From: Gluconacetobacter azotocaptans
GTDB lineage: Bacteria; Pseudomonadota; Alphaproteobacteria; Acetobacterales; Acetobacteraceae
Assembly: GCF_014174355.1 (NCBI RefSeq)
Contig: NZ_JABEQF010000020.1
Coordinates: 1 to 58,446 of the forward strand
Direction: 5' to 3'
Length of the DNA stretch: 58,446 nucleotides
The position numbers were made by a program, and so were the translations under genes. Shown here piece after piece: positions 1 through 58,446 of this stretch. Positions within the stretch are counted from its first letter, which is position 1, and the number at the start of each line of letters is the position of its first letter. Under the pieces are notes generated by a model. That model was given only the letters and a program-made list of their open reading frames with translations, did no database searches and was not told the origin of the DNA.

Positions 1-145
1 ACCCAGAACAAACCAGATGCCCAATCCTCCAAAACAACCCAGATCACTCCAGATCGTCAGAACGCCGCCAACATATCCCTTCCAAACTCTCTTATTCTAT
101 TGTCAAAGACCAGCACCGAAGGGGCAGTGCCGTTCGGTGAAGCGG
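1..145 (-). other. Probable leader of an rRNA operon leaving the window on the left
   Basis: Read on the minus strand, this stretch follows a strong promoter and contains a boxA-like antitermination element (GGTCTTTGACAA, complement of 100-111; E. coli boxA is TGCTCTTTAACA). An AT-richer leader then runs off the left edge. The arrangement promoter, boxA, leader is that of alphaproteobacterial rrn operons, so a 16S gene probably begins just outside. No coding frame here is convincing. The rRNA gene itself is not visible, so this is an inference from promoter and boxA. Confidence 0.55.
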
Positions 146-174
146 CTTTTACGGGGACTGGCGGGGGATGTCAA
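146..174 (-). promoter_or_regulatory. Sigma-70 type promoter, probably rrn P1
   Basis: On the minus strand there is a perfect -35 TTGACA (complement of 169-174), a 17-base spacer and a -10-like TAAAAG (complement of 146-151). It lies about 35 bases upstream of the boxA-like element and points left, away from clpB. Runs of A lie upstream of the -35, as expected for an UP element. The -10 is only a partial consensus match. Confidence 0.6.
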
Positions 175-295
175 CACACTGTCTCGCCTGCCAAAAATCG
201 CTACTTCCGCCGAAAAACCGCCATTCCCGCCCCCTATCCCCCCAGGCGGGCCGAAAGAATGATGAATTTTTTTCGTCAGCGACCGGCAAATAACC

Positions 296-320
296 GGGGA
301 AGGCGGAATCCGCCTTCCCC
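296..320 (-). terminator. Hairpin terminator after clpB
   Basis: A 12-bp perfect inverted repeat (GGGGAAGGCGGA / TCCGCCTTCCCC, one-base centre) begins 10 bases beyond the clpB stop. No uninterrupted U tract follows on the minus strand, only TTATTT a few bases on, so termination may be partial. It also separates clpB from the probable rrn promoter. Confidence 0.6.
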
Positions 321-329
321 CACGTGCCG

Positions 330-2933
<2,604 letters not shown>

Positions 2934-3018
2934 GATCCCATGTCCCTTTCACTCAGGCGACCTGACAGCCGGCGACATCGCCCCTTCTCGAGGCAGCGGC
3001 GTCACCGGATCAAATCCG

Positions 3019-3047
3019 AGATGGGGTGCCCCAGGCGTTATGACAAG
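3019..3047 (-). promoter_or_regulatory. Sigma-32 (heat shock) type promoter of clpB
   Basis: On the minus strand CTTGTCA (complement of 3041-3047) is followed, 14 bases later, by CCCCATCT (complement of 3019-3026). This is close to the enterobacterial RpoH consensus CTTGAAA-N13/14-CCCCATnT. It lies about 85-110 bases before the clpB ATG. The match was found by eye; heat-shock control of clpB is well established in other bacteria. Confidence 0.6.
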
Positions 3048-3096
3048 AGGACCGCCATGGGCGGAGGAGATGGCAGACCCCCGCATAACCGGGGAA

Positions 3097-3190
3097 GGCC
3101 GGGCCGCCCGAACCCGGCAAGGGCCAAGGCCCTTGCATCCCCATTCGTTTATAAAACCCTGGGTTTCCAAAGGGCGAAGCCCTTGCCTCC
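3097..3190. repeat. Intergenic hairpin repeat, family A copy 1
   Basis: Contains CAAGGGCC-AA-GGCCCTTG (3118-3135), a perfect 8-bp stem, inside a segment beginning GCCCGAACCCGG and ending near CTGGGTTTCC. The same blocks recur at 10143-10215 and 36346-36410. A further AAGGGC-GAA-GCCCTT hairpin lies at about 3170-3184. It sits between the clpB promoter and the stop of the alcohol dehydrogenase and may terminate that gene. Confidence 0.7.
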
Positions 3191-3194
3191 CCTC

Positions 3195-4223
3195 TCAGTT
3201 CCGGAAGTCGATCACCATCCGACCCTGCACCGTGCCGTGTTCCAGGTCGTCGAAGATGCGGTTGATGTTCTCCAGCCGTTCCGGCGCCACCACGGTGCGG
3301 ACCTTGCCGTCGGCGAAGAAGGACAGGGCCTCGATCATGTCCAGGCGGGTGCCGACGATGGACCCCCGCACCGTGGTCCCCGCCATCACCATATCGAAGA
3401 TCGAGATGGGGAATTCGCCCGGCGGCAGGCCGTTCAGCACGATCGTCCCGCCCCGACGGGCATAGCCCATGGCCTGGGAAAAGGCGCTGCGCGACACCGC
3501 GGTCACCAAGGTGCCGTGCGCACCGCCCACCTGGTCCTGGATGAAGGTGGCGGGATCGGTCTGGGCCGCGTTGACCGTCAGCGCCGCCCCCAGCGACCGG
3601 GCCGTGGCCAGCTTCTCGTCGTCGATATCGACGGCGATCACGTTCAGCCCCATGGCCACGCCATATTGCACCGCCATCTGCCCCAGCCCGCCGACGCCCG
3701 AGACCGCCACCCACTGGCCCGGGCGGGTATCGGTCATCTTCAGGCCCTTATAGACCGTCAGCCCCGCGCACAGCACGGGCGCGACCTGGATCGGATCGAC
3801 CCCCTTGGGCAGATGCGCCACGTAATTGGGGTCGGCCACCACGAATTCCGCGAAGCAGCCGTTGACGGTATAGCCGGTGTCGTCCTGCGTCTTGCACAGC
3901 GTTTCCCACCCGCCCAGGCAATGTTCGCAATGCCCGCAGGCGGAATACAGCCAGGGCACGCCGACCACATCGCCCTCGCGCACCCATTTCACCGCACTGC
4001 CCACGGCCACCACATGGCCCACCCCTTCATGCCCCGGAATGAAGGGCAGCGTGGGTTTGACGGGCCAGTCGCCGCGCGCGGCATGCAGGTCGGTATGGCA
4101 GACGCCGCAGGCGTCCATCTTCACCAGAATCTGGTCGGGCCGGATGTCCGGAACAGCCAGTTCCTCGATCGTCAGTGGTGCGCCGAACGCCCGCACGACG
4201 GCCGCCTTCATTGTCCCTGCCAT
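3195..4223 (-). CDS. adhP: Zinc-dependent alcohol dehydrogenase (AdhP/AdhA type)
   Basis: NAD-dependent medium-chain alcohol dehydrogenase, 342 residues, expected to interconvert ethanol and acetaldehyde in the cytosol. Catalytic zinc ligands are visible in CGVCHTD, GHEGVG and APVLCAG. The structural zinc loop is ACGHCEHC followed by a fourth Cys in WETLC. A GVGGLGQ dinucleotide motif is followed by an Asp (VIAVDID), which favours NAD over NADP. The ATG at 4223 was chosen because GGAGGA lies eight bases upstream; the open frame extends 149 codons further without a recognisable domain. It is on the same strand as the peptidase genes upstream but separated by 125 bases. Confidence 0.93.
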   Translation of the reverse strand: MAGTMKAAVVRAFGAPLTIEELAVPDIRPDQILVKMDACGVCHTDLHAARGDWPVKPTLPFIPGHEGVGHVVAVGSAVKWVREGDVVGVPWLYSACGHCEHCLGGWETLCKTQDDTGYTVNGCFAEFVVADPNYVAHLPKGVDPIQVAPVLCAGLTVYKGLKMTDTRPGQWVAVSGVGGLGQMAVQYGVAMGLNVIAVDIDDEKLATARSLGAALTVNAAQTDPATFIQDQVGGAHGTLVTAVSRSAFSQAMGYARRGGTIVLNGLPPGEFPISIFDMVMAGTTVRGSIVGTRLDMIEALSFFADGKVRTVVAPERLENINRIFDDLEHGTVQGRMVIDFRN

Positions 4224-4348
4224 CCTGGTCCTCCGAATATGTCGGTTCTCAAGAGAAAGGCATGCACCCTGCGCCGCCATGACCCAGATCAACGGCGGCG
4301 GGGTGCGCCTGCCGTCCTGCCCCGCGCGGGGGCAGGACAGGATGCGGG

Positions 4349-5995
4349 TCAACCTGGCAGATTGTCGGTCCGGCGGATGAAGTCGGCGGCGTTGTCGTGC
4401 AGTTCCTTCAGCGCCGGCGCATGGGCGTAGACCATATGGCCCGACATGTACTGGTGGATTTCGACATTGCCCGCCAGCCTGCGCGGAATCGGCAGGTGGC
4501 GCATTTCGAACACGCCCTCGAAATACGGCGTGCCGAGATCGAAATAGCCTTGGTTCAGCTGCACCTTCAGCAGGGGGTTTTCCTTCATCGCCATGGCCAG
4601 GTCGGGCAGCACGTTGGGCAGGCCACGGTTGGAGAAGGGCATGTCGGGCTGTACGTGCGTGAACGACCATTTGCTGATCGAATGGGCGCTGGGCTTGTAT
4701 TCCTCGTACGCGCCGGTGGGGCTTTCGCCACCGTAATGCAGCACGTCACGCGCATAGGCGTTGAAGGTCGAGATATAGGCCGCCCCCATCGACGCATCCA
4801 TCGGGTCGTAGAACGGCCGCTGCGACAACGGGTCGATCGACGCGCCCGAGAACCGGCTGTCGAGACGGCCGGTGTCGATGTCTTCGTCCCCCATCAGGGT
4901 CTTCTCGAACTCGCCGCCATTCACGCGCAGGTTCGCGTGCTTGATGTACTCGACCGGCAGCCCGGTATAGGCATGCAGGCGCGTGGCGATATCGTTGAAG
5001 TGCGCGTCGGAAATGGCCGTGCCCTCCTGCAGGGCGGCGGCATAGTCGGTCAGGGCGAACTGCTCGACCTCGTGCAGGAAGGCCTTCAGGTCTGCCGGCT
5101 GCTGCGGCAGCTTGTGGTGATACCACGCCGTGGCGGCGAAGCTGGGCAATGCCAGGACATAGGGCTGGTCGACGCTGGGATTGGCCTGCGGGCGATCGAT
5201 GCTGTTGTCGTAATCGAGGATCTGCGACAGCAGCATCACCCCGTTCAGGTCGATTTCCTTGTCCTGCTTCAGCATGTTCGCGACGATGGCCGACCGCGTG
5301 GTGCCATAGCTTTCGCCATATAGATATTTGGGCGAATTGAAGCGGCCGTAGCGGCCCAGGAACTGGGCGATGAAATCGGTGAACGCCCAGGCATCGGGAT
5401 CGGTGCCGTAGAATGCCTTGTCCTTGTCCTTGCCCCCCAGCCGGCCGAAGCCGGTGCCGGGCGCGTCGATGAAGACCAGGTCGGTCACATCCAGCAGGCT
5501 GTCGTCGTTGTCGACCAGCCTGTAGGGGGCGGCCGCGGTATGGGAATCGTCCGACGTCACGATCCGGCGCGGACCGAATGCCCCCATATGCAGCCACACC
5601 GTGGCCGACCCGGGGCCGCCGTTATAGACGAAGGTGATCGGGCGCGCGATGCTCTGCACCCCCTTCTTGAAATAGGCGACGTAGAACATCGCGGCGACCG
5701 GTTCTTCCTCGGGCTTGGCCTTCTTTTCGGGCGCGGCATCGTCCCAGTCGCGGGGATGAACGACCAGGGTTCCGGCAACGGCCTGATAGGCGATTTTCTG
5801 CCCGCGCACCGTCACGCTGCCATCGGAAATCTTCTGCTGCGGGGTGAAATCGAACCCGTTGGATGCCGGTTTGGCCGGGGTGTCGGCGTGGGCCGGATGG
5901 TCCTCGGCCCGCGCCGGAGAGAGGGGGGCCATAGCCACCAGACACGGCGCCAGGATCGCCAGGGCGACGCCGTCGAGAAGGAAGGATCGTGTCAT
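4349..5995 (-). CDS. Exported S10 family serine carboxypeptidase-like protein
   Basis: A 548-residue serine peptidase of the S10 (carboxypeptidase Y) fold, predicted periplasmic or secreted. Residues 1-28 form a signal peptide ending near PARA. The oxyanion region NGGPGSATVW, the nucleophile motif GESYG, the Asp in GYFDLGTP and the His in SGHMVY give the Ser-Asp-His triad. Bacterial members of this family are poorly characterised; peptide trimming at the C-terminus is the family-level expectation. The ATG at 5995 was chosen because it starts the signal peptide; the ribosome binding site is weak. An M28 peptidase precedes it, suggesting an extracytoplasmic peptide-degrading pair. Confidence 0.9.
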   Translation of the reverse strand: MTRSFLLDGVALAILAPCLVAMAPLSPARAEDHPAHADTPAKPASNGFDFTPQQKISDGSVTVRGQKIAYQAVAGTLVVHPRDWDDAAPEKKAKPEEEPVAAMFYVAYFKKGVQSIARPITFVYNGGPGSATVWLHMGAFGPRRIVTSDDSHTAAAPYRLVDNDDSLLDVTDLVFIDAPGTGFGRLGGKDKDKAFYGTDPDAWAFTDFIAQFLGRYGRFNSPKYLYGESYGTTRSAIVANMLKQDKEIDLNGVMLLSQILDYDNSIDRPQANPSVDQPYVLALPSFAATAWYHHKLPQQPADLKAFLHEVEQFALTDYAAALQEGTAISDAHFNDIATRLHAYTGLPVEYIKHANLRVNGGEFEKTLMGDEDIDTGRLDSRFSGASIDPLSQRPFYDPMDASMGAAYISTFNAYARDVLHYGGESPTGAYEEYKPSAHSISKWSFTHVQPDMPFSNRGLPNVLPDLAMAMKENPLLKVQLNQGYFDLGTPYFEGVFEMRHLPIPRRLAGNVEIHQYMSGHMVYAHAPALKELHDNAADFIRRTDNLPG

Positions 5996-6066
5996 CTCAA
6001 TTGATTTCCGTAATGATACATCGGGTCGGGCGTCGCCCGAACCCACCAGGGCGGGCGTAAGCGGCG

Positions 6067-7449
6067 TCAATGTGTATGGCCCGGGATCGGACGCGGCGGC
6101 ATGCCGGCGAAGGTCACCAGGCTTTCGGCCCCCGACGCGGACAGGGCCGACACGCCGAAGACGTGATCGTCGATATTCACGTTCTTCAGCACCAGCGACG
6201 TCGCATCCGCGGACGCATTGTGCTGGTCCGTCCAGGCCGTCCCGTCGGCGAGGCGCCAGCGCACGCGATAGGACGCGGCCCCCGGCGCGGCCGTCCAGGT
6301 CACCGTCGTGTCGTCCGACAGCGCGCCGGCGATCGTCGCGGTCGCCGGCGCGGCGGGGGCGGCGGCCAGGTCCGACAGCACCGCCATGTTCAACGCCGTG
6401 ACCCGCGCCAGGTACGGGAAATCCACGAAGGCGATGGTGTCGCCGTACTGGCGTCCGGCTTCGATCCGCACGCGCTGGTGCTGGCGGTCGTAATCCTCGA
6501 CCGCCTCGGTGAAGCGGACGGCGGGAAAGCCTTCGGCCAGGAATGGAATATGGTCGCCGCCGCGCATGAACCGGTCGGGTCGCCGCACCGCCCGCACCGA
6601 CAAGCCGATGCCCGGATGCGCGGCTGCCTGCATCACCACCGCCTTCGCCAGCGCGCGGGACGGCGAATCGTCCTCGGCCCCCGTGGCGCGCTGCGCCTTG
6701 ATGCCGGCGGCGTCGGCGGCGACGCGGATCCCCTCGCTGAACACGCGGACGCGATTGTCGACGTGCTCCCCTCCGATGCCGTGGGTGTTGCCGACGATAT
6801 CGTTGTTCAGCACGCCGGCCACCTGCCAGCCCCGCGCCTTGGCCGTACGGGCCAGCAACTCGCCCCCCCACAGGCCCTGTTCCTCGCCCGACAGCACGGC
6901 ATAGACGATCGTTGCCGGGAAATGCTGCCGCGACAGCAGGCGCGCGGCCTCCATCACCAGCGCCACGCCCGACGCGTCGTCATTGGCACCCGGCGCGTCG
7001 GTGGTCGCGTCCATCACGTCGTTCACGCGGGTGTCGATATGGGCCTGGACGATCACCACACGGTCGGGATCGGTCGTGCCCTTCTGGACCGCCAGCACGT
7101 CTTCCACCCGCACACCGTCCGGCGCGCGCGGGCCGGTGAAGCGGTCGCCGATCGTTTCAACCGACAGGCAACCGCCGCAGGCCGCGCCATCGGCCGCGAA
7201 CCGGTCGGCCACCCAGCGCCGCGCGGCGCCGATCCCGCGCCGCGAATCCGTCGTGGTGGACAGGGTGTGCCGCGTGCCGAACCCGACCAGCGCCGTCACC
7301 GTCCGGCGCAGCGCCGCCTGGTCCGGATGCGGCAGCCCACTCGGGGGGTCGGCCATCGCGGCGTGTGCGATCCCCCCACACAGGCCGGCGGACAAGGCCG
7401 CGAGGAGGAACGGACGAAGCCGGGCGTGCAAGCCAGAAAGACGTTTCAT
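6067..7449 (-). CDS. Exported M28 family zinc aminopeptidase
   Basis: A 460-residue secreted metallopeptidase. The start at 7449 gives a clean signal peptide (MKRLSGLHARLR, then a hydrophobic stretch ending GIAHA). Two-zinc ligands of M28 are visible: His and Asp in VQAHIDTR and GANDDASG, the general-base pair in SGEEQGLWG, an Asp in LNNDIVG and the final His in GGDHIPF. About 90 C-terminal residues after the catalytic domain resemble a fibronectin III-like module (VTWTAAPGAASYRVRW). It lies 71 bases upstream of the S10 gene on the same strand. Substrate preference cannot be told from sequence. Confidence 0.93.
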   Translation of the reverse strand: MKRLSGLHARLRPFLLAALSAGLCGGIAHAAMADPPSGLPHPDQAALRRTVTALVGFGTRHTLSTTTDSRRGIGAARRWVADRFAADGAACGGCLSVETIGDRFTGPRAPDGVRVEDVLAVQKGTTDPDRVVIVQAHIDTRVNDVMDATTDAPGANDDASGVALVMEAARLLSRQHFPATIVYAVLSGEEQGLWGGELLARTAKARGWQVAGVLNNDIVGNTHGIGGEHVDNRVRVFSEGIRVAADAAGIKAQRATGAEDDSPSRALAKAVVMQAAAHPGIGLSVRAVRRPDRFMRGGDHIPFLAEGFPAVRFTEAVEDYDRQHQRVRIEAGRQYGDTIAFVDFPYLARVTALNMAVLSDLAAAPAAPATATIAGALSDDTTVTWTAAPGAASYRVRWRLADGTAWTDQHNASADATSLVLKNVNIDDHVFGVSALSASGAESLVTFAGMPPRPIPGHTH

Positions 7450-7513
7450 ATCGAAAACATTGCCGCCTTTCCGCCGCCATGCAAGACCGCCGCCCCGTCC
7501 GCCGGACACCGAC

Positions 7514-8053
7514 CTAGCGGAACTGCGGCGAGACCTCCTTCAGCGCATCGACGGCGCAGGCCTCGTCCTTGTCGCCGCCGGGGGCGCCGGACACGCCGAC
7601 GCCCCCCAGGATGGTCCGGTCGGCACGCCGGATCAGCGCGCCGCCCGGCACGAACAGAACCTGCGGGATGGTGTTCAGCGCCCCGTTTTCCGGGCCCGTC
7701 ACCTTGGCCGCAATCAGGGCGCTGGTCGTGTCCTTGTCGAAGGCCAGACCGTAGGCATAGGCCGTATAGGCCTTGCGATAGGACACCGACAGCGATTGCA
7801 GCGGCACGGCATCGCCCTTGATGATGACCTGTTCGTGCCCCGACGGATCGACCACCGCCGCCGTCACCGACCAGCCGCGCCCGGCGCAGATGCGCACCGC
7901 CGTCGCGGCCAGGCGTTCGGCCAGTTCCCATGTCAGTTTCTGGGTCGTGACCACGGGCGAGCCCGCCGCCCGGGCCGGGAACGCGGCGAGGAAGGCCGAA
8001 GCGACGAGGGCGGCGCAGCCCATCCCCGTCGCCATGATGGCGGGTCGCGTCAT
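7514..8053 (-). CDS. Exported GlcG/HbpS-like protein (DUF336)
   Basis: A 179-residue protein with a signal peptide (to about residue 29, ARAA) and a single GlcG/HbpS domain, recognisable by SYRKAYTAYAYG and the glycine-rich GGVGVSGAPGGDKDEAC end. HbpS of Streptomyces binds haem and senses redox stress; GlcG lies in glycolate operons. Neither role can be assigned here. The start lies five bases after the stop of the aldo/keto reductase, so the two are almost certainly co-transcribed. The M28 gene follows after 64 bases. Confidence 0.85.
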   Translation of the reverse strand: MTRPAIMATGMGCAALVASAFLAAFPARAAGSPVVTTQKLTWELAERLAATAVRICAGRGWSVTAAVVDPSGHEQVIIKGDAVPLQSLSVSYRKAYTAYAYGLAFDKDTTSALIAAKVTGPENGALNTIPQVLFVPGGALIRRADRTILGGVGVSGAPGGDKDEACAVDALKEVSPQFR

Positions 8054-8058
8054 CGCTG

Positions 8059-9117
8059 CTATGCCGTCTTGATCGAGGGGCCGAGCAGTAGCAGATCCGC
8101 CGCCGACAGCCGGTCCGACGCCGTGCTGGCCTGGTGCCAGTACGGATAGAGCAGCGGCGGCGCGCTGGCCTTGTCCAGCCGGGCCATTTCCTCGGCCGAC
8201 AGCGCCAGTTCGGCGGCCTTCAGATTGTCGGCAAGCTGCGCGTCGGTGCGAGCGCCGATCACCACCGAGGTGATGGCCGGGCGATGCGCCACCCACGCCA
8301 GCGCCACCTGGGCCGCCGACACCCCGCGTTCCGCGCCGATCGCCACCAGGACCTCGACCACGTCGTATAGCTTTTCGATGTCGTAGACCGGCGGTTCGTT
8401 CCACTGGGCCAGCTGGCGCGTGCCCTCGGGCTCGGGCTTGCCGCGCCGGTGCTTGCCGGACAGCAGGCCGCCGGCCATCGGGCTCCAGACCTGGACGCCC
8501 AGGCCCTGGTCCAGCGCCAGCGGCAGCAACTCGTACTCGGCCTCGCGCGCCTGCAGCGAATAGTAGATCTGCTGCGACACCGGGGCGATCAGGCGGTTGC
8601 GCTCCGCCGTGCTCAGCGCCTTCATGATGTGCCAGCCCGAGAAATTGGACACGCCGGCATAGCGGACCTTGCCCGCGCGGGTCAGGATGTCCAGGGCCTC
8701 CAGCGTTTCGTCCAGCGGGGTCTGGCCGTCCCATTCGTGCAGGTAATACAGGTCGATATGGTCGCGCCCCAGGCGGCGCAGGCTGGCCTCGCACGCGCTG
8801 ACGATATGATGGCGCGAGGACCCGGCGTCGTTCTGCCCCGGCCCCATGCGGAAACGGGCCTTGGTGCCGACCAGGACTTCCTGCGAGCGGCCCTTCAGGG
8901 CCTCGCCCAGGATCTCCTCGGACACGCCGGAGGAATAGACGTCGGCGGTGTCGAACATGTTGATGCCGGCGCCGATGCACATGTCGATCTGTCGCTTCGC
9001 GCCCGCCACGTCCGTGCTGCCGGTCTTGGCGAAGGCGCCCTTGCCGCCGAACGTCATCGTCCCGAGGGTAAAGACGGAGACGCGCAGGCCGGAGCGGCCG
9101 AGTTGGCGATACTGCAT
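8059..9117 (-). CDS. Aldo/keto reductase
   Basis: A 352-residue NADPH-dependent TIM-barrel oxidoreductase. The AKR tetrad is visible: Asp and Tyr in FDTADVYSSG, Lys in VLVGTKARF and His in YYLHEWDGQ. The family hallmark GKVRYAGVSNFSGW is also present. The ATG at 9117 follows GGGAGGATCC, a strong ribosome binding site. It heads a minus-strand unit with the HbpS-like gene and is divergent from the LysR regulator, which probably controls it. The physiological aldehyde or ketone substrate is unknown. Confidence 0.93.
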   Translation of the reverse strand: MQYRQLGRSGLRVSVFTLGTMTFGGKGAFAKTGSTDVAGAKRQIDMCIGAGINMFDTADVYSSGVSEEILGEALKGRSQEVLVGTKARFRMGPGQNDAGSSRHHIVSACEASLRRLGRDHIDLYYLHEWDGQTPLDETLEALDILTRAGKVRYAGVSNFSGWHIMKALSTAERNRLIAPVSQQIYYSLQAREAEYELLPLALDQGLGVQVWSPMAGGLLSGKHRRGKPEPEGTRQLAQWNEPPVYDIEKLYDVVEVLVAIGAERGVSAAQVALAWVAHRPAITSVVIGARTDAQLADNLKAAELALSAEEMARLDKASAPPLLYPYWHQASTASDRLSAADLLLLGPSIKTA

Positions 9118-9199
9118 GGTGGATCCTCCCGGTCGAAGATGATCGAATATCCGGGGGACTATGGGCGCCGCCGCCGGGGAATGATAACCGTCGAAATCA

Positions 9200-9212
9200 G
9201 GAAACAGTTTCC
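9200..9212. promoter_or_regulatory. Palindrome in the LysR/aldo-keto reductase divergent region
   Basis: GGAAAC-A-GTTTCC is a perfect 13-base palindrome 19 bases upstream of the lysR-type ATG, in the 114-base gap shared with the divergent reductase gene. LysR-type proteins bind interrupted dyads in such gaps, so this is a candidate operator; no binding evidence is available. Confidence 0.4.
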
Positions 9213-9231
9213 GGAAAAGGCGAAGGGTCAA

Positions 9232-10137
9232 ATGCGCGACTCGGACGAGATGGAGATTTTCGTCGAGATCGTCCGCCAGGGGGGCCTGTCGGCGGCGGCC
9301 CGTCACCTGGGTCTGGCGCCGTCGGTCGTCAGCGAACGGCTTTCGCGGCTGGAACGCCGGCTGGGCACCCGCCTGCTGGTCCGCACCACCCGCCGCCAGA
9401 CCCTGACCGAGGCAGGACGGATCTATCTGGACGAAGCCGGCGCCATCATGGCGGCCACGGCGGAAATGGAAGCCCGGGTCCGCGCCACCGTCAGCGCCCC
9501 GGGCGGCATGCTGCGCGTCACCGCGCCCATGCCCTTCGGCCGCATCCGCCTGGCGCCCTTCGTCGCCGGGTTTGTCCGCCGCCATCCCGACATCCGCGTC
9601 CATCTGGCGCTGGAGGACCGGATGACCGACATCGTGGGCGAAGGGTACGACATCGCCATCCGCGCGGCCCCGGTGGTGGATACCACGCTGACCGGGCGGC
9701 GGCTGATGGAAAGCCGGCGGGTGCTGGTGGCCAGCCCCGACTATCTGGCGCGGCACGGGCGGCCCCACACACCGGCCGACCTGGCCCGCCATGCCTGCCT
9801 GGTCGCCAACATGACGGGGCAATGCCGGGGGGAATGGCGATTCGGCCGAGGGAAGGACATCCGCATCCTGCGGGTCGACGGCGTGCTGGCGTCCAGCAAT
9901 TCGGAACTGCCCGTCCACTGGGCGCTGGACGGGTTGGGCCTGACCCAGAAATCACTGTGGGAGGTCGAGGACCATCTGCACGCCGGCCGGCTGGAAACGG
10001 TGATGGAGGCGTGGGAACCCGACCCGGTCACCTTCTACGCCATCCACACCGTCAGCACCGCCCAGTCGCACAAGATCGCCCTGTTCATGGGCGAACTGCT
10101 TCAGCCGGGGGGCATCGATCTGGCGCCACCCTGCTAA
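9232..10137 (+). CDS. LysR family transcriptional regulator
   Basis: A 301-residue regulator with an N-terminal winged helix-turn-helix (residues 1-60, with AAARHLGLAPSVVSERLSRL as recognition region) and a LysR substrate-binding domain starting near 90 (LRVTAPMPFGRIRLAPFV). The ATG at 9232 has AAGGGT six bases upstream; an upstream in-frame ATG at 9181 lacks a good binding site. Its divergent arrangement with the aldo/keto reductase suggests control of that operon in response to a small ligand. A repeat lies directly after the stop. Confidence 0.93.
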   Translation: MRDSDEMEIFVEIVRQGGLSAAARHLGLAPSVVSERLSRLERRLGTRLLVRTTRRQTLTEAGRIYLDEAGAIMAATAEMEARVRATVSAPGGMLRVTAPMPFGRIRLAPFVAGFVRRHPDIRVHLALEDRMTDIVGEGYDIAIRAAPVVDTTLTGRRLMESRRVLVASPDYLARHGRPHTPADLARHACLVANMTGQCRGEWRFGRGKDIRILRVDGVLASSNSELPVHWALDGLGLTQKSLWEVEDHLHAGRLETVMEAWEPDPVTFYAIHTVSTAQSHKIALFMGELLQPGGIDLAPPC

Positions 10138-10142
10138 AGGAA

Positions 10143-10215
10143 GGTCGGGCGCTGCCCGAACCCGGCAAGGGCCTCGGCCCTTGCATCCCATTCGTTTTAA
10201 AAGTCCTGGGTTTCG
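10143..10215. repeat. Intergenic hairpin repeat, family A copy 2
   Basis: Starts six bases after the lysR-type stop and reaches the stop of the FAH gene. Hairpins TCGGGC-GCT-GCCCGA and CAAGGGCC-TC-GGCCCTTG (10166-10183) are perfect. The first 34 bases (10143-10176) are identical to 36346-36379, and the tail CCCATTCGTTTT...CTGGGTTTC matches copy 1 at 3097-3190. Being between convergent genes it may act as a bidirectional terminator. Confidence 0.8.
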
Positions 10216-10222
10216 CGCCCGA

Positions 10223-10915
10223 TCACGCCCCGTAGGTCACGTCCAGTTCGCCGAGGCCGTCGCAGGTCGCGTGCAGCACATCGCCGGGCTGCACCGCGCC
10301 CACCCCCGCGGGTGTGCCGGTCATGATCAGGTCGCCCGGGGCCAGTGCCACGAAGGCGCTGAGCTGCGAGACGATTTCAGCCACCGGCCAGATCATGTCC
10401 GCCAGATCGCCCTGCTGCCGGAGCGTGCCGTTCACGGCGAGGGCGATCCGGCCCGCGTCCGGGACGCCGAATTGGTCCGCCGGCACGACGGGGCCGATCG
10501 GGCAGGACTGGTCGAACCCCTTGGCCAGCGCCCACGGCCGGCCGGCCTTCTTGGCCTCGGCCTGCAGATCGCGCCGCGTCATGTCGAGGCCCAGCGCGTA
10601 GCCATAGACATGCGACAGGGCCTCGGCCGCCGGGATGTCCCGCCCGCCCCGGCCGATCGCCACGACCAGTTCGACCTCGTGATGCAGATTGGACGTCTTC
10701 ACCGGAAACGGCAGCGCCCCGCCGCCCGGCACCACTGCGTCGGCGGGCTTGGCGAAGAAGAACGGCGGCGCGCGGCCGGGTTCCTGCCCCATCTCGCGCG
10801 TATGTTCGGCATAATTCTGGCCCACGCACCAGATGCGGCGCACCGGAAAGCGCGCGTTGCTGCCCGCGACCGCCAGGCTGGCCTGCGGCGGCGGGGGAAT
10901 GACATAATCGACCAT
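10223..10915 (-). CDS. Fumarylacetoacetate hydrolase family protein
   Basis: A 230-residue single-domain FAH-family enzyme, a size usual for the hydrolase/decarboxylase branch (fumarylpyruvate or acylpyruvate hydrolases). Divalent-metal ligands are visible in HHEVELV and the Asp of GLDMTRRDL; the family end motif GDLIMTGTPAGVG is present. The N-terminal CVGQNYAEHTREMG matches the class that opens substrate with Lys/His. Upstream AGGAT serves as ribosome binding site. It stands alone between a repeat and a lipoprotein gene, so the substrate is undetermined. Confidence 0.9.
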   Translation of the reverse strand: MVDYVIPPPPQASLAVAGSNARFPVRRIWCVGQNYAEHTREMGQEPGRAPPFFFAKPADAVVPGGGALPFPVKTSNLHHEVELVVAIGRGGRDIPAAEALSHVYGYALGLDMTRRDLQAEAKKAGRPWALAKGFDQSCPIGPVVPADQFGVPDAGRIALAVNGTLRQQGDLADMIWPVAEIVSQLSAFVALAPGDLIMTGTPAGVGAVQPGDVLHATCDGLGELDVTYGA

Positions 10916-11050
10916 CTATCCTGCGTCCCTGTCTGTTGCCACGCATGGCGTGCCGCCACATAGCATGCACCGGCGCGACAGGTTGACGCACGAGCCGGTG
11001 AGGCGGTGTCCTTGTCGCACGCGCTGCGGTATTCAAGGAAGGGTCGCGCC

Positions 11051-11521
11051 ATGCGCCATCACATCGTCCGGCACGCGCGACATATCGGGGTCGTCGCCCT
11101 GGCCGCGGGCCTGGGGGGATGCTTCGGGCCGACCGGTCCCATCTACGGCCAATGGTCGGGCTATCAGCCCGACGGCGCCTTGGGATATGAACGCAATGTG
11201 CGGCTTGTCCTGGAGGGTACGCCGGAGGCGCGCGCGGGGACCTATCGGATGCGGATGACGCCGATCAATCCGGCCGCCCTGCTGCAGGGCGCATCGAGCG
11301 TCTACTACAGCGATCACTGGACCCTGGAAGCCGGGGCCACCAACGGGCAGGCCTGGACACGCCTGCATCTGGCGGGTCTGCCGGGCACGCAGTTCGATAC
11401 CTACGACATGCTGCCGGACCGGACGCTGGTGCCCCACACCCCCGGCCAGCCGCCGGAGGCGGCCATGCCTTACCGGCTCGGCCCCCTGCCGCCGACCACG
11501 TACGGCTACGGGCGGATCTGA
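11051..11521 (+). CDS. Putative lipoprotein of unknown function
   Basis: A 156-residue protein with a lipoprotein signal peptide: arginine/histidine-rich n-region, hydrophobic stretch, and lipobox LGGC with Cys24 as the lipidation site. The rest is small and polar with several tyrosines and no recognisable domain. The ATG at 11051 was chosen because AAGGAAGG lies upstream and it starts the signal peptide. It is transcribed convergently with ilvC, with a hairpin between them. Confidence 0.75.
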   Translation: MRHHIVRHARHIGVVALAAGLGGCFGPTGPIYGQWSGYQPDGALGYERNVRLVLEGTPEARAGTYRMRMTPINPAALLQGASSVYYSDHWTLEAGATNGQAWTRLHLAGLPGTQFDTYDMLPDRTLVPHTPGQPPEAAMPYRLGPLPPTTYGYGRI

Positions 11522-11555
11522 AAACCGCCCTGCGGGAGGCCGCTGGCGACTGGGA

Positions 11556-11578
11556 TCCAAGGGGCAAAACCCCTTGGA
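11556..11578. terminator. Bidirectional hairpin between the lipoprotein gene and ilvC
   Basis: TCCAAGGGG-CAAAA-CCCCTTGGA is a perfect 9-bp stem with a five-base loop, lying 34 bases after the lipoprotein stop and 16 bases after the convergent ilvC stop. It resembles the AAGGG/CCCTT hairpins of the dispersed repeats. No U tract follows on either strand. Confidence 0.6.
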
Positions 11579-11594
11579 CCTTCTCCCGCCAGGA

Positions 11595-12680
<1,086 letters not shown>

Positions 12681-13196
12681 TCAGATCGTCCGGGGACCCC
12701 GGACGATGGCGGCGACCCCGGTGCGGGACACTTCGGCCAGGCCGAGCGGACGCATCAGGTCGATGAACGAATCGAGCTTGTCGGTCGCGCCGGTCAGCTC
12801 GAAAACGAAGGATGTGGCCGTCGTGTCGACGGCACGGGCGCGGAAGGCCTCGGCGATGCGCAGAGCCTCGGTCCGGGCTTCGCCCGAGGACACCACCTTC
12901 ACCAGCGCCATTTCACGCGCGACATGGGGGCCGAGCGCCGTCAGGTCCGACACGCGATAGACCGGCACCAGCCGCCCGACCTGCGCCTTGATCTGCTCGA
13001 TCACCTGCGGCGTGCCGGACGTCACGACATTGATGCGCGACTGGTGGCGCGATTCCTCGACCGGGGCCACCGTCAGGCTTTCGATATTGTAGCCGCGCCC
13101 CGAAAACAGGCCGATCACGCGGGCCAGCACGCCGCTCTCGTTCTCGACCAGAATGGAAATGACCGCGGAGATCGTCGTCTCCTCCTGCGTGGTCAT
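12681..13196 (-). CDS. ilvN: Acetolactate synthase small (regulatory) subunit
   Basis: A 171-residue regulatory subunit that binds valine and activates the catalytic subunit. The N-terminal ACT domain (ISILVENESGVLARVIGLF, then GYNIESLTVAP) is followed by the ALS_ss C-terminal domain (LVKVVSSGEAR...). The ATG at 13196 gives the usual N-terminus. It follows the ilvB stop by 97 bases. IlvN and IlvH cannot be told apart by sequence alone; ilvH is an equally valid name. Confidence 0.95.
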   Translation of the reverse strand: MTTQEETTISAVISILVENESGVLARVIGLFSGRGYNIESLTVAPVEESRHQSRINVVTSGTPQVIEQIKAQVGRLVPVYRVSDLTALGPHVAREMALVKVVSSGEARTEALRIAEAFRARAVDTTATSFVFELTGATDKLDSFIDLMRPLGLAEVSRTGVAAIVRGPRTI

Positions 13197-13293
13197 GATA
13201 TGTCCGTTTCCTGCATGGGTATCGGCGCGGGGCCTCGTTGCCCCTGCCGCCGACTGGGAAAAATGAAGGTCCGGCCGGAAGCCGGCGCGTCCG

Positions 13294-15120
13294 TCAGACC
13301 AGCATGCGCCCCTCGGCACTGACCGTGACCTCGCCATCCTGTTCCGGCCCCAGCAGCATCTGGTTGTGGGCGGCGCCGGACGGGATCATCGGGTAGCAGT
13401 TCTCGTCCTGCGCCACGCTGATGTCGGCGACCACCGCGCCCGGTTCGGCCAGCATCGCGCGGATCACGTCGTCCAGTTCGCCCACGCAGGTCGCGCGCAT
13501 GCCGCGGGCGTGGAAGCTTTCGGCCAGGCGGACGAAATCCGGCAGGGCGGCGCTGTAGCTTTCGGAATAGCGCGACCCGTGCAGCAGTTCCTGCCACTGC
13601 CGGACCATGCCCATATACTGGTTGTTGAGGATAAACAGCTTCACCGGCAGGCGGTACTGCGCGATCGTCCCCAGCTCCTGGATGTTCATCAGGGTCGAGG
13701 CCTCGCCCGCGATGTCGATGACCAGCGCGTCGGGATGGGCGATCTGCGCGCCGACCGCCGCCGGCAGGCCATAGCCCATCGTGCCCAGCCCGCCCGAGGT
13801 CAGCCAGCGGTTCGGCCGGTCGAACTGGAAATGCTGGGCCGCCCACATCTGATGCTGGCCGACCTCGGTCGAGACATAGGTGTCGCGGCCGGTTTCCATG
13901 GCCAGTTCATACAGGCGACGCACCGCGTACTGCGGCCGGATGATCGCCGAGGGGGTCATGTCCTGCTCGAAATGCAGGCTGCGGATGCCGCGCCAGGCGT
14001 TGATCTGCTGCCACCACTGCGCCAATGCCGCATTATCGGGGGTGGCGGACTGGCGGGCCCATTCTTCGATCATCATCTCGATGGTCCGGCCGGCGTCGCC
14101 CAGGATCGGCACGTCGACCCGCACGATCTTGTCGATCTGCGACGGGTCGATATCGGCGTGAATCTTGAACGAATCGGGCGAGAACGCATCCAGCCGCCCG
14201 GTTACGCGGTCGTCGAAACGTGCGCCCAGCGCCACCAGCACGTCGCAGCCATGGGTGGCCAGGTTGGCCTCGTAGGTGCCGTGCATGCCCAGCATGCCCA
14301 GGAACTGCCGGTCGGTGGTGGGGAACGCCCCCAGCCCCATCAGCGTCGAGGTGCAGGGAAAGCCCGTCATCCGCACCAGCCGGCCCAGGGCTTCGCTGGC
14401 CTGGGGGCCGGAATTGATGATGCCGCCGCCGGTATAGAACAGCGGGCGCTTCGCCCCCTTCATCGCGGCGACCGCGCGCGCCACCGCCTCGCGGTCCGGT
14501 TCGGTGCGCGGACGGTAGGACGGATGCGCCGTGCGGGGCGCCGGCTGGTAGGGCGCGGGACCCACGGTCAGGTTCTTCGGCAGGTCCACCAGAACGGGGC
14601 CGGGGCGGCCGCTGCGCGCGATATAGAAGGCCTCATGCGCCACGCGGGCCAGGTCGCCCGCGCGGCGCACCAGATAATTATGCTTGGTCGCCGGGCGGGT
14701 GATGCCCGTGGTGTCGGCCTCCTGGAACGCATCGGTGCCGATCAGGGGCACGCCGACCTGGCCCGAGAAGCAGACCACCGGTATGGAATCCATCAGCGCG
14801 TCGACCAGGCCGGTCACCGCATTGGTGGCGCCGGGGCCGCTGGTGACCAGCACCACGCCGACCTTGCCGGTCGAACGCGCGTACGCCTCGGCCGCGTGCA
14901 CGGCTGCCTGTTCGTGTCGGACCAGGACGTGGCGGATCGCGTTCTGCCGGAACAGCGCGTCGTAGATCGGCAGCACCGCCCCGCCCGGATAGCCGAAGAT
15001 GACTTCGACACCCTGATCGACGAGAACGCGGAGCAGGACCTCGGCCCCGGAGAGGACGACGTCCCCCGCCCCGGCGCGCGTGTTCGGCTTCAGATCGTTC
15101 AGGTTCGGTGTCGCGTTCAT
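13294..15120 (-). CDS. ilvB: Acetolactate synthase large (catalytic) subunit
   Basis: A 608-residue TPP- and FAD-dependent enzyme condensing two pyruvates, or pyruvate and 2-oxobutyrate. The N-terminal TPP-binding Glu is in RHEQAAVHAAEAYAR; FAD and central domains follow; the C-terminal TPP/Mg motif reads DIAGEASTLMNIQE then ILNNQYMGMVRQW. The first Mg ligand is usually Asp (GDGS or GDAS) and is Glu here. The ATG at 15120 has GGAGGA upstream; 14 more open codons precede it. Downstream of miaA on the same strand with 74 bases between. Confidence 0.96.
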   Translation of the reverse strand: MNATPNLNDLKPNTRAGAGDVVLSGAEVLLRVLVDQGVEVIFGYPGGAVLPIYDALFRQNAIRHVLVRHEQAAVHAAEAYARSTGKVGVVLVTSGPGATNAVTGLVDALMDSIPVVCFSGQVGVPLIGTDAFQEADTTGITRPATKHNYLVRRAGDLARVAHEAFYIARSGRPGPVLVDLPKNLTVGPAPYQPAPRTAHPSYRPRTEPDREAVARAVAAMKGAKRPLFYTGGGIINSGPQASEALGRLVRMTGFPCTSTLMGLGAFPTTDRQFLGMLGMHGTYEANLATHGCDVLVALGARFDDRVTGRLDAFSPDSFKIHADIDPSQIDKIVRVDVPILGDAGRTIEMMIEEWARQSATPDNAALAQWWQQINAWRGIRSLHFEQDMTPSAIIRPQYAVRRLYELAMETGRDTYVSTEVGQHQMWAAQHFQFDRPNRWLTSGGLGTMGYGLPAAVGAQIAHPDALVIDIAGEASTLMNIQELGTIAQYRLPVKLFILNNQYMGMVRQWQELLHGSRYSESYSAALPDFVRLAESFHARGMRATCVGELDDVIRAMLAEPGAVVADISVAQDENCYPMIPSGAAHNQMLLGPEQDGEVTVSAEGRMLV

Positions 15121-15132
15121 ATCCCTGGCTCC

Positions 15133-15181
15133 TCCGTCCGGCGTGTTTCGGAAAGCCCCCAACGTGGGCCGTCCGGACGGA
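15133..15181. promoter_or_regulatory. Inverted repeat in the ilvB leader
   Basis: TCCGTCCGG (15133-15141) and CCGGACGGA (15173-15181) form a perfect 9-bp inverted repeat with a 31-base loop, inside the 74 bases between miaA and ilvB and covering the ilvB ribosome binding site region. It could be a leader structure affecting ilvB translation or the end of miaA transcription. No leader peptide rich in branched-chain codons was seen. Confidence 0.3.
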
Positions 15182-15194
15182 ATGTCGGCTGGGT

Positions 15195-16193
15195 TTAGGG
15201 AATGCTCCGACCCACGTCAATCCGGTTTAGAATAAAAGAAACGATATCGCCGTCGTTTCTTTCCATTTGTTGCGCATCTGCGGATATTCTAGCCCCGATC
15301 ACCCGACTGTCATCGGGCGCGGCCAGGGAATGATGGCCGAACCAGGTCGATTGCCGCCGCGTGTAGCGGCCGGTGGCCAGCACCGCGCGGCGTTCGGCCT
15401 CGTCCAGCGCGATCTCGCCGCGCAGGTGGGCGGCCAGTTCGGGCACGCCGTGCGCCCGCATCGCCGGCAGGGCGGGCGACAGGTCCCGGGCCAGCAGGGC
15501 GCGCACCTCGTCCAGCGCGCCGGCCCGCACCATCGCCGCGAAACGGGTGGCAATCGCCGCGCGCAGCGTGTCGCGGGGTGGGTCCAGGCGCACGGCGACG
15601 AACCGGCAGGCTAGTGGCGGCAGCGTCGCCTCGCGCCGCCATTGGGCAATGCCCCGGCCGGTGCCCGACCAGACCTCCCACGCGCGGGCGATCCGCTGGG
15701 TGTCGGCGGGGTGCAGGGCGGCGGCGCTTTCGGGGTCTGCCTCCATCAGGCGGGCATGCAGGGCGGCCGGGCCTGCGCCCGCGACCAGCGCCCGGGCCTG
15801 CGCCCGCGCGGCGGGTCCGGGATCGGGGATGTCCGTCAGGCCGTCGGTCAGCGCGCGCAGATACATGCCGGTGCCGCCGCACAGCACCGGCAGCCGGGAT
15901 TGGGCCCACGCGGCCTCGATTTCCGTGATCGCGCGCTGGCGCCACCAGGCGACGCTGCCGGTTTCCCCGGCCGGCAGTACGCCGTACAGGCGGTGCGGCG
16001 CCGCCTCCTCGTCGGCCGGCGAGGGGCGGGCGGTCAGGATCCGCAGGTCGCGATAGACCTGCATGGAATCCGCATTGACGATCACCCCGCCCGCCGCGCG
16101 CGCCACCGCCAGGGCCAGCGCCGATTTCCCCGAACAGGTGGGCCCCGCGATCACCACGACCGGCCGCGCCGGCCCATCCGCCGCTTGCGTCAT
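15195..16193 (-). CDS. miaA: tRNA dimethylallyltransferase
   Basis: Adds dimethylallyl to A37 of tRNAs reading UNN codons. 332 residues. The P-loop GPTCSGKSAL, the substrate site DSMQVYRDL, GGTGMYLRAL and the C-terminal RRQSTWF motif are all present, in family order. The ATG at 16193 is 29 bases from the divergent serB start, so the two share a very short promoter region. Downstream on the same strand is ilvB. Confidence 0.96.
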   Translation of the reverse strand: MTQAADGPARPVVVIAGPTCSGKSALALAVARAAGGVIVNADSMQVYRDLRILTARPSPADEEAAPHRLYGVLPAGETGSVAWWRQRAITEIEAAWAQSRLPVLCGGTGMYLRALTDGLTDIPDPGPAARAQARALVAGAGPAALHARLMEADPESAAALHPADTQRIARAWEVWSGTGRGIAQWRREATLPPLACRFVAVRLDPPRDTLRAAIATRFAAMVRAGALDEVRALLARDLSPALPAMRAHGVPELAAHLRGEIALDEAERRAVLATGRYTRRQSTWFGHHSLAAPDDSRVIGARISADAQQMERNDGDIVSFILNRIDVGRSIP

Positions 16194-16222
16194 GCCGTCA
16201 TCCCTGCCACACGCCTTGCGTC

Positions 16223-17119
16223 ATGTCGCTGTCCCATACCCTTACGCTTGTCGCCCGCCGCGACGCCACTACCCTGACCGACGCCGTGGTCCGCGCCGCA
16301 CGCGACATGGTGCGGGGCGCGGCACCCGTCATCCTGTCGCCGGGCGAGGCCGTGGACATCCCCTGCCCCGCCACCGCGCCGGGCATGCCGACGCTGGACA
16401 CCATCCGCGCGGCCTTCGGCCCCCGCCATGTCGACACCCTTCTGACGCGTTCGCGCGGACGACGCAAAGGGCTTCTGATCGCGGATATGGACAGCACCAT
16501 CGTCGCGAACGAGACGCTGGACGACCTGGCCGCCCACGCCGGCATCGGCGAACGCATTGCCGAGATCACCCGGCGGTCGATGAACGGCGAAATCGATTTC
16601 GAATCCGCCCTGCGCGAACGGGTCGGCCTGCTGAAGGGCCTGCCCGCGTCCCTGCTGGAAACCGCTTGGAAGGATGTGCGGCTGAACGAGGGCGCGCGCG
16701 AACTGGTGGCCACCATGCACGCGCACAATGCGCGCACCGCGCTGGTGTCGGGGGGCTTCACCTTCTTTACCGGCCGCGTCGCGGCGCTGTGCGGGTTCAG
16801 CGAACATCATGCCAACGTGCTGGAAAGCCGCGACGGCACCCTGACCGGCGAGGTCGGCACCCCCATCCTGGGCCCCGACGCCAAGCGCGCCCACCTGCAT
16901 CGCCTGGCCGAGGCCGGCCGGCTGAAGCCCGCCGCGACCCTGGCCGTCGGCGACGGCGCCAACGACCTGGCCATGCTGCGCGAAGCCGGGCTGGGCATCG
17001 CCTTCCACGGCAAGCCGATCGTCCGCGCGGCAGTGACCAACCGCGTCGACCATACCACGCTGCGTACCCTGCTGTTCGCCCAGGGCTATCCGGCCGCGTC
17101 CTTCGTGGACGTGGACTGA
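16223..17119 (+). CDS. serB: Phosphoserine phosphatase
   Basis: Last step of serine synthesis, hydrolysis of phosphoserine. 298 residues: an N-terminal ACT-like region (about 1-85), then a HAD domain with motif I DMDSTIVANE, motif II in VSGGFTFF, a conserved Lys after GPDAK and motif III GDGANDLAML. Length and architecture agree with SerB rather than with general HAD phosphatases. Divergent from miaA and convergent with the metal transporter. Confidence 0.95.
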   Translation: MSLSHTLTLVARRDATTLTDAVVRAARDMVRGAAPVILSPGEAVDIPCPATAPGMPTLDTIRAAFGPRHVDTLLTRSRGRRKGLLIADMDSTIVANETLDDLAAHAGIGERIAEITRRSMNGEIDFESALRERVGLLKGLPASLLETAWKDVRLNEGARELVATMHAHNARTALVSGGFTFFTGRVAALCGFSEHHANVLESRDGTLTGEVGTPILGPDAKRAHLHRLAEAGRLKPAATLAVGDGANDLAMLREAGLGIAFHGKPIVRAAVTNRVDHTTLRTLLFAQGYPAASFVDVD

Positions 17120-17240
17120 CGGAGCGTCACCCAAGGGGCATTGCCCGGCGTGTCCGTCCGAGCATCGGAGCGGAGCGGCCTTGATGGCCGTGAGCGCCGA
17201 AGCACAGGACAGGCACGTCGGATCTCCAACAGGGCGGATT
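17120..17240. other. Convergent intergenic region with a repeat-like segment
   Basis: Between the stops of serB and the CDF transporter. It begins with CCAAGGGGCATTGCCC, similar to the hairpin repeats elsewhere, and continues with short imperfect dyads rich in CGGAGC and GGCC. No convincing gene was seen; a minus-strand open frame crosses it only because it has few stops. Confidence 0.4.
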
Positions 17241-18185
17241 TCAGGCCAGCCTCGGGGCGCCGGCGGCCAGGCGGTCACGCCCATCCTGCGCCTCGATGAA
17301 GGCGTGGGTGATTTCGGGGAAGCTGTCCTTGATCCGCCGTTCGATCCGCGACACCGCGTCCTCCACGTCACCAGCCGACTGGGCGTCGTCGAAATCCAGG
17401 CTGATCGCCACCAGCACGTCCGACGGGCCGAAATGCATGGACCGGATCTCGTTCAGGCCCAGCACGCCCGGCTCGGCCAGGGCGATGTTACGGATGCGGG
17501 CCAGCCCTTCCGCCGCCATGCCCTCGCCCGTCAGCAGGGACTGCGATTCCCGCGCCAGGAACAGGGCCGTGAACGCCAGGATGCTCCCGATCAGGATCGA
17601 CGCCACCCCGTCCAGCACCGGCTGACCGAACAGTTGGGACAAAAGGGTGCCCAGCAGCGCGACCGCCAGGCCGCACAGCGCGGCGGTGTCCTCGAACAGC
17701 ACGGTGAAGACGGTCGGGTCCTTGCTGTGGCGCACCGCCTCGATCCAGCCGCGCCGGCCCTTGCCGTGGCGGCGGAATTCCCGCAGTGCCGTCAGCCAGA
17801 CCCCGCCCTCGAACACCAGCGCGATGCCCAGGACGGCGTAATTGATCGCCACATGGTCGACAGGATGCGGATGGCGGATCCTGGCCACCCCTTCCAGGAT
17901 CGACGCGCCGGCCCCCACCCCGAAGATCAGCAGCGCCACCACGAAGGTCCAGAAATACAGTTCAAGCCCGTAGCCGAACGGATGCGACGTCGTCGCCGGT
18001 CGGGCCGCACGCCGCATGCCCACCAGAAGCAGCATCTGGTTGCCGGTGTCGATCAGCGAGTGGATGGCCTCGCTCAGCATCGCCGAACTGCCGGTCAGTG
18101 CCGCGGCACCGAATTTCACCAACGCGATCAGCAGGTTGCCAGACAGCGCGGCATAGATCACGAAACGGGAAGACGAGGAGGCCAT
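17241..18185 (-). CDS. Cation diffusion facilitator metal transporter
   Basis: A 314-residue inner-membrane metal/proton antiporter of the CDF family. There are six predicted membrane spans in the first 200 residues, metal-site residues in SEAIHSLIDTGNQ (TM2) and LFEDTAALCG (TM5), and a C-terminal cytosolic domain (VLGLNEIRSMHFGPSDVLV). Zinc, iron or manganese cannot be told apart here; a TM2 H-S-L-I-D arrangement is often seen in zinc exporters. The ATG at 18185 has GGAG upstream; up to 18 earlier open codons lack features. Confidence 0.9.
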   Translation of the reverse strand: MASSSSRFVIYAALSGNLLIALVKFGAAALTGSSAMLSEAIHSLIDTGNQMLLLVGMRRAARPATTSHPFGYGLELYFWTFVVALLIFGVGAGASILEGVARIRHPHPVDHVAINYAVLGIALVFEGGVWLTALREFRRHGKGRRGWIEAVRHSKDPTVFTVLFEDTAALCGLAVALLGTLLSQLFGQPVLDGVASILIGSILAFTALFLARESQSLLTGEGMAAEGLARIRNIALAEPGVLGLNEIRSMHFGPSDVLVAISLDFDDAQSAGDVEDAVSRIERRIKDSFPEITHAFIEAQDGRDRLAAGAPRLA

Positions 18186-18366
18186 GAGTGCTCCGCCAAG
18201 GGGACCGGCGATCATAGCCCGCCCCCGCCACGCCCCCAAACGCCCCCGCGTCGGCCCGGGCCGGCATGACGGCGGCTGTTGCAGTCCCGTCGGCCGGCCC
18301 CCTATAAGCAGTGGGCAACGATCGGCACGCCGCGCGCGGTGCGCGCCCCCTCGGATGGAGTTTCAC

Positions 18367-19209
18367 GTGCGCACCACTGTCGTCCAGATGGCCCCCGGGT
18401 CGTCCCTGCCCGACAATATCGACCAGGCGCGCCGCCTGATCGAGGCCGCGATCCACACCGACCGGCCGGACCTGGTGGTGCTGCCCGAAATGTGGAGCTG
18501 CCTGGGCGGCACGCGCGACGTGAAATTCGCCAGCGCCGAGGAACTGCCGGCCCCCGGTGCTGCGGACGACGCGGCCGGCCCGCTCTATCGCTTCATGCGC
18601 GACATGGCGCGCACCCATGGCATTACCCTGCATGGCGGCTCCATCGGCGAACGCCGTGGCGACCGGCTGATGAACACCAGCCTGCTGTTCGACCCCCACG
18701 GCGTCGAACGCGCGCGCTATCGCAAGATCCATCTGTTCGACATCACCACCCCGGGCGGCGAAGGCTATCGCGAGAGCGACACCTACGCCCCGGGCGGGGA
18801 CATCGTGACCGCCTCTGTCGGGCCGTTCACCGCCGGCCTGGCCATCTGCTACGATATCCGCTTTGCCGAACTGTTCCTGACCCTGCGGCGCCAGGGGGCG
18901 AACCTGATCGTGCTGCCGGCGGCCTTCACCGCCGAAACGGGCGAGGCGCACTGGGCGACCCTGCTGCGCGCCCGTGCCATCGAAACCCAGTGCTGGATCG
19001 TGGCCTGCGGCACCACCGGCACCCATATCGACGCCGAGGGCAACGCGCGCAGGACCTACGGGCATTCGATGATCATCGATCCGTGGGGCACGCTGGTGGC
19101 GCAGGCCACCAACGGCGCCGGATGGGCGACGGCCCGGCTGGACATGGAGGTGGTGCAGAAGGTGCGCGCCGGGATTCCGGTAATCGACCATCGCCGCCTG
19201 CCCCTGTGA
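18367..19209 (+). CDS. Carbon-nitrogen hydrolase, Nit-type amidase
   Basis: A 280-residue nitrilase-superfamily enzyme. Catalytic Glu in LPEMWSC, Lys in YRKIHLFD and Cys in [11 protein letters not shown] are visible, with the family HSMIIDPWG motif near the end. Similarity to Nit1/Nit2 suggests an omega-amidase or deaminated-glutathione amidase role in metabolite repair. A GTG start at 18367 was chosen because GGAG lies six bases upstream (18357-18360); an ATG at 18355 in frame would add four residues but lacks a binding site. The NAD kinase gene begins 22 bases after its stop. Confidence 0.9.
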
Positions 19210-19231
19210 CCACGACGCCCCGCGCCGACCG

Positions 19232-20038
19232 ATGACCGAGCCCCACCAGCCCCCGCCGTGGCCCGTCGGCATGATACCGAGCCGCTTCGCCTTCGTTGCG
19301 GCGCCGAACCCCGGCGCCCGCCAGACGCTGGCCGCCCTGACCGCCCGCTACGGCCAGCATGACCCGCAGGAGGCCGACGTCATCATCTGCCTGGGCGGCG
19401 ACGGCTTCATGCTGGAGATCCTGCATACCACCCTGGGCCGCGCCATCCCGGTCTATGGCATCAATTGCGGATCGGTGGGGTTCCTGATGAATCCGGCAAT
19501 CCCCGACGACCTGCCGGCCCATCTGGCCAAGACGCAGGCGGCGACGCTGCATCCGCTGCGCATGCACACCACCACCCGGACCGGCGAGGTGATCGAGGCG
19601 CTGGCGCTGAACGACGTGTTCCTGTTCCGCCAGACCCGTCAGGCCGCCAAGATCCGCATCGAGGTCGACGGCCGCGAACGCCTGTCCGAACTGATCTGCG
19701 ACGGGGTGCTGGTCTCGACCCCCGCCGGATCGACGGCCTACAATTTGTCGGCGCACGGGCCGATCGTGCCCCTGTCGGCCAACCTTCTGCCGCTGACCCC
19801 GATCAGCGCCTTCCGCCCCCGGCGCTGGCGCGGCGCGCTGCTGCCCGCGACCGCACGGGTCACCTTCACGATCCTGGAACACGACAAGCGCCCCGTCGCC
19901 GCCGTCGCCGATTTCACCGAGGTCCGCGACGTGATCTCGGTCGCAATCGAGGAAGACCGGACGCTGCACACCATCCTGCTGTTCGACCCGGACCAGAGCC
20001 TGTCCGAGCGCATCCTGGCCGAACAATTCACGGTATAG
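19232..20038 (+). CDS. nadK: NAD kinase
   Basis: ATP-dependent phosphorylation of NAD to NADP. 268 residues with the GGDGFML motif, the NE/D region ALNDVFLFR and the glycine-rich [14 protein letters not shown], all diagnostic. A short proline-rich N-terminus precedes the fold. Closely follows the Nit-type gene and is likely co-transcribed with it. Confidence 0.95.
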
Positions 20039-20097
20039 TCCCCTTTGTTCGACAGGTGCCGCATTTATACCCATCCGCGTTATGAATCGCTGTTCGG

Positions 20098-20215
20098 TGG
20101 CAAGCCTCAGGGCGCTGCCCTGAAACCCGCCAAAGGGCATCGCCCTTTGGAAACCCGGTCGTTGGTGCATGATCGGGGTCCAGGGCCTCAGGCCCTGGTG
20201 GGTTCGGGCAAAGCC
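20098..20215. repeat. Composite intergenic hairpin repeat (families B and C)
   Basis: Starts 60 bases after nadK. It contains CAGGGC-GCT-GCCCTG, CCAAAGGGC-ATC-GCCCTTTGG and, at 20180-20198, CCAGGGCCT-C-AGGCCCTGG, followed by CGGGC-AAA-GCCCG. The 26 bases 20173-20198 are identical to 53701-53726. The downstream gene has its most plausible start codon at the last bases of this element. Confidence 0.8.
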
Positions 20216-20548
20216 CGGGTTCTATCAGCGCTGCTGGTCGCCCTGCTGATGCTGCCCGCCCTTCCCGCCCACGCACAGGACCTCATCGTCCGCGAAGCCC
20301 GATCGGTGACCGAGGCCGGCGACCGGCACGCCATCGTCGGCACCGCCGAAAACCACTCGGGCCGAATGCTGCAAACGGCCAAAGTAATCTTCAATCTGTA
20401 CGGCGAACACGGAACGATCATCGGCAGCGCCATCGACGAAACCCACGACCTGCCCCCCGGCGGACATTGGACATTCCACGCCCGGGCCTGGACGCTGTTC
20501 GCGAATTTCGGGCTGGCGCGAATCCGGACCGTACCGGCGGTGCGCTGA
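20198..20548 (+). CDS. Small exported FxLYD-like protein
   Basis: A 116-residue predicted periplasmic protein: signal peptide (VLSALLVALLMLPALPAHAQ) and one beta-sandwich resembling FxLYD, with VIFNLYGEHGTIIGSA near the centre. Role unknown; FxLYD domains occur in envelope proteins. No ATG gives a sensible signal peptide. The GTG at 20198 gives MGSGKARVLSA..., but it lies at the end of a dispersed repeat and its ribosome binding site is poor, so the start is uncertain. An open frame from the ATG at 20045 would translate the repeat itself. Confidence 0.65.
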   Translation: MGSGKARVLSALLVALLMLPALPAHAQDLIVREARSVTEAGDRHAIVGTAENHSGRMLQTAKVIFNLYGEHGTIIGSAIDETHDLPPGGHWTFHARAWTLFANFGLARIRTVPAVR

Positions 20549-20629
20549 CGAACGGCGCGCCTTATTGTGCCGCACACAGGCAGAACTGCGGGGTAACCAA
20601 GGTAGAAGGTTCTAATTTTATAGAAATCA

Positions 20630-20653
20630 CCATGAGAATTTTCATTCTCATGG
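20630..20653 (-). terminator. Hairpin downstream of the TonB receptor gene
   Basis: A perfect 10-bp inverted repeat CCATGAGAAT / ATTCTCATGG with a four-base loop, GAAA when read on the minus strand (a GNRA tetraloop). It lies 37 bases past the receptor stop. No U tract follows, so it may protect the transcript end rather than terminate. Confidence 0.45.
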
Positions 20654-20690
20654 CGAAAAACATATGTCTCGTGAAAATCCTGGCCAGATT

Positions 20691-23123
20691 TCAGAAATCG
20701 GCGGACAGCGTCACCATCGCCGTAAATGCCGACCCAACGACATAGGACGGGGTTGAAGCATTGACCGTATTACCGAGAATACCTTTCTGCTTCACCGCAG
20801 TCAGACCAAACCCGCTGATTGACGAGAGGTAATTGATACCCCCCATATTGACGAGATTAAGCATGATCCGAGGATGCACAGGGGTATGAAAGGACGGAAG
20901 CGTTCTACCCATATTCAGATCTGCCGTTACATATCCAGGAATTTTCTGGTCATTCATGAGCGTCGAATACTGCTGCCCCTGATAACGGAAGTTGAAATTG
21001 CTGAAATAAGTCCCGTCATCATAGGTCAGTCCAATCGCACCGCTGAATTTGGGCGATCCGGGCTCCTGCTTGCCCTTGGTCGGCAGGTAATCCGTGCCGG
21101 CATTCACGTTGTCGCCAATCTCCGTATGCAGATACTGCCCCGAAGCATAGGCGTTGATATGATGCCAGGGCTTCGTGGCAATCTCTCCCTGGAAGCCCCA
21201 TGCTTCTTCACCGCCCGCGGCAATCTGGGTGCTAATCAGCACACTTGTGCCTGGAAGGTAGGACGAGCTCGAAATCTGATGGTTCGTCAGGTTGTAGTGA
21301 AACCAGGACGCAGAAAAGCTGATCGGGCCATTATGCCGGAAACCCAACTCTTCGCCGATGAAATATTCCGCTCCCAGATTACTTGACGGGGTGCTCGAAG
21401 GCGTTGCGGACGTCATGGGGAACTGCTGGACATACGGGCTCCAGCCGGCAGGCAACCGGTACGACGTGGTTGCGTTCATGTAAATCTGATCCGATTTCGT
21501 TACATGATAGCTGGCCAGAAACTGGGGCGTCGGTTCAAAATAACTCTTTCCAGCCTTGTAAGGACTTGCTCCGGGCAGATTTTCCGTTGCCGAAACAGAA
21601 GCCATGGAGGCCTTGAAACCCGCATCAAGCAGGAGCTTGCCGCCCAGAAGGGTCAGCTTGTCGTCAATGCCGATGGCATTGACCTGCTGAATGGTATTTT
21701 CCTGGTATCCTGTGACACGGAGCCCATTGGCGGTCAGGTACTGCTGGTTGTAGCTCCAGTCCCCTCCGGGCGAAAGGGCATACTGATTCTGGTATTCCGT
21801 GTGATTTCCATAGGAATACCAGTAAAATATCGACAGGTCGTTGGGGCCCTTTTTCCAGTCGAGATTGGTCGTTATGCCGCTGCTGTTCTGCCTCCATGGA
21901 TGAACGCTCTCGACCGTGACCTTGCCTGACTGCCCTTCATAGCCATCCAGGTAATCATAACGCTGCGTTCCGATATATCCCCCCGCGATGGGGATGGTGG
22001 CGCCATAGTTGTTCGGCCCGGACTGGAACGTCGTGTATGGCTCGACATGTAGTGTCAGATCGCGAGACAATTTGAAATCATTGTGGATTGCTCCAAAAAC
22101 GACGTTTGTGAAGCGCTCATTTATTTTATAATAATTCGTATCCCCGGGAGTGTATTTTCCATCATAGTTGAAACTGGTTCCGTACTGGTTCCATTGCGCC
22201 AGGGAAGGATAACGATAGATGTTCTGGTGGGATCTCGTATATCCGAACACGATGTCTGACGAACTGTCACCGGACCAACGCTTCTCGAGATTTGCGTCGA
22301 TATGATAACGTTCGATATCTCCCGGCCCACGCCACAGATTGCCTGCCGAATGCGAAAAGGATGCAAAAGCCCTTACGTCGCTATGGCCGATCTCGCCGGT
22401 GTTGAGACGCAGGAACTGCTTCTGCAGGCTGTGCGTACCGCCCGAGAGGTCGATGTAACCGCCAAAATGGTCTGACGGGCGGATCTCCTGCATCGTGACG
22501 ATGGCGCCGTCGGCGTTGTACAGCGGTGCCGCCAGATCGACAGACCCCTGTGTAACCTTGACGGATGCCAGATTTTCGTTATCCACCATCGAGGACGTCC
22601 AGGGCGCGTAACTGAAAGCGTCCGAAACGGGAACGCCTTCAAACAGGAACCCGATCTGGGTCTGGTCCAGCCCCCGAATATGCATGGTTTCCGCTTCGGT
22701 ACTCAGCGGACCTTCATTTCCCGCCTGCACGCCGGGGAGGCTGGCGATCAGCTGCGTGGGCGAAATTGTCGGAACCTGCTTGGAAATATACGCGCGCGAA
22801 ACCTCGCTGACCGACACAGGCGCCGTCTGGTGCACCAGAAGCCCACCACCCGAATTAAGCTGCTGCGCGACAACATTGAGTTCTTCAGCCTGGGCGCGTG
22901 ATTCAACCCGCTTCGGGGCAGCAGGGCGCGAAGTCGGCGTCGCGGGGGAGCGCGCCGCCACCTTCTGGCCGGACGCTGCTTTCCGCTGCGGGTGCCCCTT
23001 GGCCGACTGTGCCGCAAAGACATGTCCATCTGCGGCCACAACACCGAAGGCCATCACGATGCAGGAAGAGAGAAGCTGGCACCGCAGCAGACCATGCGGA
23101 GCGCTGTTTCGTCTGGTGGTCAT
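20691..23123 (-). CDS. TonB-dependent outer membrane receptor
   Basis: An 810-residue gated outer-membrane transporter. Signal peptide to about residue 38, an Ala/Pro/Lys-rich spacer, a possible TonB box (EELNVVA, about 80), a plug domain (TQLIASLPGVQAGNEG...MHIRGLDQTQ) and a 22-strand barrel ending in Phe (TLSADF), the usual outer-membrane sorting residue. Substrate not evident; no siderophore or cobalamin genes nearby. Base composition is visibly less GC-rich than the flanks, with many AT-ending codons. The S1/P1 nuclease gene lies 71 bases upstream on the same strand, suggesting coupled function. Confidence 0.92.
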   Translation of the reverse strand: MTTRRNSAPHGLLRCQLLSSCIVMAFGVVAADGHVFAAQSAKGHPQRKAASGQKVAARSPATPTSRPAAPKRVESRAQAEELNVVAQQLNSGGGLLVHQTAPVSVSEVSRAYISKQVPTISPTQLIASLPGVQAGNEGPLSTEAETMHIRGLDQTQIGFLFEGVPVSDAFSYAPWTSSMVDNENLASVKVTQGSVDLAAPLYNADGAIVTMQEIRPSDHFGGYIDLSGGTHSLQKQFLRLNTGEIGHSDVRAFASFSHSAGNLWRGPGDIERYHIDANLEKRWSGDSSSDIVFGYTRSHQNIYRYPSLAQWNQYGTSFNYDGKYTPGDTNYYKINERFTNVVFGAIHNDFKLSRDLTLHVEPYTTFQSGPNNYGATIPIAGGYIGTQRYDYLDGYEGQSGKVTVESVHPWRQNSSGITTNLDWKKGPNDLSIFYWYSYGNHTEYQNQYALSPGGDWSYNQQYLTANGLRVTGYQENTIQQVNAIGIDDKLTLLGGKLLLDAGFKASMASVSATENLPGASPYKAGKSYFEPTPQFLASYHVTKSDQIYMNATTSYRLPAGWSPYVQQFPMTSATPSSTPSSNLGAEYFIGEELGFRHNGPISFSASWFHYNLTNHQISSSSYLPGTSVLISTQIAAGGEEAWGFQGEIATKPWHHINAYASGQYLHTEIGDNVNAGTDYLPTKGKQEPGSPKFSGAIGLTYDDGTYFSNFNFRYQGQQYSTLMNDQKIPGYVTADLNMGRTLPSFHTPVHPRIMLNLVNMGGINYLSSISGFGLTAVKQKGILGNTVNASTPSYVVGSAFTAMVTLSADF

Positions 23124-23194
23124 TGTTTTCCTTGGGAGCTCACTGAATCGGGGAAGAGCTCATCGAGAGCGCGAATGTTGAAAAGCCGCGAGCT

Positions 23195-24223
23195 TCAGCG
23201 CGGCGAAGAAGACGTGAGCGGCCGCGAAAAGGCGGCTGGCACGGAACCCGTCTCTGAATCGTAGCCGGGGCTGGACGGGTTGGCCGGATCCGGAATTTCC
23301 GGAGCAGGCGGCAACCCACTCTCGCGCCAGGCGCGGTAGACAAGGTCACGCAGCATCGCGGCCGCCGCCGCCGTGCGCCCATAGACCAACTGGCGGGCCT
23401 CCGGGTTATGAGGATCGTTCAGCGCTCCGGATTTATCGAGCGTATAGACTGTCTCGACATCCTGATGAGAGCGGTCGAGATAGGCGAGAACCTGATTGAA
23501 AACATCGCCGTCCTGATGGGAAACAGGCCCCAGCCGACGACTGATATCCGTCTCCTGCAGCGCAATCATGTCCACGTACCGGGACTCGAAGCGTCCGTGT
23601 ATGGCGGTCTCGCGCGTATACCCTTTCGGGTCGAGCCCAACCCACCCGTCATGATGGATCGTGACATGCAGGGGCTGGGAGCCGTCCGCGACGTAATGCC
23701 CCATCCAGGCGACAATAAAGGCAGTGTCTGTCTCAAGGGCGTTCGTATCTTTCCCCTGGCTCCGCATCGCCCGGATCAGCCGCATCTCCGCAACGAGATG
23801 GCCGTACCCTTCGACCACGGCATAAGGAAGCGTACCCGTCCAGCGGATGTTCATACGCTGTGCAGCGTCACGATCCGTCGTATTGAGGCGCTCATGCTCA
23901 CGGTAAAGCGCAAGCACGAAGGCGTCACGGGAACGAGGTATGGAGGTCATGAACGCGAACTGCTCGCGAAACCACCCGTGATTGGGGTCCTCGTCCATTT
24001 TTGAAAAAGGCTCGGACGATGCGCGCCACGTATCCGGCAGGCTGGCCGAACGGACGATCAGATTGACCTGACGCTTCAGGAAGACCGGACCGTCCGCCGG
24101 AAGGGCGCTGATGGCTGCCTGGTCAATGACCGCATGGGCTCGCTCACCCCAGCCATAAACGACCTGTGGCGCCATTACGCACGCCCCGAAGGCCGCCGCA
24201 CACAGAAATCTTCGTATGAGCAT
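23195..24223 (-). CDS. Exported S1/P1-type nuclease (zinc-dependent)
   Basis: A 342-residue secreted enzyme of the phospholipase C/P1 nuclease fold. The signal peptide ends VVYG, so the mature protein starts with Trp25, the residue whose backbone binds zinc in this family. Other ligands: WGERAH, the Asp/His cluster VAWMGHYVADGSQPLHV, and IHGRFESRYVD. Such enzymes cut single-stranded nucleic acid and release 5'-nucleotides, also removing 3'-phosphates. ATG at 24223 is preferred over a TTG five codons upstream. A TonB receptor follows; a divergent DUF218 gene lies 207 bases away across an AT-rich gap. Low GC like its neighbours. Confidence 0.88.
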   Translation of the reverse strand: MLIRRFLCAAAFGACVMAPQVVYGWGERAHAVIDQAAISALPADGPVFLKRQVNLIVRSASLPDTWRASSEPFSKMDEDPNHGWFREQFAFMTSIPRSRDAFVLALYREHERLNTTDRDAAQRMNIRWTGTLPYAVVEGYGHLVAEMRLIRAMRSQGKDTNALETDTAFIVAWMGHYVADGSQPLHVTIHHDGWVGLDPKGYTRETAIHGRFESRYVDMIALQETDISRRLGPVSHQDGDVFNQVLAYLDRSHQDVETVYTLDKSGALNDPHNPEARQLVYGRTAAAAAMLRDLVYRAWRESGLPPAPEIPDPANPSSPGYDSETGSVPAAFSRPLTSSSPR

Positions 24224-24430
24224 CAGGATGGCCCCCAAGCGTCAGCCATGTAGGAACGGGCAACCTTGTAGGGGGCGAACGAAAGCCTGTGCGTGATCCT
24301 TTCGAGATAGTATCGTTATATTTTTTTGAAATATTGATAAGGAGACCCGAGAACCCGTCCTGATTATCCCTGCGATGCGGCATACTCGGCGTCCACGGCA
24401 ATTCTGTCCCTCTCGTCGGGTGTCTGGCTT
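24224..24430. promoter_or_regulatory. AT-rich divergent promoter region
   Basis: The gap between the divergent nuclease and DUF218 genes holds a T/A-rich core at about 24305-24345 (ATCGTTATATTTTTTTGAAATATTG split by eye into possible -10/-35 blocks on both strands). Specific promoter boxes could not be fixed with confidence. No phosphate-box repeat was recognised. Confidence 0.4.
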
Positions 24431-25636
24431 TTGAAAAAATTCCTTCGCAAGGCCCTGCCATTTCTGGTGTATGTCGGATCGTGTACCTGCACATTCTCGG
24501 TCGTATCGGCGGCGCCTGTCGCCCAGACAGGTCATGACCCCGTAACGGAAGGCCTGCAACGCAGGATATTTCCGGCGCTTTCCGAGATCATATCCGACCC
24601 CGCCTGGCAGAAGGCTTTTTTGTCTGATCCGGACATGGTCGCACTGGAGGAGGAGCGCCGTTCAAGATCGGCGCGGAATTTCAGCTGCACACCCGCACCC
24701 CGCTGCATGGTCGAAACGTGGAAAATCAGTCAGGACGAACGACGGATTGTAGGGGAGACGCTTGAGCGCCTTGCCTCCCGACTTCCCTCACAAACATATG
24801 GCATTGCACAGTGGCGGCGGGATGCCGATGCAATCAATTACATTCTGTCCGTTTACGGTGAAGCCGCCCCGCCACGCTATCCGCTCATCGACGCCATGTC
24901 GCTGGATGTCACATCAAAAGACTTCGGCCGCCTCGTAGCCGGTTTGCAGGCACAGGACCTGCAAACCCCTCATGGCGCGGAAGAAGCGGTCTTTGCAACT
25001 CCCCTGCGATATGCTGCGATTCTTCTTGATGCCAATGACCGCGACGACGCCATTCATTTCCCTGAGCTCTGGGAAAAATGGAATGCACAGTCCCTGCATG
25101 CCGCACGTCACGCATACTGGCGACGCTATCCTTATGCGGCCATTATCATTCCGGGAGAAGGTCCGGAAGACGCGACGTTGCCGCTATCCGCTCTCGGTAA
25201 ATTCCGCCTGACGCTGGCTGTAGAAACCTTCCGGCAGGGTCTCGCACCCTTCATAATCGTGTCCGGAGGCGCAGTTCACCCCGCTCGGACACATTACGTG
25301 GAAGCCGAAGAAATGCGGCGCGCTCTGATAGAACGCTTCGGCATCCCTGAACGTAACATCGTTATGGAACCGTACGCCCGCCATACGACAACAAACCTGC
25401 GCAATGCGTCTCGCATACTGAACACACTTGGTGCACCAGACGGGATGGCGGCCCTGATCGTGACCGATCCGGACCAGAGCGCCTATATCGAAGGCCCCAC
25501 TTTCGCGGAGCGCAATCAACGCGAACTGGGTTGTGAGCCAGGCACCCTCGGCAAACGTCTCTCCCCCTTTACCATCGCTTTCTATCCTTCACTTAAATGC
25601 GTCGAAACTGATCCAAGTGACCCTCTTGATCCATAA
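24431..25636 (+). CDS. Exported DUF218 (YdcF/SanA-like) protein
   Basis: A 401-residue protein with a TTG start (no ATG or GTG lies upstream in the open frame) giving a classic signal peptide MKKFLRKALPFLVYVG. The C-terminal half (about 225-390) is a DUF218 domain: AIIIPGEG, LTLAVETFRQG, FIIVSGG, then RNIVMEPYARHTTTNLRNA. The N-terminal 190 residues are not recognised. DUF218 proteins include the envelope factors SanA and ElyC; an enzymatic role is unproven. Low GC, divergent from the nuclease. Confidence 0.8.
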   Translation: MKKFLRKALPFLVYVGSCTCTFSVVSAAPVAQTGHDPVTEGLQRRIFPALSEIISDPAWQKAFLSDPDMVALEEERRSRSARNFSCTPAPRCMVETWKISQDERRIVGETLERLASRLPSQTYGIAQWRRDADAINYILSVYGEAAPPRYPLIDAMSLDVTSKDFGRLVAGLQAQDLQTPHGAEEAVFATPLRYAAILLDANDRDDAIHFPELWEKWNAQSLHAARHAYWRRYPYAAIIIPGEGPEDATLPLSALGKFRLTLAVETFRQGLAPFIIVSGGAVHPARTHYVEAEEMRRALIERFGIPERNIVMEPYARHTTTNLRNASRILNTLGAPDGMAALIVTDPDQSAYIEGPTFAERNQRELGCEPGTLGKRLSPFTIAFYPSLKCVETDPSDPLDP

Positions 25637-25836
25637 AACCGGTAGGATTTCCGGATTTCGGAAGCCAGAGTTAGCCGGGTGAATTCGGACAGTCTGAATT
25701 GGCGCAGCCTCAGGACGTCCATCCGAGCCCGATCCCGACCTGGAGGGCGCATCTGGTTAAGGAGAAGGATTGTGGAGCGAAAGGGCGCTTTCACTCCAAC
25801 CAGAAGCTTTTATCCTTGAGTTTCAACCCGAAGGCC
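25637..25836. other. Gap between the low-GC segment and tRNA-Leu
   Basis: No convincing gene. It holds a large imperfect inverted repeat (25749-25807, listed separately). A 70-codon minus-strand frame (25582-25794) overlaps the DUF218 stop and resembles nothing recognised. Confidence 0.4.
25749..25807. repeat. Nested inverted-repeat element next to tRNA-Leu
   Basis: Outer arms TCTGGTT (25752-25758) and AACCAGA (25798-25804) pair perfectly and extend by GC pairs beyond one mismatch. An inner hairpin GGAG(C)GAAAG / CTTTC(A)CTCC (25774-25797) stacks directly on the right arm. A 15-base purine-rich bulge lies on the left. It could be an RNA structure, a remnant of a mobile-element end or a recombination site; it lies 30 bases from the tRNA-Leu 3' end. 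Confidence 0.45.
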
Positions 25837-25919
25837 TGCGAGCTGCGGGACTCGAACCCGCACGCCCTTGCGGGCGCAAGATTTTAAGTCTCGTGCGTCT
25901 ACCATTCCGCCAAGCTCGC
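25837..25919 (-). tRNA. tRNA-Leu (anticodon TAA)
   Basis: Minus-strand cloverleaf: acceptor GCGAGCT/AGCTCGC, D-arm with GGCGGAATGGTAGAC, anticodon arm CGAGA-CTTAAAA-TCTTG giving TAA, a long variable arm (GCGCCCGCAAGGGCG region) typical of class II tRNAs, and T arm GCGGG-TTCGAGT-CCCGC. Discriminator A. CCA is not encoded. Its 3' end faces the low-GC segment at 20.5-25.8 kb. Confidence 0.95.
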
Positions 25920-25979
25920 CCGGCTCGCCCTCTAGCACACTCGTCAGGCGGGTAAAATCCGTTGGTGGGGTTTTTGCGC

Positions 25980-26702
25980 CTATGCGGCGCGCAACAGCGC
26001 CGTGCCGTAACGGCGGAGCCACGCTTCGGCCGCACGGCGGTGCGGGGTCAGGGTGGCGACCAGGGCCCAGAAGTCCGGGCCGTGATTCAGGTGCCGCAGA
26101 TGCGCCAGTTCGTGGGCAATGACGTAATGCTGGACTTCGGCCGGGGCCATCAGCAGCCGCCAGCTCAGCATCACCGTGCCGTCGGCGTTGCAACTGCCCC
26201 ACCGGCTGCTGGTGTCCTTGATCGTCAGGCGCCGGGGGCGCAGGCCCGACTGAACGGCCAGCTCCGCCACCCGCGCGCCCAGCCGCACCCCGGCCTCGCG
26301 CCGCAGGAAGGCGCCCAGGCGGCGCGGCAGGAACGGGGCCTCGCCGCTGACCAGGATGGCGCCGTCCTCGATCCAGACGCCGCGCCGGCCCTGCGGGCAA
26401 TGGCGGATGGCATGGGGCCGGCCGTCCAGCAGCACCTGCCCGCCATCCTGCCACGGCGTCGGCGCGGGCAGCGTGTCGATGCGCGCCACCACCCAGTCAG
26501 CATGAGTGCGCAGCAGGCTCAGCCCGGCCTCGCGCCCCACACGGGGCGGCAGGGTAACGACGACACCGCCGCCGCGCGGGTCGATCCGCAGCGACACGCG
26601 GCGCGCCCGCGCCGAACTGCGCCAGCGCAGCGGGACCTCGCGCCCCGCCAGATGGATCGTCTCGCCCGTCCCGTCCGCGCTGCCGGACAGGGGCTCGGTC
26701 AT
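25980..26702 (-). CDS. YgjP-like metal-dependent hydrolase (DUF45)
   Basis: A 240-residue protein whose C-terminal half has a zincin motif [16 protein letters not shown] with a third His, preceded by [17 protein letters not shown], the hallmark of the YgjP/WLM group. No signal peptide, so cytosolic. Function is poorly known across bacteria. The ATG overlaps the stop of the upstream ycgN gene as ATGA, indicating translational coupling. Confidence 0.9.
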
Positions 26703-27214
26703 CGGGACTCGCCGTCCGGGCCGGACCGGTCCCGCGCCGGCCGCCGCACCCGGGGCTTGCGCCCGGCCGGCATCTGGCCGGGCCAGTCGGCGATATGATG
26801 TTCCAGCGGGCCGGCCCGCCGTTCGCTGACGGCGCGGCCGCGCACCGAAACCCCGGCCTCATGCACCGTTTCCGGCCGGCCCGACACCAGCGGATGCCAC
26901 CACGCCAGGGGCCGGCCGTCCGCCACCAGCCGATAGGCACAGGACGGCGGCAGCCAGTCGATATCTTCCAGCGCGTCCGGGGTCAGCCGAACGCAATCGG
27001 GCACCTTGCGCTGCCGGCCCGCGTAATCCGAACAGCGACAGCTATCGGTATCCAGCAGCCGGCAGGCCACGTCGGTATACAGGACCGTGTCGGTCTCGTC
27101 CTCGCGCAGCTTGTGCAGGCAGCAGCGGCCGCAGCCGTCGCACAGCGATTCCCACTCTTCGGTCGTCATCTCGTCCAGGCGCCGGACCTGCCAGAAAGGG
27201 GGGGAATCAGTCAT
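26699..27214 (-). CDS. YcgN/UPF0260 cysteine-cluster protein
   Basis: A 171-residue protein with the pattern CDGCGRCC near residue 25, further cysteines ([14 protein letters not shown], then VPDC) and the conserved [22 protein letters not shown] block. Cysteine spacing suggests a bound metal or Fe-S cluster. Function unknown. The C-terminal 20 residues are Arg/Pro-rich. The ATG at 27214 has no strong binding site. Translationally coupled to the YgjP-like gene downstream. Confidence 0.92.
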
Positions 27215-27273
27215 GGGTGCTGTTTTACGCACTCCGGCCCGTCCCGAAAAGGAAAAGGCGCGGCAAAGGCCGC

Positions 27274-27729
27274 CTATCGGGCGTCGACCAGCGCGACCAG
27301 CACCGACCCGCCGACCGCCAGCAGCAGCGCCGCCAGGCCGGACGGCCCCAGCAGCGGCAGCCACAGCATGCGCGCCCGTACGCCTCGCCCGGCTCCCAGC
27401 CCTTCCGCCGTACGGGCCAGCCCCGCCGGCAACCGGCAGGCCGCCCCCAGCGGCGGCAGCAGCACCAGCGGCACCAGGCACAGCCCTTGCAGGACGGCGC
27501 GGGGCACACCGCCATCCTCCCCTGCCAGACGCGGCAGCAGCAACGCCAGCGCGCAACCGGGAATCGCCAGGGCCACCGCCAGGGTGCGGCAGGCCGCCAG
27601 CACGCGGCCGGACAGGCCCGGCCCGGCGGCGCGCAGCAGGACGAACGCCGCCACCCCTAGGCCAGCCGCCGCCGCCGTCATCCCCAGGCAGGCGGCCAGG
27701 TCGGGCAGCATCACGCCGGGCGCGGTCAT
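27274..27729 (-). CDS. Truncated ABC transporter permease-like protein
   Basis: A 151-residue, very hydrophobic protein with about four membrane spans. The end matches the cytoplasmic EAA loop of PotB/PotC-type permeases in degraded form ([19 protein letters not shown] then LPLLGP), which normally sits mid-way in a protein of about 270 residues. It overlaps the substrate-binding gene by ATGA and is followed by ycgN after 59 bases. Either a shortened functional permease or a decaying gene; only the EAA-loop half is present. Confidence 0.6.
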
Positions 27730-28727
27730 GCCGGGGCCGCCAGCCAGTCCGCGAACTTCCGGGCCAGGTCGGGCAGGTGATCCTGCCAGAACGCCGCGTC
27801 CATCGGCAGGGGCTGCGCCGCCGCGTCGTCGGGGCGGGCGCGATACAGGGCAGCGAAGCGGGCCACCCGATCCGTCCCTGCCATATAGTGCAGCAGGTCG
27901 CGCGCCCGGTCGCGCTCGGCCGCGTCCAGCCCGGGGGCGATGCCCCAGGACAGGCCGTCATCCAGGCCCTGCGCCCACTGGAGCCCGACATCGCGCCGCC
28001 CCCGCCCGGCGGCAGACGGCGCCGCAGCCTGCGTGGCGGCCTGGGCCGCCACCTCGCCTGCCGCCGCACTGGTCATCAGCACGCCGCCATTGCCGATGAT
28101 CCGCGCGGAATCCGCCCCCGTGGTCCACCACACGATATAAGGCCGCAACTGGCTGAGCTTGTGGAACGCCCGCGCCACGCCCTCGGGCGTGGCCAGCACG
28201 GTATAGACATCCGCCGGCGCCACCCCGTCGGCCATCAGCGCGATTTCCAGTGTCGAGCGCGGGTCCTTCCGCAGCCCCCGCTTGCCGGGATAGCGCACGA
28301 CGTCCCAGAAATCGCTCCAGCGCGGGGCGGACGGGATCCGGCCCCGGTCCCAGGCCAGGACGATACCGTCATGCAGGGCCGGCACGCTGCAGGCTTCCGC
28401 GCTGCCGGCGCTGCCGCCCAGACGCTGCAACAGCCCCTGCATGCAGGCGATGCGGGCGGTGCTGTCCTCCATCAGGGCCATCGCCCAGGCGTGGCGCCCC
28501 CGCGCCGGACGGTTGGCCGGCACCTGCGCGTCGCCGTCCCAGGCGAACCGCCGGACGCCGACGCCCTTGGCGCGCGCGAAGGGCTGGAAGAACGCCTGGT
28601 CCTGCGCCTTGCCCAGAGCGCCGCCCCAACTGGCGACCACCAGCGTATGCCCGCCGCCCCGGGCGTCGACCCGGGCCGGCGCCGACAGCGCCAGCAGCAG
28701 AAAGGCCCCCGAGAGGGGACGGGACAC
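27726..28727 (-). CDS. ABC transporter substrate-binding protein (PotD-like, divergent)
   Basis: A 333-residue predicted periplasmic protein. The GTG start at 28727 gives a short signal peptide ([16 protein letters not shown]). The early strand [19 protein letters not shown] is typical of family 1 solute-binding proteins for polyamines and related compounds. Later landmarks are [20 protein letters not shown] and [17 protein letters not shown]. Coupled by ATGA overlap to the truncated permease. The binding specificity is not clear, and the partner ATPase is degenerate. Confidence 0.8.
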
Positions 28728-28796
28728 TCGGAAAGACGGGCGGGGCGGGGCGGACAGGGGGGATCTCTTTCACAGCGCGGAACGAAGTGCGGAAAA

Positions 28797-29933
28797 CTAG
28801 ACCAGTTCGCCACGAAACGGAAAGGCCACTGCGTGCGCCGGCTGCCACGCCAGAAGGGCGCGCCGGCCGGGCGACAGGCCCGCCAGGGTCTGGATCGGCG
28901 GACGGCGGACCAGGACCTCCTGCCCGTCGGGCAGCCGCAGCCGCAGCCGCACATGATCGCCCATGTGGTGGACCGCCACCAGGGTGGCGGGAACGTCGCC
29001 GTCACCGCCATCCGCCGCGTCGCGGCCATGGAACGGCCCGGCGGAGAATCCGGCGGGAAACAGCGTGGCGATCCGGTCGGGCCGGACGCACAGGGTGCAC
29101 AGCGCGTCGGCTTCCAGCCCCTCGGCGGCCATCGCCTCCATCACCGCGCCGCTGGCCAGGCGGACGCGGGCCTGGTCGTCCTCGACCCATTCGACACGGC
29201 CGGTCAGGCTGTTGGCATCGCCGAATCCGGTGGCAACCCGGTCGCAGCCCGGGCGGTCGAACAACTCGGCGGCCGTCCCCGTCTGCAGCAGCGTGCCCCC
29301 GGACAGGAAGCCGATCCGGTCGCCCAGCAGCAGTGCGTCCTCGCGGTCACGGGTCGCCAGCAGAACCGTCAGGCCCTGCGCCCGCGCCAGACGGGCCAGA
29401 AGCGTGCGCATGGCCCGCCGCCCCTCGGGCTCCAGCGCCGCGAAAGGGTCGTCCAGCAGCAGGACGGGGGGCGCGAAGGCCAGCAGGCGCCCCAGCCGCA
29501 CACGCCAGGCCTGTTCCGCATCCAGGTCGCGCGGTCGGCGCGACGCCTGCCCGTCCAGCCCCAGCAGGGCCATGATCTCGCGCACGCGGGCTGCGGTCTG
29601 CGGCCGGGGCATCCCCCGCGCGGCCAGCGGAAACGCCAGGTTCTGCCGCACGCTCAGGTGCGCGAACAGCGGATCGCGCGCGCTGAACAGGCCCATGCCG
29701 CGCTGGCCGGGCGGCCGGGCGGTCACGTCCTGCCCATCCACGGCGATGCTGCCCGCCACGGCGGGCAGGTGCCCCGCCAGCGTATCCAGCAGGCAGGAGA
29801 GGTCCGCCGCGCGGTTGCCCAGCAACGCCAGGCACGTGCCGGCGGCGACCTGCACGCCCAGGCCGGGGCGCGATGGGTCGAGCGGCGCGCGCACAAGTCC
29901 GCGAACGTCAAGACGTGGGAGGGAAGGTGGCAT
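28797..29933 (-). CDS. ABC transporter ATPase-like protein with degenerate catalytic motifs
   Basis: A 378-residue protein with the overall PotA/FbpC layout: nucleotide-binding domain (1-235) and C-terminal TOBE-like regulatory domain (240-378). Every ATP motif is altered. The Walker A position reads LLGNRAADLSC (38-47) without GK(S/T). The Q-loop Gln is Ser84. The signature is LDAEQ (137-141) rather than LSGGQ. Walker B ends LLLDDP with Asp162 for the catalytic Glu, and the H-loop His is Arg195. The frame is intact. ATG at 29933 is the likely start (weak binding site). It precedes the substrate-binding gene by 69 bases. Confidence 0.8.
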   Translation of the reverse strand: MPPSLPRLDVRGLVRAPLDPSRPGLGVQVAAGTCLALLGNRAADLSCLLDTLAGHLPAVAGSIAVDGQDVTARPPGQRGMGLFSARDPLFAHLSVRQNLAFPLAARGMPRPQTAARVREIMALLGLDGQASRRPRDLDAEQAWRVRLGRLLAFAPPVLLLDDPFAALEPEGRRAMRTLLARLARAQGLTVLLATRDREDALLLGDRIGFLSGGTLLQTGTAAELFDRPGCDRVATGFGDANSLTGRVEWVEDDQARVRLASGAVMEAMAAEGLEADALCTLCVRPDRIATLFPAGFSAGPFHGRDAADGGDGDVPATLVAVHHMGDHVRLRLRLPDGQEVLVRRPPIQTLAGLSPGRRALLAWQPAHAVAFPFRGELV

Positions 29934-30006
29934 GCAAGAACCGAAACCTGACGAGCGGGCGGGACGTTGGTAACAATGTACACAACCGCATCGGAGGACA
30001 CGACCC

Positions 30007-30285
30007 ATGTTCGGCAGCAAGACCAAGAAACCCACCCAGGAGGCCCTGAAGGCGACGCATGACGAATTGCTGTCGCTGAAGTCGCAGGTGGAGCGGCTGA
30101 TGAACGAGCATGTGACGCCGGTGCTGGCCGATGCGGCCGACAGGGCCGAGCACGTCGTTGCCAATGCGCGCGAACTGACCGATCATCAGGTGCAGGACGT
30201 CACCAGCCGCGTGCGCGCGAAGCCCATGATCGCCATCGCCATCTTCGCCGCGGTCGGCTATCTGCTCGGGCGCATCACCCGGTAG
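30007..30285 (+). CDS. DUF883/ElaB-YqjD family membrane-anchored protein
   Basis: A 92-residue protein with a charged helical N-terminus (KKPTQEALKATHDELLSLKSQV) and one C-terminal membrane span (PMIAIAIFAAVGYLLGRITR), the standard ElaB/YqjD plan. E. coli relatives tether stationary-phase ribosomes to the membrane. GGAGG lies upstream of the ATG. Divergent from the ABC ATPase-like gene; the two-span protein follows after 39 bases. Confidence 0.88.
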   Translation: MFGSKTKKPTQEALKATHDELLSLKSQVERLMNEHVTPVLADAADRAEHVVANARELTDHQVQDVTSRVRAKPMIAIAIFAAVGYLLGRITR

Positions 30286-30324
30286 GCCGTCCGCCCAACG
30301 CAGCAGAGGGACGAAGCGAGGACC

Positions 30325-30765
30325 ATGAGAATAGCCGAACTTGGCAAGGCCACCGTGCAGGCGGAACTGACTGTCCGCCGGCAGATGGCCATCCGCATAG
30401 GCCGGCAGGCGGCTTTCCTGGTCATCGCAGGGGTTTTCGGCCTGCTGGCCATCCTGTCGGGCCACGCCCTGCTGTGGGCGTTCGCCTACCAGACGCTGGG
30501 CTTCAGCGTCCTGGGCGCGGCGGTCCTGGTCTTCGCCGCCGACGCCGTGGTCGCCCTGCTGTTCCTGCTGCTGGGCCGGCGGTCCATCATGACGCCGCAG
30601 GAAATCCGCGCGCGCTTCGAACGCGACCACGCGATCAACGAACTGCGCCAGGCCATGGCCCTGACGGCCGTCACCACCGCCGTCGCGGGGCCGGTCGGCC
30701 GGCAGGCGGGCCGGGCGATCTGGCATGTCGTGCGATCGGCCTTCGGCCGGAAGGGCAAGGCCTGA
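30325..30765 (+). CDS. Two-span membrane protein, YqjE/holin superfamily III-like
   Basis: A 146-residue protein with two central hydrophobic helices (AAFLVIAGVFGLLAILSG and LGAAVLVFAADAVVALLFLL), basic termini and a C-terminal amphipathic region. Position after a YqjD-like gene mirrors the E. coli yqjD-yqjE order. No phage genes are nearby. GAGGACC serves as ribosome binding site. Confidence 0.7.
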   Translation: MRIAELGKATVQAELTVRRQMAIRIGRQAAFLVIAGVFGLLAILSGHALLWAFAYQTLGFSVLGAAVLVFAADAVVALLFLLLGRRSIMTPQEIRARFERDHAINELRQAMALTAVTTAVAGPVGRQAGRAIWHVVRSAFGRKGKA

Positions 30766-30772
30766 CGTCTTT

Positions 30773-30792
30773 TCCCTCCTGAACCGGAGGGA
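30773..30792 (+). terminator. Hairpin after the YqjE-like gene
   Basis: TCCCTCC-TGAACC-GGAGGGA forms a 7-bp stem eight bases beyond the stop codon, separating this pair from the MarR operon. No U tract follows. Confidence 0.5.
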
Positions 30793-30875
30793 CGGCATTG
30801 CCGGAAGGTATCCATGCTGAAATTGCATTGGCCCCGGTCCGGCATTTCTGGAAACGTGCCCCCGGACGATGATCG

Positions 30876-30902
30876 TGAGCACACGAACGGTTCGCGTGCT
30901 CA
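30876..30902. promoter_or_regulatory. 27-base palindrome, probable MarR operator
   Basis: TGAGCAC-A-CGAAC-G-GTTCG-C-GTGCTCA is symmetric about 30889 with one mismatched pair (30883/30895). It lies 31 bases before the MarR-type ATG. MarR regulators bind such dyads over their own promoters, so this is the likely site for autoregulation of the whole efflux operon. Confidence 0.65.
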
Positions 30903-30932
30903 TCAAATTGGGAAACCGGGTAGCAGAAACGG

Positions 30933-31448
30933 ATGGCCGAGACCGAGCAGAGTGCGCGGGAACGATCCTTTGGACGTCGCCTGGCCCATCTGGGGGCCGC
31001 CTGGCGGCGTCAGATCGATCATGACCTGCGGGATTTCGGCCTGACCGAGGCCACCTGGCGCCCCATCCTGTACCTGGGCCTGCTGCCGCCGCCTGTCCGG
31101 CAGAGCGACCTGGCCCGCGCGCTGGGGATCGAGGCCCCGTCGCTGGCGCGCCTGCTGGACGTGCTGGAACGCAGGGACCTGATCGTGCGCACCCGCGACG
31201 AAGAAGACCGCCGCGCGAAACTGGTGCGCCTGAGCCCCGGCGGCCAGCGGATCGAGCACCAGGTGCGCCAGGCGGCCGATTCCGTGTCGGCCCGCCTGCT
31301 GCGTGACGTCACATCCGGCGAATTGCAGGCCTGCTACGCGGTGTTCGACCGGATCGAAAGCGCGCTGGGCGCCCCGCGCGACGACGAAGGCGCGCCCCTC
31401 GCCGAAGCCATGGCGACCGAAACCCAGGCGGCCCTGCCATGCGGCTGA
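30933..31448 (+). CDS. MarR family transcriptional regulator
   Basis: A 171-residue winged-helix repressor. The DNA-binding region is QSDLARALGIEAPSLARLLD followed by the wing RTRDEEDRRAKLVRLSPGG, diagnostic of MarR. Such proteins typically release DNA on binding aromatic acids or phenolics. The stop overlaps the FUSC gene by 10 bases, so it is the first gene of the efflux operon. Confidence 0.94.
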   Translation: MAETEQSARERSFGRRLAHLGAAWRRQIDHDLRDFGLTEATWRPILYLGLLPPPVRQSDLARALGIEAPSLARLLDVLERRDLIVRTRDEEDRRAKLVRLSPGGQRIEHQVRQAADSVSARLLRDVTSGELQACYAVFDRIESALGAPRDDEGAPLAEAMATETQAALPCG

Positions 31449-33667
31449 TCCCGCCGGTCGGCGCGCTGTCGCTGTCGACCCCCCTGCTCCGTTTGGGCAG
31501 CTTCGCCTTTCCGGAATGGAAAATCATCAGCCCGACGGTGGCCTATGCCGCGCGGGTGGTGCTGGCGCTGGGGCTGGCGCTGTTCCTGTCGTTCTATTTC
31601 CAGCTCCAGACACCGATGTCGTCGGTGACGACGGTCCTGATCGTGGCCAATCCGGTCGTCGGCGCCATGGTATCCAAAAGCTTCTGGCGCATCTTCGGCA
31701 CGGTGATCGGGGCGGTCAGCGCCGTCGTGCTGATGGCGCTGTTTCCGCAATCACCGCTGCTGTATTTCCTCGGCCTGTCGCTGATCATCGGCATCGCCTG
31801 CTGTGTGTCGACCCTGCTGCGCTTCTTCAAGGCGTATGCCGCCGTGCTGACGGGCTATACGATCGTCCTGATCTCGGTCTCGGCCTTCAGCGAGCCCGAC
31901 CATATCTTCATGTCCGCCATGTCCCGCCTGTCGGCGGTGACGGTGGGCATCGTCTGCACGGCGGTCGTCTTCTTGGTCACGTCCATCAGCCGGCCAGAGC
32001 GCATCCTGCGGCAGGTGGATCAGACCCTGCGCAACATCACCGCCCGCTTCTCGCACCCCGCGGACCTCGAGGGGGCGATCGCCGGCTCCACCCTGATGCC
32101 CGACGACAGCGGCCAGCCGCTGTCGTTCCGGGCGATGACGGTGACCAGCTACGACGAACGCGCGCGCCTGCTGTCGCAGGCCAACGCGCTGGTCGAAGCG
32201 ATCGAATATGCGGCCGCCGACAATTTCGCCATCGGCCGGCGCGCGCGCGGCCTGCACGCCGGCGTGGCCCGCCTGCTGGGGCTGCTCAGCACCCATCACC
32301 CCATCTGGGAGGATGTGCCGCTCGACACCCCCCATTCGGCCGAGGCGCGCCGGATCGTGCAGGAGGTGATGGCGACGTTCGCCGCCACCCCGCCCGAGGA
32401 CCTGCATCTGGACGACCCGGGCGACATGCGCGCGCGGATCGTCGCCGCCATCGCCCGCCTGGACGAACTGACCGAGCAGACGCAGGACCTGCCGACGATC
32501 GCGTTCATCGACAACGAACGCGACATCCTGGACCAGCTGCGCGCCGCGCTGGACGATTTCGTGGGGCCGCAGCCGCGCGTGCACCGCCTGCCGCTGAAGG
32601 TGTATTTCGACTGGCCGGCGGCCCTGCGCAATGGCGCGCGCGGGGCCTGCGTGACGTTGCTGGGCTGCCTGGCCTGGTATGTCCTGCGCTGGTCGAACGG
32701 CGCCACGATGCTGACCTACCTGATCCCGGCCTCGTGCCTGCTGGCGACCAGCCCGCTGGCGTCGCGGGCCAGCGCCCTGTTCGCCAGCGGCACGCTGGCC
32801 GCCATCCCCGCGGCCTTCCTCTGCCAGACCTACATCCTGCCGCAGATCGACGGATATCTGCTGCTGTGGTTGTCGTTGTCGATCTGCCTGCTGCCGGGCA
32901 TCTGGATCCAGTTCCATCCGCGCCATGCCATGCGCGGCTTCGGCTATGCGGTGTTCTTCAACGCGATGGTGCAGATCCGCAATCCGATTTCCTATGACGA
33001 TATCTCGCTGATGAATCTGTGGCTGTCGTACCTCATCGCCCTGATCGGGCTGGCGCTGGTGTTCAGGGTGATCCTGCCGGCCGACCACCGGCTGGATACC
33101 GGGCGGCTGGTGATGTCGATCGTCCGCGCCACCGAACGGCTGGCGTGCCGGCCGATCCACCGCCCGGTGGACTGGATGGTGTGGGAAAACCTGCAGATGC
33201 AGAAGATCCTGCGCCTGATCCAGCGCTTCTCGCTCGTCGCGCCGCCGCGCCGGGTGTACGAGGTCACGGATGCGGCCTTCGTCGCCGTGTCGCTGGGCCG
33301 GGTGATCGCGCGCCTGCGCGGCCTGATCCAGGACCCCGCGGTGCATCAGGACGACCGCGACCGCACCCGCGCGGCCCTGGCCGCCTTCCGGCACCTGCGC
33401 AGCCGCCCCGGCCTGACGGCGACGACCCTGCGCGAGACCGCGCAGGCGATCATCGCGCATGTCGAGGGACGGCACGCGGCCTCGCACGTGCCCACGCGCC
33501 GGATTGCCGCGTGCCTCGAACAGGCGTCCCTGCTGCTGGACGCAATTCCGGGATTCTTCCATACGCATGGACCGCTGCAATTGTCGGCCGACATGCCTGG
33601 CGCCGATAACCGGCTGACCCTTGCCATCCCCCCGGGAACGAATTTGTTCGGAATGAAAGCCGCGTGA
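31439..33667 (+). CDS. FUSC family inner membrane efflux protein (AaeB-like)
   Basis: A 742-residue protein with two hydrophobic blocks (about residues 35-180 and 400-535) around a large cytosolic region, the FUSC/AaeB plan. Characteristic stretches are LQTPMSSVTTVLIVANPVVG and the second block LIPASCLLATSPLASRASAL. Relatives export p-hydroxybenzoate and other aromatic carboxylates, or fusaric acid, with an HlyD partner. Overlaps marR upstream and the DUF1656 gene downstream (TGATG). Confidence 0.92.
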   Translation: MRLIPPVGALSLSTPLLRLGSFAFPEWKIISPTVAYAARVVLALGLALFLSFYFQLQTPMSSVTTVLIVANPVVGAMVSKSFWRIFGTVIGAVSAVVLMALFPQSPLLYFLGLSLIIGIACCVSTLLRFFKAYAAVLTGYTIVLISVSAFSEPDHIFMSAMSRLSAVTVGIVCTAVVFLVTSISRPERILRQVDQTLRNITARFSHPADLEGAIAGSTLMPDDSGQPLSFRAMTVTSYDERARLLSQANALVEAIEYAAADNFAIGRRARGLHAGVARLLGLLSTHHPIWEDVPLDTPHSAEARRIVQEVMATFAATPPEDLHLDDPGDMRARIVAAIARLDELTEQTQDLPTIAFIDNERDILDQLRAALDDFVGPQPRVHRLPLKVYFDWPAALRNGARGACVTLLGCLAWYVLRWSNGATMLTYLIPASCLLATSPLASRASALFASGTLAAIPAAFLCQTYILPQIDGYLLLWLSLSICLLPGIWIQFHPRHAMRGFGYAVFFNAMVQIRNPISYDDISLMNLWLSYLIALIGLALVFRVILPADHRLDTGRLVMSIVRATERLACRPIHRPVDWMVWENLQMQKILRLIQRFSLVAPPRRVYEVTDAAFVAVSLGRVIARLRGLIQDPAVHQDDRDRTRAALAAFRHLRSRPGLTATTLRETAQAIIAHVEGRHAASHVPTRRIAACLEQASLLLDAIPGFFHTHGPLQLSADMPGADNRLTLAIPPGTNLFGMKAA

Positions 33668-33861
33668 TGCTGACCGAGTTCAATTTCTTCGGCGTCTTCA
33701 TGGCCCCGATCGTCGTCTACGCGATCGCGGCCCTGCCCGTGACCATGCTGATCCGCTTCCTGCTGTGGTGGAGCGGCATCATGAAATGGTTCTGGCACCT
33801 CGCCCTGTTCGAGGTCGCCCTGTACACCTGCGTCCTCTGCCTGATGATCCTCTACGTCTGA
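33667..33861 (+). CDS. DUF1656 small membrane protein (AaeX-like)
   Basis: A 64-residue protein with two membrane spans, beginning MLTEFNFFGVFMAP, typical of DUF1656 proteins that accompany FUSC/HlyD pumps. The ATG at 33667 overlaps the preceding stop; a GTG one codon earlier is possible. Function unknown; presumably a pump subunit. Confidence 0.88.
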   Translation: MLTEFNFFGVFMAPIVVYAIAALPVTMLIRFLLWWSGIMKWFWHLALFEVALYTCVLCLMILYV

Positions 33862-33894
33862 ACTGCTGCCCCCAGGAAGGTTCGAGAATTTACA

Positions 33895-34806
33895 ATGCCC
33901 CTTCTGCGCACCCTGATCCGCGTGGTCCTGACCCTGACCGTGGTGGCCCTGGCCATCGTCATGGGCGTCACCCTTTGGGACACCTACATGATCGCGCCAT
34001 GGACCCGCGACGGGCGCGTCCGCGTCTATGTGGTGGACGTGGCGCCCGAAGTGCCCGGCACCGTGGTACAGGTGCCGGTGGTGGACAACCAGTTCGTCCA
34101 TAAGGGCGACCCGCTGTTCGTGCTGGACCCCGTGCGCTTCCGCCTGGCCATCCGCGAGTCCCAGGCCCGGCTGGACGGCGCGCTGGAAGAGCTGAAGCTG
34201 AAGCAGAACGACGCGAAGCGCCGCATGGGCCTGGGCGGCATCGTCTCGGCCGAAGAACAGGAGGTGTTCAATTCGAACGTCGCGACCCAGGTCGCCGCCG
34301 TCGACGCCGCGCGCGCCTCGCTGGACCTGGCGAAGCTGAACCTGCAACGCTCGGTCCTCTACTCCCCGGTCAACGGCTACGTCACCAACCTGAACCTGCG
34401 GGTCGGCGACTATGTGACCTCGGGCGCGGCGCGGCTGGCGGTGATCGACGCCGACTCGTACTGGGTGAACGGCTATTTCGAGGAAACCAAGATGTGGGGC
34501 GTGCATGTCGGTGACGTCGCCCGCGTCAAGCTGATGGGCTACAAGCAGATCATGCCCGGCCATGTCGTCTCCATCGCCCGCGGCATCAACGACCAGAACG
34601 GCGCCCCCGACCGCCTGGGCCTGCAGGACGTCAACCCGATCTTCACCTGGGTCCGCCTGGCGCAGCGCATTCCCGTACGCATCCATCTGGACCACGTGCC
34701 CGACAGCGTGACGCTGGCCGCCGGCATGACCTGCACCGTCACCGTCGGCCCCGAATCCCGGGGACAGCGGGGACGCCTGACCACCTGGCTGCAAGACCAT
34801 CTGTAA
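33895..34806 (+). CDS. HlyD-family periplasmic adaptor (AaeA-like)
   Basis: A 303-residue membrane fusion protein: one N-terminal anchor (VVLTLTVVALAIVMGVTLWD), a lipoyl-like half (VDVAPEVPGTVVQVPVVDNQ), a short helical hairpin (about 85-150) and a beta-barrel (VNGYFEETKMWGVHVGD). Bridges the FUSC pump to the outer-membrane channel encoded next. Starts 33 bases after the DUF1656 gene. Confidence 0.93.
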   Translation: MPLLRTLIRVVLTLTVVALAIVMGVTLWDTYMIAPWTRDGRVRVYVVDVAPEVPGTVVQVPVVDNQFVHKGDPLFVLDPVRFRLAIRESQARLDGALEELKLKQNDAKRRMGLGGIVSAEEQEVFNSNVATQVAAVDAARASLDLAKLNLQRSVLYSPVNGYVTNLNLRVGDYVTSGAARLAVIDADSYWVNGYFEETKMWGVHVGDVARVKLMGYKQIMPGHVVSIARGINDQNGAPDRLGLQDVNPIFTWVRLAQRIPVRIHLDHVPDSVTLAAGMTCTVTVGPESRGQRGRLTTWLQDHL

Positions 34807-34822
34807 GGCCCCCGGCACCCCC

Positions 34823-36340
34823 ATGACCATGAAGACGATGACCCGAAGGGCCAGCCTGTTCCTGACCTCCGCCCTGTTCCTGGCAGGGTGCACGGTCGGG
34901 CCGCGCTACCAGCCGGACCGGATGAAGCTGCCGGCAGCCTTCACCGAGGACGAGCACCCCGCCACACCGGACGAAATCGCGCGCACCAACGCCGAGCTGA
35001 AGGAATGGTGGCACCGGTTCAATGACCCGGAGCTGGACAAGCTGGTCGACCGCGCGATTGCAGGCAATTACGACCTGCAGATCGCCGGCCAGCGCATCCT
35101 GGCCGAACGCGCGCTGCGCGATGTCCAGGCCTCGGCCTGGTATCCGCAGGTCGATGCCAACACCACCAACGGCGACAGCCGCTATTCGCTGAACATCGAC
35201 AACTGGCCGCTGCGCCCGGGCAACCCGGCCAACCGGCCCGGCGCGTCCTACCTGTCGTACGGCGTCAGCGCCAGCTGGCAGGTCGATGTGTTCGGCCGCA
35301 TCCGCCGCAGTGTCGAAGCCCAGGAACACGCGGTCGAACAGACGATCGAGGAACGCCGCGCCGTCCTGATGACCATGCTGTCCTCGCTGGTCAGCGACTA
35401 TATGGTGCTGCGCGACACGCAGTTGCGGCTGGATATTTCCAACCGCAATATCCGCGTGGCGCAGGATGCCTACGATCTGACGCAGCGCCTGTACCTCGAA
35501 GGCGTGGGCAATACGCTGCAGATCGCCCAGGCAAAGGCCGAACTGGACGCCCAGCTGGCGGCCCGCGAACCCCTGCGCACCCATATCGCGCAGATCACCC
35601 ACGCCCTCGACGTGCTGATGGGCCAGGTGCCCGGCACCACCGAGGCCGAATTGAAAATAGCCCGGCCGCTGCCCAAGGTGCCGGACTTCCCCGCCACCCT
35701 GCCGTCCATCGTGCTGGCCAACCGCCCCGACATCCGCCGCGCCGAACGCGCCTATGCCGAGGCCACGGCCCGCATCGGCGTCGCCGTCGCGCAGATGTAT
35801 CCGAATTTCAGCATTCCGCTGAACTTCAACCCCAATGCGTCGGCCATGTACCAGCTGTTCGAGGCCGGGGCGTTGAGCTGGCAGTTCTTCATGCTGGCGT
35901 CGGTGCCGCTGATGCACGGCGGCAAGCTGACGGGCCAGATCCGCGCCGCCCAGGCCGCGGCCGAGGCCAGCCGCCTGGGCTACCGGCAGACCGTGCTGCA
36001 GGCGTTCCGCGAGGTCGAGGACGCCATGGCCGCGTGGCATGACGACGTCGAACATACCGAACTGCTGCACCGGGCGGCGGAAGACAGCACCCTGGCCAGC
36101 GAGCGCGCGCGCAAGCTGTACGGCGCCGGCCTGGTCGGCTTCCTGGAGGTGCTGACCACCGAACGCACCGCCCTGGCCGCCGAAAATGCCGAGGCCGTGG
36201 CCCAACTTGAACGGTTGCAGGATGCCATCGACCTGTACACCGCCATGGGTGCCGGCTGGCAGGGCGTGGGCGTCACCGCGGCCAGCCTGCCGGTGTCGCT
36301 GGAAACGCAGAACGTCCTGGCCCGCGCGTTGAAACAGTAA
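34823..36340 (+). CDS. NodT-family outer membrane efflux lipoprotein
   Basis: A 505-residue TolC-like channel of the NodT/OprM group. Signal peptide with lipobox LAGC (Cys23), then CTVGPRYQPD, and two repeated outer-membrane efflux halves (DVFGRIRRSVEAQEHAVE; ANRPDIRRAERAYAEATARI). Completes the tripartite pump. ATG at 34823 or 34829 are both possible. A hairpin repeat follows six bases after the stop. Confidence 0.95.
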   Translation: MTMKTMTRRASLFLTSALFLAGCTVGPRYQPDRMKLPAAFTEDEHPATPDEIARTNAELKEWWHRFNDPELDKLVDRAIAGNYDLQIAGQRILAERALRDVQASAWYPQVDANTTNGDSRYSLNIDNWPLRPGNPANRPGASYLSYGVSASWQVDVFGRIRRSVEAQEHAVEQTIEERRAVLMTMLSSLVSDYMVLRDTQLRLDISNRNIRVAQDAYDLTQRLYLEGVGNTLQIAQAKAELDAQLAAREPLRTHIAQITHALDVLMGQVPGTTEAELKIARPLPKVPDFPATLPSIVLANRPDIRRAERAYAEATARIGVAVAQMYPNFSIPLNFNPNASAMYQLFEAGALSWQFFMLASVPLMHGGKLTGQIRAAQAAAEASRLGYRQTVLQAFREVEDAMAAWHDDVEHTELLHRAAEDSTLASERARKLYGAGLVGFLEVLTTERTALAAENAEAVAQLERLQDAIDLYTAMGAGWQGVGVTAASLPVSLETQNVLARALKQ

Positions 36341-36345
36341 GGGAG

Positions 36346-36410
36346 GGTCGGGCGCTGCCCGAACCCGGCAAGGGCCTCGCCCCTTGCCCATTCGTGGGTC
36401 AAGGGCGCAT
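36346..36410. repeat. Intergenic hairpin repeat, family A copy 3
   Basis: The first 34 bases are identical to 10143-10176. Hairpins TCGGGC-GCT-GCCCGA and an imperfect CAAGGGCC/GCCCCTTG are present. Lies between convergent efflux and nudix genes and enters the last codons of the latter, probably a bidirectional terminator. Confidence 0.8.
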
Positions 36411-36929
36411 CCCTGATGTGATGGGATAGGCCTGCCACGCGGGGGCAAGAGGCTTCCCCAGCCAGGCGTTCAAAAGCGCGCCGGACGCCGGAAAAAGCGG
36501 CTCGGGAAGGCAGTCGCGGCGTGTCCACGCCCAGCACGCGAACACATGCGGTTCCAGAATCCGGGGTTCCGCATCCTCGCCGACCATTGCCACCACCCCG
36601 CAGGTGAGCGACGGAACGGGCGCCGCAAGATCCATGACCATAATCGTCGCGGTCACCGGCGCGAGGACGGTCAGTCCCGTTTCCTCGGCGATTTCCCGCA
36701 CGGCCGCCTGTGCAAAACTTTCCCCCGCTTCGACATGGCCCCCGGGCAGGCACCAGCTCTCCGGCTCATCCGTTTTTATCCGACGCCCCAGCAGCACTTC
36801 GCCTCTGCCGTTCAGGACGATGGCTCCGACCCCGACGGTCGCATTGCATCGAGGACCATCCGAGGCCCCTGGGCCGGGTTGGGGCAGACTCTGCCCTGCC
36901 CCGGCCCGGTCCGTTACGACCAACGCCAT
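36399..36929 (-). CDS. NUDIX hydrolase
   Basis: A 176-residue protein with a perfect Nudix box ([24 protein letters not shown] split as GX5EX7REUXEEXGU) after [17 protein letters not shown]. It hydrolyses a nucleoside diphosphate linked to X; substrate unknown. The WCLPGGHVE context resembles NudE/ADP-ribose or dCTP-type pyrophosphatases. The ATG at 36929 overlaps the xfp end by 16 bases, suggesting translational coupling; the first 25 residues are poorly conserved and the true start may lie further in. Confidence 0.85.
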
Positions 36930-39295
36930 TCCTCGATTTCGGGCATGTCCTTCCCATGTTCGGCAATATAGCGCGTGTGATCGACCAGCTTGTCGCGGAT
37001 CGCCTGCTTGGCATAGGCCGCGCGCGTGGCCAGGCCCGGCACGCGGTCGATGACGTTCGACACCAGATGGAAGCGGTCCAGATGGTTGCGCACCACCATG
37101 TCGAAGGGGGTGGTCGTCGACCCTTCCTCCCGGAAGCCGTGGACGTGGAAGTTCCGCGCGTTGGCCCGCCGGTAGATCAGCTTGTGGATCAGCTGCGGAT
37201 AGCCGTGGAAGGCGAAAACCACCGGCGTGTCCATGGTGAACAGCGCATCGAACGTGGAATCGGGCAGACCGTGCGGATGCTGGCTGGCGGATTCCAGCGT
37301 CATCAGGTCGACGACGTTGATGACGCGGATCTTCAGGTCCGGCACATGTTCGCGCAGCAGCTTGACGGCGGCCAGCGTTTCGATGGTGGGCACGTCGCCG
37401 GCGCAGGCCATCACCACGTCGGGCGTGCCGTCCTTGTCGTTGCTGGCCCATTCCCAGATGCCGATGCCCGAACTGCAATGGCGGATGGCGGCATCCATGT
37501 CCAGCCACTGGGCCTCGGGCTGCTTGCCGGCGACGATGACGTTGATGCGGTCCCAACTGTGCAGGCAATGCGCGGCCGTGCACAGCAGGGTATTGGCATC
37601 GGGCGGCAGGTAGACGCGGACGATATCGGCCTTCTTGTTGATGACATGATCGATGAAGCCCGGGTCCTGATGGCTGAATCCGTTATGGTCCTGCCGCCAG
37701 ACATGCGACGTCAGCAGGTAGTTCAGCGACGCGATCGACCGCCGCCACGGTACTTCGCGCGAGGTCTTCAGCCATTTCGCATGCTGGTTGACCATCGAAT
37801 CGACGATGTGGATGAACGCCTCGTAGCAGGACATGAAGCCGTGGCGCCCGGTCAGCAGATAGCCTTCCAGCCAGCCCTGGCAGGTGTGCTCGCTGAGGAT
37901 TTCCATGACATGGCCGTCGCGGGCCAGATGATCGTCATAGTCCAGCGTTTCGGCGTTCCAGGCGCGGTTGGTGACGTCCAGCACCGCGTTCAGCCGGTTC
38001 GAATTGTTCTCGTCCGGGGCCAGCACGCGGAAATTGCGCGACGGCAGGTTTTCCTTCATCACGTCGCGCAACCACGTCCCCAGGACCCGCGTGCCCTCGG
38101 CCTTGTCATGTCCGGGCATGGCCACCGGCACCGCGTATTCCCCGATGTCCGGCAGTTTCAGCGGGCGCTTCAACTGCCCGCCGTTGGCGTGGGGATTGGC
38201 GCTCATGCGCCGGTCGCCCACCGGCGCCAGCGCCGCGATGTCGGGGAACAGGCGGCCGCTTTCGTCGAACAGTTCCTCGGGCCGGTAGCCGCGCAGCCAG
38301 CTTTCCAGCGCCTGCAGATGCCCCGGCTTGGTCAGGTCCGAGAACGGCACCTGATGCGACCGCCAGTAGCCCTCGGTCCGCAGGCCGTCGATCTCCTTCG
38401 GGCCAGTCCAACCCTTGGGACTGCGCAGCACGATCATCGGCCAGACCGGACGGGTGGTCTCGCCCCCCTCGCGCGCCGCCTTCTGGATCGCGGCAATCCG
38501 GTCGAACGCCAGATCCATGGCGGCGGCCATCTTCTGGTGCATCGGGTCGGGGTCGTGCCCTTCGACGAAGATCGGGTCGTAGCCATAGCCGCGCAGCAGG
38601 GCCGTCAGCTCGGCGGGCGGGATGCGGGCCAGGATGGTCGGGTTTGCGATCTTGTAGCCGTTGAGATGCAGGATCGGCAGCACCGCGCCGTCGGTCTGCG
38701 GATCGAGGAATTTGTTGCTGTGCCACGAGGTCGCCAGCGGCCCGGTCTCGGCCTCGCCATCGCCGATGACGCAGGCGACGACCAGGTCGGGGTTGTCGAA
38801 TACGGCGCCATAGGCGTGCGACAGCGAATAGCCCAGTTCCCCGCCTTCATGGATCGAACCGGGCGTCGTCGCGGCGGCGTGGCTGGGAATTCCGCCGGGA
38901 AAGGAAAACTGCTTCAGCAGCCGGCCAAGCCCCGCCTCGTCCTGCGACACGGCGGGGAAATATTCGCTGTACGTTCCTTCCAGATAGGTGCTGGCCACGA
39001 TGCCGGGCGCGCCATGGCCCGGACCCGCGATGAACAGCACGTTGGCGTCGCGCGCACGAATGATCCGATTGAGGTGCAGATACAGGAAATTCAGCCCCGG
39101 CGTGGTGCCCCAGTGGCCCAGCAGGCGCGGCTTGGTGTGTTCCAGCCGCAGCGGTTCGCGCAGCAGCGGGTTGGCCATCAGGTAGATCTGCCCCACGGAC
39201 AGGTAGTTGGCGGCATGCCACCACCGGTTGAACAGCCCGATCTCGGTCGCTGACAGGGGGGATGCCGTCGGCGTCCCGCTTATCGTCTCACTCAT
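36914..39295 (-). CDS. xfp: Xylulose-5-phosphate/fructose-6-phosphate phosphoketolase
   Basis: TPP-dependent cleavage of xylulose 5-P or fructose 6-P with phosphate to acetyl phosphate plus glyceraldehyde 3-P or erythrose 4-P. 793 residues, the usual length. Family motifs visible: [38 protein letters not shown], the TPP site [20 protein letters not shown], and EFNSNRLN-like [15 protein letters not shown]. Lies 36 bases after ackA, so acetyl phosphate can be passed directly to acetate kinase. Confidence 0.97.
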
Positions 39296-39331
39296 CTTCG
39301 GTCCTTTCGAAACTGTCGCGCAGGGGAACGG

Positions 39332-40537
39332 TCAGGCCCCTGCCAGGCAATCCGCGACATGGCGGCGGATCATGCTTTCCTCGTCGGTCGGGATCACGCG
39401 GACCTCCACCGTGCTGTCCGGGGTGCTGATCACCGCGGCGTGGGCCGCGTTGGCGCCCGCGTCCAGCCGGACGCCCAGCCAGCCCAGGCGCGCGCAGGCC
39501 GCCGCGCGCACCGCGGCATCATGCTCGCCGATGCCGGCGGTAAAGACCAGCCCGTCCAGCCCCCCCAGCACCGCCGCCATCGCACCCACCTGCTGCACCA
39601 GGCGGTAGGCGAACAGATCCAGCGCCTCGCGCGCCTGGGCGTCGCCGGCGGCGCGGCCCTGAAGGTCGCGCATGTCGCTGGACACGTCCGACACGCCCAG
39701 CAGGCCCGAATGCCGGTACAGCACGTCCTCGATCGCGGCGGCGTCCAGCCCTTCGGCGCGCAGCATGTACAGGATGACCCCGGGGTCGAGCTGTCCGCAG
39801 CGCGTGCCCATCACCAGTCCGTCCAGCACCGAGAACCCCATCGTGGTCTCGACGCTGCGTCCGGCGTCCAGCGCGCACAGGCTGGCCCCGTTGCCCAGAT
39901 GCGCCACCACCGTCCGCCCCGCCGCCAGCCGCTGCGACAGGCCCAGCAGGCAGGACGCGATATATTCGTAGGACAGGCCGTGAAACCCGTAACGCCGCAC
40001 CCCCCGCTGCCCATAGGCGCGCGGCAGCGCCAGCCGCGTCGCCGCCGCCGGCATGGTGTGGTGGAAGGCGGTGTCGAAACACGCCACCTGCGCCAGGTCG
40101 GGACGCAACGCCGCCAGGGCGCGGATCGGGCCCAGGCTGGCCGGCTGGTGCAGCGGCGCGAACGGGGTCAGCGCGTCCAGCCGGGTCAGGATATCCGGCG
40201 TGATCCGCACCGGCTGGATAAAATCGGGCCCGCCATGCACCACCCGGTGCCCCACCCCCGCCAGCGGCACGTCGCCCAGATGGGACGTTACCCAGTCGAT
40301 CAGGCTGCCGACCGGGCCCTGATGGGCGTCCGTGGTGTCGGCCGGGTCGGGGGCCGGCCAGGTCCGTTCGGCCAGCACATGCCCGTCGGCGTCCACGGCG
40401 CGGAAATGCGGATGGGTGGTGATGCCTTCCAGTTCGCCCGAGGCGATGCGCCGCGCCGCTCCCCCCTCATCCTGATGGAACAGGGCGAACTTGACGCTGG
40501 ACGAACCGGCATTGAGCGCGAGTACCGCCGTTGCCAT
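39332..40537 (-). CDS. ackA: Acetate kinase
   Basis: Converts acetyl phosphate and ADP to acetate and ATP. 401 residues. ASKHA motifs are present: NAGSSSVKFALF at the N-terminus, HLGNGASL, GVSDVSSDMRDL and FTAGIGEHD. GGAAGGG lies upstream of the ATG. First gene of the ackA-xfp-nudix unit. Confidence 0.97.
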   Translation of the reverse strand: MATAVLALNAGSSSVKFALFHQDEGGAARRIASGELEGITTHPHFRAVDADGHVLAERTWPAPDPADTTDAHQGPVGSLIDWVTSHLGDVPLAGVGHRVVHGGPDFIQPVRITPDILTRLDALTPFAPLHQPASLGPIRALAALRPDLAQVACFDTAFHHTMPAAATRLALPRAYGQRGVRRYGFHGLSYEYIASCLLGLSQRLAAGRTVVAHLGNGASLCALDAGRSVETTMGFSVLDGLVMGTRCGQLDPGVILYMLRAEGLDAAAIEDVLYRHSGLLGVSDVSSDMRDLQGRAAGDAQAREALDLFAYRLVQQVGAMAAVLGGLDGLVFTAGIGEHDAAVRAAACARLGWLGVRLDAGANAAHAAVISTPDSTVEVRVIPTDEESMIRRHVADCLAGA

Positions 40538-40610
40538 GACATGTCCCTTCCATCCCGTACGGCGGGTAACCTAACAGGCCGGAGGACGAAAGGACATTGA
40601 CCCGTGTCAA

Positions 40611-40631
40611 ACCCGGCCCCCACCGGGCCGG
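40611..40631 (-). terminator. Hairpin terminator of the glycosyltransferase gene
   Basis: CCCGGCCC-five-base loop-GGGCCGGG, a perfect 8-bp stem, 24 bases past the glycosyltransferase stop and followed on the minus strand by TTT. It also precedes the ackA promoter region. Confidence 0.6.
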
Positions 40632-40655
40632 GCGGAAGGGGCCGGAAGGGCCGCG

Positions 40656-43181
40656 TCAGGAGGGCGGAGCCGCCGGGTCCGCCAGGTCGAAGAACGGTTG
40701 CAGGTCGACGGTGAAATGGCGGGAGTAGGCCGGATCGTTGCGATAGATCGGCCGGTCGCGCCATTTTTCCTGCATGAACTGCGTTTCCGCGAAGAAGCGG
40801 GCCTCGGTCTCGGGCCGGTTGTCGCTGCCGCGTGACAAGCTTTCGTGATGATAGGCGACGAATTCGTTGCACTGGATGATGCGGTAGCCGGCCTCGCGCA
40901 CGCGCAGGCACAGATCGACGTCGTTATAGGCGACGGTCAGGTTCTGTTCGTCGAACCCGCCGAGGGCGCGGAACAGGTCGGCGCGGATCAGCATCCCCGC
41001 CGCCGTCACGGCCGAGACCTCGTGCGAGAGCTGCGCCCGCCCGATGAAGCCGTACTCGTTGCCGTCCAGCCCGCGATGCACATGGGCCGCAACGCCGGCC
41101 GGCCCCACCACGACGCCGACATGCTGCACCGTGTCGTTGGGATAGAGCAGCTTGCCGCCGACGATGCCGATATCGTCGCAGGACATCGCCTCGTTCACGA
41201 GCGTCTTCAGCCAGCCGGCATCGCGGACGAAGACGTCGTTGTTCATGAAGAAGTAAAAATCGGCGCTGCTGTCCCGCGTCGCCAGATTGTTCAGGCGGGA
41301 ATAGTTGAACCCCTCCTCGACCGTCAGGACGCGGACCCGGGGGGTGGCGGCCATTTCGGCGCAGAACAGTTCGGCCTCGCGCGTCAGGGACCAGTTGTTG
41401 ACCAGGATGATATCGTACTTGCGATAATCGGTCGTCGCCAGCACCGTCTCGACGCACCGGCGGGTGATGTCGATCTGGTCCTTGAACGGGATGATGACGG
41501 TGACCGAGGGCTGGGCGCGCGGGGCCTTCCAGTCCACGCGATACAGGGTCAGCCCCCGCAGCGACGACACGCTGGCCTTCTTGCCGACCCGCTTGAGGTG
41601 GTCGCCGACGCAGCGGACGCCGGCGTCGATCGCGTAGGTCTTGTTGCCGATCGCCACCGCCGTGGAATTCGGCGTCTTGCGCCAGTGATACAGGACTTCC
41701 GGCACATGATGGATCTGGGCGTGCGGGACCGCCTCGGTCAGCCGCAGGACCAGATCGTGGTCCTGCGCGCCGTCGTACTCCGACCGGATCTCGCCCACCG
41801 CGCGCATGACGGCGGCATCGACCATCATCAGATGGCAGATGTAGTTGCAGCCCAGCAGATAGCGATAGTTGAAATCGGGCTTCAGGTTCGGCTCAAGGAA
41901 ATAACCGGCCTGGTCGATCTTGTCCTCGTCCGAATACAGGATCTTCGCCCCGGTCCGGCGCGCATCCGCCACCATGACCTCCAGCGCCACATCGACCAGC
42001 AGGTCGTCATGGTCGAAGAAGACGATCCACTCCCCCCGCGCCGCCTTCAGCCCCACGTTGGTCGCCCCGGCGATGCCGAGATTCTTCTTCAGCGGCACCG
42101 AGCGGATGCGGGAATCGGCCCGGCAATATTCCTCGATCCGCGCCGCCACCGGAACGGACTTCATCCCGTCATCGACGATGATCAGTTCCCAGTTCCGGTA
42201 GGTCTGCGCGATGACCGATTCCACCGCCGCGGTGAAATCGTTCATTTCCGGCTTGTAGGTCGGGCAGATCACGCTGACCAGCGGTTCGGCCGCCGGGTGT
42301 CCGTCCGCCGCGCGCCGTTCGGCCATGCGGGCGCGCAGACTGTCGTAATAGGCGCGCGCCCAGCGGTCGTAATCGCCCAGATTGTAGCCCGGGCTTGGGA
42401 TCAGATCGACCATCTGCCGCCGCAGGGACGTGATTTCCCCATGCAGGCGCGCGATGGTTGCGGACAGATCGAGCAACCGGCCTTCGAGCTGGTCGGTGAC
42501 GATCGAGGTCTCGACCGGGCTGCCGCCCAGTTCGACATTCTCGGGCATGACGAAGAAGCGGAACCGCACCGCGCCGAACCGGCGGCGGGAATTGGGCACC
42601 ACGAGTTCGAACCCGCAATTGGCCTCGCCCCCGATGGCCGCCGTCACGTCGCCGCGATAGCGATCGGCCCGCACCTGCGCGATGGGGGCGTCGTCCATCG
42701 TCACCAGGATGTGGCAATGGCCGCCGACCTCGCCGGTCAGCGTGTCGATCCGCTGGATCCAGCCCCGCAGCGCCCCGGATTTCAGCCCGTCGACGAACGA
42801 CCGGTATTCGTATTTCGAGCGAATCCGGAATGTGCAACTGTCGCTGAGCCGCGACGGATCTTCCGGGTCCAGCGTCGGCACCACCGACCGGTCGGGAAAG
42901 CGCAGCGACAGGCTGTGCGGGCGATCGTCGATGAACTGGTCGGGAATGGGAAAGGCAAACCCCAGGCCGGTGGCGGTCGTGCCCAGGACCTGCTGCACAT
43001 CCGGACGGGGCTGCCCGCACCGGATGGTCCCGACCTCCTGCTCGTCGATCAGGACATGAAGTTCCGTGACGTCTTCGGGCGCGTTGGCGTCGAACGCCCA
43101 GCCCACCGCCAGCCTGCCCGTCACGCCATCGAAATGACCCTGGAAATTCGTCAACTGACGAAGCGGAACCGGACTGGACAT
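40656..43181 (-). CDS. Two-domain family 2 glycosyltransferase
   Basis: An 841-residue cytosolic protein. The N-terminal 290 residues are a beta-rich region of unknown role. GT2 domain 1 starts at about 310 (LVSVICPTYKPEMNDFTAAV, ELIIVDDGMKS, FFDHDDLLVD). GT2 domain 2 starts at about 580 (VTVIIPFKDQIDITRRCVE, YFFMNNDVFVRD, AYNDVDLCLRVREAGYRI). This layout resembles O-antigen and rhamnan polymerising transferases. ATG at 43181 has GAGGGTGC upstream. Stands alone between ackA and the hopanoid operon. Confidence 0.9.
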   Translation of the reverse strand: MSSPVPLRQLTNFQGHFDGVTGRLAVGWAFDANAPEDVTELHVLIDEQEVGTIRCGQPRPDVQQVLGTTATGLGFAFPIPDQFIDDRPHSLSLRFPDRSVVPTLDPEDPSRLSDSCTFRIRSKYEYRSFVDGLKSGALRGWIQRIDTLTGEVGGHCHILVTMDDAPIAQVRADRYRGDVTAAIGGEANCGFELVVPNSRRRFGAVRFRFFVMPENVELGGSPVETSIVTDQLEGRLLDLSATIARLHGEITSLRRQMVDLIPSPGYNLGDYDRWARAYYDSLRARMAERRAADGHPAAEPLVSVICPTYKPEMNDFTAAVESVIAQTYRNWELIIVDDGMKSVPVAARIEEYCRADSRIRSVPLKKNLGIAGATNVGLKAARGEWIVFFDHDDLLVDVALEVMVADARRTGAKILYSDEDKIDQAGYFLEPNLKPDFNYRYLLGCNYICHLMMVDAAVMRAVGEIRSEYDGAQDHDLVLRLTEAVPHAQIHHVPEVLYHWRKTPNSTAVAIGNKTYAIDAGVRCVGDHLKRVGKKASVSSLRGLTLYRVDWKAPRAQPSVTVIIPFKDQIDITRRCVETVLATTDYRKYDIILVNNWSLTREAELFCAEMAATPRVRVLTVEEGFNYSRLNNLATRDSSADFYFFMNNDVFVRDAGWLKTLVNEAMSCDDIGIVGGKLLYPNDTVQHVGVVVGPAGVAAHVHRGLDGNEYGFIGRAQLSHEVSAVTAAGMLIRADLFRALGGFDEQNLTVAYNDVDLCLRVREAGYRIIQCNEFVAYHHESLSRGSDNRPETEARFFAETQFMQEKWRDRPIYRNDPAYSRHFTVDLQPFFDLADPAAPPS

Positions 43182-43309
43182 GCACCCTCTTTTCAGACAG
43201 GCAAGGCCGCCGCGGAACGCAATCTCCGTCATGCCACCTCGCCGGACAAATCCGACGGGTCCAGCACAGACGTGAAACATTGAAATTAAATTAAGGGATT
43301 GGCCGAAAT

Positions 43310-43326
43310 GTCGGGCTTTGCCCGAC
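43310..43326 (-). terminator. Hairpin terminator of the hopanoid operon
   Basis: GTCGGGC-TTT-GCCCGAC, a perfect 7-bp stem, 13 bases beyond the hpnG stop, followed on the minus strand by ATTT and an AT-rich stretch. Confidence 0.6.
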
Positions 43327-43339
43327 CGTCCTGTGGTGT

Positions 43340-44077
43340 TTACGACGTCTGGAAAAAGCGGCCGCGCAGAAAGGCGACGGCCCGCGACCGCGCCTGCGCC
43401 GCGTCGCGGCCCAGCGTCACCAGGGCCGGGATCTGCCAGGGGCGCCGCAGGACGCTGGCCAGGATGCGGCCGATGCCGATGCCGCCGTCCGGCCCCAGCG
43501 CCAGCACCGCCGCCGGCGGCAGGCTGCGGTTCGCCGGATCACAGACCACGCGCAGCACCGCGAACGGTACCCCAGCCCGTGCGCATGCCTCGGCGACGAT
43601 GCCGCTTTCCATATCCAGCCCGGCGCAGCCAGTGCGGTGGAAGCAGGCGCCCTTGCGTCCGGCGGTCACCACCACATCGTCACTGTGCAGCAGATCGGCC
43701 GGCATGATGTCGGGGCGGCCGTCGCCCAGCCAGGCCAGCCAGGCCGGATCGGCCGGCAGGCGCCGCCCGTCGGGCAGTGCGACATGGCGCGGCACCAGAA
43801 TCGCGCCGGGCCGCAGGGCCGGGTCCAGCCCGGCCGCCAGCCCGAAGGACAGGATCGCATCCACCCCCGCGTGCAGCAGGCGCGCCACGGCGGCTTCGGC
43901 CCCGGCGCGGGTGGCGCCGCTGACGCCGATCGCGGCGTGGGGCGCGAAGGCGCGGATCAGCGCGGCCTCGGCTTCCATACCCACGACGATGCCCGGCCGC
44001 GCGGCCGGCATCCCGCCTGGGCTGTTACCCTGCCCCGATACCGGCGCGTCCTGCGCCGTTCCCGATCCGTCCGGCAT
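43340..44077 (-). CDS. hpnG: Hopanoid-associated phosphorylase HpnG
   Basis: A 245-residue nucleoside phosphorylase-fold protein. In other bacteria HpnG releases adenine from adenosylhopane to give ribosylhopane. GIVVGMEAEA at the start, the nucleoside-binding GLDMESGIVAEAC and the late region VVCDPANRSLPP fit the family. The ATG overlaps the shc stop (TGATG), confirming its place as last gene of the hopanoid operon. hpnH, its usual functional partner, is not in the window. Confidence 0.9.
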   Translation of the reverse strand: MPDGSGTAQDAPVSGQGNSPGGMPAARPGIVVGMEAEAALIRAFAPHAAIGVSGATRAGAEAAVARLLHAGVDAILSFGLAAGLDPALRPGAILVPRHVALPDGRRLPADPAWLAWLGDGRPDIMPADLLHSDDVVVTAGRKGACFHRTGCAGLDMESGIVAEACARAGVPFAVLRVVCDPANRSLPPAAVLALGPDGGIGIGRILASVLRRPWQIPALVTLGRDAAQARSRAVAFLRGRFFQTS

Positions 44078-46068
44078 CAGAAGCCGAACGCGACGTGGCA
44101 GCTGTTGCTGGAGGCCAGGTTGCGATAGCGCGACAGCGCCATCAGCGGGAAGAACTGGCGATAGCCATGATAGCGCAGGTAGAAGACCTTGGGGAAACCA
44201 ACCGCGTTGTACGGTTCCTCGTCCCACTCGCCGTCCGCGTTCTGCATCCGCGTCAGGAAGGCCATGCCGCGCGCCACCGCCGGGTCGCCATGCAGGCCCG
44301 CCGCCATCAGGCCCAGCACCGCCCAGGCGGTCTGCGACGGCAGGCTTTCGTGATAGATGCCGGGGGTGGCGCCTTCGTACGACGCGCAATCCTCGCCCCA
44401 GCCGCCGTCCTCGCGCTGGACGGCGCGCAGCCACTCCACCGCCCGGACCATCGACGGGTCGTCATGCGCCACCCCCGCCGCGTTGTACGCGCACAGGACC
44501 GACCAGGTGCCGTAGATGTAGTTGGTGCCCCAGCGCCCGAACCAGCAGCCTTCCTTTTCCTGGTCCGACCGCAGGTAGGCGATGCCGCGTTCGATCACCG
44601 GCCGGTCCTCGGGGTGGCCGAGCTGCGCCAGGAACGAGATGCAGCGCGCGGTCACGTCCGCCGTCGGCGGATCCAGCAGCGCGCCGTGGTCGGCAAAGGG
44701 AATGTGGTTGAGGAATTCGAGGTTGTTGTCGATATCGAACGCACCCCAGCCGCCATTGCTGCTCTGCATCCCGATGATCCACTGGCGGGCGCGTTCGATC
44801 GCCTCGTCATTCGCGGGATCGCCCTCGCGGTGCAGCAGCATGCCGACCACCGCCGTGTCGTCGACATCCGGGTAATGATCGTTGCGATACTGGAAGGCCC
44901 ATCCGCCGGGCGCCACGTCCGGGCAGTTGATGGCCCAGTCGCCCTTGACGTCCAGGATCTGGCGGTCACGCAGCCATCCGGCGGCAGCGGCCAGCTTCTG
45001 GCGCGTTTCCTCGGGCCGGACGCCGTCGGGGCCGGACGCGGCCTCGATCATTGCGTGGCCGGCCAGGCCGGTGTCCCAGATCGGCGACACGCAGGGCTGG
45101 CAATAGGTTTCCTCGCCGTTCTCGACCAGCAGGTTGCGCACCGCCTCCCACGCCGTGGCGGCGCGCGGGTCGCTGTCGGGCACGCCCAGCGCGCGGTACA
45201 TCATCACCGTGTTGGCCATGGCGGGATAGATCGCGCCCAGCCCGTCGACGCCGTTCAGGCGGGGTTCGATGAAATCGACGGCCGCCTTGATCGCGCGGCG
45301 GCGGGTGGCCTCGGGGATCAGCCGTTCCGCCGGGCGCACCAGCTTGTCCACATATTTGAACACGCGGCCCAGCGGCGAGCGGTACGGCCCGCGGATCCAG
45401 TCGCGGATGCGCGACGGCGGGGTGACGAACAATTCCTGCACATGCACGCCATGCGGGTTGATCGCGCGCGGGCGCAGGGCCGCCAGCACCAGCAGCGGCG
45501 CGATCACCGTCCGCGACCAGTAGGACATGTTCCACATGGAGAAGAACGCCTTGCGCGGCAGCAGCACCAGCTCCACCGGCATGGCGGGCGTGGCATGCCA
45601 GGGCACTTCGCCATATAGCGCAAGCTGGAAACGGGTGAAGACGTTGCTGCGCTCGGCCCCGCCATGGTCCAGGATCGCAGCGCGGGCGCGCGCCATGTGC
45701 GGGGCATTTATATCGTCGCCGATGGCCTTGAGCGCGAAATACGCCTTCACCGACGCCGAGATGTCGAACTTGCCCCCGTAATACAGCGGCCAGCCGCCGT
45801 GCTCGCCCTGGATGCGGCGCAGATAGACGCCGATGCGCGCCTGCAACGCGGGGTCGATCCGGTCCAGGTAATGTTCCAGCAGGACATATTCCGCCGGAAT
45901 GGTGGCGTCGGCCTCAAGCTCGAACACCCAGTGCCCGTCGTCGTTCTGCCGCCGGCCCAGCGCCGCGTGGGCGCGGTCCGTGGCACGGTCGATGTCCGCC
46001 ATCGGCACGATCGGGTCCCGTGCGGCGGGGCGAGAGAGATCGAGGGTATCGGTCGCGTTCGGCATCAT
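44077..46068 (-). CDS. shc: Squalene-hopene cyclase
   Basis: Cyclises squalene to hopene/hopanol in the inner membrane. 663 residues. The catalytic DVDDTA motif is present (YPDVDDTAVVGML), as are several QW repeats (QGEHGGWPLYY, QREDGGWGED, QNADGEWDEE) and the GCWFGRWGTNYIYGTW block. ATG at 46068 or 46065 (tandem ATGs). Also called hpnF. It follows hpnE after 70 bases. Confidence 0.98.
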   Translation of the reverse strand: MMPNATDTLDLSRPAARDPIVPMADIDRATDRAHAALGRRQNDDGHWVFELEADATIPAEYVLLEHYLDRIDPALQARIGVYLRRIQGEHGGWPLYYGGKFDISASVKAYFALKAIGDDINAPHMARARAAILDHGGAERSNVFTRFQLALYGEVPWHATPAMPVELVLLPRKAFFSMWNMSYWSRTVIAPLLVLAALRPRAINPHGVHVQELFVTPPSRIRDWIRGPYRSPLGRVFKYVDKLVRPAERLIPEATRRRAIKAAVDFIEPRLNGVDGLGAIYPAMANTVMMYRALGVPDSDPRAATAWEAVRNLLVENGEETYCQPCVSPIWDTGLAGHAMIEAASGPDGVRPEETRQKLAAAAGWLRDRQILDVKGDWAINCPDVAPGGWAFQYRNDHYPDVDDTAVVGMLLHREGDPANDEAIERARQWIIGMQSSNGGWGAFDIDNNLEFLNHIPFADHGALLDPPTADVTARCISFLAQLGHPEDRPVIERGIAYLRSDQEKEGCWFGRWGTNYIYGTWSVLCAYNAAGVAHDDPSMVRAVEWLRAVQREDGGWGEDCASYEGATPGIYHESLPSQTAWAVLGLMAAGLHGDPAVARGMAFLTRMQNADGEWDEEPYNAVGFPKVFYLRYHGYRQFFPLMALSRYRNLASSNSCHVAFGF

Positions 46069-46138
46069 TCCACGTTCCCCGCCATCCGGCGCGGGCCTGT
46101 CCAAATTTCCTGTCCGGAGGGGATCGGCGCGCCGCGCA

Positions 46139-47452
46139 TCACCCCGTCGCCCGGGCGGACCGCCCGCGCGCACGCAGGACGCGTATCGCAGTCGCCCCGG
46201 ATCTCATTGCACCTTCGATTGTTGCGGGCAACCCCGTGGCCGTCCAGTCCCCCGCCAGCAGCAGGTTGCCCAGCGCCGTTTCGCATCCCGGCCGCAGGCG
46301 TTCCTGCGCCGGGGTTGCGGCGAAGGTCGCACGCTTCTCGCGCACCACGCGCATGGGTGGCATCGCGACCGGCAGGGGGCTGGCCAGTGCCGGGTCGAGG
46401 GCGGTTCGGACCTCATCCCAGATTGTTGCCGCCAGCGTATCCGGGTCGCGGTCGGCGTAGCGGTTGGCGGCGCTGACGGTGACCGACAGCACGTCGCCCT
46501 TGACGAACACCCATTCGCTGATCCCGCCGACGACGCCGATAAAGCGCGCCTGCCCCAGCGCGCCCAGCGCCGAGGGCGGAACAGGCATGCGGAAATGGAC
46601 GTTCAGGATGCTTTCGAACGCATCCGGCGCGGTGAAGCCCGGCACCTTGCCGGCCAGCAGGCCCGCCGCCACCGGCGCCGGCACCGCCAGGATCACCGTA
46701 TCGTCCGGCCCCACCGCCACCAGCCGGTCGGGCAGGCGCAGGCCGGTCACCCGCCCGTCGGCGACTTCGACCGCGGCGACGCGGCAGCCGGTCTCGACCT
46801 CCGCCTTCAGGATCGACAGATGCGCCAGCGCCGGATCGACGAAGCTTTCCGACAGCCCGACTTCGGGGAAACAGGGAATGCAGGCGCGCCCGCCCTTGGC
46901 CAGGCTTTCGCGGACCACCGCCCCCAGCAGGGCGGCGCTGCCGGTATCGCACGGCGTGTTCAGCGCCGAGACCGCGAACGGCGCCAGCAGGCGGCTGGCC
47001 AGCATGCCGGGCAGCAGGCAGTCGGCCACCGTTTCCTCCGGCCCGGCCCGGGTCAGGCGCGTCAGGCCACGGATTTCCGACAGGCGCATGCCCGGCACGC
47101 GCCGGCGCTTCGACAGCAGCCAGAACGGCAGCCGTCCCCGCGACAGGTCCAGCGTCCAGCGCGACCGGTCGCCAAGATCGACGAAGGGAAAGATCGGCCG
47201 GCCGGGACCGGTCAGGCTGCGTTCCGCCCCGATCAGGCCCAGATAGCGGAACACCGCGTCATTCGCCGACAGCAGCAGATGGTTACCGTTGTCGATCCGG
47301 CAGCCCAGGTGCCGGTCCTCGTACGACCGGGCGCGGCCGCCGCAGGCCGGCCCGGCCTCGTAGACCGTGATCCGCACCCCGCTGCCCGCCAGTTCGACCG
47401 CCGCCGACAGGCCCGCCAGGCCGCCGCCGACGATATGGACATGCCCTGTCAT
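46139..47452 (-). CDS. hpnE: Squalene-associated FAD-dependent desaturase HpnE
   Basis: A 437-residue flavoprotein, converting hydroxysqualene to squalene in the HpnCDE route. N-terminal FAD motif VGGGLAGLSAAVELAGSG, then GGRARSYEDR, and the C-terminal FAD region LLLAGDWTATGLPATIEGAM. Follows hpnD with four bases between, so translationally close. Confidence 0.95.
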   Translation of the reverse strand: MTGHVHIVGGGLAGLSAAVELAGSGVRITVYEAGPACGGRARSYEDRHLGCRIDNGNHLLLSANDAVFRYLGLIGAERSLTGPGRPIFPFVDLGDRSRWTLDLSRGRLPFWLLSKRRRVPGMRLSEIRGLTRLTRAGPEETVADCLLPGMLASRLLAPFAVSALNTPCDTGSAALLGAVVRESLAKGGRACIPCFPEVGLSESFVDPALAHLSILKAEVETGCRVAAVEVADGRVTGLRLPDRLVAVGPDDTVILAVPAPVAAGLLAGKVPGFTAPDAFESILNVHFRMPVPPSALGALGQARFIGVVGGISEWVFVKGDVLSVTVSAANRYADRDPDTLAATIWDEVRTALDPALASPLPVAMPPMRVVREKRATFAATPAQERLRPGCETALGNLLLAGDWTATGLPATIEGAMRSGATAIRVLRARGRSARATG

Positions 47453-47456
47453 GCGG

Positions 47457-48356
<900 letters not shown>

Positions 48357-48385
48357 TCCCGCCTTCCCGTTCAAATCCCGCGTCC

Positions 48386-49288
48386 TCACGCCAGCACCCG
48401 CAGCGCGCCCAGGCCCGCCTTTGCGACGTCGCCTTTCGACAGCTTCACCCGCCCGGCCACCGGGTCCTCGCGCCGCAGGCGTTCGGTCAGGCGATGGGCC
48501 AGCCCGACGATCACGGCGCTTTCCAGCCGCATGCGCCGGTCCCGCACCAGGGCAGGCAGGCGCGCGGCCTCGCGGTTCAGCATGTCCACCTTGTCCAGCA
48601 GGGCGTCGATCACCCGGCGCAGGCCGGGGGACGCGCGGCTGGCGCCCAGGTCGTCCAGCGACGCGCCCTCCCGCGCCAGCCAGGGCAACGGCAGATAGCA
48701 GCGATCGAGCACGCGCAGGTCGTCCGCGCAGTCCTGCAAATGGTTCAGCACCTGCAACGACGTGCACAGCGCGTCCGACGGGCCGAACGTGCCCGCGTCC
48801 TCGCCATGCAGGCCCAGCAGGAAACGGCCTACCGGATTGGCGGAATAGCGGCAATAGTCCACCAGTTCGTCCCAGGACTGGTACCGCCCCTTCACCGCGT
48901 CCTGGCGGAACGCCACGATCAGGTCGGTGGCCGTGGCCGCCGGCACGCCGGTCACCGCCAGCGCCCGCCCGACCCGCACCGCCGTCTGGGCGTCGCGACG
49001 CGGCGGGGCCTGGCGGCGGCCCAGCACCACGTCCTCCATCGCGTTCAGGCGCGCGATCTTGGCGTCGGCATCCAGCCGGTCGGTGTCCACGATGTCGTCG
49101 ATCACCCGCGCGAAATCATAGTACGCATGCACATGCGGGCGCAGCCGGCGGCTGATCAGCAGCGACCCCACGGGAAAATTCTCGTCCGACGCGCCCTTGC
49201 CGGACGACACGTCTTCCGTTCCCCACACGGCGTCCGGTGCCGGGGTCCCATTGTTGTTCGGGCTGGCGTTCACGTCCTGTCCTGTCAT
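48386..49288 (-). CDS. hpnC: Hydroxysqualene synthase HpnC
   Basis: A 300-residue squalene/phytoene synthase-family enzyme that turns presqualene diphosphate into hydroxysqualene. First motif FARVIDDIVDTDR and second LNHLQDCADDLR; the N-terminal SDENFPVGSLLISRRLRPHV is typical of HpnC. An ATG three codons upstream (49297) is an alternative start. Confidence 0.95.
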   Translation of the reverse strand: MTGQDVNASPNNNGTPAPDAVWGTEDVSSGKGASDENFPVGSLLISRRLRPHVHAYYDFARVIDDIVDTDRLDADAKIARLNAMEDVVLGRRQAPPRRDAQTAVRVGRALAVTGVPAATATDLIVAFRQDAVKGRYQSWDELVDYCRYSANPVGRFLLGLHGEDAGTFGPSDALCTSLQVLNHLQDCADDLRVLDRCYLPLPWLAREGASLDDLGASRASPGLRRVIDALLDKVDMLNREAARLPALVRDRRMRLESAVIVGLAHRLTERLRREDPVAGRVKLSKGDVAKAGLGALRVLA

Positions 49289-49332
49289 CCTCGTCATGCC
49301 GGGCGGACACTATCGCGTGCCGTGGTCTCTGC

Positions 49333-50520
49333 CTACCGTGCGCCGGGGATGCCGTCACCGGCCCCCGTCGGTTCGGTGTAGGCGCGGCTTTTCCAGACCA
49401 CGCCGCGTCCGCGATGATGGTCGATGGCCGACCCGACGGTCGCCGCGGTATAGAACAGCGCCACCAGCGGCAGCAGCGGCGCCCAGGCCGGCGACAGGCG
49501 GAAGCGGCGCAGGGTCGGCACGAACGACGCCATCGACGCCCCCCAGGCCAGCACCCCCAGCAGGCGCGTCGCGCCATGGCCGGACAGGGCGAATACCATC
49601 GGCGCGATCCAAACCAGCACCATGCCCAGCACCGTGGCCAGCAGCAGCGCCGGCGAATAGCGCAGCTGCACATAGGCGGTACGCGCCACCATGCGCCAGA
49701 TGTCGCGCGGATGCGGATAGGGGCGGATCGAGCGGGCCAGCCGGCTATGGCCCAGATACAGGCGGCCGCCGCTGCGCTTGACGCGAACGGCCAGGGTGCA
49801 ATCGTCGATCAGCGCCCCGCGCAGCGCCTCGATCCCGCCGATGCGCGCCAGCGCGCTGCGCCGGATCAGGATCGACCCGCCGGCGGCCCCGGCCACCCGG
49901 CTGCGCGGATCGTTGACCCGCGCAAAGGGATAAAGCAGCGCGAAGAAGAAGACGAAGGCCGGCACCAGCATCTGTTCGGCAGCACTCTGGCAGTTCAGCT
50001 CCACCATCTCGGACACCTGGTCCAGGCCGTCGGCCTGCGCCTTGGCAACCAGGGTGGCCAGGTGGGCCGGATCGTGCTGGATGTCCGCGTCGGTCAGGAA
50101 TACGTAGCCCCCCTCGTCCGGCACCTGCCGCCGGGCCTCGGCCACGCCCTGCGCCACCGCCCAGAGCTTGCCGCTCCATCCCGCAGGGCGTTCCTGCCCC
50201 GTGATCACCGTCAGGCGGTCCAGCGGGTCGGGCACGGCGCGGGCAAGGGCGCCGGTGCCGTCCGTGCTGTTGTCGTCGACCAGGATCAGGCGCAGCGTCC
50301 CGGGATAATCCTGCCCCAGCAGCGAGGCCACGCAGGCCCGCACCGATTCGGCCTCGTCCCGCGCGGGGACGACAATGCAGACGGTGGGCCAGACGGCGGG
50401 GGTGGCCCCGTCCGGCAGGGTCGGAGCGAGGATCGGGCCAGCCTGCCAGAACCGGCCATGGAAGAAGACGAGGACGACCCAGATCAGAACAGACAGCAGC
50501 GACAGGACCAGCCAGAGCAT
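49333..50520 (-). CDS. hpnB: Hopanoid-associated glycosyltransferase HpnB
   Basis: A 395-residue membrane-associated GT2 protein: N-terminal span (LWLVLSLLSVLIWVVLVFF), transferase domain with LVDDNSTDGT and FLTDADIQHDP, and C-terminal membrane helices. In the canonical hpn order after hpnA. Its exact sugar transfer step is not established. Confidence 0.93.
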   Translation of the reverse strand: MLWLVLSLLSVLIWVVLVFFHGRFWQAGPILAPTLPDGATPAVWPTVCIVVPARDEAESVRACVASLLGQDYPGTLRLILVDDNSTDGTGALARAVPDPLDRLTVITGQERPAGWSGKLWAVAQGVAEARRQVPDEGGYVFLTDADIQHDPAHLATLVAKAQADGLDQVSEMVELNCQSAAEQMLVPAFVFFFALLYPFARVNDPRSRVAGAAGGSILIRRSALARIGGIEALRGALIDDCTLAVRVKRSGGRLYLGHSRLARSIRPYPHPRDIWRMVARTAYVQLRYSPALLLATVLGMVLVWIAPMVFALSGHGATRLLGVLAWGASMASFVPTLRRFRLSPAWAPLLPLVALFYTAATVGSAIDHHRGRGVVWKSRAYTEPTGAGDGIPGAR

Positions 50521-50532
50521 TCGATCAAATCC

Positions 50533-51528
50533 TTACCCCAGCATGCCACTCTGACGAAACCAGTCGATGGCGTCGGACACCGCCGCGCGCGCCGGGCGGG
50601 GGGCATAGCCCAGTTCGTGCTCCGCCTTGGCCGAGGAAAAGAACATCTTCTTGTGCGACATGGCCAGCATCTCGCGCGTGACGCGGGGCGCGATGCCGAA
50701 GCCGCGCGACAGCCATTCCGAAACGACGGCCACCGGCCAGATCACCGATTGCGGCAGGCTGATGCGCGGCGGCCGCACGCCGGCGATGTCCGCCGTCATG
50801 GCGAACAGGTCGCGCAGCAGGTAATTCTGGCCGCCCAGGATGTATTTCTGGCCCACGCGGCCGCGTTCCAGTGCCAGCGCGTGCCCTTCGGCGACGTCGT
50901 CGACATGGACGATATTGACGCCGGTATCGACATAGGCGGGCATCTTGCCGGCGGCGCAGTCCAGGATCATCTGCCCGGTCGGCGTCGGCTTGATGTCGCG
51001 CGGCCCCACCGGGGTCGAGGGGTTGACGACCACCGCCGGCAGGCCGCGTTCGCGCACCAGGCGCAGGACCTCCTGCTCCGCGCGGTATTTGGACCGCTTG
51101 TAGATGCCGATCACCGCATGTTCGTGCACCGGCGTGGTCTCGTCCGACACGGTGCCGTCGCCGATCAGCCCCAGCGCCGCGACCGACGAGCAATAGACGA
51201 TCCGTTCGACCCCGGCCTCCTGCGCCGCGATCATCAGCTGCCGCGTGCCCTCGACATTCGCCATCATCATCGGCGCCGGGTCGGGCACCCACAGCCGGTA
51301 GTCGGCGGCGACGTGAAAGACGTAGCGGCAGCCCTTCACCGCCGCCGCGAAGCCCGCAGGCGCCGACAGGTCGCCCTCGACCAGTTCGGCCGGCAGGTCA
51401 CGGATATTCGTCAGGTCCGCCCCCTTGCGCGCCATCAGGCGCAGCGAATGCCCGCGTTCGAGGAGGTTGCGGGCGACGGCCGAACCGACAAAACCGGTCG
51501 CACCGGTCACAAGCGTGGGGGCAGTCAT
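50533..51528 (-). CDS. hpnA: Hopanoid-associated sugar epimerase HpnA
   Basis: A 331-residue extended short-chain dehydrogenase: NAD motif VTGATGFVGSAVARNLL, catalytic YKRSK and Ser in YCSSVAALG, with the family block HVAADYRLWVPDP. First gene of the minus-strand hopanoid operon. ATG at 51528; a further 24 open codons upstream look non-coding. Divergent from hpnL across 131 bases. Confidence 0.94.
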   Translation of the reverse strand: MTAPTLVTGATGFVGSAVARNLLERGHSLRLMARKGADLTNIRDLPAELVEGDLSAPAGFAAAVKGCRYVFHVAADYRLWVPDPAPMMMANVEGTRQLMIAAQEAGVERIVYCSSVAALGLIGDGTVSDETTPVHEHAVIGIYKRSKYRAEQEVLRLVRERGLPAVVVNPSTPVGPRDIKPTPTGQMILDCAAGKMPAYVDTGVNIVHVDDVAEGHALALERGRVGQKYILGGQNYLLRDLFAMTADIAGVRPPRISLPQSVIWPVAVVSEWLSRGFGIAPRVTREMLAMSHKKMFFSSAKAEHELGYAPRPARAAVSDAIDWFRQSGMLG

Positions 51529-51659
51529 GATGCGGCCGGGTGCTCCGATAACGTGAAGAAGGCGCGCCCGCGGAGAACCCTCGGGCGACAGGGGGTTCAT
51601 TTATCCCGACACCTCATGGTGGCGCCAGACCCTGCTGTGGTGTAAGTCAGGCCCAACCC

Positions 51660-52778
51660 ATGCGCCGGAACGCCCCGTCAAGGACGCTCGTGGCGCGGCA
51701 GACGAAGTGCGATCCATCCTTGAAAAAACTCACGATCCTGCTGGCCTTCCTGGGATTGGCCCTGATTACCGGTTGTACCGCGTGGCTGGGCGCGGGGGCG
51801 GTCGTGAAGGCCGTCCTGTCCATCGGACTGGTCGGATTCGGCGCGACGGTGCTGGCCCAGCTTGCGGTCGACGCAATTCTGGGTCTTGCCTGGCACGCGG
51901 CTTGCCGCGAGATCGGGCTGGGGCACCTGACAGGCGCGCGCATGGTGCGCGACGCGGCGGCGACCTGCCTGCCGTTCTCGCAACTGGGCGGCATCCTGGT
52001 GGGCATCCGCGCGACCTGTTCGGGCCTGGCGCGGCGACAGACCGGTCGCCCCGTCGAATGGCCCGAGGCCGCCAGCGCCAACATCGTCGACCTGACGACC
52101 GAGGTGCTGGGCCAGATCGTCTTCGTGCTAGTGGCCGTCGTCTTCCTGGTCGCGCACCAGCAATCCAGCCCGTTCGCCAAGCCGGTCATCATCGGCACCG
52201 TCCTGCTGGCCCTGGGCATCGGTGGCTTCATCTGGACGCAGCGGCATGGCGGCACCATCCTCAAGCGGGTCGCGCGGGGGCTCAGCCGCAACATCGCCTC
52301 GCAATGGCACAGCGCGCTGCTGAGCAGCGCCGACACCATGCAGCAGCGGCTGGACGAGGTCTGGTCCCATCCCGGCCGCATCGCCGAGGCCGCCCTGCTG
52401 CATGTGGTCGCCTGGGTGGGCAGCGCGGCCACGGTGTGGGTGGCCTATTATTTCCTCGGCGCGCATCTCAGCTTCACCGGCGCCATCGCCATCGAGGGCG
52501 TGGCGTGCGGCATCATGTCGGCGTCGTTCCTGGTCCCCGCCGGGCTGGGCGTGCAGGAAGCGGCCTACATGGCGCTGGGATCAGCCTTCGGGATCGACCC
52601 GTCGCTGTCGCTGGGCCTGTCGCTGCTGCGGCGGGGCCGGGACCTGGTGATCGGCGTCCCGGTGCTGCTGCTGTGGCAGGCATCGGAAATGCGCCTGCTG
52701 CGCCAGCGCGAACGCGCCATCCCCCCGGCGCGCGAACAGAAGCCGGCCGCCTATGCCGCGTCGGAACGCTCGCGCTGA
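51660..52778 (+). CDS. hpnL: HpnL-like integral membrane protein
   Basis: A 372-residue inner-membrane protein of the UPF0104/LPG synthase TM superfamily with about eight spans. LTILLAFLGLALITGC, CLPFSQLGGILVGIRA and SFLVPAGLGVQEAAYM are typical. HpnL family members occur with hopanoid genes and may take part in hopanoid or lipid transport. The start is uncertain: ATG at 51660 or TTG at 51720 just before the first span. Overlap is absent; tyrA follows after 13 bases. Confidence 0.88.
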   Translation: MRRNAPSRTLVARQTKCDPSLKKLTILLAFLGLALITGCTAWLGAGAVVKAVLSIGLVGFGATVLAQLAVDAILGLAWHAACREIGLGHLTGARMVRDAAATCLPFSQLGGILVGIRATCSGLARRQTGRPVEWPEAASANIVDLTTEVLGQIVFVLVAVVFLVAHQQSSPFAKPVIIGTVLLALGIGGFIWTQRHGGTILKRVARGLSRNIASQWHSALLSSADTMQQRLDEVWSHPGRIAEAALLHVVAWVGSAATVWVAYYFLGAHLSFTGAIAIEGVACGIMSASFLVPAGLGVQEAAYMALGSAFGIDPSLSLGLSLLRRGRDLVIGVPVLLLWQASEMRLLRQRERAIPPAREQKPAAYAASERSR

Positions 52779-52791
52779 AACAGGCCCCGTC

Positions 52792-53700
52792 ATGACCGAT
52801 TCCATCACCGCCTCTTCCGGTCCGCTGTTCCGCAGGCTGGCCATCATCGGCCCCGGCCTGATCGGCTCGTCCATCCTGCGCCGCGCGCGGCAGGACGGCA
52901 CGATCGCGGCCCGACTGGTGGCCTGCGACATCAGCCCCGACGTGTGCCGCCGGGTGGCGGAACTGGGCCTGGCGGACGAGGTGGAGCAGGACCCGCTGCG
53001 CGCCGTCGCCGACGCCGATTGCGTAATCCTGTGCGTGCCCGTGGGCGCGATCGCCGAAGTCGGGGCCCATGTCCTGCCGGCGATGAAGCCCGGCGCCATC
53101 CTCAGCGAGGTCGGGTCGACCAAGCTGTCGATCCTGACCGCCCTCGCCCCCGCGCTGCGCCCCGACGTGCCGTTCGTGCCGACGCACCCGATGGCCGGGA
53201 CCGAGCATTCCGGCCCCGACGCCGGCTTCGCCACCCTGTTCGACGATCGGTGGTGCCTGCTGACGCCGCTGCCCGAGACGCCGCCGGCTGCCACGGACCT
53301 GATCGTGGAGATGTGGCACCGCATGGGCGCGCGCACCCGCGTCATGGACCCGGCCCATCACGACCGGGTCTGCGCGATCGTCAGCCATCTGCCGCATCTG
53401 CTGGCCTTCACCATCTGCGGCACCGCCGACGACCTGGCGGACGAAACCCGGTCGGAAGTGCTGGATTTCGCGGCCTCGGGCTTCCGCGACTTCACCCGCA
53501 TCGCGGCGTCCGACCCGGTGATGTGGCGCGACATCTTCCTGAACAACCGCGAGGCGCTGCTGGAAATGCTGGCCCGCTTCATGGAGGACGCGCAGGCCAT
53601 GGCCCGCGCCATCCGCTGGGGCGACGAGGAGTTCATCGTCGACCGGATCGAACGCGGCCGGCATATCCGCCGGAGCCTGATCGAAAACCGCCAGGCGTAA
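52792..53700 (+). CDS. tyrA: Prephenate/arogenate dehydrogenase
   Basis: NAD-dependent oxidative decarboxylation in tyrosine synthesis. 302 residues. Rossmann motif IIGPGLIGSSILRRA, catalytic region VPTHPMAGTEHSGPDAGF and the helical C-terminal dimerisation half are present. No ACT domain. ATG at 52792; AGG upstream is weak. Possibly read through from hpnL. Confidence 0.95.
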   Translation: MTDSITASSGPLFRRLAIIGPGLIGSSILRRARQDGTIAARLVACDISPDVCRRVAELGLADEVEQDPLRAVADADCVILCVPVGAIAEVGAHVLPAMKPGAILSEVGSTKLSILTALAPALRPDVPFVPTHPMAGTEHSGPDAGFATLFDDRWCLLTPLPETPPAATDLIVEMWHRMGARTRVMDPAHHDRVCAIVSHLPHLLAFTICGTADDLADETRSEVLDFAASGFRDFTRIAASDPVMWRDIFLNNREALLEMLARFMEDAQAMARAIRWGDEEFIVDRIERGRHIRRSLIENRQA

Positions 53701-53766
53701 TCGGGGTCCAGGGCCTCAGGCCCTGGCGTGGTTCGGGGCAGCGCCCCGACCTTTCCGCCCGCCGGT
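53701..53766. repeat. Intergenic hairpin repeat, family B; likely bidirectional terminator
   Basis: Two perfect hairpins: CCAGGGCCT-C-AGGCCCTGG (53708-53726) and TCGGGGC-AGC-GCCCCGA (53733-53749). Lies exactly between the convergent stops of tyrA and the malic enzyme. The first 26 bases are identical to 20173-20198. Confidence 0.8.
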
Positions 53767-53767
53767 C

Positions 53768-55402
53768 TCAGTCCGCCAGGTCGTAGGCCGGGCTGTAGGT
53801 CATGCCCTCGATCCACGAGCGGATATCGGCGGGGCGGTCCACCTGCGCCATACCGGACTCGAAGATGTATTCGGCCAGGCGGCAGGCCGAGGTGATCTGG
53901 ACCTCCAGGATCTGGCTTTGCGGCGGGTAGAGCATGCCGCGCGCCTGCGCCGTCACGTCGACCTGGTCGGCCAGGGCGTGCGCGGCCTCGATGATCAGGG
54001 CGTCGGTGATCAGGCGCGGCCGGGTGGCATAGGTGGCCAGCCCCAACCCGGGGAAGATGTAGAAATTATTGGCCTGCCCGGGGCGGAAGACGGCCTCGCC
54101 GCGCGTGACCTGCGGAAACTGCACCCCCGCCGCGTACAGCGCCCGTCCGTCCGACCAGGCATAGGCCTGTTCGGCCGTGCATTCGGAATGGGGGATCGAC
54201 AGCGGGAAGATCACCGGCCGCACGTTGATCTCGGCCATCAGCGACACGATTTCGCGCGTGAAGGCCCCGCCGGCGGTGGACACGCCGATCAGCACGCTGG
54301 GGCGTACCCGGCGGATGGTGGCGGGCAGGTCGCGCGTGGGCTCGGCCGTGTGGGCGTAGCGGCGCTGCTCGTCGCTCAGGTCGGCGCGCGAGGGTTCGAC
54401 CAGGCCGTGCACGTCCATCATGGTGATCCGCGCCCGGGCCTCGGCCTGCGACAGGCCCTCGGCCTGCATCGCCTTCACCAGCAGGTCGGACGTGCCCAGC
54501 GCCGACGACCCGGCGCCGAGGAACAGGAACGTCTGGTCCGACAGTTTCTCGTCCTTGATCCGCAGGGCGGTGATCAGGCCGGCCAGGGTCACCGAGGCGG
54601 TGCCCTGGATGTCGTCGTTGTAGCACAGCACGCGCTCGCGGTACTGTTCGAGGTAGCGGATGGCGTCCGTGCCTTTCCAGTCCTCGAAATGGATGCAGCA
54701 GGCAGGGAAGACCTCCTGCACGGCGGCGACGAATTCCGCGACGAAGGCATCCAGTTCGGCCTGGGGCGGCGGCTCGCGCCGCAGGCCCAGATACAGCGGA
54801 TCGGCGCGCAGAGCGGCGTTGGTGGTGCCGATATCAAGCTGGATGGGCAGCGTCGTCTGCGGCGGCACCGCAGCACAGGCGGTGTAAAGCTGCAGCTTGC
54901 CGATGGGGATGCCCATGCCGTTGGCGCCGATGTCGCCCAGCCCCAGGATGCGCCCGCCGGTGGTGACGCAGATGAACCGCACGTCGGCGACCGGCCAGTT
55001 GCGCAGGACCTCGGCGATGCGGCCCTTCATCTCCAGGCTGAGATACATGCCCCGGGGGCGGCGATAGATGTGGCTGAAGGCCTTGCAGGCCTCGCCCAGG
55101 GTAGGGGCATAGACGATCGGCACGAAACGCGCCGGATCGGACATCAGCACCTTGTAGAACAGGGTCTCGTTCCGGTCGACCAGCGCGGACAGGTAGATGT
55201 AGCGTTCCAGGTCGGTCGGCTTGGCGTCCAGATGGCGCAGGGCGCGTTCCGCCTGCCGGTCCAGCGTCTCGATCTGCGGGGGCAGCAGGCCTTCCAGCCC
55301 GTAGGCGCGCCGTTCCTCGCGGGTGAAGGCGGTGCCCCGGTTGAAGGCGGGGTCGTTCAGCAGCGCCGTGCCTCGCAGGCTGTGCTGGGCGGATTCGTTC
55401 AT
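53768..55402 (-). CDS. maeA: NAD-type malic enzyme
   Basis: Oxidative decarboxylation of malate to pyruvate. 544 residues, the length of the MaeA/SfcA group without phosphotransacetylase domain. Motifs: IVYAPTLGEACKAFSHIYRR, ILGLGDIGANGMGIPIGKL, CYNDDIQGTASVTLAG, the dinucleotide fold FLGAGSSALGTSDLL and the late FPGLGLATYA. Cofactor preference (NAD or NADP) is inferred from subfamily only. Confidence 0.95.
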   Translation of the reverse strand: MNESAQHSLRGTALLNDPAFNRGTAFTREERRAYGLEGLLPPQIETLDRQAERALRHLDAKPTDLERYIYLSALVDRNETLFYKVLMSDPARFVPIVYAPTLGEACKAFSHIYRRPRGMYLSLEMKGRIAEVLRNWPVADVRFICVTTGGRILGLGDIGANGMGIPIGKLQLYTACAAVPPQTTLPIQLDIGTTNAALRADPLYLGLRREPPPQAELDAFVAEFVAAVQEVFPACCIHFEDWKGTDAIRYLEQYRERVLCYNDDIQGTASVTLAGLITALRIKDEKLSDQTFLFLGAGSSALGTSDLLVKAMQAEGLSQAEARARITMMDVHGLVEPSRADLSDEQRRYAHTAEPTRDLPATIRRVRPSVLIGVSTAGGAFTREIVSLMAEINVRPVIFPLSIPHSECTAEQAYAWSDGRALYAAGVQFPQVTRGEAVFRPGQANNFYIFPGLGLATYATRPRLITDALIIEAAHALADQVDVTAQARGMLYPPQSQILEVQITSACRLAEYIFESGMAQVDRPADIRSWIEGMTYSPAYDLAD

Positions 55403-55475
55403 TTTTATCGCTCTCCCTGAAATTGCATGGCCTTGTCGGGCGGCCTTTTTTGAATCGTCACGGGCAGGGTCGGCG

Positions 55476-56141
55476 TCAGACCCCCGGCAGTTCGTTGACG
55501 GTGACGATGCGCCACGCCTCGGGGAAGCGTTCCACGATCGTCAGCGACAGGTTCTGGATCGAGAAATGCAGGGCCGTATCGGCATGCACGCGCAGGGCAT
55601 GCGCCAGCGCCGCCCGGATGGCGCCGCCATGGCTGACGACCACCATGTCCTGCCCTTCGTGCCGGCGCGCCAGGCGATCCAGGGTTTCGCCGACGCGGGC
55701 GCAGACATTCAGCATGCTTTCGCCGCCGGGCGGGCATTCGGTAGCCGACACCGACCAGAACAGGTGCGGCGGCAGCGTCAGGCAATCGGGCAGTTCGTGA
55801 TGGCGCAGCCCGTGCCATTCGCCCATCGACTGTTCGGTGAAGCCGGGTTCGACCGTCCAGTCCGCGGGGCCGTAACCGGCCTCCTGAATCGCCTGGGCCG
55901 TGCGGTGCGTGCGCCCCAGCGGCGAGGTGAACCACAGCGCTTCGCGCGGCAGGCGGGCCGCCAGCGCCTCGTACATCGGGCGCTGGGCGATCAGGCTGTC
56001 GGGGCAGAGCGGCACGTCCAGCGACCCGTAGAGGCGCATCCGGGCATTTTCCTCGACCAGCGCGTGGCGGATCATCCAGAAGCGGGTCACGCCGGGCTGG
56101 AGCTTGGGGGTGTCGAGGAAATGGCCGTGATTCTGGTTCAT
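55476..56141 (-). CDS. Histidine phosphatase family protein
   Basis: A 221-residue phosphoglycerate-mutase-like protein. The phosphohistidine motif reads MIRHALVEEN (RHA rather than RHG). Other landmarks are FTSPLGRTHRTAQAI and VVSHGGAIRAAL with the second His. Phosphatase on a small phosphorylated metabolite is the family expectation. The ATG overlaps the stop of the 702-residue PLP-fold gene (ATGA), so the two are translationally coupled. Confidence 0.9.
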   Translation of the reverse strand: MNQNHGHFLDTPKLQPGVTRFWMIRHALVEENARMRLYGSLDVPLCPDSLIAQRPMYEALAARLPREALWFTSPLGRTHRTAQAIQEAGYGPADWTVEPGFTEQSMGEWHGLRHHELPDCLTLPPHLFWSVSATECPPGGESMLNVCARVGETLDRLARRHEGQDMVVVSHGGAIRAALAHALRVHADTALHFSIQNLSLTIVERFPEAWRIVTVNELPGV

Positions 56142-58246
56142 GCAGGCGGATCCGATCGGCAAGGGGGCAGTTTCACCTCGGCATCCATACCCGGATACGG
56201 GGCGTAGGTCTGTACCGGCGCGGCCCCGGCGATGGCCGGCCAATGCCGCAGGATCAGCCCGATCTTGGCCACGACCCGCAGTGCATCGCCGATTTCCCGA
56301 TCCATGCGCCTGTCGGGAACCAGCCCGTCATGCGACGGCTCGCCCGACACAAGGCGCGCGCCCGCCGAGATGCGCAATGCCCCCGCCGGCCCGTCCGCCC
56401 GCCCCGCGTGCGGCAGCGGAACCGGCTGGCCGACATGGCACAGCAGGCCGGCCAGGGCGCGGTCCGCCTCCGGCGGGACCAGCCGCGACAGATCGGTGTT
56501 GAGCCAGCGATAGAGAGCGCGCGCGTCCTCCAGCGACAGGGGCACGAACGACGCGGCGGACGACGCCGGGTCCCGCACGAAGAACGACAGGATGGTCGGC
56601 CGGTCGTCCCAGGCATCGGCCAATGGCGGCCGGACGGGCGCAGGCGCCGGCAGGCGCGCCAGGTCGGGGCTGGCGTCGATGGAGCGTTCGACCGCCGTCA
56701 GGAAACGGTCCAGCCGGTCGCGCACCACCGCGCGGGGGATGGCGTGCAGGGCGGTCATTTCCGCCAGCGCCGCCGACCAGCGCAGGGCCAGGCCGATGTT
56801 CTCGCCCACGGGCAGCACCTGCCCGGCGGGACAATCGGGCCACGCCCCCCGGTGGCTGTACTGCGCCAGACCCGCCGGCAGGCGCCCGTCCGCCAGCCGC
56901 GCCGCCACCCGGGCAGGCAGCAGCAGCGCGCCGCAGAAGGGCGGGCCGGTGAAGAATTTGGACCCGGTGATCATCACCATCCAGCCGCGATCCAGATAGT
57001 CGCGCACCCGGCAGGGATCCAGCCGGGCCTGGCAGGCATCGACCACGATGTCGGGCGGCGGCCCGTCCCAGCCCGTCAGCCCGTCCAGCACCGCCATCCC
57101 CGGCGCCAGCAGCCCGGTCTTCGACAGGTCCAGCCGGTGCAGCAGCACATGCCGGCCGGCGGCGCGCGCCTGCCGCGCCAGCACCGCACAGTCGCGATCG
57201 ACCTCGCCGTCCGGGCGCAGCGCGCCGTCGGGGCCGCGCAGGGGCACCGACAGCAGCATGGTGTCCGCCGGGAAGCCGTCGATCAGCCCGCCCTGCCGCA
57301 CCTGTGCGCCCAGCGCGGTGTCGTTGGCGAAATGGCAACCTTTTGCCGCTAACGGTACGCCACTCCCGGTTTCCTCGGGGGCCAGAAGGATATTGCTGAC
57401 CGGATGTCCACCAGGTGCCAGCGCAGCCAGAACCAGAGCGTCCAGTTCGCAGTCCGTGCCGGACGGGGCCAGAACCACGCCCTCGTCGTCGGCCAGATGG
57501 AAATGCGCGGCGATCCGGGCATGCAGGTCGCGCACCAGCGCCGCGCGCGCGGCCTCGCCCCGCCCGACCATGCCGTCCGTCACCAGGCGCAGCCGCGCGG
57601 CCTCGGCCCCCGCGAAGCCGCGTTCGGACAGGGACGAGGCGGTCGAGGAAGCGAAGGTGACCGCCCACGGGCGCGGCCGGTGCGAACAGCCGTAATGATT
57701 GAGTCCGGTCGCCGGATCGACGGCCAGGCGGGCATCCCCCCCTTCGGCCATCAGGGCTTCGGCGGGGCCCAGCAGGGGCCACAGACCGGCCAGCAGCACC
57801 CGCACGGCGGCGAAGCCATCCGCCGGTATCGCGGTCGCGGGCTGCAAGGGGGCCAGCATCCCCCACACTACCCCCAGGCGGGCGGCGGGCGGCACATCGC
57901 CCGCCATGTCGGCGCACCATTCCGCGCCCGGGGACATGCCGCCCTCGGCGACGTCAAGGGCCCGGAACAGGGCCGCGGTACGGGCGGCGCACAGCCCCGC
58001 CAGCACCGGGTCCACCCCCGCGACCTCCAGCAGCCGGGCCAGTTCCAGCGCGTGGCGCAGGAAGACCGACGCGACGCCGGGCGGCGCCAGGCAGGGCGCG
58101 CCCAGCACGACCCCGCCATCGGCGCCGACCCGGAACGGTATGTCCAGCCCCGGGTCCAGGGCGATACGCCGCCCCCCCGCGATCACCCGCAGGTCCGGCC
58201 GTTCGAGGACAAGGATCAGATCCTGGGTCAGCTGTTCGGCAAGCAC
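56138..58246 (-). CDS. Large PLP-fold (type I) protein of unknown function
   Basis: A 702-residue protein, GTG start with AGGGA upstream. Residues 1-170 match no domain I recognise. From about 175 there is a fold type I-like region: [52 protein letters not shown] and [13 protein letters not shown], where Lys430 is in the place of the PLP Schiff-base lysine. After about 600 the sequence is again unassigned. Presumably an aminotransferase- or decarboxylase-like enzyme; the reaction is unknown. Coupled to the histidine phosphatase and divergent from an rfbB-like gene. Confidence 0.7.
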
Positions 58247-58335
58247 ATGAACATCCCTGTTGTCGCCATCATTATGCGCGCGCGCGCCAGGGTCATCAAA
58301 TCGGTCGGCAATTCGGCTCGAAACCGGGGGTTTTC

Positions 58336-58446
58336 ATGCGGATTATCGTAACGGGCGGGTGCGGGTTCATCGGATCGGCGGTGGTGCGCCGGCTGATCGG
58401 GTTCACGGGACATCAGGTGGTCAATGTGGACTGCCTGACCTACGCG
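58336..58446 (+). CDS. rfbB: dTDP-glucose 4,6-dehydratase, 5' part (truncated by window end)
   Basis: Only the first 37 codons are inside. They read [18 protein letters not shown] and end [10 protein letters not shown], the typical RfbB N-terminus with NAD motif GGCGFIG and the Asp that binds the adenosine ribose. Suggests a nucleotide-sugar (dTDP-rhamnose) cluster to the right. Confidence 0.85.

Follow-up and report, generated by a model that had tools for sequence, protein, structure and literature searches.

The gene at 28797..29933 on the minus strand of the window, by which we mean the whole stretch of 58,446 nucleotides that was analysed, encodes an ABC subunit of the PotA/MalK type (378 aa plus stop, NBD* in the following) that has a regulatory TOBE domain, while none of its catalytic motifs is intact. 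On balance we favour the reading that NBD* is part of a docking complex without ATP hydrolysis, which would serve as a scaffold or sensor, is kept by selection and derives from a polyamine-type importer that decayed stepwise. ABC proteins are usually defined by the binding and hydrolysis of ATP. To our knowledge no earlier ABC assembly is known as a pure protein-docking or sensing device, and the cassette described here would be the first if this reading is true. In the available portions of the open-access literature on inactive, degenerate or pseudoenzyme ABC proteins such a cassette is not described.

The NBD fold and the regulatory TOBE domain that characterise an ABC ATP-binding subunit were found with Pfam, AlphaFold2 and Foldseek alike. 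Pfam reported ABC_tran with 51.8 bits (cut-off 25) and TOBE_2 with 47.6 bits (cut-off 21), so that the 378-residue frame with a TOBE-like domain described in an earlier note on this DNA was recovered as such. The structure prediction which that note had proposed as a check gave a confident PotA/MalK-like fold (AlphaFold2, pLDDT 93.9, pTM 0.89) and the top Foldseek match of the model was E. coli PotA (8y5f_A, E 8.7e-34). The number of NCBIfam models matching NBD* was 142 and the best 25 of the 142 all stayed below their curated cut-off. Among the named ATPase subunits NBD* scored best for PhnT, with 166.6 bits (cut-off 499.15), and reached 159.5 bits for PotA (cut-off 355.6). A 954-aa open frame also runs antisense over the cassette (27087-29951, plus strand) and is probably a by-product of the high GC content. 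As GC-rich DNA gives such a frame, an open frame alone is weak evidence for the NBD* gene; what places the NBD* frame beyond chance is its near-full-length homology in relatives together with the low dN/dS in that frame.

We set the motif positions of NBD* by alignment to working relatives. The former Walker A (residues 39-46, 29796..29819) reads GNRAADLS in place of GPSGxGKT, with Leu45 at the position of the Lys, and the former signature (residues 137-141, 29511..29525) reads LDAEQ. Asp162 (29448..29450) stands at the position of the Walker B catalytic Glu and Arg195 (29349..29351) at that of the H-loop His; all of these features lie on the minus strand and all four losses had been named correctly in the earlier note. 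For the Q-loop the alignment led to a different residue: the note had taken Ser84 for the replaced Gln, whereas Ser84 pairs with the preceding Phe and the aligned residue is Ala85. Judged by its sequence, NBD* lacks all five key features of an ABC ATP-binding subunit, i.e. the Walker A Lys, the LSGGQ signature, the Q-loop Gln, the catalytic Glu and the H-loop His.

Across the window and 60 fetched loci GK[ST] is intact in nine and missing in 52. We refer to rows without GK[ST] as dead and compared 72 dead rows to 29 canonical rows. Lys45 was found in none of the dead rows, which is partly a matter of definition as they were selected by the missing GK[ST], and most loci had been collected by similarity to NBD*. 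Glu162 was likewise found in none, His195 in four, Gln85 in three and Gly139 in one. None of the five key features was kept in 66 of the 72 dead rows, one was kept in five rows and two in a single row, compared with all five in each of the 29 canonical rows. GK[ST] was also missing from all 25 loci that were chosen by the mini-permease described below and not by Walker A (L129-L133, L192-L211).

The entropy profile of the dead clade shows where change has accumulated. The former P-loop columns 40-44 are among the fastest-varying (82nd-96th percentile) and the docking columns 86-90 are slow (9th-32nd percentile). A new motif, RDPLF, adjoins the former Q-loop; its Arg86-Asp87 (29673..29678, minus strand) is represented by R in 43 and by D in 41 of 52 dead rows. 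These columns bear on the suggestion that the altered pocket of NBD* still accommodates a nucleotide or some other ligand and that NBD* uses this for signalling, which we regard as very unlikely. It is true that the first Walker B Asp is kept in 44 and Ser/Thr46 in 49 of the 72 dead rows and that the predicted fold is confident. However, the pocket columns 40-44 belong to the most variable ones, Lys45 is absent throughout and GK[ST] did not reappear in the loci picked in another way. In the docking complex that we favour, NBD* would presumably bind no nucleotide. An NBD that is conserved despite lost catalytic residues is described for heterodimeric exporters with a degenerate nucleotide-binding site, namely TM287/288, TmrAB, TAP and ABCC1, although one of their sites is canonical and ATP is still bound at the degenerate sites (PMC7756269, in part). 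In the NBD* cassette, on the other hand, the whole ATP site is gone and there is no canonical partner: the frames at the dead loci held no second NBD in the cassette.

The cassette consists of three genes. Downstream of the NBD gene in all 52 dead loci lies a gene for an extracellular solute-binding protein of the polyamine/GABA type (SBP*), which in the window occupies 27726..28727 on the minus strand and encodes 333 aa. It was recognised by Pfam as SBP_bac_8 (72 bits, cut-off 27) and its PDB profile matches are polyamine/GABA-type binding proteins. In an alignment without L081, L090 and six near-copies, the N-lobe SWGG and the C-lobe YNGR of working relatives, whose ligand roles are putative, were altered by eye in most of the 14 dead SBP rows; the SBP* of the window retains SWGG. 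Its gene overlaps by four bases with that of the mini-permease (27274..27729, minus strand), a PotC-type remnant of 151 aa with four hydrophobic segments and a coupling loop of the form RTAxGLGAG...WLPLLGP. Opposite-strand genes were seen between SBP* and the mini-permease at L079 and L120 and presumably encode 5-aminolevulinate synthase.

Like the permease of an ABC importer, the mini-permease has a homologous core that includes the coupling loop: its profile matched PotC residues 65-193 (E 2.3e-9) and also long permease frames (best E 9.4e-14). A stretch of 24 protein letters is conserved in the family. Six helices and ~260 residues as in PotB and PotC are not reached with four hydrophobic segments and 151 residues. 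Pfam BPD_transp_1 did not match the mini-permease of the window and matched 11 of the 36 members of profile set A1 (best E 2.9e-5); the diversity-chosen profile sets A1, A2 and A3 hold 36, 39 and 37 rows, respectively. The best Foldseek match of the mini-permease is weak (E 0.23), so that its homology rests on the sequence profile. A short hydrophobic frame of 109-190 residues lies between SBP* and the YcgN gene in 50 of the 52 dead loci; for the remaining two, the profile recovered the mini-permease in L119 (G286) but found none in L121 (G129).

The surroundings of the cassette are conserved as well. The gene for a YcgN-family cysteine cluster protein (26699..27214, minus strand; NCBIfam matches below curated cut-offs, partial frame) lies next to the cassette at 51 of the 52 dead loci and at none of the nine loci with an intact Walker A, and a YgjP-like gene (25980..26702, minus strand; Pfam YgjP-like, 157.7 bits) is present in 50 of 52. 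Two divergent neighbours lie on the plus strand: a DUF883 protein (30007..30285), which we take to be YqjD-like and whose position is conserved by tblastn, and a small membrane protein (30325..30765) with a Phage_holin_3_6 match below the cut-off, presumably YqjE-like. Further out we noticed a tRNA-Leu (TAA) gene at 25837-25919 on the minus strand, shortly downstream of the YgjP-like gene, and, at 30933-36340 on the plus strand, what looks like an efflux operon, with a MarR-like regulator, a FUSC-type membrane protein and HlyD-like and NodT-like frames as read from the frames. The main text of a Gluconobacter knockout screen, as far as it was accessible, returned no match for spermidine, polyamine, putrescine, YcgN or YgjP (PMC12041372).

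One of the nearest known systems is PotD-PotABC, the spermidine importer of E. coli and a type I ABC importer (PMC11414716, in part). It has in common with the cassette the NBD fold with regulatory domain, a polyamine-type binding protein and the permease core that the mini-permease profile matches in PotC. The differences are the five key features, all absent from NBD*, two six-helix permeases in place of one 151-aa remnant, and the EAA-motif Glu of PotC, to which an Arg corresponds in the mini-permease. A second comparison is offered by the working relatives L096, L098, L099 and L100, which share the order of NBD followed by SBP and match NBD* at 36-41%. They differ in that all five key features are intact and, as read from the frames, the SBP is followed by full-length permeases, which number two at L096 and L098 and at least one at L099 and L100.

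To avoid any influence of the motifs themselves on the phylogeny, we removed the motif columns, and six near-copies within the genus had been dropped beforehand. In the resulting tree the 52 dead rows fall on one side of a single branch with an SH-aLRT support of 99, so that the loss requires one change. Four loci adjoin this clade with branch supports of 87-90 (L169, L182, L093, L175). They keep GK[ST] and lack the Q-loop Gln, both signature glycines and the H-loop His. The same combination was seen in L188 and L189, which were checked by alignment only, and the Walker B Glu is retained in three of the six. As all six keep Walker A yet have lost these three other features, the decay was stepwise, and the pattern suggests that Q-loop, signature and H-loop went first and Walker A last. 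The permease may tentatively be said to have shrunk already at this stage: in L184, L185 and L189, which belong to the intermediate genus, the SBP is followed by a hydrophobic frame of 149-205 residues, although the mini-permease profile matched one of the three (24 bits) and left the frames of L185 and L189 unmatched. At L188 no SBP match was obtained.

The intermediates L184, L185 and L189 adjoin frames that read as Mla-type genes (STAS-MlaE, MlaF, MlaD; names from reading), and the same applies to the working relatives L094, L095 and L097. These three have intact-motif NBDs with no full permease adjoining in the frames listed; L097 retains the SBP, and L094 and L095 run into a STAS-MlaE-like gene. 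A relocation of the cassette from the Mla-type side to the YcgN-YgjP side may have accompanied the loss of Walker A.

The cassette is widespread within the family. A scan of named genomes yielded 17 loci, among which Gluconacetobacter johannae and G. tumulisoli are 97% identical and the rest reach 41% at most. In an order sample of 200 genomes, all of them Acetobacteraceae, the mini-permease profile scored at least 70 bits in 84 as counted among the matches listed, including G137 with a stop. The next match (52.7 bits) lies inside a 489-residue frame, and the broken G014 locus scored 44.6 bits. A class sample of 289 genomes searched at E 1e-13 returned the window's genome plus matches of 54-57 bits inside three long frames of 265-643 residues; spread outside the Acetobacteraceae is unsupported in this sample at this threshold. 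A plasmid relative can be dismissed, as three plasmid records match only 6-17% of the gene.

The earlier note had reasoned that a retained frame with lost motifs should be checked in orthologues, and that normal motifs in close ones would speak for recent decay. The gene is present in all 14 Gluconacetobacter genomes, in each case without internal stops, and every aligned row of the genus lacks the motifs. Recent decay in a single genome is thus ruled out, as the gene and its losses are common to the genus and occur across the family. The dN/dS comparison, which had also been proposed, points in the same direction. For NBD* we obtained omega values (NG86) of 0.098 for G000-G006, 0.073 for G000-G011 and 0.111 for G006-G011. 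A working paralogue gave 0.145, 0.130 and 0.133 for the same pairs, a second one 0.138 (G000-G006) and a third one 0.195 (G000-G011). NBD* is under selection no weaker than that on its working paralogues (0.07-0.11 vs 0.13-0.20). Across all close pairs outside this trio omega ranged from 0.07 to 0.18, and distant pairs with high dS gave 0.285-0.349. For SBP* we found 0.10-0.25 in close pairs with changes (0.12-0.25 in the window's trio) and for the neighbouring YgjP gene 0.13-0.28. The mini-permease is under weaker constraint: omega is 0.42-0.53 within the window's trio and 0.49-0.77 in distant pairs, and of the ten further close pairs with changes nine gave 0.12-0.37 and one 0.62.

There are, however, copies outside the genus in which the gene has decayed. 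The NBD copy of G014 is broken by one in-frame TGA and that of G137 is split over two frames; these two distant genomes are the only ones in which signs of a pseudogene were seen, and neither the frameshifts nor the relaxed selection that would have weighed against the earlier note were seen in the genus. At four of four small-genome loci examined (L122, L123, L124, L126) NBD* and the mini-permease are absent and a lone SBP* stands between a YqjE-like gene and YcgN-YgjP. Whole-genome searches of three of these small genomes (G045, G082 and G113) returned weak NBD matches at best (E 1e-36 to 2e-35 over ~200 residues). Such cases could suggest that NBD* is a slowly decaying relic without function. 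We consider this extremely improbable, because it is contradicted by the selection data of the genus, by the 14 intact frames, by the SBP* that adjoins in every dead locus and by conserved residues that are missing from the working relatives. Within the genus, the absence of stops, the omega values and the motifs support the view of the earlier note that retention suggests a new, possibly non-hydrolytic role; the unit concerned by the loss is the three-gene cassette rather than NBD* on its own.

Because four loci retain SBP* alone, this protein can outlive the rest of the cassette. It is conceivable, if rather improbable, that SBP* alone has a present job and that NBD* and the mini-permease either serve it, e.g. 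by anchoring or stability, or are slowly vanishing. The weak constraint on the mini-permease and the broken NBD* copies of G014 and G137 would agree with this, but in the window's trio NBD* is under stronger constraint than SBP*.

The regulatory half is the slowest part of NBD*: among six close pairs, omega lies between 0 and 0.10 in five and reaches 0.13 in the remaining one. This would also agree with NBD* being a regulatory subunit that pairs with a functional NBD or transporter outside the cassette, much like the degenerate sites in heterodimeric exporters, and working PotA-like paralogues do exist in the window's genome. Nevertheless we judge such a partnership unlikely. The four working paralogues tested (E 1e-100) are present in 1, 2, 7 and 12 of the 14 genus genomes, compared with 14 of 14 for NBD*, and NBD* covaries with its own mini-permease.

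This covariation is centred on the proposed docking residue Asp50 of NBD* (29784..29786, minus strand; Asp in 44 of the 52 dead rows and Glu in five) and Arg106 in the coupling loop of the mini-permease (27412..27414, minus strand). Among the first 44 pairs Asp50 occurred together with Arg106 in 40. After 25 pairs had been added, Arg106 was found in 54 of 69, in 51 cases with Asp50 and in three with Glu50; none of the 15 pairs without Arg106 has Asp50. We computed mutual information with average-product correction, leaving out L184 (an intermediate) and L128 (a broken gene). NBD50-TM106 ranked first of 45,990 column pairs, NBD86-TM110 third and NBD87-TM110 fifth. Ranks 2, 4 and 6-11 join columns without a known docking reason, which indicates that shared ancestry accounts for some of the signal. 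When mapped on the tree, Arg106 requires two changes and Asp50 requires four, and wherever Arg106 changes Asp50 is also gone. As there are only two changes of Arg106, the covariation rests on few independent events and a sign test cannot reach significance.

The residues involved suggest an exchange of charges. In MalK, Arg47 contacts the Glu of the EAA motif. The PotC residue aligned to TM106 is such a Glu and the E. coli PotA residue aligned to Asp50 is an Arg; the canonical Glu at this position was taken from the PotC alignment. A related case is known from LptBFG, where replacing a coupling-helix Glu by Arg is lethal and is relieved when the groove Arg loses its charge (PMC5082905, in part). 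Taken together, these sequence patterns provide good but not conclusive evidence that NBD* would still sit on the mini-permease. The fuller claim, an ABC-derived complex without nucleotides whose motor and transport path are gone and whose parts are held together through a charge-rewired coupling interface, is one that we put forward tentatively, at somewhat less than an even chance.

Under the docking-complex reading the history would be as follows. In one lineage of the Acetobacteraceae an ancestral polyamine-type ABC importer would have been stripped gradually of its motor and transport path. What remained would be an inner-membrane complex that uses no ATP and is maintained by selection: NBD*, probably a dimer through its regulatory domain, would dock on the four-helix mini-permease via the old coupling loop, with SBP* presumably located in the periplasm. 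Assembly would depend on what was kept, namely the coupling loop, the NBD groove that receives it and the regulatory domain, whereas the ATP site, the signature and a large part of the permease, which were lost, would have done the work. In the simplest case such a complex would dock and perhaps change its shape without ATP, and might act as a scaffold or, as a sensor, report the state of SBP* or of the membrane to a cytoplasmic partner. Both roles had been suggested in the earlier note; they are consistent with the docking covariation. PstSCAB-PhoU illustrates that the conformation of an ABC importer can serve as a signal independently of transport (PMC5775613, in part). PstSCAB itself still transports, whereas the NBD* cassette is expected to involve neither ATP use nor transport, and the parallel is one of analogy only.

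If this is correct, the cassette would be a natural and widespread example of an ABC importer that is retained despite the loss of its whole ATP machinery, with intermediates surviving. It would open to testing the long-standing question of how far the usefulness of an ABC complex depends on docking and conformation, and how far on ATP. For annotation it follows that such genes may be labelled as polyamine transporters and yet probably transport nothing. For the acetic acid bacteria the cassette suggests that an old pump was converted into something else.
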